DNA of 64,000 nt from Dioszegia crocea (taxonomy: Eukaryota > Basidiomycota > Tremellomycetes > Tremellales > Bulleribasidiaceae), in the NCBI GenBank assembly GCA_001600615.1, contig BCKK01000001.1, forward strand, positions 425,641 to 489,640, read 5' to 3'. The position numbers were made by a program, and so were the translations under genes. Of the stretch, positions 1-64,000 are shown in pieces. A model generated the notes under the pieces. The model saw nothing but the letters and a program-made list of their open reading frames with translations, was not told the DNA's origin and did no database searches. The first letter of the stretch is position 1. Every line of letters begins with the position of its first letter.

Positions 1-97
1 CAACAGATTCATATCATATATGAACCTGGGTGTACAGCCACCACCCCATCCGGCGATCCCCAAATATCCCATTCAGTCGATATCGAGAGAAAACCTT

Positions 98-911
98 CTA
101 GAACCGGAGCTTGGTGAAGACTAAATTATAAGCGCATATCTACACCTCAAGCAAAACCGCAACTTACACCACCTGTTCTGTCCCTTTGCGTACCTCTCCT
201 CAAGCGCCTTCTTGATCGCCTTCTTAGACTCCTCGCGCTGTGTGGGCTCCTTGAAGGTGTCGTTGGTGACTGATCCCTTCAGGGTCTCGAGTTCGAGCTG
301 GTATCGGGTGGGGAGGAGGTGGGCGTAGTTGACGACTTTGATAAAGGGCTTGACCTTTGATCGGCGGGCAACCTTCTTCTTGCCCATCGACTTGGTCACT
401 TTTAGGGGGTATCTGTGGGTTTAGCGAAGATTTGGGGCGAGATTATGGTAGACTTACCGCTCAATGCCGGCGACGATGGCGTGGGGGTACGGGCGCTCCT
501 TGGTTCCCTCATCCCTCTGCTGGATGACAACCACCTTCTTCCCTGCCTGACGGCCAGAGAGAACAACAGCGACCTTTCCGGGCTTGTAGACTGGGTAAAT
601 CAGCAAGGCGTCTTGAAGTGCAATTTTTCAATCCTGCAGCGGTCCCCCTTGCCCTCCGGCGGTCGATGCTCCAAAGTATCCCTCCCCTCTCGAGACGCCC
701 TCTGCCAATACCCTTCCAAACCCTGCCGCTCATCCAACCCTGCCACCACCATGTCCTTCATCCCAATTCCCATTGTCGTCTGACTGCACTTCCGCCTTGA
801 CATCCCAAGCACACCTCAAATTTCTGTCCGGATAGAATCTACACTCACCTGTATTTGTCAGCTCGGCGCTTACTGATCATGAAGACAGTCTGCGAACTCA
901 CTTTTGACCAT
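98..911 (-). CDS. RPL27: 60S ribosomal protein L27 (eL27)
   Basis: Structural protein of the cytosolic large ribosomal subunit. Four exons on the minus strand: 902-911, 458-590, 168-412 and 98-120, giving 136 aa, the usual eL27 length. Family landmarks are the VYKPGK-like start (here [14 protein letters not shown]), [46 protein letters not shown] and the terminal WFFTKLRF. The first exon is only 10 nt (ATGGTCAAAA), and the first intron is long (311 nt), as is common for ribosomal protein genes. The start was chosen because ATG-GTC-AAA-A joins in phase to TC-TAC-AAG and gives the conserved N-terminus. Identity is certain; the first splice junction is inferred from phase and homology. Confidence 0.95.
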
Positions 912-2654
912 CTGAACAAGAGAAGCAAAAGTAGAGAGAGACGCAAGAAAAGAAGCTAGATCAGCGATTGTTCCGATACAGATTTTCGAGCAGATTTTCG
1001 ATGGCCGTATCGAGGAGGTGGGTAGGCAACAGATACTCACTGTGCTACCCTAAGAAAAGTTAGTTCGAGAAAGAGAAATGTATGGTAAGAGCGTCTATGC
1101 TGTAGTCCTCGGATGCACGGTAGGGGGCGGTATCAAATTTCAAAATCCAATGATCGAAAAGTGCCACGAATTTCACTCGGCGTTTCGGTTGCAGGCTGTC
1201 GGCGTTTCGATATCCGTGCGTCATTTGCTATGTGTTTCAGGTTTCCGCCTTAAATCTCCCTCCATCCATATGGTCATCTTGCTGGGCGATCCAGCTGTTT
1301 GACGACCTGCGAAGGGGACGAGGAACCTCTCTGCGATACCTCTCGGATAAGCTAACACTAGCTCACCAACTACGCTGACCTCTTCGGGAAAGTCTTGCTG
1401 ACTATCGTTCTGATCTGAGTGCCGCGTTCGCTGAGTGACCTCCTTAACTAACCTCTGTCTGCGTACCCAAAGTCATCAAACTGTCGGACGATGGACAGCA
1501 TTAAATGCCTGAGGATTATATCTTATACTCTCCTCGCTGATCTGGACAGGTTCTAACGGAGTCGGTACACTTTCGGAAGTCCCCTATCTCCTTGATCAGC
1601 TCATCATCTGTACGGTGAGGTCGGCGGTATAGTATCTAGCCACGGCACTCATGCCGAATGATGATCTTATCAACGGCCCAAGTAACAGCTAATAACCCTC
1701 ACCCCAAAAAATTGCCACTCGGTGGCGACAATAACAAAAGTGCCACATTTTGCCTAATCCCGAATGCCGACGGTCGCGCAGTTGGAGGTCGTGAGTATGT
1801 GCCACCAAACAGTATATTCACCAGGTGCAGAACGATACTCCAACGTTCTCGAATGATTCTCTTGGGAGATGAAGTCACTTGTCAGAACTGCGATACCCTT
1901 GTAGTCATCAGGGACTGTGGCAACACGGTTCTCAGCGGGGTACAGCATAGGTTCGGAGATTGGCATCCTGCCGAGGCGGGGCGTTGGTCTTTTTGCCTCC
2001 AAGCTTGGGTGGGGAGTCATTGGGTTGAGGCGTGCGGAAGGTAGGCCAAGGTAAGGCATACCTTGTACCCTGTAATCTAGGATGCGATTTCAGTCATCAC
2101 AAGCTTCCGCAATCGTTTTTGCTCTTAAAAACAATGCATCTCGATAGCAATGCACCGTCAGTATGACGTTCATGTAACACAATCATGAGCTCAGCGGCCT
2201 TCAGTGACCCTAGGCTCAGCCTTGCAGTGAGTGGCGACACCTGTCACGTCGCGTCGGAGTCAGCCGGTATGCCGAGAGTCGATGATGCGATAAGCTCTCG
2301 GATCTCATTCCCACTCTCTACATCTACCTTTGATTACCTCTCCCTTTCGCACTGTGCAGCTCACTCATACTCGGCTCCGACAGTCTCGCTTGATCAGCTG
2401 GATCGTTCGCAAATACGCGTCCCGCCACCCACCCTTGCTTAGCCAACGGCACACATTTCCGCCCCAATCCGCAGCAGCTCGAGCTCTTGCAACATCACGA
2501 TCATCATTTCTCCTCACAATCACCAATCACATCTCTCAGAGCCATACAGCATGATCACAAGGACTTCCTTGATATAGCTTGAACCTACGTCGGCTGCAGC
2601 TTGTGCGCGCGCAAGACTGTACTTCCCACCACGCACATTCCTTCATCAGGCAAG
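912..2654. other. Intergenic stretch, no recognised gene
   Basis: About 1.7 kb between divergently transcribed RPL27 and ATG13. Several open frames of 60-130 codons exist on both strands (for example 1754-2059 minus and 2185-2442 plus), but none has a recognisable domain, convincing splice signals or a protein-like composition. It holds the promoters of both neighbours. The 2400-2650 part is pyrimidine-rich, as expected for an ATG13 5' leader. I see no RNA gene. Confidence 0.4.
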
Positions 2655-5600
2655 ATGGTCGACGATCCCCGGAGCATGTCATCCGCATCGAGTAGCTTCA
2701 CACAGAGTGCGCCGGCCAGTAAAGCCGATCAGGTCGTACATCGAGCGTACCTGAAGACTGTTGGCATTCTCGTAGAGTCGAGACTGACACATTATGGTGG
2801 AAACAAGGGCGCCGTGAAGAAGCTGGACAAATGGGTATGTTGTCTTTGACACCTGTGCTTACGAGTAGTTCAACCTGAATATGCCTGATATAGATCTACA
2901 TCGGCAGGATCTACGGATATATCAATCAATATCAAACTATCCGACCGCGCCTGGATCTCTGGCTGTTCCTCCCCTTCTTATCGCCTTCATCCTCGATACA
3001 AGTGACATCCCTAGTGGTCAGGCATTATTGTGGAATCGGGCGCAAGGCAAGGCGACGCTAGATCTCGGTCTGGGTGGGAGGGGGAAGGGAAAGGAGCGAG
3101 AATCACCATCAGGGATACTCCTGGAACGTTGGACATATCGAGCCGTGTAAGCGGGCTTTTCACTTCCTTTAATGCTCGCTGATGTACAGAATACCAACAT
3201 CCGGTCCGTCAGCCCCCCCACTTCCCGCACCTCAGGTCTATCGCCTCGGCGTCGCCCACTTCCGCACCCTCTACTCCCTCATTCGCCTCCTACCCGCCTA
3301 TCGCCTCTTTCGCAGATTACGGCGTACCAATTCGGGTCTCAAGCTGGGACTCAAGCTCTGGAGCCCGGAATCTACCGGGAACGATCCTGCGTCAATTCGC
3401 GCTGCATGGGAAGTCATGGAGCGGGATCTGATTGGACTCGACGTAGGACTGGACGAAATCTCCATCATGCAAACCGACCGAGAGGAGGATCGCAAATCCT
3501 ACACTTTCCCCAATCTTGACATGTTCGGTCTCGAGTACTCGCTTGGCGTCGAATACAGATCAGAGGTGGACTTTCACGTGGAAGATATGGAGTCGGTCCT
3601 CAGTGAGAAATTTGCGGATATGGCGGAAGATTGGTTCACGCCTACAGTGGCTAGACATCGGATGGAGGACGAGGCGCGATCGACGGCATCAGCATCGGCC
3701 GGGTCCAGCCTGCCAACTGGGCATGCGCTGGAGATGAGCGGGCTGGAACGGCCAGACCCCGAGCCGAGGCGAATGAGCGGTCCGACATCAATATCAAGCG
3801 TCGCGAGTAATCCGAGTCCAATACCCCTTCGACAAGGTCCGGCGTCGATCGGGTCATTCAGGGGTAGTCTGGGAAGACCGTCGAGCGCTAGGGTACCTTC
3901 GGGGCTGGGCACTAGCAAGGAGGGAGCCACACCTGGAAGTCTGGGTAGATGGGGAGCTTTAGGAGAAGGGCTACCTTTTGCACAAGCGGCAACTGCAAGA
4001 AGCCCAGGTTATATCGGTACTCCCGAGCCTCTCTCACCTTTGGGTATCGGCCCGTCAGGAGCTGCAGTCACAGCTCGTCGGCTCTCGGGTCATTCCATAC
4101 ATCCTTACTCCCCCTCGACATCTTTACTTCGACCCACTGGTTCATCACTATCCTCTCAACCCATCCGACCGACTCTCGGAAGCTCCAAACCATCATCTGT
4201 CGGCCGGACATCATCTTTCCTCTCCCAGTCCGGCCGATCATTCACCCACGCCCAATTAGCGACCATGAGCCAGCGCACATCCCAACCCCTGGCTATTGGA
4301 AGCTCCATGTCCCCGCCTCTCCCTGGCACATCTTCCAATATGTCCATGCCCTCTCCAGACCCTGGCGGCTCATCCGGCAGTCCTTCCAGCCTAAGCTTCA
4401 CAAAGCAGCCACTCCGCAGCCTCACCTCCCGCCCGCCATTCGCTAGCAACATCTCCAGTCCATTTGCCCCTGGTAGCCTGGACAAAGACGCTAATCTTGT
4501 CCAAGGAAGCCCGGGCGCTCCGCCACAAGTCATCAAGCGATACTCGTCGTACTCGGCGCGGAGGGATAGAATCGCCGGAAGTCCTGCCTCGGCAATCGTT
4601 GGATCGCAGGGGTCTAGCGGGGATGGAGGGAGCCATCCAGGATCGTCGGCACAGGGCATGCTGAGGCGGACGTCTATGCGAACGTCATATGAAGCGGGGC
4701 TGAGGCGGAGCCTGGAACACAGCGGGAGCGGGAGTGGAAGTGGAAGCGGGAGCGGGCTGGCAAAAGTCGTGGCTGAGGATTCGGAGGATATCGAGGCGTT
4801 CCTCAAAACCCTGGATGCTCTACCCCAACCACCTACCATAGCGGCACAATCCGTACATGCCAGTCGACCCCATCTACCTAGTACATCTTCCTCACTCTCG
4901 AACCCCTCTATTCCCGCTTCACCTTCTCCACTCCATCCCGACAATCCTCCGAATATAGGACCTGTTCCTCTCAGGACGCCGACCACCCGAGCCCAGATTG
5001 ACGCACAATTGCGTCAAATGGCAGGCAGCTTCCAACAGCTCAATCCAGCTCCTACTCCCGGACGATCGACTCCAATCGCTGGCGCCGCAGCATCAATAGG
5101 ACTCTTGTCCGCGAGCAGACCGGCGACTGCATCACGAGGTATATCCCAACCCAGTCCGAAATATCAGCCAGCCTATCGCCGCGCACCACCATCTCAGACT
5201 TCTCCCGTCCCTCCGGCCACCACTGGCCCCAGCAGTAACCTGCCAAACCCCCAAACAGTGACACGCAAACCCTCAGCTCGGTCTCTCCCGGGGTCCGGCA
5301 CTGCGCAGCTACTAGAGGAAGAGCCGCAGCAGCTCCGCTCAGCGGGCATAGCTATCCCCTCAGGTCCCATGGGTATGCTCTCCCCACAAACAACAGGCGG
5401 GACTACGATCGATACCGCCTCCACCTCCACTTCCGGCCGATCACGACGGGCCCGCGGTCCCGTACTCCTCCGAGGCGGGTTCGGCGATCCTAAATCTGAT
5501 CGAGGGCCTTCCTCATACGGGTACGCCAAGTCCAGCGTATCGTCCAGTCCAAGCCATTCCCCTTCAAGGGATTTTGGCCGAATGACACTCGTGCAGCGTG

Positions 5601-5962
5601 AGAGGGAACAGCGAGCTGCAGTCGGGGCTGGAGTGGGTTACGGAGAAAGACAAGCAGAGGAGGAGCTCGATTCGTGGAACCGCACAGCGACAGGGATGGG
5701 GATGACTGGAACAGGTGTAGGGGTACGGCATGGCTATGCGGGATATCCGGGGATTCCCCCTGTTCAAGGGCAGAGCCATGGCCAGGTGCAGGGTAAGGCG
5801 GAACAGGAGAAGACTAGAACGAGAGTCGGGCTGGGTACGGCGCCTGGAAGCTTTGCAGATTCTAGGTCTGGGGCAGGCGAAACGGTTGCGGAGATCAGGG
5901 CGAAGGATGGGAGGGGGAGACAAGGGAGAGTGAAGAGTGAGGGCGGAGAGGGGGATGTTTGA
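2655..5962 (+). CDS. ATG13: Autophagy-related protein 13 (Atg13), HORMA domain
   Basis: Regulatory subunit of the Atg1 kinase complex that starts autophagosome formation at the pre-autophagosomal structure. Exons 2655-2834, 2869-3146 and 3190-5962; 1,076 aa. Residues about 20-260 form the Atg13 HORMA region: QVVHRAYLKTVGILVESR, KKLDKWFNLNMPDID, LLERWTYRAV, then YRLGVAHFRTLYSLIRLLPAYRLFRRL, which matches the family's signature RSLYTYTRLLPAW block. The rest is Ser/Pro/Gly-rich and probably disordered, as in other Atg13 proteins. It includes a (GS)n run near 4725-4755 and a short acidic motif, DSEDIEAFLKTLDAL, near 4780, which sits where Atg17/Atg1-binding segments lie in other fungi (inference). 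The family is secure; binding-motif assignments are not. Confidence 0.9.
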
Positions 5963-6626
5963 CCTAGTGACGGGGTGGAGATGTTTGTACATGATTTAGA
6001 CTAGCTTCTAGCTTGAAAGAATCGACTGGGATATATAGCCAGTGCCTCTGTGAGGTTGTGGCCTGCTGCAAGCGAGTCCGAGGCGCAGAAGTGCGTAAGA
6101 CTTGCGTGAGTATCGAGTGGAGGTCATACCTGGTGCCCGCTGGTGCCTGAAATACGTCATTGGGTTGAAAACGGATTTCCAGCATTTTGACAATCGAAGG
6201 ACCGAGGTCAGCATGCACAGCCAGTCACATTTGCTTCAACTCGCATCAGCGAGACCCGACGAGACGGAGCCACAGCTCAGGTCCAATCAAAGCAGAAGAC
6301 TCAGCGTTCCCTCTCTACAGGCTCCCTCAGAGCTCAGGATAAGGGTGTTTCACCTGAGTCACGCGCCGAAAAGCGGCGTTTCAAAAGTCGCGCCAGATGG
6401 CGTGATCCGCCACCCCACATTCCTTTCATTATCTTTTGGCGATACAGCAAACGGCGTGCTCAGTCATGCTCGATTGCACTTTGCTGCACTCAAGCTGATG
6501 TTAGTATCTCGAATTCCTATGCATTGTATATACCAAGCTTCATCTTATCTATTCCAGATCGCTCGTTCTTCGTATTCACGACCAACTCAATCCCCTATCT
6601 AATCTCTATTAGTGGTTGATGAGAGT
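5963..6626 (+). promoter_or_regulatory. Upstream region of the bZIP gene
   Basis: 660 bp between the ATG13 stop and the bZIP start. No coding sequence recognised. It contains a TGAGTCA-type (AP-1-like) element at about 6356-6362 followed by a GC-rich stretch (ACGCGCCGAAAAGCGGCG). Whether these are functional sites is inference. Confidence 0.3.
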
Positions 6627-7904
6627 ATGCCAGCAGCTCGGCCTAGTTCTGCAGCTGCAGAAGAGACCACAAGGCGAGCGAGGGGGAGTGGGGCGTCGCA
6701 GAGGGGTCGGAACAGGTCTGACGCGGGAGTGCCTCCTGCCTCGAGCGGAGGGCCGGCAGACTCGGCGGGCAATGTAGATTGGGATGCGATCTTCGCTACC
6801 ATCGATGGTCAAGCAGGCCAGGGACAGGGAAGATCAGGCGAGACGAGGCAACAGCAGGAGAGGGGACCGACCTCTCTGCAGCAAGGATTTGAATTTCCTC
6901 CAGGCCGGGATCAAGGGGTTGGTTCGACACCCATGTCCGCCGGTCCGTCGTCATCCTCCCAGCAACACCCCCGATCTCATTTCCCCTTCGAGTCCTCACG
7001 TCATAACAACGAGCAGCAACCTTGGTCATCAAATCCATATGCCGGGATGGACGGACCAGGCGACCGTCCCGACCAATTACCATTTGGCGAATCTGGCCCA
7101 TCTGGCCCTTCTTCCAGAGGTGCAAGTCCACATCGACCGCCTCAGCCCAGCCGCAGTCAATCTTACCCATTCTACAACGACCCATTCAGTCATACACCGT
7201 TCGCCGACCAGCCCTTTCCTCAGCAACAACAAAGCATGATGCCACCTCCGTCGGGGATAGGGCCGTTCGGGATGGGCATGGCATCTGAGCCCAACTCGTT
7301 CGGTTCAGGGTCTGGATCCTCCATTGCTTCCCTTCTCAATAATCCGTTCCAAAACTTCAACTACACCCCTCTTACCTCACCGACCCACCCTCCTGATCAA
7401 AACATCCCTCGTGGCATGTCCAACATGGATCCACCGCCAGTGGGTTCCCATCGTGGCCACTCATCCATCTCGCACAATCCATGTAAGTAACGTCTGTCAT
7501 AATCTAGGCCCATGACTGACCATAATAGACGATTTCAGTGGGCAGACATCCGTCAACCCCTCACCTGCCCCCACTCCACTGTCCAATCCGCCCTCGGGCG
7601 AAGACTCGGAGGATAAACGAGTACGCAATACTGTCGCCTGTGAGCTGGTCATTCTTCACCTTGTGCACGAACTGATCATCAGCTGCCAAATTCCGCGCAA
7701 AGAAGAAGGAGCAAATAGCATCCGTGCAGCGTACCATCTCGGAATTGGAGGTGCAGCACGCGGGGTTAGAGGCGGATGTTGCGAGTTTGCGAAATGAGAA
7801 TGGGCTTTTGCGGGTGAGTGCAAGTCCCAGTGAGCTTGTAATGAGCTGATGAATTACAGGAGATGGTACAGATCAAGTTTGGAACGAAGATACCGGACAA
7901 TTAG
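6627..7904 (+). CDS. bZIP transcription factor, Cys-3/Zip1-like basic region
   Basis: Sequence-specific DNA-binding regulator. Exons 6627-7482, 7529-7639, 7683-7813 and 7860-7904; 380 aa. The first 290 residues are low-complexity (Ser, Pro, Gln, Gly). The C-terminus carries the basic region DKRVRNTVASAKFRAKKKEQ followed by a heptad-leucine zipper (ISELEVQHAGLEADVASLRNENGLLREMV). The N-T-x-x-S-x-x-F-R-x-K-K-K pattern is that of the Neurospora Cys-3 / S. pombe Zip1 / Met4-type sulfur regulators rather than GCN4 or AP-1. Assignment to sulfur control is therefore by family, not shown here. The first in-frame ATG at 6627 was taken as start; an upstream frame extension lacks an ATG. The basic region is split by a 43-nt intron. 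Confidence 0.85.
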
Positions 7905-7990
7905 ACTCATCAGACCACCTCATAGAGACTAGAAACGTACCTTGCATGATTGGGCATTACGATTATAATCAGAACGTCCATCTAGGTCAC

Positions 7991-10900
7991 TCAGGCAGAT
8001 AAGCCCAGCTCTACGCCTATCAACTCCAAACATCTCCTAGCTAGATCTCTTGCTGTGACTTCAAGCAGATCTCCGCCATCCCCCGCATTCATCTCTGACT
8101 GATTCTCATCCTCATCATCATCGATCCTGTCCCCACTCCCATTTGATAATGCTGGGCTCTCCGCTGGATTCTCGAACAAGTGCTTATACTCGGCAGGGAA
8201 TATCCACATGGTCGGCACAGGTCCCGAAAAGAATGATAATTCGAGGAGTTGGGAATACAGGGTGAACAGATGTGCGCGTATTGAGGTGGTGGACGCGGCC
8301 TTGAGTAGCGGGGCAACTGCGCTTGTCAGCGGCATTCTGCTTTGGTAGAAAGTGGGGATCTCACTATGGTCTACTGTTGGCAGTGTATCCGGCGCGATTT
8401 GCAACACCACCATGTGCCGAAGAATGAACATCAATTCCTCTTCTCGTATTCTGTCATATCAGCCTGAGCTCTGGCATGCCACATCCAGCAATACTGACCT
8501 CGGGAAAGGCATCCGACCTCTGAGCTTCGCATCATTCAAAAATTCCCTCATTGTGACACTGACACGCCTCATCAAGGCCGCCAAACAAGCTCGAGCGACG
8601 GACAAGTCGGTCTCCTTTTCCTTCCCCTTCACATCCTTTCCGCTCGAAGATGAAGTGATCAGAGCTTCGAAGGCCCAGTATCGAGTCCGTTCCTGCTCAT
8701 ACGCCACCACCGGCGCAGTCGTCCCCCTTGCGCCCAAAGACTCCCTCTCGTGGTGATACAGCAGACTAGCCTTGCGCAGAGTCTCGCCGAACTGATCCCG
8801 AATCCTATTAGGAATAGCCGCCAATCCCAATCTCGGCTTGACAGCCGCCAAAATTCTGCCCAGCAGAGACAGGATGAAACTCTCGTCCTCCTCAAGCGAA
8901 TTTTCCTTATCAGACGCATCGGCGAGGAGGATACCCGCGAAGATCTCCATGATCAGGGTCCAAATTGCCTCGCTTTGTTCGGTTGGGATGGGGATGGTTT
9001 CGAGGGAAGTAAGAGTGGATTCGACGATAGGGATGACGGTGGATAAGGCTGTGCGCCATAGAGGAGGGTCGTTGCCGTATTTGCTGGGGGCGGGACAGTC
9101 GTATTTGAGCTTGACGGGGATGAGCAATGCGCCGAGGACAGCTTGGACCGTGCCATCCTCGTATATTCGCTGGTCCGAAAAGCCCTTGGCAAAGACCTCT
9201 CCTATTTGCGGCATGCAAAATTTGGACAGAGCGACATATGTCAATCGACCCGTCACTGAGCCTTCCGCCGCAAATGCGAGGGAGGCAAATTCGGCGAGGT
9301 CGGAGAGGACGATGCTGGTACCGAGATATGATGAGGAGGCCACCAGTTCCGAAATGACCTGCTGGAGGGGCGACATCATATCGACGTCGAGGCGGTATTC
9401 AGGGGAGCGGGAGTAGCTCATAATTCCCCGTAGAATGTTTGAAAACGCAGTCCGGCGTTCATCATCCCAGGAAATCAGAGAGTGTAGGAGTGTGGCGACT
9501 TTGACAAAGACGACAAGGGTTTCTTGGGTGAATGGATCGGGAGAGTCGAGGGCAGAAGCCATATCGCCAAAGCAAGACCATGTGGCGTCCAGCATGGCCG
9601 AGGCCGCTCCGGGCTTTTCGATGCGGAGGGGGTGGATAGATTGGAGGATCCGCTCGAGTGCTTTTAAGGCTGAAGTACAGCACGAGCGATGCTCGGAGGT
9701 GAATGTGCGGAGGAGTATGGCGAGTAGGCGACGATATGATTCATCAAACCCCGGCAGGGACGCCAGCTGGGGGAGGAATGAGCTAAATATCGTGCCGATG
9801 GACGTGAGGGCGAGGTCCTGCGATTCGTCCGCCCGGACCGTGTCCAAGAGCGGGAAAACGACCCCTCCTAACACCTCATCCCACATTCCCGCATCTAACG
9901 CCGCACCATAGATTTCCAGGCATCGGAAGAGGGTCTGCATCGCCCCGCTCCTGACCTCCAGCCTATCGTCCCTGCTCAACTCCAGCAGTGCGCCAAAGAG
10001 ATACAGCCATAGATCCTTTGATGTCGCTTGGACTGCGTCCGAGACGTTCCACATCAACCCGATCGACGCCAGAGAGATATTGACGGCTTCTTTCTGAGAG
10101 CCGAATCGACCCAGACATGCGATACAGCTCCGCATGGCGTCGACATCTAGGGAGGAGAGGAAATCGGTACAGATGAGGTTGATGGCTGGGAAAGCAATAC
10201 GGACGAGGTTTGCATCCCCTTTGTGGTGAACGGAGGGACGGGTCTGGATTGACATGATGGATAGTGATGAGTCGGAGCGTCTGAGGGGAGCAGCCGGTTC
10301 TTTGCACACCGAATTGAGCATGTCAAAGATGGTCTGCCAGCCAACCTCGAGGGAGTGACCGGAGGATTCGAGAATCTGGTTGAGTGTCTGGAAACCGGCC
10401 GACCGGACTTCGTAATCTACCGACGGGGTATTACTGACGGGAGAAATATCGACCTGGTGGACCAAGACGTCAAAGACTTGGTGCTGGACCCGCGCTTCCC
10501 TGGCCGCGCGGATCGCTGCAGTTAAGAACTCTCCGAGCGCGTCTGACGCCTGCATGCGGATGGCGGATGGGGCTGACGAATGTCTCGAGATGAGAAGGAG
10601 ATGCTGGGTGATGACATCCCAGCCAAGGGTGGGGGAGCTCGAGATGATTCGGGGTAGATTGAGATTTGTCACAGCGCGCAGCCTTGTCAAGCTGAATGAC
10701 CGCTCGCCGGATTTCATGCTGTTCGAGACCTGGAGTCCGCTCGCGCGGCGTCGAGTGCTGTCGCCAGGTGAGAGCATGAATGACGCACTCCTGGGTGTGG
10801 ACGGCATGGACGAAATCGACGTATCGAGGAATTCAACATTCCCCGCCGAGGTCTCCGAACCAATCATCGCTGAGCTAAGGGTGCACAGCGCAGCGACAAA

Positions 10901-13397
10901 GATGGAGAACGCCTCGTCGTCGAGATCTCGGGTGCCGTCAAAGAGGGCGTTGATGTTGGTCTGGAGGGATTCGGTATCGAGGTCGGTGAACGCGTCGGGT
11001 CGCTCGCTGTCGGTAGAATCTCGAGGTCTGGCTGGTGTAGAAACGATGGGAGACGCGAGGGTAGGTCGACGGCCGGCCGCTGGGCGGCGGGAAATGAGGA
11101 AATTTGCGTTTTGCAAAATCTCCAGAACGTCATGCCATGCATCTCCGAGAGACGAGGAAAGGGTTCGGGAGATGGTGACCACGCTCTTCAAGCAAGCGAG
11201 ATTCCGCTCCGACAGACTTGGAGGTCCAGAAGGTCCACCTACGCCAAGAGACGTCAGGCCGAGGGCCTCAGCTCCGGCGGCACTTGCGCTGCGCCCTGTA
11301 GAGCCTTCGACGAAGGACTGCATCGCGGAAACGACGGGAGGGGGTACGGCGTATTTTCCAAGGGTGGACAGAAAAGCATCTCGAGGGGATTGTAATTGAA
11401 GGAGACCGCATGCGATTGCGAAGGATTGAAAAGCGGATATGAGTTCTGCGAAGATTTGATCGGAGAGATTCGTGCCGATACAGAATGATAGAGCGGCAAG
11501 CAGAGCAGGCCATGCTGTATCCGCCATCGAGCGCACGGAGTCTAGGGGTTCGATGTCCTGCGCTACAGCGTGGTAGATCCCTTCGGCGATAGCGATTAGT
11601 GATTGGAGGGCGAGGAGGTAAGGATAGGTTTCTGGTGTAGGAGGCGCTTCGGCTTTATCGTGTTGTTCGATCCTGACCATTAGCGATCGGCACTGGTGTC
11701 TCACGTACAATTTCTGCTTTACGCTTGACTGTTGTCCCAGTCCACCACCTGTTGATCCCATCATAGAGCTGACAGTGGACACCCCCGCACTAGCAGCGGC
11801 AGAAACAATTCCCAGACCAACGTCAAAGTATCCAGTGGTGTTTGTAGACTCAGTCGGAAGGCCCAGGCCATGGATTTCTGCGCTTGTGCCCATGAGAGCG
11901 GGCTTTTCGTGGACTAGGTGAGAAAGGGCGGAGATCACTCGCGCAAAGAGCTTCGGGCTGTCTGAGGAGCGGGCATCGTACAGCTCGAAAAGTGACTGTA
12001 GGAGGACTGCGTCGCCGCATATACTGTAGAGTCAGCAAGGATGACAGCAGAGGGAGACAGACATACCCTCTCAGCGCCTCCAAAGCCAGGACTCGCTGAT
12101 ATGGCATCGTGGCATCCTTTTTCACGGTCTCTTCGCCTTCCGCATCGCCTGCGCCAACTCGAAGAAGCAAGAGCAGGAAAACCTCGATCTCCTTCTCCAG
12201 CTGAGCAGCGTAGAAGCGGATGAGGAGGAAGATTAAACGGAAGACCCGGAGTGCGACTGGAAATGTCGGCTTCTCAGCTTGTAGCTTGAGTAATAAGGGC
12301 GCCAAAGAGTGCTGCAGAAGAAATACCAATTCAGGTCGCTGGGACTTCAGCTGAGTCGCTCGTTTTGGTCTGTGCACTAACATTTTTGATCTCTTTCCCA
12401 TATCCCCCTAAAATGCTCTCAATCAACTCCAACCCAAACGTGCGTTGTAAGCTTCCTAGCTTTAATATGCGCGGTTTCTCCTTCTCAGATCCGCCCCACA
12501 GACTCATCCCGCTTGACGAAGAGGTGGCGGTATGCAGACACAGGTCTGAAAGAACGTTGTAGGCGTCTGCGGCCGAAGCGGAGACTGCAACTTCCGACGC
12601 TGGGTCTGTGGGGAGTATGAGCGGTGTATCGCCGACTTCAGCGTCGGAAGCGATGCGGTCAAAGACCAGCATGACCGCCTGTCGAAGAGTGGCTGCGGCA
12701 GTGGACGATACCACTGAAACGCGTGACTCCTGCAATTTGAAACAAAGTAACAGGGCCTGGATATCAGCAGGAAGATGTGGACCCGCCGATGACCTACACT
12801 TCCGAGCACATCATCATGGATATCCTTGTTGTACGTCAGGATACTCAGCAAGGCTTGCAGTATCTTGAGCTGGATATCAACAGCTTGGTTGGAAACGCTC
12901 GCCAAGGTCTGGAGAACGGATGGTAGACCGGACTGTCCGTCAGCTGACGCATTTCCACCCATGCTCCATGGTCAAAGGCCAACTTACAGTCGGTACACCT
13001 CCCAGCGACACAAGTCTTTGGAGCGCTGCGATACTGATGCCGACGATTTTGGCCACTTTCGTCTTGCAGCCAAGTGTTATAGGCCTGAGCAGGTCTTCGG
13101 CATGGCCTGTGCTGGGTCAGCTGGGAGTACGAATCATGATGGGAATCCGCTGAAACACACCTGCCATCGTTTCCTTAGAGACGGGCCCATTTCTCAGTAG
13201 CTCCAAAGCTTGCTCACCGGCCTATCAAATGTCAGCTCTATATTCCTGCATGCCGTGACAATGACAAGATGAAAGTCGCAGACTCACATCCTTGACGTCG
13301 GGATACCTCCGCTTGCTCTCGACAATGAGCGCCTGAAGCTCGGAGATTAGAAGATTGTGGTCCTGCAGGTCAGGGATTGTCTGGTCGCGGATCAGAT
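7991..13397 (-). CDS. MON2: MON2 homologue (Golgi/endosome Arf-GEF-like trafficking protein)
   Basis: Large HEAT-type scaffold related to BIG/Sec7 Arf-GEFs but without a Sec7 domain. In yeast and animals Mon2 acts in endosome-to-Golgi trafficking with flippases. Exons on the minus strand: 13288-13397 (5' end uncertain), 13161-13221, 12988-13106, 12798-12932, 12382-12756, 12067-12338, 8499-12023, 8365-8450 and 7991-8316; at least 1,668 aa, close to yeast Mon2. Matching blocks: N-terminal DCB-type LLISELQALIVESKRRYPDVKD and PITLGCKTKVAKIVG, then AAATLRQAVMLVFDR, NLACLKSVVTISRTLSSSLGDAWHDVLE, and ASIGLMWNVSDAVQ. The last intron (8317-8364) reads through without a stop but has perfect signals (GTGAGA, CTGAC, GCAG). 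No ATG could be joined to the first exon; an upstream start exon or a sequence problem is likely. Confidence 0.85.
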
Positions 13398-13596
13398 CTG
13401 CTCACCATTTCGGACGAAGGCTGCCCTATATGGCCTGCATTGGGCTTTGAGTAGAGATGATAGATGTCAACGAGGTACGCGCTCTGAAACCTCGGCTAAA
13501 ACGCGTACGTAACAGGCTGTTGACTGTCAGCCGTCAGCAAAGCAAGCCATAGTGACATCCATCTATCTCGGTCCATAACTAGCATATACGTACAAC

Positions 13597-15871
13597 ATGG
13601 AAGCAGGACCCTCGAAACCAAACAAAGTCACCAGGCTTCGGGCGTACAAGGCATGCGAAAATTGTCGGCTTCGCAAAATCAAGTGCTCAGGCGATACCCC
13701 TTGTCGATCTTGCACCTCGTCTGACATTGCGGAGAAGTGCTTTGTGAGAGTCAAAGCCAAACCCAACAGGTGGGTCCACCATAGCATCGGAGTCGTTAGA
13801 TTTGCTGACGACAGTAAGACCTTCGGCCAAGGTCCTTGATCAAGATGGTGATTCATCATCTCCACATCCAGATACGACAGCGCCTTCTTATCCTCTGGTG
13901 AGGAATGACCATCTGGCCAGCACCTCCAACTCGCCATCATCAGCCTTCGTCGTCAGACCGGTGCAGACTCCCACCGGATCAACTCCTACCTTTCGATATT
14001 CCTATGACTCCCCACATCATTACGCGCAACCCGCACAGTACAGTCCTGCGGGTCCGCAGTATAGTCCGGCAGGGGCGCAAGGGATCTCACCGTCCGAGCC
14101 ACGGGAATCTTTCAGTCGTCCGAATCCACCGGCCGAGACTCAGGCTGCGATATTGCAGGCCGATGAGGGCAGACGAAGTGGGCCTATCTTGAGGCGAAAT
14201 CCGTTGACGATATTGGAGGATGCGCTGGGAGTTTGGTGTACGAGTCACAGTGAGTGTTTATTGGCACATGCCTACGAGGCATCATGTTCGAACTAGCGTT
14301 TAGAGTTGCCCCAATAAAAGCGCATGTTACTACCCTTGCAATGGAAAACGCTGACAGCAGGCATCGAACTTCGCCCCTTGTTGTTCCAGGACGAAATGCG
14401 CATAGCCAAGATTGATCCTCCTCCGCCCTTACCCACCGGCCAATTCCTGGTCGAATTTGAGGATGGCCTCATGCGATCGTTGATTGCGGCTGAAGACATC
14501 GACACGCTGGAGGTGCTCGACTGCCCTCGGCTACTCAACCTATACTCCCGTTATCGTGCCCTACCCCATACCCTCACGGACGACCAGATTGGCCTCGTCT
14601 ACGCGTCACTCTGTATCGCCCGCTTCACCCAACTCAGAGGTGGCGTTGCTGCGGGGATGAAGGAACCTCGGACGTTGGCGAGAGAAGATGTCACGTACTA
14701 CCGCATGGCCCGGGCGTCTCTGAGCAAATGGGGTCGTGCGAGCATCACGAGCATGTGTGAGTAGAGCTCCTGTTCGAGCTGACGGCAGGGGCTCTGTTCT
14801 GTCTGATCACCTATGTACAAATCAATGGCGGTGCAGGAGAACACGGAGAGGTATTGTCACTCATGGCTTGGCAAGTTCGAGCGCTAGGCCTGCATCGTCG
14901 CGAGACAGCCCAATTGTACCCTGCGCATGAGCTGGGTGTGCCTTTGATATTGGCCTATTCCTATGCGGAAACGTACGTGCTCTCAGAGGTCACCGTTCTG
15001 ATGCTGACGCATGGGTTTAGCTTTCGCTCCATCATGACCGACTTTACACCAGCAATCCCCATTGCGGAAATGGAACTGGGCGTCGCGCATCAGTTAGGGG
15101 GGGTCAATCGAAGCTTAGGCCGTGTCCACATTCACGCTGTGAATTATCTACGCGATTACGCCAATGCCGAAATCGACATCACTACGGCGGGATACTTGGC
15201 GGTGGCGGAGGAGGCTTGGAGTGCGGATCTGGACTACCTCAGGGTTCAACCGGAGACTGGGATTGAGAAAGTCAGGAGGGGCTGGGCGGAGATGAGGATA
15301 CACTGGTGAGATTTTTGGTGTATCGTAATCGACTGACTCTCCAGGCTACGACTGCTGCTACATATCCCACGAATGACACTGTCGCCAGGTCGGGCGAATC
15401 AAGCTACTATTTACGCCGCCCGATCTGCAATCAACATCATAAATACCCATTCCGAAGCCGCATTTATGGGAAAACTGGACCCCTCATGGCCGCAGCTCAA
15501 GCGCATCATGACATGCGGTCAGGTCTTGATACTTTGCTGTGCTCGAGGCGAGATACAGCAGATGGAGGGGGTCGATCTCTTTGCGAAGCTAATTGCTTTG
15601 TTGGAGGCGCATGAGGAATTTTGGCCCTCGGTGAAGGAAGCGATCCGAGGCTACAGGGAAGCGGCGGCTCAGCTAGGTAGGTCTGGCTTGCAACGTGCGG
15701 AGCTAATGTCAAGGTATATCTATCTCGCCTGGGCCGCCTGCACAACCGGGTGCAACGGCCGATATACCCTTCTTCCCACCTCTGCAGATGAACGATGACG
15801 CCGCCGGCTGGTTCCTTGGGCTGGACCTTGGGATACTTGCTCAGGATCTCAATGGGAATACGTTATGGTGA
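13597..15871 (+). CDS. Zn(II)2Cys6 transcription factor with fungal-specific TF domain
   Basis: Binuclear zinc-cluster regulator. Exons 13597-13769, 13819-14249, 14361-14756, 14789-14972, 15021-15305, 15345-15676 and 15714-15871; 652 aa. The zinc cluster at residues about 20-50 reads CENCRLRKIKC-SGDTPCRSCTSSDIAEKC, with six cysteines in Gal4-like spacing, followed by the usual basic linker. The middle homology (fungal_trans) region includes YYRMARASLSKWGRAS and EVLSLMAWQVRALGLHR. Internal exon borders are phase-consistent, but the 14757-14788 intron would be only 32 nt, so that junction is tentative. It lies 342 bp from the tail-to-tail MFS transporter and 3.4 kb from the beta-glucuronidase, which makes it a candidate pathway-specific activator of that module (inference). 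Confidence 0.8.
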
Positions 15872-16213
15872 AGGAGCTGGATTAGTAATCTATAATAGTC
15901 CTCGCGAGTCATGTTTGTACATCAGATAATATTATTCAGGGCAAATCAGAATCGCTACAAATGTCCTTCGGAGCGTGATTCTCCAGCGCATATTCCTCTT
16001 CACACCATGAATACTGATAGGCTTGTACAACCCGCACCGTTCAACTGAGCTCAGCGAGCCCTCATTCGTGTCTAGCTGCGAGATGCGAGCGGACTGGACC
16101 GGGCCTGAAAAACATGGTCTCCTCGCGACCTGCATGATCTGAGATAAGAATACATGACACGTGAGAGCCAGAGACTCCCGATTAACCTATGACTAACTAC
16201 CAGAACTGAAAAT
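15872..16213. other. Intergenic between convergent TF and transporter genes
   Basis: 342 bp carrying the 3' ends of the Zn2Cys6 gene (+) and MFS transporter gene (-). No gene or obvious structured element seen. Confidence 0.4.
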
Positions 16214-18149
16214 CTAAGCCTTATTCGCTTGCAAGACGTCATTCGCGGTTGAGACGGCAGTCTTAGTCGATGCGAAGCGTCGAGCGGGTATCCTGGCCTC
16301 GAAGAGCTCGTCCAGCTCAGCATACTGGCGTCCTTTGGTCTCTGGGAAGAAGAAGTAAACTCCGATCGCAGTAAGAGTGGCGAGTCCACCAAAGAAAAGT
16401 CCTGCCCCCGTCAGCAGGAGAGAAGAATACAACGAGGAGAGACTTACCAATTTTGCCTCCCCAGCCGGCATACTGAGGCGAAAGCATCAGAGGTGTGGTG
16501 TAGTTCTGACTTATTAGCGCGAACTCATGCGAGATAACTTGATCTTCGGACTTACAAAGACGACGTTGACGCAAGATTGCATCAGGGCCGCAATTCCGAC
16601 GGTCTGAACACGTAGGGATGGCGTCGAGATTTCGACAAGGGCGATCCAGCCTACATATCAGAGACTGATCCGTGTACTAGAAGTTAAGACTTACCGATCG
16701 GAGCGATGGAAACGGAGTAAGCTGCGACCCAGATTGCCATCAGGGCAATCATGGCGTTACCGGCAGTGGCGTTGACGACCATGAAGCCAATACCGCCGAC
16801 AGCTGTCACGCAGACAACCATGACAGAGATACCGCCAAGGAGGAGGGGACGGCGACCGACCTTGTCCACGAGGTAGAAAGAGCACAGCACACCCCCGAGG
16901 AGTACGCACTGGACGATCAAGTTGGCGACAAAGGCGTTGGTGAGACCGATGAGGGAAAAGAAGTAGACCACATTGAACATCAGGGGAACGCCGACAAAGT
17001 TCTACGCGTCAGCACTGCCGCAAAATTAAACTTACTTGAGAGCAGAGGACAGAGGTAGAGATGAGAGTTCGACGGAAGTTGGCACCCTTGAAGCAGGCAA
17101 GCATGGTGTATTTACTGCTCTGGGCAGCGAGCTGGACGGAGGCGTTGATGTCCTGGCTGAAGACTGCGTACTCGTGCGCAACGTCGTAGTCGGCGATCTT
17201 GCCGAAGAGCCTGGCGCGAGCACGTTGGGCCTTCTCGTGGTTACCGCGTTTGAACAGCCAGACTGGGGATTCGGGAAGGAGGATCAGGATGGGGGCCCAC
17301 ATGGCCAGGAACACGAACTGCGAGTAGAACGCGAGGCGGAACTCGAAAGGTTTGGTCTGCAGGTTAGCTTTTTCCAATGGAATGACTCACAGTGTTCACG
17401 ACCTGAAGAGCAATGGCACTGGCCAATTGTCCAAGCGCGAAGAAGAAGGCATAAGCACCAAGGATGGTACCACGCAGCTGGGGCATGGCGATCTCTGAGG
17501 CGTAGGAGAGGACGGATGTGCCGATCAGACCAGAAGCCAATCCGTTAGCCATTCGGGCGAGGAGGAAGTGCCACCAGTTGTTGGAGACGATTTCGATGAC
17601 GATGGTCTGTATATCAGCCCAAGATCCGAGACAGCAGAGCAGTGGGGACATACCAGCACCTTCAGCAGGGTGAAGAGCCACATGTTAAATCGAAGACCGA
17701 ACTTCGAGGCGGTGAAGGGCGACCCAAACTGAGCCAGGGCTTGGGTGACATAGGAAATGGCGCCCCAGAGACCCACGTACTGTGCATCTAGAGATTTGGC
17801 GCCAGTAGTGGGGTTGATGACGGTTCCGAAGACGTCAATGAAGCCTCGATTGCCAACGATGGCTCCAGGTATGGCACTGGTATAACCAGCGTAGCTTTTC
17901 CTGTCAGCAATGAAGATTGGTGATGTCATCAGCCTGGACTTACATTCCCGCACTGGTAACCAGCATACCCCACAGAGTGATACGCCAGAACTTTCGTGCA
18001 GCCTGCCCACGAGGCATATTGGCGTATGCTGACACTAATTCGAGGGCGCCGGCCTCTTCCTGAATGATCTCCTTATCTTCCAGCATCTCGTGAGAGTCCT
18101 TGACATCTTCAAGAGATCGGGCTTGAGGGGGAAGGATGTGGGAGGACAT
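16214..18149 (-). CDS. MFS sugar transporter (sugar porter, alpha-glucoside permease-like)
   Basis: Proton-coupled sugar uptake permease of the plasma membrane, major facilitator superfamily. Eight exons: 17944-18149, 17654-17894, 17391-17606, 17036-17356, 16695-17001, 16556-16650, 16448-16505 and 16214-16401; 543 aa, typical length. Sugar-porter signatures: GLASGLIGTSVLSYASEIAMPQLRG after TM5/6 (the PESPR-like family block), LPESPVWL in the central loop, VDKVGRRPLLLGG between TM8 and 9, and PETKGRQYAELDELFE after TM12. Hydrophobic segments fit 12 TM helices with a soluble N-terminus of about 60 residues. The exact substrate cannot be read from the sequence. It is transcribed divergently from the beta-glucuronidase gene across a 1.1-kb shared promoter, so glucuronides or aldobiouronic sugars are plausible cargo (inference). 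Confidence 0.88.
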
Positions 18150-19245
18150 GATGTGTGTGTGTGGAGAATTGAGGGGACAGATGGGGAAATCTGGGGCCCA
18201 TGGTATGTCTCCTTATGTATCTCACTGGTGGCAAGGCCGAAGGTATCAGATGAGAGACAGCGGGAATCGTTTCAAGTAGAAGCCGTGCTATAGCCGAAGA
18301 TGATCAGCGGCACGGGCGGCATGTCGGCATTCGGGATCGCAAAAAAAAAGATGAGCGTCGACGAGCCGCCGACCGAGCGCAAGGTGCGGATCATGATCGC
18401 ATGATTTGGGTGGAATCCGAAAGGTCGCCAGCATGCACGTCGGGTTGATCGGAAGTCTTCGGGGCTTTGCTTCTTTGACACACCGGAGATAAGGCTTCGC
18501 CGTGTCGAGCCGCGGTATCAAGCCGAAGTTGTTGAGGAATGCTGGCTGAGGAATGCTGCCTAATCAGGCAATTGCAAGCTTTCCGTTGTTGATCTATATG
18601 AGCGTACGCGGAGTCAACATGCGATTGCAGCTGTGTCTAGCCGGGCAACAGAGTCACTGCAGACATCTGCGAGGCGGAGAGAATGGCTGGTCTCATCAAT
18701 CGTATACATGTACCACCCATCTGTAGAGAGCATTCAGTCGCCCGACTGGACTGAGAAAGTGGAGGCCACGTGTACCGATGAAGACAGATTGGTGGGTCTT
18801 CTGATGCGGGTCACCATCGCGTGTGTCGTCCACACCGGCGCAGACCGGCGCTGCCTGCTGTCTCCATTTCAGGCCTAACGTTTCTGTTGCGAGTGGCGCC
18901 CAGCTGGCTCATGCGTCACTACCCGGGTCTCCCCCGGACACCGGCTCGGCTCGTCTAATCTTCGGATAAATACCGGATACCAGATTATCGACATCTCCGC
19001 CATATCGGGCCGGGGCAAGCCGTCTATCGACTTCACAGCGATTCATCCTTGTCTTTCCCGAACTTGTCACTCATCAACTTCACGCTTCCAGCTTCATCAA
19101 AATCCCCATACGCCGTACTACATCCTGCCTCACGCACGTCTAAAAATATCGCTTCCCCACTCCGTTGCCTACCGCACCATTCCAACACTACACCCCAATC
19201 CTCTCCCCTGTTTCCCGAAATTTGTGCCCGAAGTCCAAATCAATC
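18150..19245. promoter_or_regulatory. Divergent promoter between MFS transporter and beta-glucuronidase
   Basis: 1.1 kb shared upstream region with no credible gene. Candidate sites seen directly: CGG-N3-CCG at 18935-18943 and CGG-N7-CCG at 18963-18975 (inverted triplets of the kind bound by Zn2Cys6 dimers), and a CACGTG E-box at 18767-18772. The region between about 19020 and 19245 is pyrimidine-rich and is probably the glucuronidase 5' leader. Binding by the neighbouring regulator is a hypothesis. Confidence 0.4.
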
Positions 19246-21049
19246 AGTAAGCTCAGCCTGAACCGTTCAGTTACTGACTGCAGTGCTCAAACCCATTGAC
19301 TCCCTCACTCGCGAGATCAAGTCCCTCGACGGTCTCTGGCGATTCTGTCCCGACTCTGAGCAGCTCTCCGAGCCCTGGCGCACCAATCTCCCAGGGGATC
19401 TTGACTGCCCCGTCCCCGCTTCCTACAACGACATCTTCCTCCACCCCACTTTAAGGAATCACGTCGGCAACGTCTGGTACCAGCGCACCGTTCAAATCCC
19501 GCGGGGATGGGCTGGCCAGCGTATCTTCCTGCGCCTGGATGCTGCAACGCACGAAGGAGTGGTGTATGTCGGAGATAAGGAGGTGGTCAGGCATGTCGGG
19601 GGATACACTCCATTCGAGGCAGACCTGACAGAACACGTCAAGCCGGGAGAGGCGGTCAGAGTGACTATCGCAGTCAATAACATCCTCACCAACGAGACGG
19701 TTCCCCCTGGAAACGTCGTCACCAACGACCTTGGCGTTAAGGAGCAGAAGTACTACCATGACTTTTTTAACTATGCTGGTCTTGCTCGGTCGGTACGGCT
19801 CTGTTCTGCGCCCAAGAACCGGATTGAGGATGTCACCATCACTACGGATGTGAAGGATGGGAAGGCGGCAGTCAAGTATAAGGTGGAGGTGAAGGGAGAG
19901 GGAGAAGTCAAGGTGGAGCTGCTGGATGCTGAAGGGAAGGTGGTCGGGACTTCATCGGGTATGGAGAGTGTTATCGAGGTTGCCAATCCCCATCTATGGC
20001 AGCCCGGAGCGGCCTACCTCTACAATATCCGGCTCCATCTCTCTTCCGGTAAAGAGGTCGTCGACGAATACTCCCTACCCGTCGGTATCCGTACCATCCG
20101 CGTTGAAGGTGCCAAATTCCTCATCAACGAAAAGCCCTTCTACTTCAAGGGGTTCGGAAAGCACGAGGACACGCCAGTGAAGGGCAAGGGTCACGATGAT
20201 AGCTGGATGGTGCATGACTTTGAACTCATGAAATGGGTCGGCGCCAATTCCTTCCGGACCTCCCACTACCCCTATGCAGAGGATGTGATGGATTATGCGG
20301 ACAGGCACGGATGGGTGGTTATTGGGGAGACGGCGGCGGTCGGGATGAATCTAGGGATGATGGCGGGTATCGCGGGTACACCTAAGCGGGCGACATTCGA
20401 TCCTGCCTTTGCCAACGACAACACCCAGGCGGCGCTGAAACTAGCCATCGAGGAGCTACTCCAGCGTGACAAAAACCACCCCAGTGTCGTCATGTGGTCC
20501 ATCACAAACGAGCCCGATTCTTCCGAGCCTGCCGCCCGCACCTTCTTTGAACCCCTCTGTGCTCGTGCTCGAGAACTCGACCCCACTCGTCCCCTCACAT
20601 ACGCCAATGTCACCATGTGCCCCGTTGACAAAGATTGCATTGCCAGTCTCTTCGATGTCATCGGTCTCAACCGTTACTACGGCTGGTACGAGTTCACCGG
20701 GAACCTCGCACTGGCCGAGAAGGCACTTGAGAAGGAGCTGAACTTGTGGGCCGACAAGTACGGTAAACCCCTCATCATGTTCGAATACGGTACGGATACA
20801 GTGACGGGTCTACACTCTATTCATGCTCAGCCATGGTCAGAGGAGTATCAGTCGCTGTACTACGAGATGTACCACAGGGTGTTTGATCGGGTTGACGCCG
20901 TGGTTGGAGAGCAGGCGTGGAACTTTGCGGACTTTGGGACGGGCCCAGGGATCTTCAGGGTGGATGGGAACAGGAAGGGTGTCTTTACTCGTGATCGTAG
21001 ACCCAAAATGGCGGCGCATACCTTCAGGAAAAGGTGGACCGGGGCATAA
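19246..21049 (+). CDS. Beta-glucuronidase, glycoside hydrolase family 2
   Basis: Hydrolyses beta-D-glucuronides (EC 3.2.1.31). Protein of 588 aa, close to E. coli UidA (603 aa) and collinear with it. Domain order: jelly-roll sugar-binding domain (DGLWRFCPDSE, PASYNDI, HVGNVWYQRT), immunoglobulin-like domain, TIM barrel. Acid/base Glu in MWSITNEPD is residue 410 and the nucleophile Glu in IMFEYGTD is residue 501, matching E413/E504 of the bacterial enzyme. The NxKG motif that reads the glucuronate carboxylate is present (GNRKG). There is no signal peptide, so the enzyme should be cytosolic and would need an uptake system; the divergent MFS gene fits. The start codon is split by a 37-nt intron: A at 19246, TG at 19284-19285. 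Strong similarity to bacterial GUS suggests old transfer (inference). Confidence 0.93.
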
Positions 21050-21395
21050 ATGTAGCATCTGTATATCATGTACTCGTTCTTCGAGGCTACACCAGTCAAG
21101 CCGGCCGATGAGACACATGTTTGGGTCCCGTATCGGTTCGAACGACTCCGCCACAGCCATATCTGAACATGAAACAAGCCTCACACGTGTACGTAATAGC
21201 TCCCACCCACCCCTTGGGCCGCACCCATCGGACATGCTGTTGTTACACATCCTTGTCTGTCCTCTGACCCCCAGCTCTCCGGGATATATAGCGCCCAGTA
21301 GCTCGGCATGTCTCCCACCAAAACAACATGATAAGACTGCTCGATAGCCACCAGGAGAGCCCGCCCGTCGTTTACTTGAACCCCTTCACACCGAA
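21050..21395. other. Intergenic, promoter of FRAY-type kinase
   Basis: 345 bp between the glucuronidase stop and the kinase start. A GATATATAGC stretch near 21281 resembles a TATA element. Nothing else recognised. Confidence 0.3.
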
Positions 21396-23393
21396 ATGGC
21401 GCCTAGCAATATCTACGCGGACTACACTCTCAAGACGCCAATTGGTAGGTCCATCATCTCGACTGCCTGAGGTAGGATCTTATGATGCAGGATTTGGCGC
21501 TTCATCGATAGTCTACGCAGCTACCTACTCTTCATCATTGCCCCCGGCAGTGAAAGGGGTGGGAGGTGTGGCCTCGACGACCAATTCGTCAGCGCCCTTC
21601 GTGTGCGCCGTGAAGATCTCTTCGCGACACCCTGATGTCGAGCAGTGGCTAGAAGAAGTCCGACTTCTCAGCTCGTGTCGCCATCCAAACGTACTACAGT
21701 AGGTCCTGCGCTACGGTCAAAGCGGACAAAGCTGAACTCAATCTAGGATTTACGCCGCATTCACCCTTCCTCCCGAGCATATTCAAGTCGCCATCGTCAC
21801 TCCTCTCATCTCTGGCGGCTCTCTACTGAGCATAATGGCCTGGCGAGCGACCTTACTATCCGATGATCAACCCAGCGGTCTATTCCGCAGTCTGTCAGGC
21901 AAACATCGGTCAACCTTGACTCAAGGCCGGTTGGTAGAGGATGAAATCAAGGCTGTGCTGAAGCAGCTCCTGGGCGGTCTGGGATACTTGCACAGTCAAG
22001 GTATCATTCATGTGCGTACGATCTTTGCCCTGTGATTATGCTGCTAATGTTCATAGAGGGATATCAAAGCGGGCAACATCCTTATTGACTCAAATGGGAC
22101 TATCTTGCTGGCCGATCTTGGCGTTGGGTTCCGATCAAACAAAGACCATAATGCGGAATATCTTGGCCTGGCCGGAAGCGTGAGTTGATATTTGCACTCA
22201 GTCACGCCTATCAAGCTGATGCCTAAGCCCTGCTGGATGGCACCTGAAATCATCACTGGTTCATCCTCGACTGACAAATCCGATATCTGGAATCTGGGAA
22301 TCACCCTGATCGGTACATCTCATCCTCTCTTCCTTTCGATCAATGCTGATACTGCAGAGCTGTCGACGGGTCGCACACCTTTCTCCGACCTTACCTCAGC
22401 GAAGACTATGACTCAAATCGCCATATCACCCGCGCCCACCTTACCTACCGCTGTCGACGCCACCAAAGCCTACCATACGTTTCTCGGCTTATGCCTCGCG
22501 AAGGACCCTTCGGTAAGGGCGGATATATCTCATCTCGAGCGTCAACCCTTCCTCCGCAATGCCCGTAAATCCGCCTGGCTCGCTGAGACGCTTTTGAAAG
22601 GGGTACCGCCTTTGGTCCACCGACAAGAATTACGCGAGTCGTTATTCCCTCAGATATAGGATGAAGCTGACCTTCAGGCCGCGTACCCTCCCACCACTCC
22701 CTAGCGAGCTTCGCCTCTTCCTGGAACTTCAACGCAACCCCATCCGCATCCGTCATCTCTTCACCTGTCAGAACATCACACCGGCTCCCCCGCTCACCTT
22801 CTGCATCCTCAGCCCAATCTCAAATCCTCATCCCTCCAACTCGTCATCGAAGACGCTCAGTCTCGAGATCGTCAACTGGGTACTCGGTTCCGCCATCGCC
22901 TAAGGCTTCACTGTCCCGGGCGAGCTGGATGATGATGCCGACTGAAAGTCTGCCGCGGGCGGATGAGGCCTTGGGGGAGGGCAGCGGGCTGAGGATGAAG
23001 CAAAGTGGGAGTGAGGCGGGCAGAAGACGGACAACCAGTCTAGCCCCCGCGCTGTTCCGGCAAGACATCACTGCTGAGCCCCTATCTCGCGATACCAGCC
23101 CCTTCTTGCCGTCTAGGATATTGGCGGAGGATCTGCCATCATCGTCTGTCCCCTTCGCTCCATCCATCACGTCCCAATCGGCCGAAACGGACTCTCGCCC
23201 AAGCACACCACCAAACTCGGGAGAGGTGGGAAGAGACGTGATAGTGGTCGATTCGGCTAAGGGCGCATCCCCGTTGACATCCAAAGAGAAGGAGCGGAAG
23301 GGGCTATTTAGTCGTATATGGGGAATGGCGCATAAAGAGGATGGGGAGGACCCAAAAGTCATGAAGGCGCATAGAGGGATTCGGAATTGGTAG
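21396..23393 (+). CDS. STE20-family protein kinase, FRAY/OSR1-like
   Basis: Serine/threonine kinase. Exons 21396-21444, 21491-21698, 21747-22011, 22057-22179, 22228-22312, 22358 to about 22640, and a tail exon starting near 22680-22705 and ending at 23393. Motifs in order: glycine loop IGFGASSIVYAA, VAIK-type lysine in FVCAVKIS, HRDIKAGNILI catalytic loop, LADLGVG (DLG in place of DFG), GSPCWMAPEI, and a C-lobe ending HTFLGLCLAKDPSVRADI. The APE-loop and catalytic loop match SPAK/OSR1 (FRAY) kinases. Several family members carry inserts in the N-lobe; this one has a Gly/Ala/Ser-rich insert after the glycine loop. The tail is Ser/Arg-rich, ending GLFSRIWGMAHKED. The last intron could not be closed in phase: the frame at 22657 hits a stop, while the tail frame is open from 22676. 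Kinase call is firm, exon 6/7 junction is not. Confidence 0.82.
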
Positions 23394-23615
23394 ACGCCTA
23401 CCAAGGGGGCATGGGCATCCGGTGATTTATCGCGAGAGGATAGGTTCTGTAATTATGACTGTCACGAATTCACGACCTTTTACGACGGCCACGAATGATA
23501 GTTATGTTGCCAGCCTGGAATTGGAAGTGTTTAGCGTTAGTATTGGGTCCGATCAGGTTCCGACCACTCTCGATTATTTATATGTACATGGCACACATTG
23601 GAGGCGATCGATCTA

Positions 23616-24199
23616 TCATTGCGCTGGTGCGATCTGTGTGATCAGTATTGACTAGACGGTGCTTCCATTCCCCAAAGGCCAAGACTCACCATGATGACTC
23701 CGTCTCCACGCACAAACAGCATCTCCACCTCGCGTTTCTCCACCTAAGTAGTCAGCTCAATGCCTAAAAGCCCGACACCGAAAGGCTGGCGCAGCATTGT
23801 GACCGGTGTCGAATCTGTACCACCGTGATAGAATAAAACGGACACGTACTCTTGGTGGTAATGCCTGTCCATCATCCGTAACATCCACGATATGTATCGT
23901 TTCTTCAACTTGTGACATGACAAGGTTCATGTGTGCGTCGTAGGCCTAGATGATCAGCTCTGCAACCGGAGGGCTGTACCTAGCTGAACTTGAGAGTTCG
24001 AGACTTCAACTCACATGCAGTATTCCAGAAACAGTACGATCACCTCGTAGCTTGATGAAGACCCTTCTGCAGAACTGTCAGTTTTCGACTCCTCAGATTG
24101 CAATGTCATTCTTCTTGAGATTCGTGAAACTCACTCTCCCAAGGCTAGCTTGACGAGATCAAGCGGTTCTGATAGTGTTGAATTGGCGAGTTGATCCAT
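23616..24199 (-). CDS. LSM3: U6 snRNA-associated Sm-like protein LSm3
   Basis: Subunit of the LSm2-8 ring on U6 snRNA and the LSm1-7 mRNA-decay ring. Five small exons: 24135-24199, 24015-24066, 23850-23945, 23690-23743 and 23616-23633; 94 aa, normal for LSm3. Sm1 motif: [39 protein letters not shown]. Sm2 motif: MLFVRGDGVIMIAP, with the conserved Arg-Gly pair. All junctions are phase-consistent; the last coding exon is only 18 nt. Convergent with the kinase gene. Confidence 0.95.
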
Positions 24200-24310
24200 T
24201 GTTGCAGAATGTATAGGTAAAGGGGGAAGAGAGAAAGCGAAGCGAAGCGAAGTCAAGCGTGGGATTTCTTTCCGTCGGAAAGGAGGTCAGAAGTCACGTG
24301 ATCACATTCC

Positions 24311-24602
24311 ACTCCTCAGATCAACACTCCTCAGATCAACACTCCTCAGATCAACACTCCTCAGATCAACACTCCTCAGATCAACACTCCTCAGATCAAC
24401 ACTCCTCNNNNNNNNNNNNNNNNNNNNNNNNNNNNNNNNNNNNNNNNNNNNNNNNNNNNNNNNNNNNNNNNNNNNNNNNNNNNNNNNNNNNNNNNNNNNN
24501 NNNNNNNTCCTCAGATCAACACTCCTCAGATCAACACTCCTCAGATCAACACTCCTCAGATCAACACTCCTCAGATCAACACTCCTCAGATCAACACTCC
24601 TC
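24311..24602. repeat. 15-bp minisatellite interrupted by a 100-N gap
   Basis: Perfect tandem copies of a 15-bp unit (TCAGATCAACACTCC) on both sides of exactly 100 Ns at 24408-24507: about six and a half copies to the left and six to the right. All visible copies are identical. 100 Ns is a conventional unknown-size gap, so true copy number is unknown and may be larger or smaller. The unit is a multiple of three, giving open frames on both strands. Confidence 0.97.
24408..24507. other. Assembly gap (100 N)
   Basis: Exactly one hundred undetermined bases inside the minisatellite, the usual placeholder for a gap of unknown length. Confidence 1.
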
Positions 24603-24781
24603 GGTTTCGACGCGACCGGGACGCTCCGCGGTCGCTCGCGCAGGCGGGTGGCCTGGCTATATACCAACGGGTCGTGCTCCTTGTACGCGTCGCGTCATTG
24701 AGGCACGGGCGGTCTCGCACATAGGTCATCATCTCACAGGTGACTCCCTCGCGACAACGGAGACTAGCTAGCAATTGGGAA

Positions 24782-25147
24782 ATGTCTCATCGTTCACAAG
24801 CCCCCTCACGCGCCTTCCCCTGGGCCCGAACCATCAACTCCCACATCTCTCGAGGTGCCCCTCTCCCTGACGCCCTATCCGACGTACCTCTCCGCGCACC
24901 CGCGCCGGAACCGCTATTCCATTACCATAATCCATTCTGGGAGCCTACCATCGACGGCCCCGTCCCGATCGACACGCGACCGTCCACTCCGACCCCCAAC
25001 TCTCGAGACGCGTCGTCGTGGCGGAAGAGTATAGCAGTGGGATCGTATTCGTTTTTGATCAATAGGATAGCAGTAGGTTTAGCTAGATACAGAGGGGACA
25101 CATATAGGATGGGATCAAGGAGCAGGCGTACGGAAGCGAACCAGTAA
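24782..25147 (+). CDS. Small hypothetical protein
   Basis: Single open frame of 121 codons starting MSHRSQAPSRAFPWARTI. Not recognised. It has a Pro-rich middle (about residues 30-75, with HYHNPFWEPTIDG) and a basic C-terminus (RYRGDTYRMGSRSRR) preceded by a mildly hydrophobic segment (SYSFLINRIAVGLA). Composition and codon pattern are compatible with a real small gene, but the overlapping minus-strand frame (24922-25263) is also open, so orientation is not certain. Confidence 0.4.
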   Translation: MSHRSQAPSRAFPWARTINSHISRGAPLPDALSDVPLRAPAPEPLFHYHNPFWEPTIDGPVPIDTRPSTPTPNSRDASSWRKSIAVGSYSFLINRIAVGLARYRGDTYRMGSRSRRTEANQ

Positions 25148-25271
25148 ATACCCCTTTTAGTAATTTTGTAATCCACCAGACATGAACCCTTGAACGCGCC
25201 AAAAAAGATGGAACGATCGCCCATACATCCATCTCTGACATCTCTGTCTATACACCCCAGCAAGCAACAAG

Positions 25272-26795
25272 ATGGTCACTGTTCATATAAACAGCGAGGC
25301 GTCGTCTTCTTCCTCCAAATCAGACCCGGTCGAGCCAGAACGGATGATTGTAGTCGTCACCGGAGCCAATACGTGAGCTCCCCTCCTATCCCTCGAGCCT
25401 CAAGTCAACCTTTAGCTTACATCACAGCGGTGTAGGCCTAGGCATATGTCATCGGCTCCTCTCATCACTCTCTCTACCGCTCGACCGACCCATAACCGAA
25501 TCCCTACCCCAACTCTCCGCTTTCGCCCCATCTCAACCACAAACTCTCACCACACCACATACGCCCCGGGCAGAAATGACACTCACCCTCATCCTCGCTT
25601 GTCGATCTCTACAGAAAGCGCAAGTGGCCAAGGAAGAGCTCCTAAAGAAGCATTTTGGGCAATTGGAAAAGCGTCGAAGAAAAGGAATGGCAGCGCCTAG
25701 CTCATGGCGTAATGGATTGAGAATAGAGATTGAACTCTTGGATGTTGATTCGCCAAATGGGGAGAATGGGATATTGGATTTCTGTGGTCGGATGAAGGAA
25801 AGGTGAGTTGCATCTTTGAGATGGAGTGGGACATGAGGCTTATTGTAGATACCCATACATTACGTCTTTCTATAGCAATGCGGGTATTTTCGCAGCTACC
25901 AAGCAACATTGGGGGACAATGTGTCTTGAGGTCTTACAGAAGGGTCCGGCATATACGTTCTCACATAGTAAGGGGTATATGGATGAGGAAGTGGGGCGGC
26001 TAAGTAGGGATAAAAAGCGGGGAGGCGTATGGGGTGTCAATACATTCGCTACTTACCTCCTGGTGAGTTCCAGCTAAACCCACTGAGCTCTAGTGCTGAC
26101 GATATCAGGCTACAGAACTACTTCCCTTGCTTCAACAATCCCCAATTTCCCTCCCCTTCTCACCCCGAATCATATATACCACCTCATCCACTGCCGATAT
26201 ATCAGACTACGTCCTCACCCGTCCAGCCGATCTCCAACTTCTCACCTTGCGCAACTCTTACGCTCCAAGTAAATATATCGGCGATCTCCTCATTAACGAT
26301 TTCGACCGACGGCATGGTCTTCCCCCCACGCAAAAATCAGCACCTAGGGCCGTCCGAGCATTCAGCGGTGAACCGGGTTGTCTAGCTACTATGGCCGGTA
26401 AAGAATCTATGGCTTCATCTCCATTATTTGGGATTATCCAATTCGCAAATTGGCTAGTTTTTGCTCTTGTACGTCGACTCTCAATTGCCTCTACTGGGCT
26501 GATATCTTAGATGAGGCTATTCGGCTCACCGTGGCATCCGAGAGATACAGAAGACGCTACTGCCGCTCTACTCTATGCCGCTTTGGTCCCTGATGCTTTC
26601 CTACCCCCTGTCCGAAATTCTCCGCGGTTCAAATTCAACCTCGTCTCACATCCTTTGAGCGACGCGACGGTCGCGTTCGTACCTGTTGACGGAGGCGAGA
26701 CGAGGGAGGCAGAAGAGGTCTTGAAGGCCCAATTGGAGGAGTGTGAGCGGGTAAGAAGAGAATGTAGGGCTGAGGCGGGTTTAGATAGGGAGTAG
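25272..26795 (+). CDS. ERG27: 3-ketosteroid reductase (ERG27), short-chain dehydrogenase
   Basis: NADPH-dependent 3-keto reductase of the sterol C-4 demethylation complex (with Erg25, Erg26, Erg28) in the ER, ergosterol pathway. Exons 25272-25372, 25428-25802, 25849-26062, 26109-26468 and 26511-26795; 444 aa. Short-chain dehydrogenase features in order: cofactor motif VVTGANTGVGLGIC, LILACRSLQKA, IELLDVDSP, NAGI (SFYSNAGIF), and the catalytic pair in NSYAPSKYIGDLL. The length and long insertions between the cofactor site and NAGI are as in fungal Erg27 rather than generic reductases. All splice junctions are in phase with GT..AG and CTGAC-like branches. Confidence 0.88.
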
Positions 26796-26993
26796 AAGTA
26801 GACATGTTGGGTATGAGCGACGATGGTATTGGACAATGTATGCGCTACTGGTACTCTCGACAGGATACAACTACTACAAATGATGATTGTATGGTGCTTC
26901 TTCTACACTTTGGTTGGGATCTACAATGGCGACATGCCTTGGCTCCATCTTGACTTCTACCCCTACTGGATCGATCTCCCCTCCAACGCCTCC

Positions 26994-27957
26994 TCACGCC
27001 TCACCACCCGCGATCTGACCTAGCACCTCGCGCTTGGCTTCCTCGTCCCCGACATCGCCGCCATCCTCATCGCCTGCATCGCACTCGTCGAGGTACAACT
27101 CCCGGGTGTCAGGCATCAACGCCCTACACGGCATTCTAGGCTTGGATGGACAGGGCGCGTCGTACGCCAAAGGGGGAAGGTCGATGTTGTCCTCCGAACA
27201 GGACAAGACTCTGGAAAGGGGAACACGTTCTCGCCGATCGAGAGTTTGGTCGAAGTGTTGGGTGATAGTGGAAGGGGAAGTGGAAGAACGCGAGTGAGGA
27301 GATGAGGGAGTATACGATGCGTCCATAGAGTCTGATGATGCTGAGGGGGAAGGACGGTGGGGAGTGCGGTCGGCCGGGATCCAGAGACACGAATCGTGTC
27401 CGAACTGAAGTCGGACTCGGGTTGTCCGGGTGATAGATGGATGAAGGGTTATATCCTGAAGATTGTAGGCAAGCTCCTTGATAGATCCGGTAGGAGTGAC
27501 ACCGAGGGCATGAATGGAGGTTGACGGGGTATCCGAACCGAGGGAAAGACCTAGGCCATCTTTGAATGTCGTCCGGAGTCCAACGTGTTTACGTCCATCA
27601 AAGAACGAGTAACTCGAAGAGGGTAGAGGAGGAGGGATGTAACGCCTCTCAGTAGTAGCTTGACCGAGGCTGATGTTGAGATTCCCACACTCTAACGAAC
27701 CAAGGGGTGTGTGGATGTCGACGTTTGGGAGTGGGGATGTCTTTGAGCGAGAAGTCTGGACCTTTTGTCAGTACAGTCCAAGGGTCTAGGAACGATATGA
27801 AGGGCCGGGGCGCGCGCTCCGGCTCGATTGGTGTTTTACTTACTAATGTCCTGGTTGGGTTTTGGGGTTTATGCTGGGGAACCCTATTCTCCTTCTCGAC
27901 CTGATAAGAGCGGTGGTGGTGTTCCATACTGAAAGAATGCTTCATAGCAGTTGTCAT
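26994..27957 (-). CDS. Unrecognised KEN-box protein with acidic C-terminus
   Basis: Two exons, 27844-27957 and 26994-27761; 293 aa. Not recognised by family. Visible features: N-terminal KEN box in EKENRVPQ (residues about 21-28), followed by a Ser/Thr/Pro segment with PLPNVDIHTPLGS, then a more ordered-looking middle (YSFFDGRKHVGLRTTFKDGLGLSLG, GSIKELAYNLQDITLHPS), then a Ser-rich linker with possible CDK/MAPK-type SP sites, and an acidic end (YLDECDAGDEDGGDVGDEE). KEN boxes followed by PLG-type motifs are typical of APC/C substrates such as securins and shugoshins; that role here is inference. The intron (27762-27843) has GTAAGT, ACTGAC and AAAAG signals, and splicing restores a long frame. 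Convergent with ERG27. Confidence 0.6.
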
Positions 27958-28466
27958 CCTGATATTGGTAGATGTTGGACAGGGTAAAGACGCGAAGGAT
28001 AAGAAAGGGACATATCGGTTTAATAGCTGTGTTAGGGCAATGTGAGACCTGAGACACCAAGTGAGACCAAAATCACCCCGCACCTGACCCCTGTCCCTCG
28101 CCGCGCGGGCTGTTCCTCGGTTCCGCGGCCGTTCCTCTTCCTGTTCGGTCCCGCCGCTTGCTCAACGTCGCTGAGTAACGGGTAACGCCAAATCTTCAAG
28201 GAATCCGGCGTTACAAGGTACGTCTTCTCAACTACTGTATACTCACAGTCACGATCCGTCACGCATCCAAGATCGGTCAGATGGGTGCGATTTCGATAAT
28301 CTTGGTCGATGGGTGGGTCTCCTTAGGTTCAAAAGCACCTAGGTTCCAACTGGCCCTTTCTGTACTCAGATATCGCACGACTCAGCAAATTTCTCCAAAT
28401 CACCCAAATAATCCGCTGCTGTGATCCACTCATGCATGCCCTAGCCTAGAATGATAAGAAAAGAGC
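27958..28466. other. Intergenic between KEN-box gene and RPL35
   Basis: About 510 bp: promoter of the KEN-box gene and 3' region of RPL35. Small open frames here show no family features. No RNA gene recognised. Confidence 0.35.
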
Positions 28467-29294
28467 TCATGCCTTGAGGGCGTATTCTGCAACATCAGCA
28501 TTGTATACCACGAACAAAGCGCAAACTTACTCCGCTGGGGGAAGTGGATCGACCTCTTCCTCTGCTTCTCGGTAACGGCATGCTCCTCCTTGAATGTCAA
28601 TCGTCGACGGATAGCACGGGTCTTCTTGTGGCGGAGGTCGAGGGGGAGGTCTGGCGTGTCAGCTAGATACCCATACGCTAAGTGGAAAGCTTACACTTCT
28701 TGTTCTTGTAGAACTCTCGGAGGTTTTGGCGTTGCTTGGAGTTGATGACGGTGAGGACACGGGCGATACCCTTGCGGACACCGTTGCTAGAAAGTCAGCA
28801 GCAATTCCATATGGACTGTGTCTGTGCTTGGATCCTTCTGGCCAACGCTCAAATGTCCGCCTCATTTCGCCTAGCCAACTCCTGACTCATCCGCCTGGTG
28901 GGTTGCCAATCTGATTGCACAGCAGACACCCCTCCACGCGCATGAATCAAAGCTCCGCCCTTCCTGCTGGCGGCCCTTATGCTTCCCCAGTCTTCCCAAG
29001 CCCACAGCTACCGCCCGCGTCCCTCCTATCTCCGCAGCACTGTATCCCCCATCCCGGCCCAGCCCAGTCAACGCATAGATACCCACATCTTGTTCAACTT
29101 GGCCGCATTCCCGCCCGCAATCTTCTGGACTCGCAGACCAGCAAGCTCAGTCTTCAACTCTCCGAGCTGAGTAAGGAGGTCCTGCTTGTTCCTAAAAGAT
29201 TCATCAGCATCCTATTCCTATTCCTTGCACTTGTCGATGAATAGACGCACTTCGACTGCAGCTCGAACGCCCTGATCTTGGTGGAAGTCGACAT
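28467..29294 (-). CDS. RPL35: 60S ribosomal protein L35 (uL29)
   Basis: Cytosolic large-subunit ribosomal protein near the polypeptide exit tunnel. Exons 29251-29294, 29087-29191, 28695-28786, 28531-28650 and 28467-28486; 126 aa, normal length. Landmarks: [80 protein letters not shown], and FPQRKYALKA at the end. The second intron is 300 nt. Shares a 450-bp divergent promoter with RAD23. Confidence 0.95.
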
Positions 29295-29743
29295 GGCTCT
29301 GTAGTACAATCAGCGATGCTGCTGCTGGTGGTCGATATGTATGCGAGGGTCACGCACGTAAAGGTGTTTTTACTGGACGGTTGAGAGAGGGGCAACAGAG
29401 TCTAAAAGCTTGGGAGGGTGGGAGGCTCAATGTGGCAGTTGCGTAATGGGAGTTTGGTGCTGTCGGCGATATCTAAAAGCCGACATTTCCGCGTGGACGG
29501 GCAAGGGCGATCTACTTCCGGGTGGAGGGGATCATATAAATGTGGAGGCCCCCTTTCCGCCGCCACTAGTACTCATGATCATGGCCGCCAGACGCGAAGC
29601 GTGGTCATCGTTCTGTTGCATTCCATCATCAACCTCTATCGTATAGGGTTGACTACTCATAGGCATACAAGCCACCCTTACAAACTCACCGCACAGAAGG
29701 CGATAGCCATCCGACTCTATCGTCGGATAGCCTACACGCTACA
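29295..29743. promoter_or_regulatory. Divergent promoter RPL35 / RAD23
   Basis: 449 bp between two divergent start codons. Contains a T-rich stretch and CT-rich segments near the RPL35 start, and a GATCATATAAAT TATA-like element at about 29529. No gene seen. Confidence 0.4.
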
Positions 29744-31429
29744 ATGGTCAAGATTACCTTCAAGACCGTGCAGAACAAGGTAGGTGATGCGGGTTGAGGT
29801 TGACACTTGTGGATGATCGCTGATGGTTTGTAGCTGTTCACTGTGGAAGCAGAGAACACTGACACTGTGAGCTCTATCTTCCACGTCGAAGAGATGGGAT
29901 GTGAGCTCATTTCATAGGTGGCCGACCTGAAGAAGAAGGTATTCGAACAACAGACTTTCCCTGTTGAGAACCAGAAGATCATCTACTCTGGTCAGTTGTG
30001 TCAAGCCTCACGGTTAGACAAGAAGCTGACTGGTCGCCAGGCAAAGTCTTGACAGATGCTACCACCGTAGCCATGTTGAAGATCAAGGAGAAGGACTTCT
30101 TGGTGGTGATGGTTTCAAAGGTGAGCTAATTCCTCCTGCGCCTCCAGTGTCACAAGCTGACAATGCAGCCAAAAGCCGCACCAGCAGCCGCCTCCGCAGC
30201 ACCAGCAGCAGCAGCCCCCACTCCCGCCTCAGAACCCTCAGCCATCCCCACCGCCCCTCCAGCAACTGAGGCTGCCGCACCAGCCGCAACAGATGCCGCC
30301 GGTCAGACAGCTTATGGTCAGGGAGGATCATTCCGTCAGTTCACTCCTGCCGTTCTTTGATCAGGACTTGAAGCTGACGAGTTAGTCACCGGAGATGTCC
30401 TACAGCAGGCTATTGCCAGTATGGTCGAGATGGGCTTTGAGCGCGAACAAGTTCAGCGAGCACTAAGGGCTAGCTACAACAACCCCGACCGGGCCGTCGA
30501 GTATTTGATGAGTGTAAGTCCTTTGATATTCCGCTAGGGACATTGCATATGGACTTGGCTGACATTCTAGGGAAACATACCAAATGCTCCTGATGCTGGA
30601 TTTGGTGGAGGCGCCGCCGCACCTGCTGCCGTAAGTTGGCTGCAGTCCAGTGTAGGATAGCACATCATCTGACAAGATAGGCACCACCCGCTGCTGCCCC
30701 AGCTGCTGCCGCTCAACCTGCCGCCCCTGCTGCCGCCGCACCCGCACCAAGCGGACCCGCCGGAAGCGCCGAGAACCTCTTTGCTGTAAGCTCGCTGCAC
30801 CGCCTGGGTCCGACCTAAGCTGATACATCACAGGCCGCTGAGGCAGCAATGAACCGCGACCGAGGAGGTGCCCCCGGTGCCGCTGCTGGCGCCCGAGGCG
30901 GAGCAGCCGGTGCTGCTGGTGCTGCCGGTGCTGGCGGAATGGACCCTGCTGCTCTCGAAGCACTGATGAACAACCCCCAAATGGCTGCTATTCGACAGGT
31001 CAGCTTCCATAATCGTCACGAGACATCAATGAAAGCTGACAACCTTAGGCCGTCCAGGAGAACCCCGCCCTTATCCAACCCCTTATCCAACATCTTGCAG
31101 CCAGCAACCCCGCGCTTGCCCAGATGATCGCTGCCAACCCTCAAGTCCTATACGACTTACTTGGCGGTGGTGGTGGTGATGACGAGGAAGAAGACTTTGG
31201 CGGTATGGGCGGACAGAACGTCATGCAGGTTGACCTAAACCAGGATGAGGTTGCAGCTGTTGAGAGGGTGAGTTGACTGAATCCGAAAACCAGGATTTCA
31301 ACTGATCATTTTCAGCTGGAAGGTTTGGGTTTCCCTAGACAACAGGTGCTTCAGGCTTTCCTGCTCTGTGATCGGAATGAAGAGCTCGCTGCCAACTTTT
31401 TGTTCGACGCGGGGGAGGATGATCAATAG
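29744..31429 (+). CDS. RAD23: UV excision repair / proteasome shuttle protein Rad23
   Basis: Partner of Rad4/XPC in nucleotide excision repair and shuttle factor carrying ubiquitinated proteins to the proteasome. Eleven exons: 29744-29779, 29834-29866, 29918-29990, 30041-30120, 30169-30316, 30365-30513, 30571-30630, 30681-30785, 30834-30998, 31049-31267 and 31316-31429; about 393 aa. Domains in order: ubiquitin-like (MVKITFKTVQNKLFTVEAE to FLVVMVSK), Ala/Pro linker, UBA1 (AIASMVEMGFEREQVQRALRASYNNPDRAVEYLM), Ala/Gly linker, STI1-like XPC-binding domain (NNPQMAAIRQAVQENPALIQPLIQHLAASNP), UBA2 ([34 protein letters not shown]). Intron 5 has three in-phase GTCAG donors (see findings). Confidence 0.95.
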
Positions 31430-31621
31430 ACTTTAAGGAGAGAAGAGGGCAGAAATTTCAAAGGTGTATAGTGATAATGACGAGATGAATTTATACGCAG
31501 ACTGCAGGATCCCAAGACGTTGGACCGAGCAGTAGGAGACTCACAGGGCTCGTGAAGCTCACATCAGACACCTCCGATAGCGCAGACGCTGATTCGACAA
31601 ATTACATTGTGAGTTTGTCCA

Positions 31622-32322
31622 GTGTGCTGGAAGAAAATCAAGCTTATACCGCCCAGTCATACTCGATCATACTACTTCACACCATCAGTGCCACAGCCTG
31701 TATACCTGAGGGTGCGAGCCATCAGGCCAGGCTCAGCAGCTCCTTTGATCGTTCACCCTCGGCGCCGCAAACGCGTTTCCGACCCACGCGTCCCGTCACT
31801 ACCTACTGCTCACGGTCAAGCCGCTCAACGTACCGTACTTCCATTCACGCCACCCGAGCCTCGCGCCTTCATTCCCGGTTTGTTCCGACTCGAGCTGGGC
31901 TCACCATACCCGGAGTACTCAGTTGGCCTCTTCGCGTCTTCCAACCACCTCTACATCAACAGCTCTGAGCCACTCAGACAAGACGCATTCACGAAGCGAT
32001 GGGCTACCCTCTCTCAAACTATTCGTCTTCCCGACTCACGCAAAGCGGCAATCAGACCTACTTCTCCTTCGGAGATCCACCACGCAGCTTCTACATCTCT
32101 CTTGACCCGGTACTCGAGCGCCTGGATCATTGGGAAGGCCCATTGATCGTTTGCCCGGACACCGGATACGATGCAAGTCAGGCTGGCGCTCAGGACTCCC
32201 TCTCTCAACACATTGACGAAACTGTCATTCAAGCTCTATCCGAAGCGTCACAGCGGCAGCTTAGAGATCACGGTTTCAGGGTCTTAGCACCAAGAGACCT
32301 GACATGGCCGTCGTCGCGTTAG
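31622..32322 (+). pseudogene. Possible degenerate member of the island family
   Basis: Two overlapping open frames suggest a broken gene. Frame 1 (to about 32000) contains GLFRLELGSPYPEYSVGLFASSNHL and INSSEPLRQ, which resembles the YTD...P(V/L)GI...SDTL block of the proteins at 33138 and 36447. Frame 2 (31999-32322) contains YPLSNYSS, NQTYFSFGDPPRSFYISLDP and HIDETVIQALSEASQ, which resembles the family's C-terminal half. The section that joins these halves in intact members (40-75 residues) is missing, and no clean intron explains the change of frame. The start is not resolved. Similarity is weak and judged by eye, so this may instead be an unrelated orphan. Confidence 0.3.
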
Positions 32323-32940
32323 CTGGGAGGTGGGATCTTTGGGGGTTTCTCGGGCCATAGGGGAGTAGGTGTCACTTGAGGGGAGTAGGGGGGGACGATT
32401 TGGATACAACGACCATTTCGTTTCTGCATATGCATTTGATTTGGCTAGGCTGATGAAGACTGACCTGCTGAACATGTCTGACCATTAGCGAGCGTATTTC
32501 CCACTAAATCAAAGCTAAGACAAGGGCCCCGAATGATTTCTCAACACGCCAAAGGCAGTCGCTGTGGACTTCTGAATAACTGCATAGCATCATCTGCAGG
32601 GCCTTCGGTTTCTGTACTGCGCTGGAAGCGCGGCTCAAACCACAGATACCGCGACAGGTGCCAATTGGGGTCATCAGAGATTTGGGGTGACTATGGAGTC
32701 CGGACCGTTATCTTCCCCTTCCGACATCGGGCACATCAGTAAGTGAAGCTAATTCCTTTGAGAGTCAGATCCACGTTTGAGGGTCTTGGCGTTTGGACAG
32801 TTGCTGGGTTTGACGAGGGGCGATAAGCAAGAAGCAGAAGCAGGAGGTCAGAAGCAGAAAGCAGGGCGCAGGAAGCGGGAAGCGGGGATTCAAGGGGTCA
32901 GGGGGAAGCACGGAAGGCCCATGGGGCACAGCGATTTGCC

Positions 32941-33075
32941 CGTTTGAGCATCAAACGCTGTTTATCCTTTCTCCACTTTCTCCTCAGGTCACGGCGGTGG
33001 TGGCGAGCTCGAGTCAAGACCGATAGCGCCTCGGGGGTATTCCCCCGTATTCTCTCTTTCGTACACCACCAGCCC
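32941..33075 (+). promoter_or_regulatory. Duplicated 5' flank with inverted repeat (copy 1)
   Basis: Begins with the perfect 7-bp inverted repeat CGTTTGA-GCA-TCAAACG (32941-32957), then TCCTTTCTCC, CTCCTC, TGGTGGCGA and a TTTCGTACA element. The same ordered elements occur at 36215 onward, roughly three quarters identical over about 130 bp by eye. Lies about 180 bp upstream of the 33138 start codon, so is probably promoter or 5' UTR. A purine-rich repeat precedes it in both copies. Confidence 0.8.
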
Positions 33076-33137
33076 TCCCTCTCACACATTCCACACGACC
33101 ATCATCGTTACCACCCTGATCCACCTCGCAGCACACA

Positions 33138-33830
33138 ATGTCAGCCCCTTCTCAGATGACTATCCCCTGGGAAGAGCGACCCTCTTTCGAGATCCTGCCC
33201 CGCCTCAACAAGGATGCGCTCAAGATCTTCAGGACTGTCTACACTGACGGAGCCGGGAACACTGAGCCTGTAGGTATCGCATACAGTGACGCCTCCAACA
33301 AGGCGGTCGTCTTCTCCGATACCCTGAGCCAGGACAAGGCGGATCTTGCGAAGCACTGCAAGTTCCCCGGTCCGACATCTGCGTCGGTGTCAGATCACGA
33401 GTCGGTCCGCGTGGCTTCACTCGTCAACCACCTGACGTCCAATCTCGATCAAGCCCAGGATTTATACTCTTCTTCGATCGCAAAGCAATCCCAGCGTGGC
33501 AGCAGGTCGATGAACTGGGAGTACCATCCATTCAGTGAGTGGGACGTCATCGAAGGTCAACTCCAGAACGCACGTTTTTTTTTCTACTACGAAGGAAAAC
33601 TCTGCTCCATCGAGGCCCCTCAGAAACTTGGTGACAAGTTCCAAGTCACTTTTGATGCTTCGCTATCCCAAAATCTCCCCGAGGGCAGTTGGGATCTGTT
33701 CCAAGCTCGACAAGCTGCCCAGGACCACCTCTCCTACGTTCTTTCTTTGGAGGATGGGTTCCCTGACGGGTGGCGCGATGCGATGTTCCGTCAGAAGTGC
33801 ACCGAGCTCCCCAGTAACGCCCAGTTATAG
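33138..33830 (+). CDS. Island-family protein A (unrecognised)
   Basis: Intronless, 230 aa, starting MSAPSQMTIPWEERPSF. No known domain recognised and no signal peptide or membrane segment. Features shared with 36447-37178 and 34683-35280: a YTDG..NTEPVGIAYSD...AVVFSDTL block near residues 35-65, a YHPFSEWDVIEGQL block near residue 130, an aromatic-rich stretch (FFFYYEGK), and a C-terminal DGFPDGWRDAMFRQ motif. The order and spacing match, which argues for common descent and a soluble alpha/beta fold. The 5' flank is shared with the 36447 gene. Function unknown. Intronless structure contrasts with nearly every core gene in the window. Confidence 0.6.
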   Translation: MSAPSQMTIPWEERPSFEILPRLNKDALKIFRTVYTDGAGNTEPVGIAYSDASNKAVVFSDTLSQDKADLAKHCKFPGPTSASVSDHESVRVASLVNHLTSNLDQAQDLYSSSIAKQSQRGSRSMNWEYHPFSEWDVIEGQLQNARFFFYYEGKLCSIEAPQKLGDKFQVTFDASLSQNLPEGSWDLFQARQAAQDHLSYVLSLEDGFPDGWRDAMFRQKCTELPSNAQL

Positions 33831-34682
33831 AATGTTCGGCTTCACATCGAGGGGGGAAGGCGAGCTCAGGGACTGACAGTGACCTCGAGGGTGTTGGGAA
33901 CGATCGATATGGATAAGTTGCGAATTGACATTATCAGATAGAGTGGCCGGACTGGCATGTACATACGATGTGATTATATTGGTCTTACACTTGCGCATAA
34001 TGAGCATTTGATGCACTCAGCCGCGAAAGATTCCAGGGGGTCGAACGATTCGCGGGTTCCGAAATTTAACTCACTAAGGTTGCTGCAGCTGGGCAAGGAA
34101 GAGAGCGAGTTCGAAGGTGTAATTCGAACATCTGAAGTGGGGCACTCGTTCCCCATCTTCAACTCGGCGTTGTGAGAGCTGGTCACTGGTACCTGATATG
34201 CGTCACGAAAGAAGCACATCAGGAGAAGCACACAGGTAGAAGCTGAAAAGCAGAAACAGAGAAGCAAAAGCAAAGAATCAGAATCAGAGAAGCAGAAGCT
34301 GAGAACCAATAGCTGAGAACCAGAATCCAAGAGAACCTATAACCACAGAAGGCTAACGCAGGCCGACGCGTAGACTAGTCTGGATCTGGGGCACGTTACA
34401 GCCCTGTTCCTTTGACCAGCTCTCCGTCCTAGCCTTAGGCGCCGCGGAGGCCGACCCGATCAAAGAGGTACATATGGTGGGTCCAAGTATCACCCTTGCG
34501 GCTGCTCTTTTGCCATTCGATATCGCACACATCAGCAATATAAAATCGGATCACTCACCCGGCGCTCACTCACTCACTCACTCACTCACTCACTCACTCA
34601 CTCACTCACCTCCCCTTCAGTCCTGAACCGGCTCAAGGCAACTTTGCTTCTCCGACATATATTCTCCTGAAGGTCTCTTCAA
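33831..34682. other. Intergenic in island: AGAAGC repeats and (CTCA)n microsatellite
   Basis: 850 bp without a supported gene. It holds a degenerate purine-rich repeat of AGAAGC/AGAATC units at about 34205-34335 and the (CTCA)n microsatellite at 34565-34609. Similar AGAAGC-type tracts precede the palindromic flanks at 32.9 and 36.2 kb. Confidence 0.5.
34565..34609. repeat. (CTCA)n microsatellite
   Basis: About eleven perfect tandem CTCA units, 75 bp upstream of the start codon of the 34683 gene. Confidence 0.95.
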
Positions 34683-35280
34683 ATGGCTTCCCAGAAGGAG
34701 TCAACGTGGAAACCCACATCGTCCGCACTCCCCGCTCGCACTGGGGGTGTGTACCAGGTGCTCGAATCCGGTCATAGGCACGATTGGGATACCAAATCGA
34801 CGATTCCGGCATGCGTCCTATCACCTATCGGCAGCAACGTGGCTCATGTCTACGCCGATCCCCCGCAGTACTCGCAGTTTGTTTCGAGCGGGGAGAACCG
34901 TGGACGAGGCGAGATCATGCTGCCGCTGTATCATGGCCCACGCGCCATGACGGCCGTTTATCATCCCATCACCGAGTACCAGACTGCGCGCGACAACAAC
35001 GACACCTACCAAGTCTTGACTGATACGGAATGGAGCCTACGTACTCTTCACATACAAGCGCACCGCTTACAAAATGGCTCCAGACCGTGGCGACTTGTCA
35101 AAGCCATTCGTCGTCACTGCCAGCCCCGAAGTCTCAAGCCAATACTCTCGCGGGAAGATGGACCTCCCCAATCTTGAGTCTCACGTCCAACATGTTCTAT
35201 CTTCCTCCGCAGATAGTCTTCCCGATGGATGGGCCGCTGCGCTCGTCAGTCATGGCGGTATTCTGCGCGAGACAGCATAG
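34683..35280 (+). pseudogene. Island-family protein C, interrupted by a frameshift
   Basis: Start MASQKESTWKPTSS at 34683. Frame 1 holds IPACVLSPIGSNVAHVYAD (equivalent of the SDTL block) and AVYHPITEYQTARD (equivalent of the YHPFSEW block). Around 35025-35035 homology moves to another frame: NGAYVLFTYKRTAYKM, then PDGWAAALVSHGG, ending in a stop at 35278-35280. Reading frame 1 alone runs on to 35177 with an unrelated basic tail. No GT..AG intron explains the shift, so it is a frameshift mutation or a sequencing error. Relationship to the 33138 and 36447 genes is by motif order. Confidence 0.5.
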
Positions 35281-36446
35281 CGGTCGGACGCAGCAGCGCG
35301 CAGAGAGCTGGAAGCGGCACAGGGCTGAAGGGGACCATATGGCCTAGGAAGGGTATGAGCGGGATGTTGATAGATTCATATATGGCAAGACTCATGTGTA
35401 AATACCGAATGGCTGAGTAGGATGCTGTTGGAAGAATGAGGCTGGCATACATGACATTGTGAAGAATCCCGGACATGAGCCTGCCCGCAGATATCGATCT
35501 GGACTGCGTCACTTACATCTTTTCCGGCAATTACAGGGAGATTGAAAGCTTCAGGATATTAAGTAGATCACCTGCAGGGAATATATGTCTGAGTCGGTCC
35601 CAATCTCACCCGCACAGGCTGGATCGCATAATAGTGGACAAGTACTAGTCCCCGCCACTGCATCACGATTCGCCACTCTCCATGCTGGCGCCGAGTCACA
35701 ACCTGAAACAAGGTATGAAACATACCACCACGTGCTCTGCCACCCGGCCAAAGTTCCCTTTGAAAGGCGTCACCTTTCTCTCTCAGCGGCTCCGACGGCA
35801 GACTGGGGGCCAGACTTGGTCCTGACTCCTTACGCTTTAGTGGAACAGCATCCAGTATATCGTGCTTGTGCCTCGTCTACCGTTACACTTACCGACATGT
35901 AATGTCATGTGGCTCAACCTAATCGATCCTGGCTATATATACTCGTATATAGCTCTTACGGTCCTGCCTGTCCTGGCTACCATCCTCAAGCGATCGTCAC
36001 CGTTTGTACCAATGTGTTTAATGACTCTCGTAGCGAATCACTCCCCAATCTCCTAGCTCACAGGGTAGAGTTTTGAGACAAGGAGTCACGCAAGAAAATG
36101 GAAGCAAGAATTGCCGAGAAGCAAGGCGACGGAAGCAGAGAGAGGAAGCAGGAAGCAGGAAGCACGAAGCACGAAGCAAGAAGGACCGAAGGCACAGGGG
36201 ACGACCGCTTTACTCGTTTGAGCATCAAACGCTGACCGTCCTTTCTCCGCTTACTCCTCTCGCACAGCGATGGTGGCGAATCAGGAAAGATATACAGGAC
36301 TCGGGATCTCCCCCTCGTCCCCTCTTTTCGTACATCAGCAAACCCCATCCTACCTTCCATTTGTCTCAGCTCGTGCTCATTTACCTCACTCAAGTCTCAC
36401 ACACCTCCAATCTATACATCCTACCACATCCTTCCTTCACGGCGCC
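35281..36446. other. Intergenic in island, including a low-confidence ORF
   Basis: 1.2 kb. An open frame at 35585-35902 (105 codons, MSESVPISPAQAGSHN...) has no recognisable features and could be chance or a remnant. From about 36110 the sequence becomes purine-rich (GAAGCAGGAAGCA repeats) and runs into the palindromic flank at 36215. Confidence 0.35.
36215..36350 (+). promoter_or_regulatory. Duplicated 5' flank with inverted repeat (copy 2)
   Basis: Second copy of the 32941 element: CGTTTGA-GCA-TCAAACG at 36215-36231 followed by the same ordered blocks (TCCTTTCTCC, CTCCTC, TGGTGGCGA, TTTTCGTACA). Lies about 215 bp before the 36447 start codon. The palindrome itself is identical in both copies. 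Confidence 0.8.
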
Positions 36447-37178
36447 ATGGCAAATTCTGCACCAGATCCCGTCTGGTACGTTCTCCTGCCCGACCGCATC
36501 AACCAAGGATACGGCTTGGTCCAAAGTCAGTACACCGACCTTGACAGGAACACCTCACCGTTGGCTATCTTACACGACCCCTACAATAGCCTCGCCATTG
36601 TGTACTCTGATACCCTCGCCGGGTACAGTACGGCCTTGAACACTCTAGAGTCTGACATGGCTCAATACGATGATCAAGGAAGGCCGACGTATGATCATCC
36701 TGATCAAGCCTTGTACGCCAGCTTCGCGAGGCAAGAGATCGACAAGGCCCGTCCTGTTCACAGCAACTTCTTCTCCGCCCAGACAGGTCAATCGCTCGAC
36801 CACGCGACCTGGGCATACAAGTCCTACGACCAGTTCGCCAAGCTACAAGGCCAGCTCGATGCCGCGCCACAGGATTTCAAGTTCATCACCCCACTCACCT
36901 ACACCTTTGTATACCCCGAGAATGACCACACCTACCTCTTCACACTCAATTTTCCTACAGCTGATGAAAGTCGGTTTATTGTCACGGTGCCCAAGAACTA
37001 CTGGGCAAGATACGCCTGGAGTCGTGCCAACAACCCACAGGAGGCCACGACCAAGATGAGCGATCTCAGAGTGTACATCGAGAACATGAACTTTGCCGCT
37101 CAGACTCATCCTGAGTATGTCTCTGGCTGGCGAGATGCGTTCACCCGACAGGGCAGTACTATTGTCCAAGGTGTCTGA
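36447..37178 (+). CDS. Island-family protein B (unrecognised)
   Basis: Intronless, 243 aa from the ATG at 36447; an upstream in-frame ATG at 36270 lies inside the duplicated noncoding flank and was rejected as start. Shared blocks with the 33138 protein: YTDLDRNTSPLAI...LAIVYSDTL (residues about 28-60), KSYDQFAKLQGQLDA, an aromatic/beta-like stretch (LTYTFVYPENDHTYLF), and terminal VSGWRDAFTRQG. No signal peptide, membrane segment or known domain. The N-terminal PVWYVLLPDRINQGYG is unique to this copy. Function unknown; probably soluble and cytosolic. Confidence 0.65.
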   Translation: MANSAPDPVWYVLLPDRINQGYGLVQSQYTDLDRNTSPLAILHDPYNSLAIVYSDTLAGYSTALNTLESDMAQYDDQGRPTYDHPDQALYASFARQEIDKARPVHSNFFSAQTGQSLDHATWAYKSYDQFAKLQGQLDAAPQDFKFITPLTYTFVYPENDHTYLFTLNFPTADESRFIVTVPKNYWARYAWSRANNPQEATTKMSDLRVYIENMNFAAQTHPEYVSGWRDAFTRQGSTIVQGV

Positions 37179-38239
37179 GCTCGTCGGCCCTAGACATTAC
37201 CGGGAGAACAGACTCGATATCAAGGTTGGAGGTCTGACGGAGGGGCTTATTGGAACGTGATGGGGATTCAAGCTGTGCATAGGGTACTGTAACGGGGACC
37301 GAATGGAATGTGAGGAGGGTAGATCAGGTTGTCTATATGTCTATGTACCGAGTGCGGAGCGCTGCTAGACTGTACGGAACTAAGTCACAAGTGTCGGCTA
37401 TTGTTTTATCACTAGCATACTCAGCCTTCGAGACGAGTAGACTTTATTAAGACAGTCAACGAGCCGAGGCCGAGCACACTTGAGTCTTTGTTTATAGCAG
37501 CGCAAGATGGCTTCACGACCTGCACGCCAATTCGCGCCACTTGAGCTTGCTAGCCACCAGATCCCCGATCTGAAACAAGGGGTTGCAACACCACCTAAAC
37601 TTAACCTAACCCCACAACACGCACCCTCGCGACCGAAACTGAAAATGAGCACAGACCTTGTTTACCATCGTCAAGCAGCGCTCTGTCCCCGCCGCCTCCC
37701 GCCTCACCCTCGTCACCCGTCGTCGGGAGTAACGCTTGATTCAAACAACCTTTTCGGAGATATGAGAAGGGGTTCTAAAGCCAGTTTCGGGTTAGGGCGA
37801 GGGCGAGGGGCTGCGAGGGGGTGTTGGCGACAGAGCTTGGACTCATTTGAGTGACTTGACCTCGAGGCTCGAAGTGACTGACCTATGAGACATTCTCCAC
37901 CATTCTGAGACAGATTGACTTGCCGTTACATACCCCGAACGATCGCCGAACATACCCCTTACGTCGGGCCCGCAATGATGCTCCGCTGAGCCGCGCGTCG
38001 ACAATCTACCGCCTTCGCAACCGCTATCAGCTAGTACGCTTGGACGTATCCATCGATACCGGATCACAGTGGCGCGGACAGTGTCTGCTGATCTAGTCCT
38101 ATCATCACCGATACAAAAGCCAGCCGCTCGTCCTGTACCTGTCGACCAGGTCCGGAAGAGAGACATTGAGCAGTTTCGACTTTCAACACTAGCGTCCGCT
38201 TGAGTTGGTTGCATCAGCCGTGCTGTGCTGTTGGTCCTG
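37179..38239. other. Intergenic, no confident gene
   Basis: 1.06 kb. A 115-codon frame at 37507-37854 (MASRPARQFAPLELASHQIPD..., Pro/Arg-rich) is possible but unsupported. The interval includes the promoter of the membrane-protein gene at 38240. Confidence 0.35.
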
Positions 38240-40990
38240 ATGTCGACTCAATCACCTGTCGTACCATTTGATCTGCCCATCCGGTGTTTCTCGGAGATAT
38301 CGAATGTGCGATGTCAGGGTATAAGCAAGATACAGCAGATTGGTACGTATCCCCTGGGCTGTATGTGATAATTGTATGCTGAAACTCGTAGGATCATTCA
38401 TACCCGTCGCCTTACTCATCTTCATCCTCCCCTTTCTCCTCCTGTCGACCTACAAGATCCCGCGCGCAACCCTCTTATTACTCGGTATAGAACTCATTAC
38501 CCAGCTAGGCGTCCACGGGTGGAATGTAGGCTACGTCCTTGACAGGCCGGTATTCAATAACTTCAAATCAACAGATACAGCTCTGGGTAAGCTGGAATTT
38601 GCATCAGATGTAGGAAGTGGAACCGAGCTGACGCTGTGGCAGCCATAGTCTCTGCAACTCCGATCCTCATCTACCTCCTTGCATTGACTTCGCATCTCCT
38701 CAGCGATATTCGTCCTCACCTACCTTTCTCGCTCCAGGGCAAAGTCTCGACCGTGTTGTTTGCAGTGGTGGTATCTCCTCTGATCCCGCTGGCGTATGTT
38801 GCGAGTCTACTAGGCGGATTTGTCTTTGTGCGGCATAGTGAGTTGACATCTCCTGGCCGTAGAGATAATCTTAGAACGCAGCTGATGATTATAGGATCGA
38901 TAAGAGGATTGGTGTTTCTAGATTTCGGAGATGTAATAGAAGACTGGGTTAATCTGGTTTTGACTAGCATTGGGACGATAGCCGGTAAGCTTCCCCATTT
39001 TGTACGACGATCTACAGGATAAGCTCACACACTCAGCCCTAGGCTACATCCTCTTCATCTCCCTCCTAGCCTTCATCGTCCTTCTTCACCCACCTTCAAC
39101 ATTTGCATACCTCACCACTGCGCCCTCTCTCCTCCCACTAGTGCTATCAACCCTTTCCATCCTTCTTTCCAGTGGAGAAATCGCACTCGGCCTCGTACCA
39201 CTCGACTCCATCTCCCCACTCGCCGGCGGAATCATCATCATTGTCCGAAATTGCCTCTTGCTCGTCAGTCGTGCAGGCCTCGTTGCCGGATTAGTGGTTG
39301 CGTATCAGCAAACGGAAGTGACGCGTCAGAGGCGGAGTGGGATATTTATTGGGGGGCCAATGAGGGGGACATTTAGGAAATTGGATGAACAGGGAACTCG
39401 GGATTTTTACGTTGAGCCAAGGGTAGGCGGGAAAAGTAGGGATGAGGGTACGGTACTTCAGCCTGGGAGGGTGGTTCTGCGACCGGTGAGTTGGCATTGG
39501 CACGACGTAGCAATACCGAGAAAGCTGACATGAGTTAGCCAGGTCGTCATGCCCCACAACTCAGTTTCACATCATCGGCATTCGCAGCTTTCCGTCCCTC
39601 TACACCTGCAGGCCAACAATCACCAAATGACAGTCCCCAGCGATCCCGGAGCGGGCGGGCACACCCCAAAGATCCGAAAAAAGTCCGTATGAACCTTGGC
39701 TCTATATACGCTCCGAAACGAATAACAGTCAACCCGCTTGCATTCGCTCAATGGCCACCCCCTCTTGCCCCCAGACCGGAAAGTGCCACTTTACCCAATC
39801 TTACCCCCGAAGATCAGTCGACGGAGAAGAATCCTTTCGATCCTCCCTTGGGCGCAGATCTAGCTGCCACGCCGGCCATTCGTCATCCGGCCATTCCACG
39901 GTCGATATTTGGCGTTTCCCCAGCTACACTTACGACAGAACTAGCATCCGAGCCTAATTCCGCTTCTGCCATTTCGAATTCTACATCTCCTCCTCCTTCA
40001 CCAATTGCGGACCCTACTCCTTCCCCCGCCACACTCTCAGTCCAGATCAAACGGACCGATTCATCACGGCGTAAACCAGTCCCCTCAGCGTCCACATCCG
40101 TAAATCCAAATCGACTTTCAGCCCCTTCGACTACCTACCCCAACGCATCATTCTCGTCAGCGCCCTCCCGATCCCACCTCACACCTCGACACCCTAGCAC
40201 AGATACCGATCGTGGTACTGCATCGCCTATATCTTCCTACGCTCCTTCTTCCGCTGAGAATGGTCGGACGCTCTTTTACTCCACGCCACAGGCTTCACCC
40301 ATCACCACCGCCAATAAACACTACATTGGCGGTAGTGGTGCGTATCTCGGTGCTGCGTCTGTCGATGTCGGAAGGGAGAGCAGAGAGGTATCATGGGGAC
40401 AAGTGCCGGAATCTGCTACTCTCCCCTCTAGGCGAGATAGTATGCCCCACTTTGCCCGCCTCAGCACCCATGTACGTGGTAGCGGGAGTGGGGGTAATGC
40501 CAGTGGGACCGAGAGTGGGAGTGGGCTGAGACCTCGGGGAGACGCAATGCTAGCGAGTCTTGCTCGGTTAAGGCGGGAGACGGGAATTGCGATTGATGTA
40601 GATCGATTCAATAGGGAGAGCGGGACAAGTACGGGTATGTCGTCAATGTCGACGATGGAGGGGTTGAGTACGGCCGGAACGGTGGGTACGGAGATGGGAA
40701 TGCGGGATGCTAGGGATGAGAGGTTGGGGTACGGGACGGGCAAAGAGAAGATGAGGGGTGTGGGGCAAAGTTCAGAATCTGGTCCGGGGGGAAATGAGGG
40801 TTTACGGGTGAGGTATAGCGTTGAGTCGATGAGTGAGATCAGCAGTGAGGCTACTACGCCCCGAGCAAAAATTGCCGGATTGCCAGAATCTGTGGATGGG
40901 CATGGTGGGGCGGGACAAGATATAGAAACGGGGATAAGGGCGGGGATGGGGAAGGAGAGAGGGGCTTGGTGGGCTGGAGCGAGAGTTTGA
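38240..40990 (+). CDS. Seven-segment integral membrane protein with long Ser/Pro-rich tail
   Basis: Exons 38240-38342, 38392-38586, 38643-38984, 39037-39485 and 39539-40990; 846 aa. Family not recognised. About seven hydrophobic segments occupy the first 340 residues: IPVALLIFILPFLLLSTY, ATLLLLGIELITQLGVHGW, AIVSATPILIYLLALTSHLL, VLFAVVVSPLIPLAYVASLLGG, ALGYILFISLLAFIVLL, SLLPLVLSTLSILLSSGEIAL and AGGIIIIVRNCLLLVSRAG. Then follows a hydrophilic tail of about 500 residues rich in Ser, Pro, Thr and Gly with many SP/TP sites. This layout (short N-terminus, seven segments, long cytosolic tail) is that of fungal GPCR-like receptors, but no receptor-class motif is visible. All introns are short and phase-consistent. 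Convergent with RRN11. Confidence 0.7.
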
Positions 40991-41130
40991 TGTGATCTAG
41001 GCCAGAAGAGGTAGATCTGTAGTCTGAAGGTTGACGGATGATTGTCATCTTGATGCAACATGTCGATGATGCGCTTAACGTATCCTCGGAGGACTAGGCT
41101 GAGTGGGCAGGATGGTGGTATTGTACAGTA

Positions 41131-42216
41131 TCATTCATACTCGTGTAGGGCATCTACCATTTCATCCTCAATATCCTCTCCCGTCCGCGCAGACTCGCCG
41201 TCACCCTCTTCATCGCTGTCCGAAGGAGGATGTAGCATATCCTTCAGTGACGGTGATGGGTTTCTGCGAGATCCCGTGAGGTGTCGCAGATCCTCATCCT
41301 CATCTTCAGACATATCTCGCGTACGACCATTGGGTCCACTATCGATCTGACAGCTTAGCTCAAGCTTCTTCTTACGCACAAGCTGAATGGACGAGGCACA
41401 CTTACAAGGCGAAGAAACTCAGCCGCTACTTCATCCACGCCGATATCTTGGGCTTTGACAAACCAACCCCTCGCCTGCCGGATTAGACTAGCGTTTGGTG
41501 CCTGGTCCCGCCCTTGAGTTGCCCGGTGGGGTGACGATGAGTCAGAATCGTCCGATTCGTTTTCATTCGCATTCGCCATATTCCCACTCTCCGCCATACC
41601 CAGCCCTGTCAATCCCGCGACACCGTCATTCGGTTCGACGCCAGATGTCGGGCGCAGGGCGTCAGGCTGAGCGAGGTAGAAAGCCAGCATGCCGGCGTAG
41701 GTATGTAATGTGCCGGAGAGGAGGTAAGGATAAGAGGTAAGGTATGTCTCGAGCTCGTCGAGCGCTTCGCGGTATTGCGATTGACGGATGAGGTGGAGGA
41801 TTAGAGCGTGAAGGACGGATGGTTTCTGTATTATGGTCAGATCATGTTTCGCTGGGCCCATGCAAGAGGTGAGACTTACCTCATCGGCCGGTACGGTGAT
41901 TCTCAAGGCTCGCAACCACTGTGGGATATTCACATCGTCTCTCAGTCCCGTAGATGGGCTAGAGGCTGAGATGAGGGCTAAACCCCATCTCCACCTAGAT
42001 CTCCAATCAACCTCTCGGCATCGTATCTGTCGATGTCAGCGGATTTAATGGTGATTGGTGAGGGCTTGAACGTGCCAGGATAGACCAGGCGCGTGTTGCT
42101 CGCTCAAGCTCGCCTCGGAGTAGACACGCATGTAGGAGATCTATCAAGTTTTGGATGTGGGTTTTGCGGATTGAGACGGGTGTTCGAGCTGAGTTGGGGC
42201 GTAAGGGATGGTTCAT
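41131..42216 (-). CDS. RRN11: RNA polymerase I core factor subunit Rrn11-like
   Basis: Subunit of the core factor/SL1-type complex that recruits RNA polymerase I to the rDNA promoter. Exons 42072-42216, 41880-42013, 41406-41825 and 41131-41346; 304 aa. Characteristic TPR-like start: NLIDLLHACLLRGELERATRAWSILAR, then VDWRSRWRWGLALI, LHALILHLIRQSQYREALDELETYLTSYPYLLSGTLHTYAGMLAF and ARGWFVKAQDIGVDEVAAEFLRL, as in the Rrn11 family (Pfam RNA_pol_I_TF). The last 70 residues are acidic (SEDEDEDL, SDSDEEGDGE). The start ATG at 42216 is the first in frame; the first intron acceptor (GCCGAG) is weak. Call rests on recalled family pattern. Confidence 0.7.
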
Positions 42217-42676
42217 CGATTTGTAGCTCAGCACAGCCAGGTCAGCTGCTATCCCCAAGCTACCGAAGCAAGGAGCAAGAGATGGCAAGCGTCAAGACTC
42301 AAAAGATAGCTATATAGGCTGGGTGAGATGAAACGCTATGGCCAAATCTGATACAACCCTTTACGTACAAGCGGCAAGTACCGGGTGGCGACAACTGCCA
42401 CTCAGTCGCCAAACTCCGTATAACGCCGCGTGGCGGGCGCGTGTTCCCCCTTGGCTTGCCTTCCTTTGTTGTGTCCCTCCCTTTATGAGCAATTTTGGTG
42501 GCCGCGCCGGGCTCAGGCGTAGGAAATTTTGCGTCGAGGCCCCCCCTCTTGTTCTCTTCATATCCTTAGGGAATAAACCCACTCTTACTCACACCACCCA
42601 AACCACTCAAACGCCTGTAGATTTGCTCTGTCTGTACGATAGAGCCAATCTCGAAAAGAAAACACATCTACACATC
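42217..42676. promoter_or_regulatory. Divergent promoter RRN11 / eIF4A
   Basis: 460 bp between divergent genes. GC-rich in the middle (GCGCGTGTTCCCCC), CT-rich just before the eIF4A start. No gene seen. Confidence 0.4.
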
Positions 42677-43783
42677 ATGTCTGAGTGAGTTTAGCCCCTC
42701 GCTGGAATTGGAATGGGAGGCGAGGAATGGGGTGCTGGGATCGGGGTGGCGGTCTCTATGAAGGAGGGGACGTGCTGCAAATTAGGTCAAGAGGTGCAGG
42801 GAGAAGGGCAGACGCGTAGGGGAAGAATTAGATCCAGGTGGCGGTGACAATACGCCAGAATCCCGCTTACAAATCCAGCGCCAAAGCCCCCGAGGGTAAT
42901 GACCTCGAACTCGCCGGAGAGACCATCGAGTCCAACTGGGACAACATTGTCGACAAGTGAGTAGGCGCGACTGAAAGCCATGACTCAAGCTGACGACCAG
43001 CTTCGACAACATGGAGTTGAAGGGTGACCTTCTCCGTGGTGTTTACGCCTACGGTTTCGAGCGTCCCTCTGCCATTCAGCAGCGTGCCATTATGCCCATC
43101 ATCACTGGCCGTGACTGTATTGCCCAGGCTCAGTCCGGTACCGGCAAGACTGCCACCTTCTCTATTTCCATCCTCCAGCGCGTAAGTTTGATGTCTGGCG
43201 TTGGGGGTCATGGCTGACGATCAGATTGACACCACCGTCAAGAAGACCCAGGCTTTGATCCTCGCCCCTACCCGAGAGCTCGCCCAGCAGATTCAGAAGG
43301 TCGTTGTCGCCCTCGGTGACTACCTGAACGTCGACTGCCACGCCTGTGTCGGCGGTACCGCCGTCCGTGAGGACATGGCCAAGCTGAACGACGGCCCTCA
43401 CGTCGTTGTCGGAACCCCCGGCCGAGTGTTTGACATGATCAACCGTGGCGCGCTCAAGACGGACGGCGTCAAGATGTTCTGTCTTGACGAGGCCGACGAG
43501 ATGCTGTCGACCGGGTTCAAGGACTCGATTTACGACATCTTCCAGCTTCTCCCTGCCGACACCCAGGTCGTGCTTCTCTCCGCCACCATGCCCGTCGAGG
43601 TTCTCGAGGTCACCAAGAAGTTCATGCGTGACCCCATCAGGATCTTGGTCAAGCGTGACGAGCTCACCCTTGAGGGTATCAGGCAGTTCTGTAAGCCGAT
43701 TTTGCTGTATACGTGTTCTGTGCTGATTCCCAGACATTGCTGTTGAGAAGGAGGACTGGAAGCTCGACACCCTGTGCGATCTC

Positions 43784-43830
<47 letters not shown>

Positions 43831-43967
43831 CAGGAAGGTCGACTGGCTCACCTCCAAGCTCCACGAGCGCGAGTTCACCGTCTCGGCCATGCACGGTGAC
43901 ATGGACCAGACTCAGCGTGAGGTCATCATGAAGGAGTTCCGATCGGGCTCTTCCCGTGTCTTGATCG

Positions 43968-44007
<40 letters not shown>

Positions 44008-44296
44008 GTCTTTGGTCATCAACGTAAGTCTACCGTCATAACCTCAATGCCCCATGCTGACTTGCCAGTACGACTTGCCCGCCTCCAAGGAGAACTACAT
44101 CCACCGAATCGGTCGTGGAGGACGATTCGGCAGAAAGGGTGTCGCAATCAACTTTGTCAACGCCGAGGACGTCAAGATGCTCCGAGAGATTGAACAGTTC
44201 TAGTGAGTAGGACCAAGCTTAGTACAATGCCTATGCTAATGTATCAGCAACACACACGTCGACGAGATGCCCCTCAACGTCGCCGACCTCATCTAA
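42677..44296 (+). CDS. TIF1: Translation initiation factor eIF4A (DEAD-box RNA helicase)
   Basis: ATP-dependent RNA helicase of the eIF4F cap-binding complex. Exons 42677-42684, 42879-42956, 43001-43181, 43225-43690, 43734-44023, 44069-44202 and 44248-44296; 401 aa, canonical length. All helicase motifs intact: Q motif ([12 protein letters not shown]), I AQSGTGKT, Ia [10 protein letters not shown], Ib [53 protein letters not shown], and the terminal [11 protein letters not shown]. The first exon is 8 nt (ATGTCTGA) before a 194-nt intron, chosen because GA joins in phase to C-GCC-AAA. This gene is the parent-type copy of the two degenerate genes at 45.7-48.1 kb. Confidence 0.97.
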
Positions 44297-44720
44297 TCTC
44301 CCTACTCCCTCCCCCATCTTTCTCCGGCTCGTATCACTTCCCTATCACTCCATCCCATCCTCGTAAACCCTCACCCTAAACCAAAATGCCCTCCTGGGCA
44401 AATCGCCGTCGCGGTCGTCGTCCCCTTCGATTATCCGGCGGTCGATTAACCTCATTCATGGATGCCGTTTCGGCCGGATCGTTTCGATTCGGTTTAAGAT
44501 TTCGTCTGTTTCTTCTTCGTCTATAGTCTCTTTATTCTTTGTTTGCAATTTTTTTAGATTACGGCTGCTAGGTATTAGGTATATCATGAGGGATGATATA
44601 ACGTCAAAATACACTCTGGCCGTTTGCCTCTTATGTCCAGACCTGGTTCGAGCGTATGTCTCAAATCTAAAATCTGAGATTGCAAGCAGGTCTGATCCGA
44701 TTCGCATTCATGCCCGCAAT
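44297..44720. other. Intergenic, 3' regions of eIF4A and PET100
   Basis: 424 bp between convergent genes. CT-rich after the eIF4A stop, then AT-rich near 44530-44590. No gene seen. Confidence 0.4.
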
Positions 44721-45436
44721 TCATACCAACCTGCCCGAAGAAGTACCCTCTGCCGCCGTAGTACTCGTCGCTGTTCCCCATCCCCACCTACTACCAGAAC
44801 TCGGTACATCAGCCGCAAGCGCCTGATCCCTCTTCACAGCCTGATCCACCGCCATCGCCTCCAAAGTCCTAGATGGTGCCGGTTGCCCTTGCCCTTGCGC
44901 TGCCACCTGGTCCGAAGCATAATCGACATGTTGACCAGGTACAGACCCGTCGCCTTGTCTGGATTTCCGAGCGGCCTTCAGACGAGATAATTCCTCGTGG
45001 AGACCTGCGGCTGTTTTTGGGGGTTTCTGAATTATCAGCCCAGCCTCAACGGGGCATGTAAGGGAGGAAAAGACGTACGTTCGAGCCTTCAAGTGGTGGG
45101 AGGAGATAATCTTTGTACTGATACATTAGTACGCCGCAGCAGAGGGTAGGGGAATAGATCATACGGGCTGAACATAAGTATCAAACCTGTCGCAAGGTCA
45201 GCTTTCGGTCTCGTCACATCAAAGCATCAAGTTGAGAGAGAGGATAGCTACACGTACCAGACTGGATCTCCGAATTTGTACATTGCAAAAATTGGGAAGA
45301 AGAGGTAGAAGCCGAATCGGAACACTTCCACTGGAGGAGGCTTCAGCTTTGGTACACGACATTGTTGCGCCCCTAGTCGATTTCCAGGCACCTCTGGGAA
45401 TTGAAGGAAGCGACACTTACTGTTTGGGCCTGCCAT
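44721..45436 (-). CDS. PET100: Cytochrome c oxidase assembly factor Pet100-like
   Basis: Mitochondrial inner-membrane assembly factor for complex IV. Exons 45421-45436, 45252-45330, 45165-45186, 45079-45117 and 44721-45026; 153 aa. The N-terminal pattern MAGPNMEVFRFGFYLFFPIF, then AMYKFGDPVWY and YVQPYKDYLLPP, is the Pet100 signature: short N-terminus, one TM helix, FG(D/N)P.WY. The C-terminal extension (about 100 residues: EELSRLKAARKSRQ, then Ala/Gln/Ser-rich, ending TSSGRLV) is longer than in animals and hydrophilic. Introns were set by phase; the exon 2 donor (GTAGCT) is the least certain. Confidence 0.75.
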
Positions 45437-45687
45437 CGTTGTTATTTGACCGCTGTGCTTGACTAGAGTTGGATATGAGCTTGACAGGACTTGACTAGTG
45501 CCTGTGCAGCCAACTGGCAGCGATCGGCCGCCAAGTTCCAACTTCAGGTCCAGGTTGAATACTGACGTAATGCAGATTCGCCACCCACCCAAGCAGCGTG
45601 CCGCTTGCACTGTGCAGCGTGCAGCGGAGCAGCTGAATCTCTCTTCTCTGCGCCCTCGAGGATCTACATATACCTCCCAGTCATAAC

Positions 45688-46354
45688 ATGAACCACTTCA
45701 CAGAAACACCGCCCTCAGGCATCGCGCAAGATGCTGAAGATCACATATTGTCATATCCGAGCGGACAAGATACGATAGTGCAAGAGCGGACGGCCAATGG
45801 TGGACGAGCGGTATTTGTCAGTATGGGTGTATATCTTAAGAGCGTAAGTTGGCAGCTGTCCGACATGATCTCAATGGAAACCCTGCCAATGGACCCTCTC
45901 CAAGGTGTTGAGCAACAACACGCTGACAGGCTAGATTGACCTCTCGAGCCAGAATACCCAAATCCTCATCCTCAGTCCAAGCAGAGGGATGGCGGACCAG
46001 ATATACAAACAAGCCAACACCCTCGCTGCCGAGTTATCCCTCGACGGGATCCGACGTGTGCTCTGTACAAACGATACCATGTCTGCCCGACAACAGGGAG
46101 AAGAAATCCGGGCACAAGTGCCGCATTTGGTCATTGGGACACCTGGGCGAGTATTGGATATGATACACCGACGCGCGCTGGATCTGGGTGGGTTGAAGGT
46201 GTTGTATATGGATGAAATGGAGGTGTTGCTAGAAATGGGATTTGGGGAGATGCTGGCGGAAATTAATCAGCTTGTGAAGGGGAAAAAGGGGTGTTCGGTG
46301 GTTATGAGTTGTGTGGATCCTGGGGCTATGATGGGGTCTGTTAGACCCGGATGA
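45688..46354 (+). pseudogene. eIF4A-derived truncated helicase-like gene (paralogue 1)
   Basis: Exons 45688-45843 and 45935-46354; 191 aa if read to the first stop. Clear derivative of eIF4A domain 1: ILSYPSGQDTIVQ aligns to the GRDCIAQ region, the Walker A is ERTANGGRA (no GKT), then IDLSSQNTQILILSPSRGMADQI, HLVIGTPGRVLDMIHRRALDLGG and LYMDEMEVLLEMGF (DEME for DEAD). The intron between LKS and ID is at the same position and phase as the eIF4A LQR|ID intron. After SCVDPGAMMGS a stop ends the frame, yet eIF4A-like sequence continues in another frame (MSREWCDVRLEDQVRENQ, about 46347-46420). RecA domain 2 is absent. Either a pseudogene or an expressed domain-1 fragment. Confidence 0.7.
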
Positions 46355-46749
46355 GTCGGGAGTGGTGTGATGTAAGACTCGAGGATCAGGTGCGGGAGAA
46401 TCAGACGTTGAGCTTAATTCAGGGTAGGTCGTTTTCTGATATACCTTTGGATCCTTCACAATCATTCGCTGAAACTCTAGGCGGCGACCTTGGTTACCGT
46501 ATGCTCATTTGCCGACTCCCTGTCTGATCGGGGTTGGCTCAACATCGAGAGAATGCCTGGGACGAGGGGCGGAAGGAAGCGGTTATGGCACGGACCCCTG
46601 AATCTGTGCGTGGGCCCACACACACAACACACACAACACCCAAAGGAAACCCCCTCGGTACCGCAACACGCACTCGAGTCGACACTGATTGATCGTTGAT
46701 TGTCGCCATACCATGTCCAGTCCATCCTTAATCACTCTCCATCGATACG
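46355..46749. other. Remnant and intergenic DNA between the two eIF4A derivatives
   Basis: 395 bp. The first 70 bp carry frameshifted eIF4A homology from the upstream gene. The region near 46619-46645 is a CA-rich microsatellite-like tract. The last 100 bp are the promoter/leader of the next gene. Confidence 0.5.
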
Positions 46750-48132
46750 ATGATCAAAAAGGACATCACACGAGGAATGCAGGCGACGGGTATCCGGCCA
46801 TTATCGCACGAGCAGAAAAGGATCATAGTGCCCATCATGGAAGGACGGGACTGTACCGCCCAGACCCGACCGGGCATCAGTGAGATCACTGCAGTCTTGA
46901 TTGCTGTTCTCCAAACTGTAAGCCTAAGTTGTGCCATCAGCCAGTTATTTCATCAGCTTACAAACCAGATCGACGCATCAGCACAAGCCACCCAAATCCT
47001 CATCGTCACTCCTACTCGAGAATCAGCTCAAAAGATATCTAAAATCGCCATTGGGCTCGGAAGATACAAGGGCATCATCTGTAATTTCTGCGCTAGCCCC
47101 AATCCCTTACTTCACGATGCAGATCGACTCCGGAACGGCCCACAAGTGGTAGTCGGTACCCATGATCGCGTGCTCGACATGATTCACCAAGGCGCACTAG
47201 ACACCGGCCGGATCAGCGTCTTTTGCCTCGTTGAGGCCGAGACGATACTGGTGCGGAACAGGATGTCGGTCGTTGAGCTGCTTCTAACCTTACGGTCCGA
47301 CTGCCAATTTGTCATGCTGGCTGAAAGACTCTCGGAGGAGGTGGTGGATGCGACAAAGTGGTATATGAGGAAACCAGCTAGGATTGAGTTGGAGCGGGCC
47401 GAATCTCAGATATCGGACATTACGCAGTACTGTGAGTCTCCGCTCTCTGATTCTTATCAAGGCATCAAGCTGATGACTTCAGATATCACTGGCGGGAGCA
47501 AGTCATGGAGACTTGACGCTCTGCTCGGTCTTTGGGAGAAGGAAACCATCGCTCACGCCATTGTCTACTGCGCAACTTGGAGTCAACTCGAGCAGCTCGC
47601 CAAACAACTCAAGAGAGCCAATATTAGGATCTTGGTCGTACGGAGTGAGAAGGAGTATGAAGATCAGCGTCTGCGCATCACGGAATTTAGATATGGGGCG
47701 CGCGGTCTAATTCTCTCAACCCATCTCCTCGCCCCAGCACTCAACGAGCTGCAGATGGCTCTAGTCATAAATGTGACTTATTCATCTCAGCCTGGAACCG
47801 TCTCACGATGAGCTAAGCTGATGTCTATCAGTACGATATGCCCAAATCTATCGATCACTACGTCTCGCAGGTGGATGATGGCGGGCGATGTGGTACGAAG
47901 CGAGTCGCAATCACCTTTGTCCGGACTCAAGATTTCGATCTCCTTCGGGATGTTGAACATTTCTGGTGGGTTATTCCCCACTTACAAATAAGCAGAGCTC
48001 AGCTGATCTTGCCTTAGCGAAGTAGAGATTGACGAGCTACCGTCGAATTACAGGCCGAGTAAGATCAAGCTTAAGAAGAATGGGAAGATTAGTCTGGTAG
48101 AGTGGCGAAAATCGAGGCATGACGAATTTTGA
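46750..48132 (+). CDS. eIF4A-derived full-length pseudo-helicase (paralogue 2)
   Basis: Exons 46750-46917, 46969-47431, 47483-47772, 47832-47965 and 48018-48132; 389 aa. Collinear with eIF4A across both RecA domains. All four introns sit at the eIF4A positions and phases, and exons 3 and 4 have the same lengths as eIF4A exons 5 and 6 (290 and 134 nt). Catalytic motifs are lost: I is TRPGISEI instead of AQSGTGKT, Ib THDR, II VEAE instead of DEAD, III AER instead of SAT, V APALN instead of ARGID, VI VSQVDDGGRCG instead of [10 protein letters not shown]. The frame is nonetheless uninterrupted and the splice sites work. A Lys-rich C-terminal extension (KIKLKKNGKISLVEWRK) replaces the DLI terminus. 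Probably a non-catalytic RNA- or eIF4G-binding protein, or a decaying gene. Confidence 0.82.
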
Positions 48133-48492
48133 GAATTCGGTAGTAAACATTTCCCTGTCTGTTTATATGTCCGCTATCATTCCCTGGGCCCTGGGTATGT
48201 GTCTCCAGCACGCAGGCTGCAGGTCACTCTGGTCCAAGCAAGCTGCTGCAGCTGCAGCGATCGAGCCGCATCACAGGGCAAGCACGTGACTTGCCACCCA
48301 ATTGATCGATCGGCGGCAGCCGCCGCGTGTTGACGCGTCTATGATTTCTTTCTGCTCCGCTCATCTATTCTCTCTCCCTCATCCCTACATCTATACTCAG
48401 TCTAGGAATCTACAGCTCAAAGTCGCTATCAGCCAAACAAGCGAGCAAATTCACCACCTTTACCCCAAAAAATTCTCCTCACCAACCTGTGA
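48133..48492. other. Intergenic, promoter of the UIM-like gene
   Basis: 360 bp. Contains repeated GCTGCAG/GCAGCTG motifs near 48220-48262 and a CT-rich leader. No gene seen. Confidence 0.35.
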
Positions 48493-51157
48493 ATGTCAAG
48501 GTAAGTTCGTCTCCGACTCGTTGTTGTTTTCCGCTGACAAATAGACGTCGAGAAGCTACAGAACTCGCTCGTGTCCTCGCTCTCTCGACCCAAGAAGCAC
48601 GCTTCGCCCTAGAGACTAGTCCACACACCCTTTCAAGTCCCCGCGGTACGGGTAAAAGGAGCAACACGGACGATTCGAGAGAGATGGATATACGGCCCGT
48701 GCAACCTGCGGAGGGTGTCGATCCGAGGTTGCTAATGCGCCCTCCTGGGAGTTCGGCGACTGAGGGTAGGCATACGGATTCTAGTCAGAGTGGGTCAGGT
48801 GTTGGGAGTGCGAGAGGGACTGGGAGTGGGAGTGGAGAGGGGACGAGGTCTACGATCGAGGCTGCCCAGTCGACTATACCTAGGAGTAAGTTCTTCCGAA
48901 GATTGAGGGCTTTGCTATGGCCAGGAATCCCGAGCTTACGTTCCAGCCGGACTCAGTACTATCCAAACTTTCACGCCTTCTGTAGTAACACCAGGAACCA
49001 ACCCTATCCTCGTCCCCAACAGTAGCGATATACAACTTCCAAACCCTTATCAAGCCCCTCCTGCCCATCCTGCATCTTCAGCTTCAGTCCACTCCAGCAC
49101 CCACGGGCCTCACACTTCGACAGAGCGAACAGAGACTACCGAACCCTCCGCCCCCCTCTTTTCCCCTACTCAGGGATCGAGGCGTAATATAACGGATGAC
49201 GCTCCTGCACCAGCGGAAGTCTCCCCACCCCGTCCTGTTGTGCGCCACCAGTACTCCCGTGTCAATCCTGCGGCTGTAGCTGCAGTTGTATCTACTACCC
49301 CTACTACTTCCCCCACCCGTCCAATCGTCGGAAAAGCCGGATCATCCGCACGCCCATATCTACTCTCCTCATCCCCCGATGTACCGGCACGTGCGCAGCC
49401 TATACCCAAACCTGCACGAAAATCGCCCACAGCGCCCGAGAGTGACGAGCAGGCGCCTCCCACCAACGCCAAGACTCCCTTACCGCGTCAGATTTCGGCG
49501 GATAAATTGGGAAGCGTGGCTCCCGGGGACACAGACCCGAGTCGGGTCCGACGCGATTCCCCTGATCCTCTTCTCATCGGCCCTTCTCGTCCAGCGCCTA
49601 CAACCACGTCCAGGCATATGTCATCGTCCTCTGTCATGCCCGTTGACACACCGACGAACGCCAAGAAGGCTACTGCACCGAAAGCAAAGGCAAAAGGGAG
49701 ATTGAGCAGCGCGGCGAAAGGGAAGGGAAAGGAGAAGGAGAAGGAGAAGTGGGCGGATAATGAGAAGGAGGTAGTGGATGATGAGTCACTCAAGCGGGAT
49801 GATGAACCACCCAAGCGGATATCGAGTCGGGTGAAGGATCAGCAGGCCAAGGAAGAGGCGGAGAAGATTGAGCGAAGAAGAACGAGGGCGGAAGAGAAGG
49901 AACGGTTGGTGAAAGAGGCAGCTAGTAAAGTGGCGGAGGCGAGAGCAAGGGGGGATCTGTCTGAGGTTATTGAGATTGTGGATGATGAGGAGGAGATGGT
50001 GAAGGTGCAAGAGAAGAAGAAGGGGGATGAGGAGAGAGAGCAGGAGAAGGAGGAGATTTTACAGCCTGTCGAGGCTGAGGTCGAGGCTCAGCGCAAGGTG
50101 GTAAAAACACCTGCGCCGGAAACAACCAAGAAGGCTGCACCCCGCAAATCGAACTCTCGGAAACGGATCCGGTCATCATCCCCTGCGCCAGACGAGACTG
50201 AAATCGCTCTTGTTCCACCTCCACCTCCGCCTGCGGCTGCAGCTGTCTCACCACTTATATCCGCACCCGCACCTGAGTCCACCGACCGAGCTGTCCGAGC
50301 ACCGACAGCAGAATCGGAATTCACGGACAAGCCTGCGGAAGCCGGACCGAGCAAAGTTGCCTCTCCGGTCAAAAAGCCATCTGCGAAAAAGACGGCGACT
50401 CAGTCCAAGAAGGCAGTAGCTGCAGCTGCAAAGAAGGCGGCGGCAAGTGCTAAGAGAGCAGCACCGAAGATTGCGCCTAAGAGCAAAGAGATGATTGAGA
50501 GTGATGAGGATGATGATGATGAGATGGATGGAGGGGGTGCGTTGAGGATTGGAGCTGCGGCGGAGAAGGAGGTCGAGGTGGTTGCTCCTCCCCCTCCTCC
50601 GGCTGCTGCGAAATCACCGGTCAAACGACTATCACCTGTCAAACGACGTTCGCCGGAGCACTCCCCTGTGCGTTCGCCTGTCAAAGACGCAACTCCAGCT
50701 CGTCCACCCCTCACTGCTATCCCTTCCCGAATGGCCAATGTCGCTTCGTCCAGTACACCTCGTCATTCTCCGGGTCCGATGAGTGAGAAGGGTACCCCGC
50801 TTAGACCAGATGGGATAAGGTTTAAAACAGGTGAGTTTTGACAAACCTTCCAGATCTTTAGAGGTCGAAAAGTAAGCTAACTTTTCAGAACGTAATGATC
50901 TCGCTTCGGTATTATCCAAATTCCCCACTTCCCGCTTCGCAGGCATGTCCCGCCGACTCAAGATCGCTCCCCTGCACAGCAAGATTGGGCCACCTAAAAA
51001 GGAACTACCGCCCCCTCCCAAGAAGGTTGAGAAGCGGAAGAAGGGGGAGAGTGATGATGAAGACGACGATGATGACGAGGAGGAGGAAGGTGAAGATGGA
51101 GTGATGAGGAAAAAGAAGAAGGAGAGGGGGATGGAGTGGTATATGGTTGAGGATTAA
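48493..51157 (+). CDS. Large disordered nuclear protein with N-terminal UIM-like motif
   Basis: Exons 48493-48500, 48545-48885, 48947-50830 and 50889-51157; 833 aa. Not recognised as a named family. The start exon is 8 nt; ATG-TCA-AG joins in phase to A-CGT-CGA to give MSRRREATELARVLALSTQEARF, which fits the ubiquitin-interacting motif pattern (acidic cap weak, L..AL.LS..EA core). The middle is disordered, with a highly charged coiled-coil-like stretch (AKEEAEKIERRRTRAEEKERL), a histone H1-like Lys/Ala block (KKAVAAAAKKAAASAKRAA), repeated SPVK/SP sites, and a basic/acidic C-terminus with MSRRLKIAPLHSKIGPP, then a poly-Asp/Glu run. This suggests a chromatin or DNA-repair role (inference). Confidence 0.65.
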
Positions 51158-51514
51158 GAGGCGGTGCGGTGAGGAGGTCTTGTCTTGTCATGTTGTCAGA
51201 TCGTCATGTTTGGTTTGTGTGTGATCTTGTAAAGGGAAAAGCTGTCATTGATCAGGTGTAACAAGTGAAGAATAACGGTATCGGGACGGTTTGCTGAAGA
51301 TCTCTGATGTTCTCGATTTGGAAATGGGCCAAATACTGATATCGCTTCAAGCCCCGGTGTCCGACGCATGAAACTCACTCGTCAAACGACCTGCAGACGT
51401 AGAAGGTGCCAGTAGGCACTAGCATGTTCCGTCGACGGGATCAGACTCAATATGGCGTGATCGCTTGCATAAAGGGAGTCAGTCCTTTCATACGAGGAGA
51501 CACATAACCCGAAA
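51158..51514. other. Intergenic, no gene seen
   Basis: 357 bp between two same-strand genes; promoter of the 51515 ORF. Nothing recognised. Confidence 0.35.
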
Positions 51515-52348
51515 ATGGCTATCCTGCGAATTCTGACATCGCCCCTCATCCCCTCATCCCCCTTCCCTGACCACTTTTTCAAGCGCAAGATGTCCTCTTC
51601 CACACCGCATTCCCCTGCAGCCAATGCGACCGAATACGCCGAGTACGCGTCGAATACTTTTGGCGGTCGTCTTCTACATGCCCTGACGAGACAAAGGCCT
51701 GATTCGACGGGTCGAATCCGAGTCCACATTGCCAACATTGGTGTCAAGGACGATCCAGTTGTCTTCGACACCATGAGGCCGTCAAGCGTTCCTTCCGTGT
51801 GGTACGACTACCTCCAGCCGATCCTCGATTGGGACCCGTCTGTGTCCCTTGTCGTGGACGGCGATGAAGCTACGGAGTCGATCGAGCTTCGCGGAGGGTT
51901 TGAGATCATGAAGAAGATCGGTGACGGCGAATGGGCCCAGTTTCTCGATTATCGTGGGAGTACCCTGCTTCAATACAAAGATGCCGCTGGAAAGGAGACG
52001 GCGATGTCGGCATGGAACACGGCCTCGGAAGAAGACACATTGAGTGTGGGCGTGAAGAATACGCACAACTGGTCGAGGCCGGTGCAGTCCCGACCGAGGA
52101 CACTCTCGACGTGGAACGGTCCAATGCAAGCGGCTTTCCGCAACCCTGCCAACCATGCCCTCCTGCAAAGCGAGGCAGGCGAGGGTTTTCTGCAGGGCGC
52201 GGTGGTATACAACACGAGCTTGAAAGGAGTCAAGTCCCGTGTGTGGGCACCTGCCAAGGACGGCGTTGGTGCCGGCGTTGAGACATGGCATTCTGGGGCC
52301 ACGGTCGTCGACATTTTTGTGACCCTTCCGGATGTCGGCGGGCAGTAG
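51515..52348 (+). CDS. Orphan intronless protein
   Basis: Single open frame; 277 aa from the ATG at 51515, or 252 aa from the ATG at 51590, which has an equally good context. Not recognised. It looks like a folded soluble protein: GRIRVHIANIGVKDDPVVFDTMRP, YDYLQPILDWDPSVSLVVDGDE, WAQFLDYRGSTLLQYKDAAGK, and a C-terminal VWAPAKDGVGAGVETWHSGATVVDIFVTLP. No signal peptide or membrane segment from the second start; the first start adds a short hydrophobic N-terminus (MAILRILTSPLIPSSPF) that might be a mitochondrial targeting sequence. Like the 33-37 kb family it lacks introns, but I found no shared motif. Confidence 0.6.
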   Translation: MAILRILTSPLIPSSPFPDHFFKRKMSSSTPHSPAANATEYAEYASNTFGGRLLHALTRQRPDSTGRIRVHIANIGVKDDPVVFDTMRPSSVPSVWYDYLQPILDWDPSVSLVVDGDEATESIELRGGFEIMKKIGDGEWAQFLDYRGSTLLQYKDAAGKETAMSAWNTASEEDTLSVGVKNTHNWSRPVQSRPRTLSTWNGPMQAAFRNPANHALLQSEAGEGFLQGAVVYNTSLKGVKSRVWAPAKDGVGAGVETWHSGATVVDIFVTLPDVGGQ

Positions 52349-53005
52349 ACTGTGGGTCTACTAGATCAAGGTTTGAGATGGGATTGGTGGCGGTCTTACG
52401 GGCACGATTGTACTCATGCAAAGCTGAGTCTCCGTGCAACCTATGACACAACCGAACGTCTCCGTCTCAGAGGAACAGATCAGCCGTGGTAAGTATATCA
52501 CAGTATCGAAGTCGAACATTATCTGAGAATCACTTTATTACCGCTCGACATGATCGTGCCCTTTCCTGCAGCCGATCTCACATCACATCGGTGCAACCTA
52601 TATGCTATCGCGCTTTCACTGCCAAGTCGATGTCCAGACGAAGAGACACAGATGTCTCACCGGCGCGCCGTCCGTCCGCGGTACCTGGCTCATGAGGCAA
52701 CCGTTCTTCGGACTTGTAGGGCTCTGGTAGTTGCAACTTTGATATCAGACAAGCTCTATCCAGAAGATACTCGAGTCATCACAGTGCCTTGGAGGACTTG
52801 CTGCACTACCAGGGCGCTCATGCGAGACTCCAGGTCGCCATATTATCGGATCCCACTTCGCCACTCAGCCAATAATGAAGCCACAGCTGCCACTCTGCCA
52901 CTCTCCCGCTTCCGACGGAAACGAGCCACAGTTATCGCTAGGCCAAACCGTCGGTCACTACGTCGCCCAGCAGTGTCTATCAACCCCTGGCCAATCAATT
53001 AATTC
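52349..53005. other. Intergenic, no gene seen
   Basis: 657 bp. A 150-codon frame (52550-53002) has a composition unlike neighbouring proteins (Arg/Ser/Cys-rich) and no splice support. Contains the promoter of the gene at 53006. Confidence 0.35.
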
Positions 53006-55058
53006 ATGTCCAGTCTCTCGATCAGAGGGCGCGCTCAACTAGCGGCTACAGAGAGCACAGGACGGAACTTATCTATACGAGGGATCGCCAAGGACATCCC
53101 CCCGCCTCTTCCGGCTCTCATCTCCGACGAACCTGCTGCATCTCACGCGTCCGGTTCGGCATCCACCTCCGGCCCATCATCTGAAAAGGACTCGGATGGA
53201 GATAAAGAGCGCCGAAGATTGGTCCGCCATACGGATCCGGTCAGAGTCATGATAGTGCCGAAGGAAGAAGACGTGCCCGACGCGCCTATCCTGCAGATTC
53301 GGGGCAAGGCTGAATCTGTTGGAAGGGACAGTACGAGTGAGCATGGAGAGAGCACAAGGAAGAGGATCCAAATCAAGAGACCTACTGCTCCTTCGTGTCA
53401 TGCCAAGTGAGTAGCCACAAACAGAGTAGTAAGCGGCCGCTGATCAGAGTCTATCACCGTTTCTTCGCTACATCCTATCGATATACTACCTCTTCCCCAT
53501 AATCACCTTCGGATGACAGAACGGAGTCGAATGGGAATAGGGACCGGTCAAGGGATTTGACGACGGAATCCGACGGGAGGGATACCCATGGGCGACATGA
53601 GCGAAGCGAAGAACGCTTGCCTGATCGCCAAAAGCGCCAGTCTGAATCATCTCCTCGGCGCTCTGTATCTCGTCCGTCAGAGCGAGAGCGGTCAAGAGAA
53701 GCGAGCCATTCGAGGTCGGAAGTGAAGGATGATAGGAGATTTGACAGGTCCAGAGAGAAGGATCAAATCGCTGCCGGACCGCGGTCGGCGCCGAGGAATG
53801 AGAGGCCTCGGACTAGATCTAGAGAGCCAGATCACCGACGGGAAAAGCACAGTAGAGGGGACAGGGAAAGAAGTAGAGATCGAGAGCGAGNGAGAGAGAA
53901 AGACAGACCCAGGGACAGAGATAGGGACCAGGAAAAGGAAAGGGAGAAGGGGAAGGAGAGGATACGGGAGGAGGATAGGGAGCGCGAGAGGCATGGTCAC
54001 AGGGACAGGGAACCTGCCAGGGAGAAAGTCGGGTACGAGAAGAAAGATCATCGTCGAACCTCCGATCACAATCGAGGTCCTGCACGAGACGAGCCCAAGC
54101 ATCGAAGGGAGTCTCATCAGTCTCGACGATCTCGGTCGTACAGCGAGAGTGAAGATTCGGAGGAAGAAAGAAGGCGAAGAAAAAAGAGGAAAGAGAAGGA
54201 ACGACGTCGTGAAGAAGAAGAGAGGGAGGTAAGTCTTCGCGACTGCTTTAATGAGGTTCGTAGCTGATACAGGCAGGAACGAAGGCGAGCGAGGAAGGAG
54301 AAAGAGCGGAGAGAGGACGATCGAGAAAAGGCCAAGGTATGTCAAAGTCAGAGATCCTGCGTGTGTCCCCGCTGACGTTGCCGAATGTAGAAAAGGAGAC
54401 CTAGCACTGCTGTATCTAATGGATCGTACGGCAAATACGGAGTAATCACGGAGACTGAGTGAGTTTGTTGAAAACCGCATCAGTGTGTGGTTATCGAGCT
54501 AATGAATCAGCCAAATCCGCATGACCTTCGTATGTCGACCCTTTTTCAGCTCGGAGATGCATCAACTGATGACGAGCAGGAATTTCGAGCTTGGCTTGTT
54601 GAGCAACGTCGCTTAGATCCCAATGCTCTCTCTCGCGAAAAGACCAATAAGGAATTCGCCACCTTTGTCGAGGACTTCAACACCGCTACGCTGCCTCATG
54701 AGAAGTACTACAACATGGTGCAGCACCAGAAACGAATGGCCGCTTCGCGCAATGGGGAGACGGTCGCCGAGGTGCTACAGTACGACCCACGAGCGGATGA
54801 GAAGGCCCATGTGGCTAGGCTTAGAGTAAGCTTTTCGTCATAGCCAAAGCGGAAATTCCTGGCTGACACCTCTAGGCTACTCATCTACCGGACCAAGCCG
54901 ATCTGACGCGGGAAGAGATTGTTGAATTGCGACGTCTAGAAAAGGAGCGAGTCGAAGCTGTAAAGCGACGCCAGCTGGGGTTGGAAATACCAAAGGGACT
55001 GGGGGTAAGAACAGTCGAGGTCCCTATAGAATCATGGAAAGACCCCAATCTGTTCTGA
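53006..55058 (+). CDS. RS/RE-rich nuclear protein with SCI1-like C-terminal domain
   Basis: Exons 53006-53406, 53520-54228, 54277-54336, 54391 to about 54457, about 54520-54825 and 54876-55058. N-terminus has three SIRG-type repeats (SLSIRGRAQ, LSIRGIAKD, LQIRGKAES). The middle is a long Arg/Glu/Asp/Ser-rich domain (RDRERSRDRER, REEDRERERHGHRDRE) of splicing-speckle type. The C-terminus carries KYGVITETD, EFRAWLVEQRRLDPNALS and FATFVEDFNTATLPHEKYYNM, which resembles the conserved domain of plant style cell-cycle inhibitor SCI1 and uncharacterised eukaryotic homologues. The junction near 54457-54520 did not close in phase. One undetermined base lies in the repeat region (53891). Probable nuclear, RNA-processing-linked role (inference). 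Confidence 0.7.
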
Positions 55059-55077
55059 TTTGCACATGAGATGCATC

Positions 55078-55849
55078 CTATTCCAATCGTGTAACATGTA
55101 CACCCAGAACCACAGCCTCTTCCCCTCCCTTTGGCGCAATCTCAACTTCCCATCGTCCCAATTCCTTCATCCGGGCCTGATCATCCTCATTTCTCCAGTA
55201 CATGTTCACCTCACTAGGAGGTATACCGTGTTCCTCCTCCAACAATTTCGCTACGTCCCCGAGGGTGACTGATCCGTGGATTGTGGAGGATTTAGGCGCG
55301 ATGGTACGGTGGGCAAAAGTGATGGAGACGGGGAGGGCAGCGAGGCTTTCTAGTACTCCGGCGGGGGTGGGGCGGACAGGAGTTGGAGTAGGGGTAGTGG
55401 GCTCTTCTGAGATTGGTTCGGCCGCGCGCTGAGTGTCAGCAATTGTATACTTTGCATCATTGTGGACATACCTCTTGGCGCTGAGGAAGGCGGTCAGATG
55501 GTCGTTTCCAAGGGACGAATCTGGCTTGTCCAGTCGGTATGAGTTGATTTCTCGCTCTTCCGGGGTTTACCAGGACTTTGTCAGCTGGAAATGATGAGCT
55601 TCGTTCCGCAGGCTTCGAGCTCGGGTGCGACGCGACAACTCACAGGGATAGCCTAGACCATCAACTTCCTGTATCAATTGCACCAAAACTTGACGCCGTG
55701 ATGAGCTGGGTGCACTAGACTGACAAATCAGCTATTTGCATCTCTGCGTAAGTGAGATATGGCTGAGCTGAACATACGCTGAAAGCTGCCACGCCGATGG
55801 AGAGAGGTGATCGTGCCGGTCGGAAGGATCTTATCGCGGGGAACGCCAT
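55078..55849 (-). CDS. Mitochondrial large-subunit ribosomal protein bL9m
   Basis: Mitoribosomal protein (yeast Mrpl50 / bacterial bL9 family). Exons 55778-55849, 55644-55719, 55472-55584 and 55078-55428; 203 aa. N-terminal basic presequence MAFPAIRSFRPARSPLS. The bL9 N-domain reads VLVQLIQEVDGLGYPSDKVLVNPGRARNQLIPTGQA, matching the bacterial DVxGLGxxGdvV.VkxGYARNyLiP pattern. The C-domain holds HGSVTLGDVAKLLEEEHGIPPSEV and LGRWEVEIAPKGREEAVVLGVHV, the SVT.xDI...L....I pattern of bL9. All junctions are in phase. The stop codon lies only 19 bp from the stop of the convergent upstream gene. Confidence 0.88.
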
Positions 55850-55887
55850 GATACACGGATTGTGGTGATCCAAGAGCGAGTTTTCAA

Positions 55888-55926
55888 GTACGTCGAATAG
55901 GTACGTCGAATAGGTACGTCGAATAG
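55888..55926. repeat. Three tandem copies of a 13-bp unit
   Basis: GTACGTCGAATAG repeated three times without mismatch, starting 38 bp upstream of the bL9m start codon. Probably in the 5' leader or core promoter; may be a small tandem duplication or a regulatory repeat. Confidence 0.9.
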
Positions 55927-56146
55927 GATACCTCACTGGAATTGCTCAGACTTCAATCTTTGAGTTATTGGAGTACGTCCAGATGATGCTGTAGCTTGAA
56001 GGACGCAGAGTTGTTCGCGGTGGACAATTTCTGAAACTTGGCTCGGTAGAGGTGCTTTACGTAACGCATCTATCCCAGCCAAAAGTTACCACCCGCGAGA
56101 GAAAATTTGAGTGCATCATTGACCTCTACCATACGCTCTACCCAAC

Positions 56147-58037
56147 ATGGACAGAGGAGCAGCCCGTAGTCGCAAACGGTCCCAGGCGGACTCACGACCC
56201 AGTGGAAATTCCCAAGCCGAGTCCAGCAGCCACGCCTCGCGTCCTGGACCTGAAGGCACTGACCGGCCCCAGCGTCCTGGACGATCAGACGGTGGACCTG
56301 GACCTCGAGCACGTATCGATAATCGCCCTGCAGCTCCAGCAAGGCTTGAGCGTAAACTTAAACCCCTACTCGACGAAGCTACGCGATACAAGCCTAAAGC
56401 CATCCGGTCTTCTGCCGCGCTTATTTGGTCCGAGGCGGCCTTTGCGATTCCCCCGCCGAAAGATGTGTTGGAAGGTGTCAGAAGGGTCGATTTGGCCGGG
56501 AGTGGAGTGACGGATGTGAGCTGGCTGCAGGGAGCGGGTGTGACTTGGTTGAACCTCGCTGGGTGTACGGTTGAGGATGGATGGGAGGCTGTTGGCAGTT
56601 TGAAAGAATTGTCAGGTGGGTCAATCTGCGCTTCTAAGGAATGAGACTGGGCTGATGGGTAGTTCTGAATATTAGCAACTGCGGGCTGAAGGCTTTGCCA
56701 TCTAGTCTGTCAGGCCTGACGAATCTCAAGGCTCTCGTTGCAATGGGCAACGAATGGACTGGCATCGATGGAGGCGTGATGTCCAGCTGGAAAGAGCTCA
56801 ACTCACTCAGTATGTCTCCACTGCATGACCGAATGACTGTGCTAACGATATAGTCGTTTCTCACTCCCCATCACTTACATCCCTTCCCACCTCCCTCGCT
56901 CAAGTACACCACCTCTCCAAACTCACCTTTTCCCACTGTCCCAAACTCACCGCTGCCTCCTTACCCGACCTCTCCGCCCTCCCCGTCCTACGCGATGTCA
57001 AGATGAATAATCTACCCTTGCTCACCTCCCTCCCATCCCACATTTCAACATGGGGTACTGGCGATCTTAGCCTGACCCGTAAACCCCGACAGGCCGCCCC
57101 AAGGTCAGATGGCGAATCCGAAGATGATCAACCTGGTGAAAGCTCCACTGTCCGCCAGGGAGAAGGACTCGAGGTTCTCGATTTGGGTAATTGTTCTTTA
57201 CCCTACTCAGCTATCGAGCCCATCTTTATCAAACCCAAGTCTAAATCCTCGACAGTCAACTGGGCACATCTGCGTTCATTGACCCTACACTCCAATCCCC
57301 TCAGCACGACCCATCCGAACTACTCGGAATTGCTTCAGGCTTCGGATATCCTGCCAAATTTGCAGATTATAGATGCTAAGCGGGTGGTGGAACGGAAGCG
57401 GAAAGGAGAAGTTTCAGAGTCCAAGAAGGAACGAATGGCTAGGGAGCGGAGGGAAGTCAAGATGAAGCCTAGTGGGGCGAATGTGGGGGGAACGAAGGAG
57501 ATGCGAAAATGGGGTGGGGAGGAGGGGGAGCGTGTGGCTGTGAATGACGAAGAGGAGAAGGTGGAATCTGGCGAGAAGGTCAAGAGTAAGAAGAGGAAAG
57601 CTGGGATAGAGGAGGGAGAGGTGAAGGTTAAGAAGGCTAAGAAGGAAGGGGATGAGCGAAAATCCAAGACTAAGGTCGAGAAGGAAGATCGGAAATCCAA
57701 ATCTAAACCCGAGCCTACACCGGCGGCGGCACCACCAACGACAGATCCATCTCTCGATCCCTCTGCTTCGGCGCCTGCGCGCAAGGCCAACAAGCCCGCC
57801 AAAGAGCCAGTGTTCGAGGTGATTGACGTGGCGAAAGCTGCTGCTGCGGCCAAGGGGGAGAAGAAGGTGACTCGGCTCGAGCGGAGATTGAAGGATCGGA
57901 AAGATAAGAAGGCGGGGATTGAGCCGGTCAAGGAATCAGGGCCAGTGGATCTTAAGAGCCTGTTTGGGGGCAAGACAGATGGGTCGGGTGATAAAGACGG
58001 GGCGGAGGATTCAGGTTTGGGCCTTGGGGGATGGTAG
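56147..58037 (+). CDS. Leucine-rich-repeat nuclear protein
   Basis: Exons 56147-56615, 56663-56809 and 56854-58037; 599 aa. N-terminus basic and disordered (MDRGAARSRKRSQADSRPSG), then leucine-rich repeats: VRRVDLAGSGVTDVSWL, VTWLNLAGCTVEDG, LSVLNISNCGLKALPSSLSGLTNLKALVAMGN, LIVSHSPSLTSLPTSLAQV, LEVLDLGNCSLPYSAI and LRSLTLHSNPLSTTHPNY. The C-terminal third is Lys/Glu-rich (KKERMARERREVKMK, KVKSKKRKAG, RLERRLKDRKDKKAG), ending in LKSLFGGK...GLGLGGW. Pattern suggests a nucleolar or ribosome-biogenesis scaffold (inference); no named family recognised. Tail-to-tail with TAF7, 46 bp apart. Confidence 0.75.
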
Positions 58038-58083
58038 ATCTTGTCTTAATGTTCATAGCCCAATACATGTACTGTACATTGAT

Positions 58084-60376
58084 CTAATCATCACTGTCGT
58101 CGCTACTCCCACTATCACCCTCCTCGGCACCCTCTACCAACCTTCTCTGACCCACCCCGCCTTCTCTCGTCGAGAAGTCCAAAGCGAACTCCGGGGCGGG
58201 CGAGCTAGGCAAGACGATATCCCCTCCGGCCAGATAATCTATATCGTCCTGCAATTCCATCGAGTCGATAGCTTCCAGCGCGTCCGTCTGGTCTTGCGTC
58301 TCTGTAGGTCCAGATGGTCCTAATTCCGCCTCGAGCATCGCTGCCAATTCGTCGTTCTCATCTCCTTCCTCCTCCTCATCTTCGTCATCCCCCTCTTCAT
58401 CTTCACCCTCCGCTTCGGCGTCCGTGCCCATATCTGTCCCTTCTTCCCCTTCCGCATCCGCATCTGCATCCTGCTCCATCCCCGACCCTGCATCTTCGTC
58501 TCCTTCAGCCTCAAGACTTCCCGCCCCCGGTGTATCCTGAGTAGACTGAGGCTGAGTGTCTACCCCGCCCTCATCCGCTTCGCCGAATAAATCATCATCG
58601 GCATCCGAGTCCACCGCAACTCCGACTGGGGTATCTCCACCTGTGATGTGCTCAGCGGCCGGGGAGGGAACCCCGGGCTTGGCACGCTCGAGCTCATCAA
58701 CCAATACTTGTCGATTGACAGCTTTTGTATTGATGTCATTCTGCATCCCCGCTATCGTCTCTTCGAACCGTTTCTGACCGTCAGCCAATGCCAAGACTAG
58801 ACTTACAATCATGATGGGGTTTCCACCTTGGAACCCAGCCCGCTTCTTATCAATGGCAGCCTCGAGCTGTTTGATCTCACTGGCGAATTGACGTATTTTC
58901 GCCTTCTTTTCAATAGTCTCCTCATCATCTTCATCCTCATCCTCATCTTCATCTTCTCCAGCTTCGTCCGCGTCATCCGCATCACCTTCATCAAACCCAT
59001 CTTCATCTTCAGATTCGCCAGACCCGCCACCCATTTGCTCCATGAGCGCATCGGCCAATTCCCTATGCCGTTAGCAACAGTCCGTCAGATTTCGGTGAAT
59101 ATACGCACTGGTCAAAGTCGTCCTCTTCCCCTTCGGCATCTTCGTCACCTTCCTCACCCTCACCTTCGCCCCACTGCGCTTCAGAAGGCATGACGCTTCC
59201 CGGATCGCCATAAGAGTACTCGCTCGCCTCCCTGTCGAATTGATGTGGCGCATTGGGATCGTAGTTTTCATAGTATGAATCAGGCTTATCGGGATCTGGA
59301 GCATCGAGAAGTTCTGACGATCAGCGAAGTTTGCACAGGGGACATACCATAAGTCGAACTATCAGCTTCCCTGTCTCTTCTGAGCAATTCCTCTACGTGC
59401 TCTTCGACCACCTCAATCATCCGCCTGCTGAGCCGTTTCCGGAATCGCCTTTTACGCACATGTCGCAATGGCGGTGTAAGACCATGTGGCCAAATATAGT
59501 CGTCTTGATTCAGAGCACCCGAAGGTATATTGGCCTCAGATGCGACTTGCGGTCCGAGCACTAGCATCTTAAGATTAGCGTCGACAAGGCCTGAAGCATA
59601 CCTGAGAAATATCGGCAACTTTGAATAGATGCCTTGAATCGTGTGTCTTTTGCGATTCGATGATGCAGGGTAGATCAACCAGTTTAGACGAGTATGTCGT
59701 GCCGTTGATCTTTACGGCGGCTCTTCTTGAGTCTGCCCGTCAGCACAATGCCTCTCTGATTTGGCTCAAACTCACCCATAAACTTCATTTCCAGCCCTTC
59801 TAGTCCTTTCCCCTTGATCATCTCCCTCAACCCTCCTTCTCCCTTTTTACCGTCCGCCACCTCCTTGGGTACCCTCATGATAAACTGCTCTTCAAACTCC
59901 AGGGGCTCTTCGGGATTATCATCCAATTCCCGATCATACTCTCCCAAAAAGCTCGTCATCCTTCCCCCATAAGATTCCCCAGCTCCAGACGCATTCATCT
60001 TGAGCGACAATTTCAACTTGGACGTCCCACCATCGGCAGCAGCTCGAGTTGTCATTCGGCCTGACTGGCGGACAGAACCCGTCCCGCCTATCCCTCCCCT
60101 TGCTCCCCGCCCTCGACCCCTGCCTCTGCCTACGCCTCTGAGACCGCGACCCCGTCCTCGGCCTCGGCCACGCCCACTCGGATCTGGTACGTTCGGATCA
60201 GCATAGCCGACAGCGGCTGCTGAGGGAGGCAATTGGGGGACAGCGAATTGAGGGGAGTTGAGGTTGACGCTGGATGGTCCAGCGGTAGGCTGGAGAACGC
60301 TCGGGAAGGCCGCAGGGTTCATAGGGGCGGAAGAAGGCCCAGATTCGGGCCATACTATGCCCTGCTGCTGATCCAT
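58084..60376 (-). CDS. TAF7: TFIID subunit TAF7
   Basis: General transcription factor subunit that contacts TAF1. Exons 59776-60376, 59602-59732, 59348-59567, 59109-59313, 58807-59062 and 58084-58773; 700 aa. The TAFII55 domain lies at residues about 145-310: EEQFIMRVPKEVA, RRAAVKINGTTYSSKLVDLPCIIESQKT, LFKVADISQMLVL, YIWPHGLTPPLRHVRKRRFRKR. Before it is an unusual Gly/Arg-rich block (repeated GRGRGRG, residues about 70-95, like RGG RNA-binding segments). The C-terminal half is very acidic (runs of D/E) with a central coiled-coil-like segment (IRQFASEIKQLEAAIDKK), typical of fungal TAF7. All splice phases agree. Confidence 0.93.
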
Positions 60377-60723
60377 CGTCGGCCTAGGTGCACGAGTAGC
60401 AATTTTGATGGGATAGAGTTGGTGTCTATACGTTGCCAGGCGAGATATACCGAGCTCCAGCCTGCTCCAGCCAAAGGGATGTATACGTAAGCTACGCCAA
60501 TTACCCCGGATTTCCCCCACAAAACAACGCCGCACCAACTAAACTGCCCTTGAACCATACTTTGCGCATGATCCTTGCATCCATCAATCAACAGTCATGT
60601 CAGCGCTCACCCTACTGGGCAGCGTACCTCTCAAACGACACAGTGGCTATGCGTTGTGTACTCTATGGCTATCTCTGCTTCGGTACCGGCCGACGAGAAA
60701 CAAATGACGGAAAGGACGAGCTC

Positions 60724-60754
<31 letters not shown>

Positions 60755-60949
60755 CCAGGGTAGAATCACTCAACCTTACACACAACAAACAAGCGCGTAC
60801 CCTTTCGGCGCGTAGATTGCTCAATACCTTTGGACTTCTCACTATACTCATCATCTCATTTACAATAGGTATAGCTCACATCACATCTGGGCGCTATGCC
60901 CCATTCACCGCCCCTATCGCCCATCCCACGCCGGATAAATACACCTTCC
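60377..60949. promoter_or_regulatory. Divergent promoter TAF7 / PH-domain gene
   Basis: 573 bp without a supported gene. Contains a (TG)n microsatellite of about 25 bp at 60724-60748 followed by TATATATCC, and a pyrimidine-rich stretch before the PH-domain gene. Confidence 0.4.
60724..60748. repeat. (TG)n microsatellite
   Basis: Uninterrupted dinucleotide repeat of about 12 units followed by an ATATAT stretch. Confidence 0.95.
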
Positions 60950-63900
60950 ATGGCCGATCTGCTCTCTTCGCTCGAGCGCTCGACTTTGGACGGACGTGGA
61001 TTTCCGGGATGGCGAGACGCGTCGCCTAGACCTGATGAAGAGGAGGGCGAGGTAGAGGGTCTGCTTCTTGACGCGCTCGGACCTGAAATTCGGACCACAT
61101 CGCCTTCGCCTAGGAGAGATAGGCTCAGTCCGATGTCGGGCGGAACGTTTGGGAGTCCGAAGTCAGGTGGACCAGGTCAGTTGTATAGTCCGCTATTTTG
61201 CTACTATAGGTCAAACAGCTTATCCTCCAGCCATCATTCAGACCGCTCAGAACACCGGCCAATCCGTTTCCACAATCGACCAAGCCTTTGCCGATATCCA
61301 CAACACCCTCGATCAACTAGCTTCAGGCGGCTCGAGCCCTACGCCCCGATACAACCCCAATACCCTTCCCTTACCACCCAGTCCTATCCCATCTACCTAT
61401 ACATCCTCGCCCTCCAGCCCCCGAGTGACTACACGCCCCCTCATCGGTCTCGGACTAGGCACAACCGACGGATCGCGTCTCTTCCCTGATGACTATACGC
61501 GTCTCGAAGCCGTCAGCGAACGGACTGAACCGTCATCCAAGGGCAGTATCCGGAACTCCCCTTCACCCACATTCGGTCCTCGTATCCCCTTCCCCTCGCC
61601 TACGCGTCATCCCCTCCCTGCCACCCCGCTCAAAGGTCCCCGATCCGCCAGCCCGAACACCAGCCCAAAGAAGGCTGCCGACCTCATTAAGATGTTCGAG
61701 AATCGGTCGGAGCCAGCCAATCGGGCCCGGATTTCACCAGCGCCAACAGGTCCCGAACGGTTCGAGCAGCCTCTCACCCCTCCTCCGCCTCCCTCCTCAT
61801 ACCGTCCTCCAACTATCACCGAGTTCGAGCCACCAATGCTCAACCACCCCTCCCCTGAACACATTGAACCTCTCACTCCAGTCCGATCTCGGTCGGCCTC
61901 GCCCGGGGCTTCACCTGCGGCTGCTTTCAAGTCACTCGTTGCGAGTTGGCGAAATCGGTCTGGATCGCCCAGCCAACGGGTCGTCGGTAGTCCGGGTAAA
62001 GAGTTGCCCAAATTGAAGAAGGAGGGTGGTTGGAATGTCTCCATCAGGCGAAGAAAGAGGAATGAGGGGAAGGAGGTGGGCTTGGCCGAAAGGGCAGAGG
62101 ACAGGGAGCCCGAGCGGGAGTCATCTCCACCACCTCTTCGAGCACCCGCATCTTCGCCTACTCCTCCTCAAGCATCACCACGGGAATTGGCGAGGGAGAG
62201 AGTAGCGTCTCTACAGAGTTCTCGGGGTAGTGCGCATATCATCAGTGGAGAAGTGAGTCGTCGGCCCTTCGCTCAACTGACATCAGGCAATCAAAGCAGG
62301 TACTTTGTGCTACCTAAATGTACACGATGAGGATCGAGCGCCCGACTTCGCATGGGTCCAAGCAGACGCGAGGTTGTACGCCACAGGCCTTCAGTTGGCT
62401 TGGCGGACAGACAGAGGCGCTCAGGCTATGGTCACTTTCGATATGGAGTTCTGCGAGGGTGAGTCCAGTGTTGATATTCAGCTCATGATCAGAGGTCGCA
62501 TCGACATACAGCCCCAATCATCCATTGGCAGAAGGCGATCTAGGAGCTATTGCAGCGCGTCAACAAGGACATCTCGCCGAGGATCTATACCCATTCAAGC
62601 TGGTCTATGATGATGGGACCGAAAGGCTTGGTTGCGATAGTGCACGAGACAGAGGTAAGCCTGGGTATTGAACAAAGCTGACAGTAGTCCGATGGGTCAA
62701 CGCGATATGGACTGTACTTGAGCAATCTCGCGGACCTGCCCGTCAATCCCTACATGTCCAACGCCCCACATCTATCTTTTCGTCAAGTGACGAAGGGTCT
62801 CTGTCCGCTTTCCGCCATTCCAACCCTCTCCCCCACACAACGACAGACGACGCATTCATCACTACCTCCGGCGGCTTCTCTGCTCCCTTGGCCCACCGCG
62901 ACTCTCGCCGTCTCGCAGCTGGGTCAGGGCTCGACCGCGCTAGGTCTTTACGGCGAGTAGCATCCGAAGCGGATCTCTCGGATCCGGTAGGGAGCGATAT
63001 GGGCCAGATGGATCGGTATTCCGCCGGACCGCTCACTGCGGACTATGCCACTCGGTCTCGGCCTGTCTCGCGAGACTTTACATTTGCGAGGGGACAGCCA
63101 CCCCCCGTTCTTTCCCCTCCGCCAATGTATACCTCGCCTCTCATCGGAACTGGGGCGTCTACAGAATTCGAATCTGCTCAATCGGAAATGCCCACATATT
63201 ACACTCCGGCTAGTCAGGCAACATACCACCCTCCTCCATCTACGGGATTCAACACTGCTCAATCGGAGATATCGACATACCGTACCCCGGCAAGTCAGGC
63301 CACATACCAGCAGACCACATCGTATACTTTTGGTGACGGTACAACATCTGTCATTTCGGCGCATACGGCTCAGACTTTCATCCCTCGTCCTCAGCCTGCA
63401 CAGTATACCGCCGAACCCACCCACATCACCCGATCTGAGCGATCATCATACTTCACCCCTATCGTTCCCTCAGTGGCCATCATCGATGCCTCCCCTCGTC
63501 AGTCCGGATCCTATGCTTCGGCCACTAGTCGAGAGGAGTATCGTACGGCGCCTGCGAGCAATGGTGGTCTGACGGACTATCGGACCGCTCAGCCCTCAGC
63601 GTCAGAGCTGGGCTCGCCATTCGTCATGTCGGGAGAAAAGGCCCCGGGGCCTGTATCCTCTCGTCCGGCGACAAAGGCGTCGACGAGAGGGTCGAGCTCA
63701 GGCTCGGAAGGTTCATATCAGACTGCCCCTCCTCCTGTCCCTCCTCGCGATTCGGTTTATACCACCGCGACTTTCGGTTCTGCCGCCACGCCCAGCACGA
63801 GAACTACCGCTCGATACCAATTACACGATGCGCCTGTCCCTCCTCAACCATACTCCCAGCCTCAATCTTTTGGTACTCCCCGCGCCCCCGCGAGCATTAC

Positions 63901-64000
63901 AGAGATATACGAGACCGCCCCCTCCAAGCCGTCCGACTATGAGTACGCCACGGCCGTCTCGCGCGCCCTATCCTTTAGCTCTGAAGCGCAAGAGAGGGCC
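60950..64000 (+). CDS. PH-domain protein, Ser/Pro-rich (partial, runs off window)
   Basis: Exons 60950-61175, 61210-62252, 62287-62458, 62493-62654 and 62688 to beyond 64000 (still open). Start chosen at MADLLSSLERSTLDG. Residues up to about 420 are Ser/Pro-rich with many SP/TP sites and a short helix-prone piece (STIDQAFADIHNTLDQLAS). Then a PH domain: IKAGTLCYLNVHDEDRAPDFAWVQADARLYATGLQLAW, FDMEFCEEV, LYPFKLVYDDGTERLGCDSARDRVRWVNAIW, with the expected terminal tryptophan helix. The rest is low-complexity, with tandem SEM/SEI-STYRTPASQATY-type imperfect repeats around 63170-63310. Likely a membrane- or cortex-associated scaffold (inference). The family was not identified further. Confidence 0.7.

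Follow-up and report, generated by a model that had tools for sequence, protein, structure and literature searches.

Downstream of the eIF4A gene of Dioszegia crocea lies a diverged relative, here termed copy 3, in which an intact reading frame and conserved intron positions are combined with replacement of the ATPase motifs. This raises the question of whether copy 3 is a decaying pseudogene or a protein that has been kept by selection for something other than catalysis. The locus was analysed within a stretch of 64,000 nt (contig BCKK01000001.1, positions 425,641 to 489,640 of the forward strand; assembly GCA_001600615.1), referred to as the window, from a genome of 20.57 Mb in 17 contigs.

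Gene structure and descent of copy 3

The conserved, parent-type eIF4A gene of the window is located at 42677..44296 (+) and comprises seven exons encoding 401 aa, with 299/387 residues identical to human eIF4A1. Copy 3 lies approximately 2.4 kb downstream on the same strand, at 46750..48132, and was delimited using a splice model, alignment to eIF4A and Pfam. Its five coding exons (46750-46917, 46969-47431, 47483-47772, 47832-47965 and 48018-48132) give 1170 nt when spliced, equal to 389 aa plus a stop codon, and are collinear with eIF4A exons 3-7. The introns are at 46918..46968 (51 nt, phase 0), 47432..47482 (51 nt, phase 1), 47773..47831 (59 nt, phase 0) and 47966..48017 (52 nt, phase 2); each has GT..AG borders, and all four match an eIF4A intron in both position and phase. 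Two exons, of 290 and 134 nt, are equally long in copy 3 and eIF4A, and a further pair differs by one codon (463 vs 466 nt). The splice model therefore confirmed the collinearity, shared introns and equal exon lengths described in the original prediction. A processed retrocopy (processed pseudogene) was rejected because the four introns have been kept.

At the protein level, 136-137 of 367 aligned codons (37%) were identical between copy 3 and the window eIF4A, with domain 1 (82/204) better conserved than domain 2 (54/158). Pfam matches to DEAD (52.9 bits) and Helicase_C (46.8 bits) were above the cut-off, and the resemblance of the predicted protein to helicases is far above chance. Compared with the 137/367 for eIF4A, identity was 120/367 to FAL1 and 118-127/367-368 to the relatives P0001-P0004. 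A FAL1/eIF4AIII duplicate is an unlikely source of copy 3, given this lower identity and the different intron positions of FAL1, whose introns were pieced together by eye. In exon 4, copy 3 matched the window eIF4A at 63/155 residues and other fungal-type eIF4As at up to 65/155, and this lack of a closer tie to the window gene argues against a very recent origin. At 34 columns separating the eight closest eIF4As from 11 others, copy 3 had the first type at six and the second at three, with 14 uncovered. A phylogenetic tree was given little weight owing to its long branches (3.8 changes per column for copy 3 and 4.63 for copy 2, introduced below) and weak support (40/33). Taken from the alignments and gene structure, copy 3 shares descent with eIF4A.

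The ends of the two proteins differ. The copy 3 ATG aligns with eIF4A Met33, an in-frame TAA (46729-46731) starts 21 nt upstream, and tblastn detected no counterpart of eIF4A exons 1-2 upstream of the gene. Copy 3 thus lacks residues 1-32, including the Q-motif aromatic residue, and its earlier description as full-length does not hold. The proposed new Lys-rich C-terminus was upheld as a Lys/Arg-rich extension of approximately 22 codons past the eIF4A end (48064..48129, +).

Neither of the first two copy 3 introns contains an in-frame stop, so that a transcript retaining both would stay open to 47811 and encode 353 aa. Their eIF4A counterparts measure 43 nt apiece, and the frame-neutral 51-nt length in copy 3 is probably due to chance.

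Neighbouring and related genes

The locus contains a third eIF4A-like gene, overlooked in the original prediction. This second diverged tandem copy (copy 2, 45688..~46600, +) has equivalents of exons 3 and 4 and is broken in exon 4. It is open from 45688 across an intron at 45844-45934 to a stop at 46352-46354, past which lie the end of exon 4 in a shifted frame and then an exon 5 remnant; its right end is approximate. There were no stops in its first 174 aligned codons, an outcome found in 1.4% of 1000 neutral runs, and copy 2 could be either a pseudogene of recent date or a protein truncated to domain 1. Copies 2 and 3 shared 17 non-eIF4A residues in 79 doubly changed columns, compared with 9.8 by permutation (reached in 29/5000), while their overall identity (49/173) was no closer than that of either to eIF4A. 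This is moderate evidence, at the level of sequence, that the two copies derive from one diverged ancestor.

When the main copy 3 exon was searched against the same genome, six matches were obtained: itself, eIF4A, copy 2, a FAL1-like gene and two remoter helicase loci. The FAL1/eIF4AIII-like gene (L015, C5:1273500-1277000) has several introns at positions unlike those of eIF4A and was identical to the window eIF4A at 260/371 residues. Between eIF4A and copy 2 there is also a PET100-like gene at 45248-45610 on the minus strand (Pfam Pet100, 32.0 bits, ORF residues 94-119).

Catalytic motifs

The alignment contained every motif replacement quoted in the original prediction. The Walker A (motif I) site at 46864..46887 (+) now reads TRPGISEI, DEAD has become VEAE at the motif II site (47230..47241, +), SAT has become AER at the motif III site (47320..47328, +), ARGID has become APALN at the motif V site (47731..47745, +), and the HRIGRxGR region of motif VI has become VSQVDDGGRCG (47862..47894, +). 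Key ATPase residues were changed, including the Walker A Lys to Glu and the Thr next to it to Ile, the first Asp of DEAD to Val, the motif V Asp to Asn and R362 to Asp. Motif Ia (PTRE), the motif Ib Arg, the DEAD Glu, the motif V Thr and the last motif VI Arg (R365) are left. The claim that nearly all catalytic motifs have been lost therefore stands for the ATPase motifs and needs to be narrowed for motif Ia, the motif Ib Arg and the individual residues that stay. As judged by alignment, most residues for ATP binding and hydrolysis are gone from copy 3. The survival of motif Ia and the motif Ib Arg suggests that domain 1 may still be able to contact RNA.

Neutral simulations and long-term selection

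Pairwise dN between copy 3 and eIF4A was 0.56-0.58, and dS was 1.7, 1.9 or 6.4 depending on the method, indicating saturation. Because dS is saturated and comparison with a constrained parent biases a pairwise value downwards, simulations were used rather than dN/dS alone. The eIF4A codons were subjected to neutral point mutation up to the observed divergence at first and second codon positions, with 1000 runs at each of kappa 1, 2 and 4 for the analysis of stops. The 37% identity is uninformative on selection, as it falls inside the simulated range by construction.

Copy 3 has no stops, compared with neutral means of 9.1, 8.6 and 7.9 for kappa 1, 2 and 4, and a stop-free outcome occurred in 0/3000 runs. 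Across the 367 aligned codons there was no frameshift and a single in-frame deletion of 3 nt. Changed residues were more conservative than in every run (mean BLOSUM62 -0.10 vs -0.35 for the best run), and the excess of first- over second-position changes (163 vs 118) was likewise seen in 0/3000 runs. The hydrophobic core was defined as the 121 columns that are hydrophobic in all eight relatives (window eIF4A, FAL1, human eIF4A1 and P0001-P0005). Copy 3 kept 107/121 of these (88%), compared with a neutral mean of 67% and a maximum of 82% over 1000 runs, and when domains 1 and 2 were tested separately each exceeded all 1000 neutral runs.

The intron bodies displayed a different pattern. Identity between copy 3 and eIF4A introns was 26, 28, 26 and 26 positions, compared with 25.0, 26.4, 28.7 and 27.8 for shuffles, so the intron bodies have diverged to the level of shuffled sequence. 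Both GT and AG were kept in 4/4 introns, and a branch-like site fitting the loose motif YTNAY starts 12-15 nt before the 3' end in 4/4. The combination of the simulations with randomised intron bodies indicates that, through most of their history, the exons were selected at the protein level. An existence as a neutral pseudogene for the whole life of copy 3 was rejected by the simulations, core retention and intron bodies. As had been proposed, the frame is intact beyond chance, and the splice sites are kept. It had further been proposed that frequent stops together with dN/dS near 1 would mean decay; copy 3 has no stops, and loss of selection could only be recent.

Selection on the fold and constraint at catalytic sites

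Constraint outside the core was assessed at 87 columns with an invariant polar residue, Gly or Pro in the eight relatives, compared with variable non-core columns. Copy 3 kept 34/87 of the invariant polar columns (39%) vs 47/150 of the variable columns (31%; p=0.26), with a neutral mean of 36%. For a single control with intact motifs, the database protein P0054, which is about as far from eIF4A as copy 3 is (130/368 identical), the corresponding values were 55/87 vs 31/149 (p about 1e-10). Copy 2 also keeps the bias towards polar sites (22/45 vs 15/69, p=0.004), though its own Walker A Lys is gone. Copy 3 was therefore under long-term protein-level selection with no significant extra constraint at catalytic sites: selection worked on its fold and not measurably on catalysis. 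A kept fold without significant extra constraint at family-invariant polar sites is the signature of a pseudoenzyme.

The predicted structure of copy 3, from a model built with homologues, matched the eIF4A fold, with the last two exons not covered. A single-sequence AlphaFold2 prediction was uninformative (pLDDT 33.5), so the model depends on homologues.

Distribution in protein databases

An orthologue of copy 3 was not found among 5.77 billion proteins using the whole protein (as a query with one extra residue). There were 159 matches at E up to 0.001, and the 120 listed were at most 35% identical and contained DEAD-box domains. The main exon of copy 3, searched against the same 5.77 billion proteins, yielded 123 candidates and no hits; the collection consists mainly of mechanical gene calls and the search needs shared words, so a fast-evolving exon may be missed.

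By comparison, the eIF4A counterpart of this exon gave 5041 matches, and among the 120 listed, seven clusters were 92-97% identical. All seven leave the eIF4A frame at the common exon 4/5 boundary, while of 12 other clusters examined eight read through this boundary and four leave slightly later. The orthologous copy 3 exon is therefore unseen although the database holds relatives that share the eIF4A exon 4/5 intron. The presence of the intron in both copy 3 and eIF4A suggests that it was gained before the duplication.

Alternative explanations and proposed role

Copy 3 is likely to be a selected non-catalytic protein. More specifically, we lean towards the reading that it is a pseudohelicase, a tandem eIF4A duplicate from which the ATPase motifs have disappeared and which selection has since maintained as a protein of two RecA domains. 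The gene is probably still alive, in the sense of being transcribed and translated today. Third-position GC was 0.585 for copy 3 compared with 0.789 for eIF4A and 0.669 for the FAL1 exon, and this fall suggests low expression at best.

The strongest challenge to a living gene is that copy 3 died recently, having been selected for a long time and having lost its function so lately that a stop or frameshift is yet to come. When copy 3 was evolved neutrally by 0.01, 0.02 and 0.05 substitutions/site, 66, 42 and 16% of 300 runs were stop-free; in addition, neighbouring copy 2 was also long constrained and is now broken, and the low GC3 of copy 3, its missing exons 1-2 and the orthologue search are all in keeping with a recent death. 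The time window for such a death is short, however, as just 2% of runs were stop-free at 0.1 substitutions/site, and the frame and the GT..AG pairs (4/4) are undamaged apart from the 3-nt in-frame deletion. Recent death is consequently a lesser possibility that deserves some weight. Survival of an active ATPase or helicase in diverged form would account for the persistence of the DEAD Glu, motif Ia, the motif V Thr and the last motif VI Arg, but is extremely improbable given the substitutions in Walker A, DEAD, motif V and at R362; in eIF4A1, the single change R362K is reported to abolish helicase activity (PMC7470955).

The original prediction envisaged a non-catalytic eIF4A that binds RNA or eIF4G and modulates translation, and one form of this idea is competition for eIF4G by a regulatory or dominant-negative eIF4A. 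Mutants of eIF4A that lack activity can have dominant-negative effects (PMC7470955), and an inactive eIF4A1 (DQAD) is reported to inhibit translation strongly for all reporters (PMC9976904). Modelling has placed five residues of human eIF4A1 at the interface with eIF4G: R45, D265, E268, D296 and T298 (PMC7470955). Copy 3 retains R45 and E268, but has Gly for D265, Asn for D296 and Arg for T298, and domain 2, which bears four of the five contacts, is its less conserved domain. Mutants at these contact positions bind eIF4G less: the quadruple mutant D265R, E268K, D296A, T298K binds poorly, and D296K alone lowers binding (PMC7470955). Position 296 itself says little, as the window eIF4A has Glu there and FAL1 has Asn. 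A normal eIF4G complex with copy 3 is therefore less likely on these residues, and competition for eIF4G is an unlikely role; what stands of the idea is a non-catalytic protein kept in frame, while binding to eIF4G is weakened as a proposal by the three differing contacts.

For the favoured pseudohelicase, copy 3 has probably turned from a helicase into a non-enzymatic binding protein. It would act as a static binder without an ATP cycle, making weak RNA contacts with domain 1, where motif Ia and the Arg of motif Ib survive, and/or binding proteins of the eIF4A/mRNP network. In this non-cycling state it might modulate active eIF4A or a related helicase without replacing eIF4A in the eIF4G complex. 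This role as an RNA/mRNP partner is put forward tentatively. The sign of its effect could be in either direction, since the inactive eIF4A1 that inhibits translation also aids unwinding by active eIF4A1 when clamped on an overhang (PMC9976904).

A broader reading, in which eIF4A-derived tandem pseudohelicases tune eIF4A or mRNPs in a fungal lineage, with copy 3 alive and copy 2 lately broken, is doubtful at present; if true, a translation factor would have been turned into its own regulator. As eIF4A is a highly conserved translation factor, a duplicate selected for fold and free of catalysis would show what uses the eIF4A shape has without ATP, and copy 3 would separate scaffold from motor functions naturally.

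Comparison with known systems

Compared with the neighbouring eIF4A, copy 3 shares descent, four intron positions and phases, two exon lengths, 37% identity and the predicted fold, and differs in lacking ATPase residues and the N-terminal 32 residues and in having gained a C-terminal extension. It differs from human eIF4A1 at 3/5 of the modelled eIF4G contacts. The FAL1/eIF4AIII-like gene belongs to the same DEAD-box subfamily, but has intact motifs and other intron positions, as pieced together by eye.

The word 'pseudohelicase' is rare in the open-licence literature, appearing in 3 of 5.39 million papers, and few pseudohelicases are named as such. No fungal pseudo-eIF4A or eIF4A-derived tandem pseudohelicase was met among the open-licence papers searched, although pseudohelicases as a kind are already known from Utp25 (PMC9539457). 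Deinococcus radiodurans PriA is likewise a helicase homologue titled a pseudohelicase, but it comes from a different helicase family, serves the restart of DNA replication in a bacterium and is not a paralogue lying next to an active gene (PMC4504706). Utp25/Def, the pseudohelicase of the SSU processome, shares with copy 3 a DEAD-box fold, vestigial motifs including motif Ia and the loss of catalysis; it is described as nucleolar, conserved and essential, and its N-terminus is long and disordered (PMC9539457), whereas copy 3 is a paralogue arranged in tandem with eIF4A.
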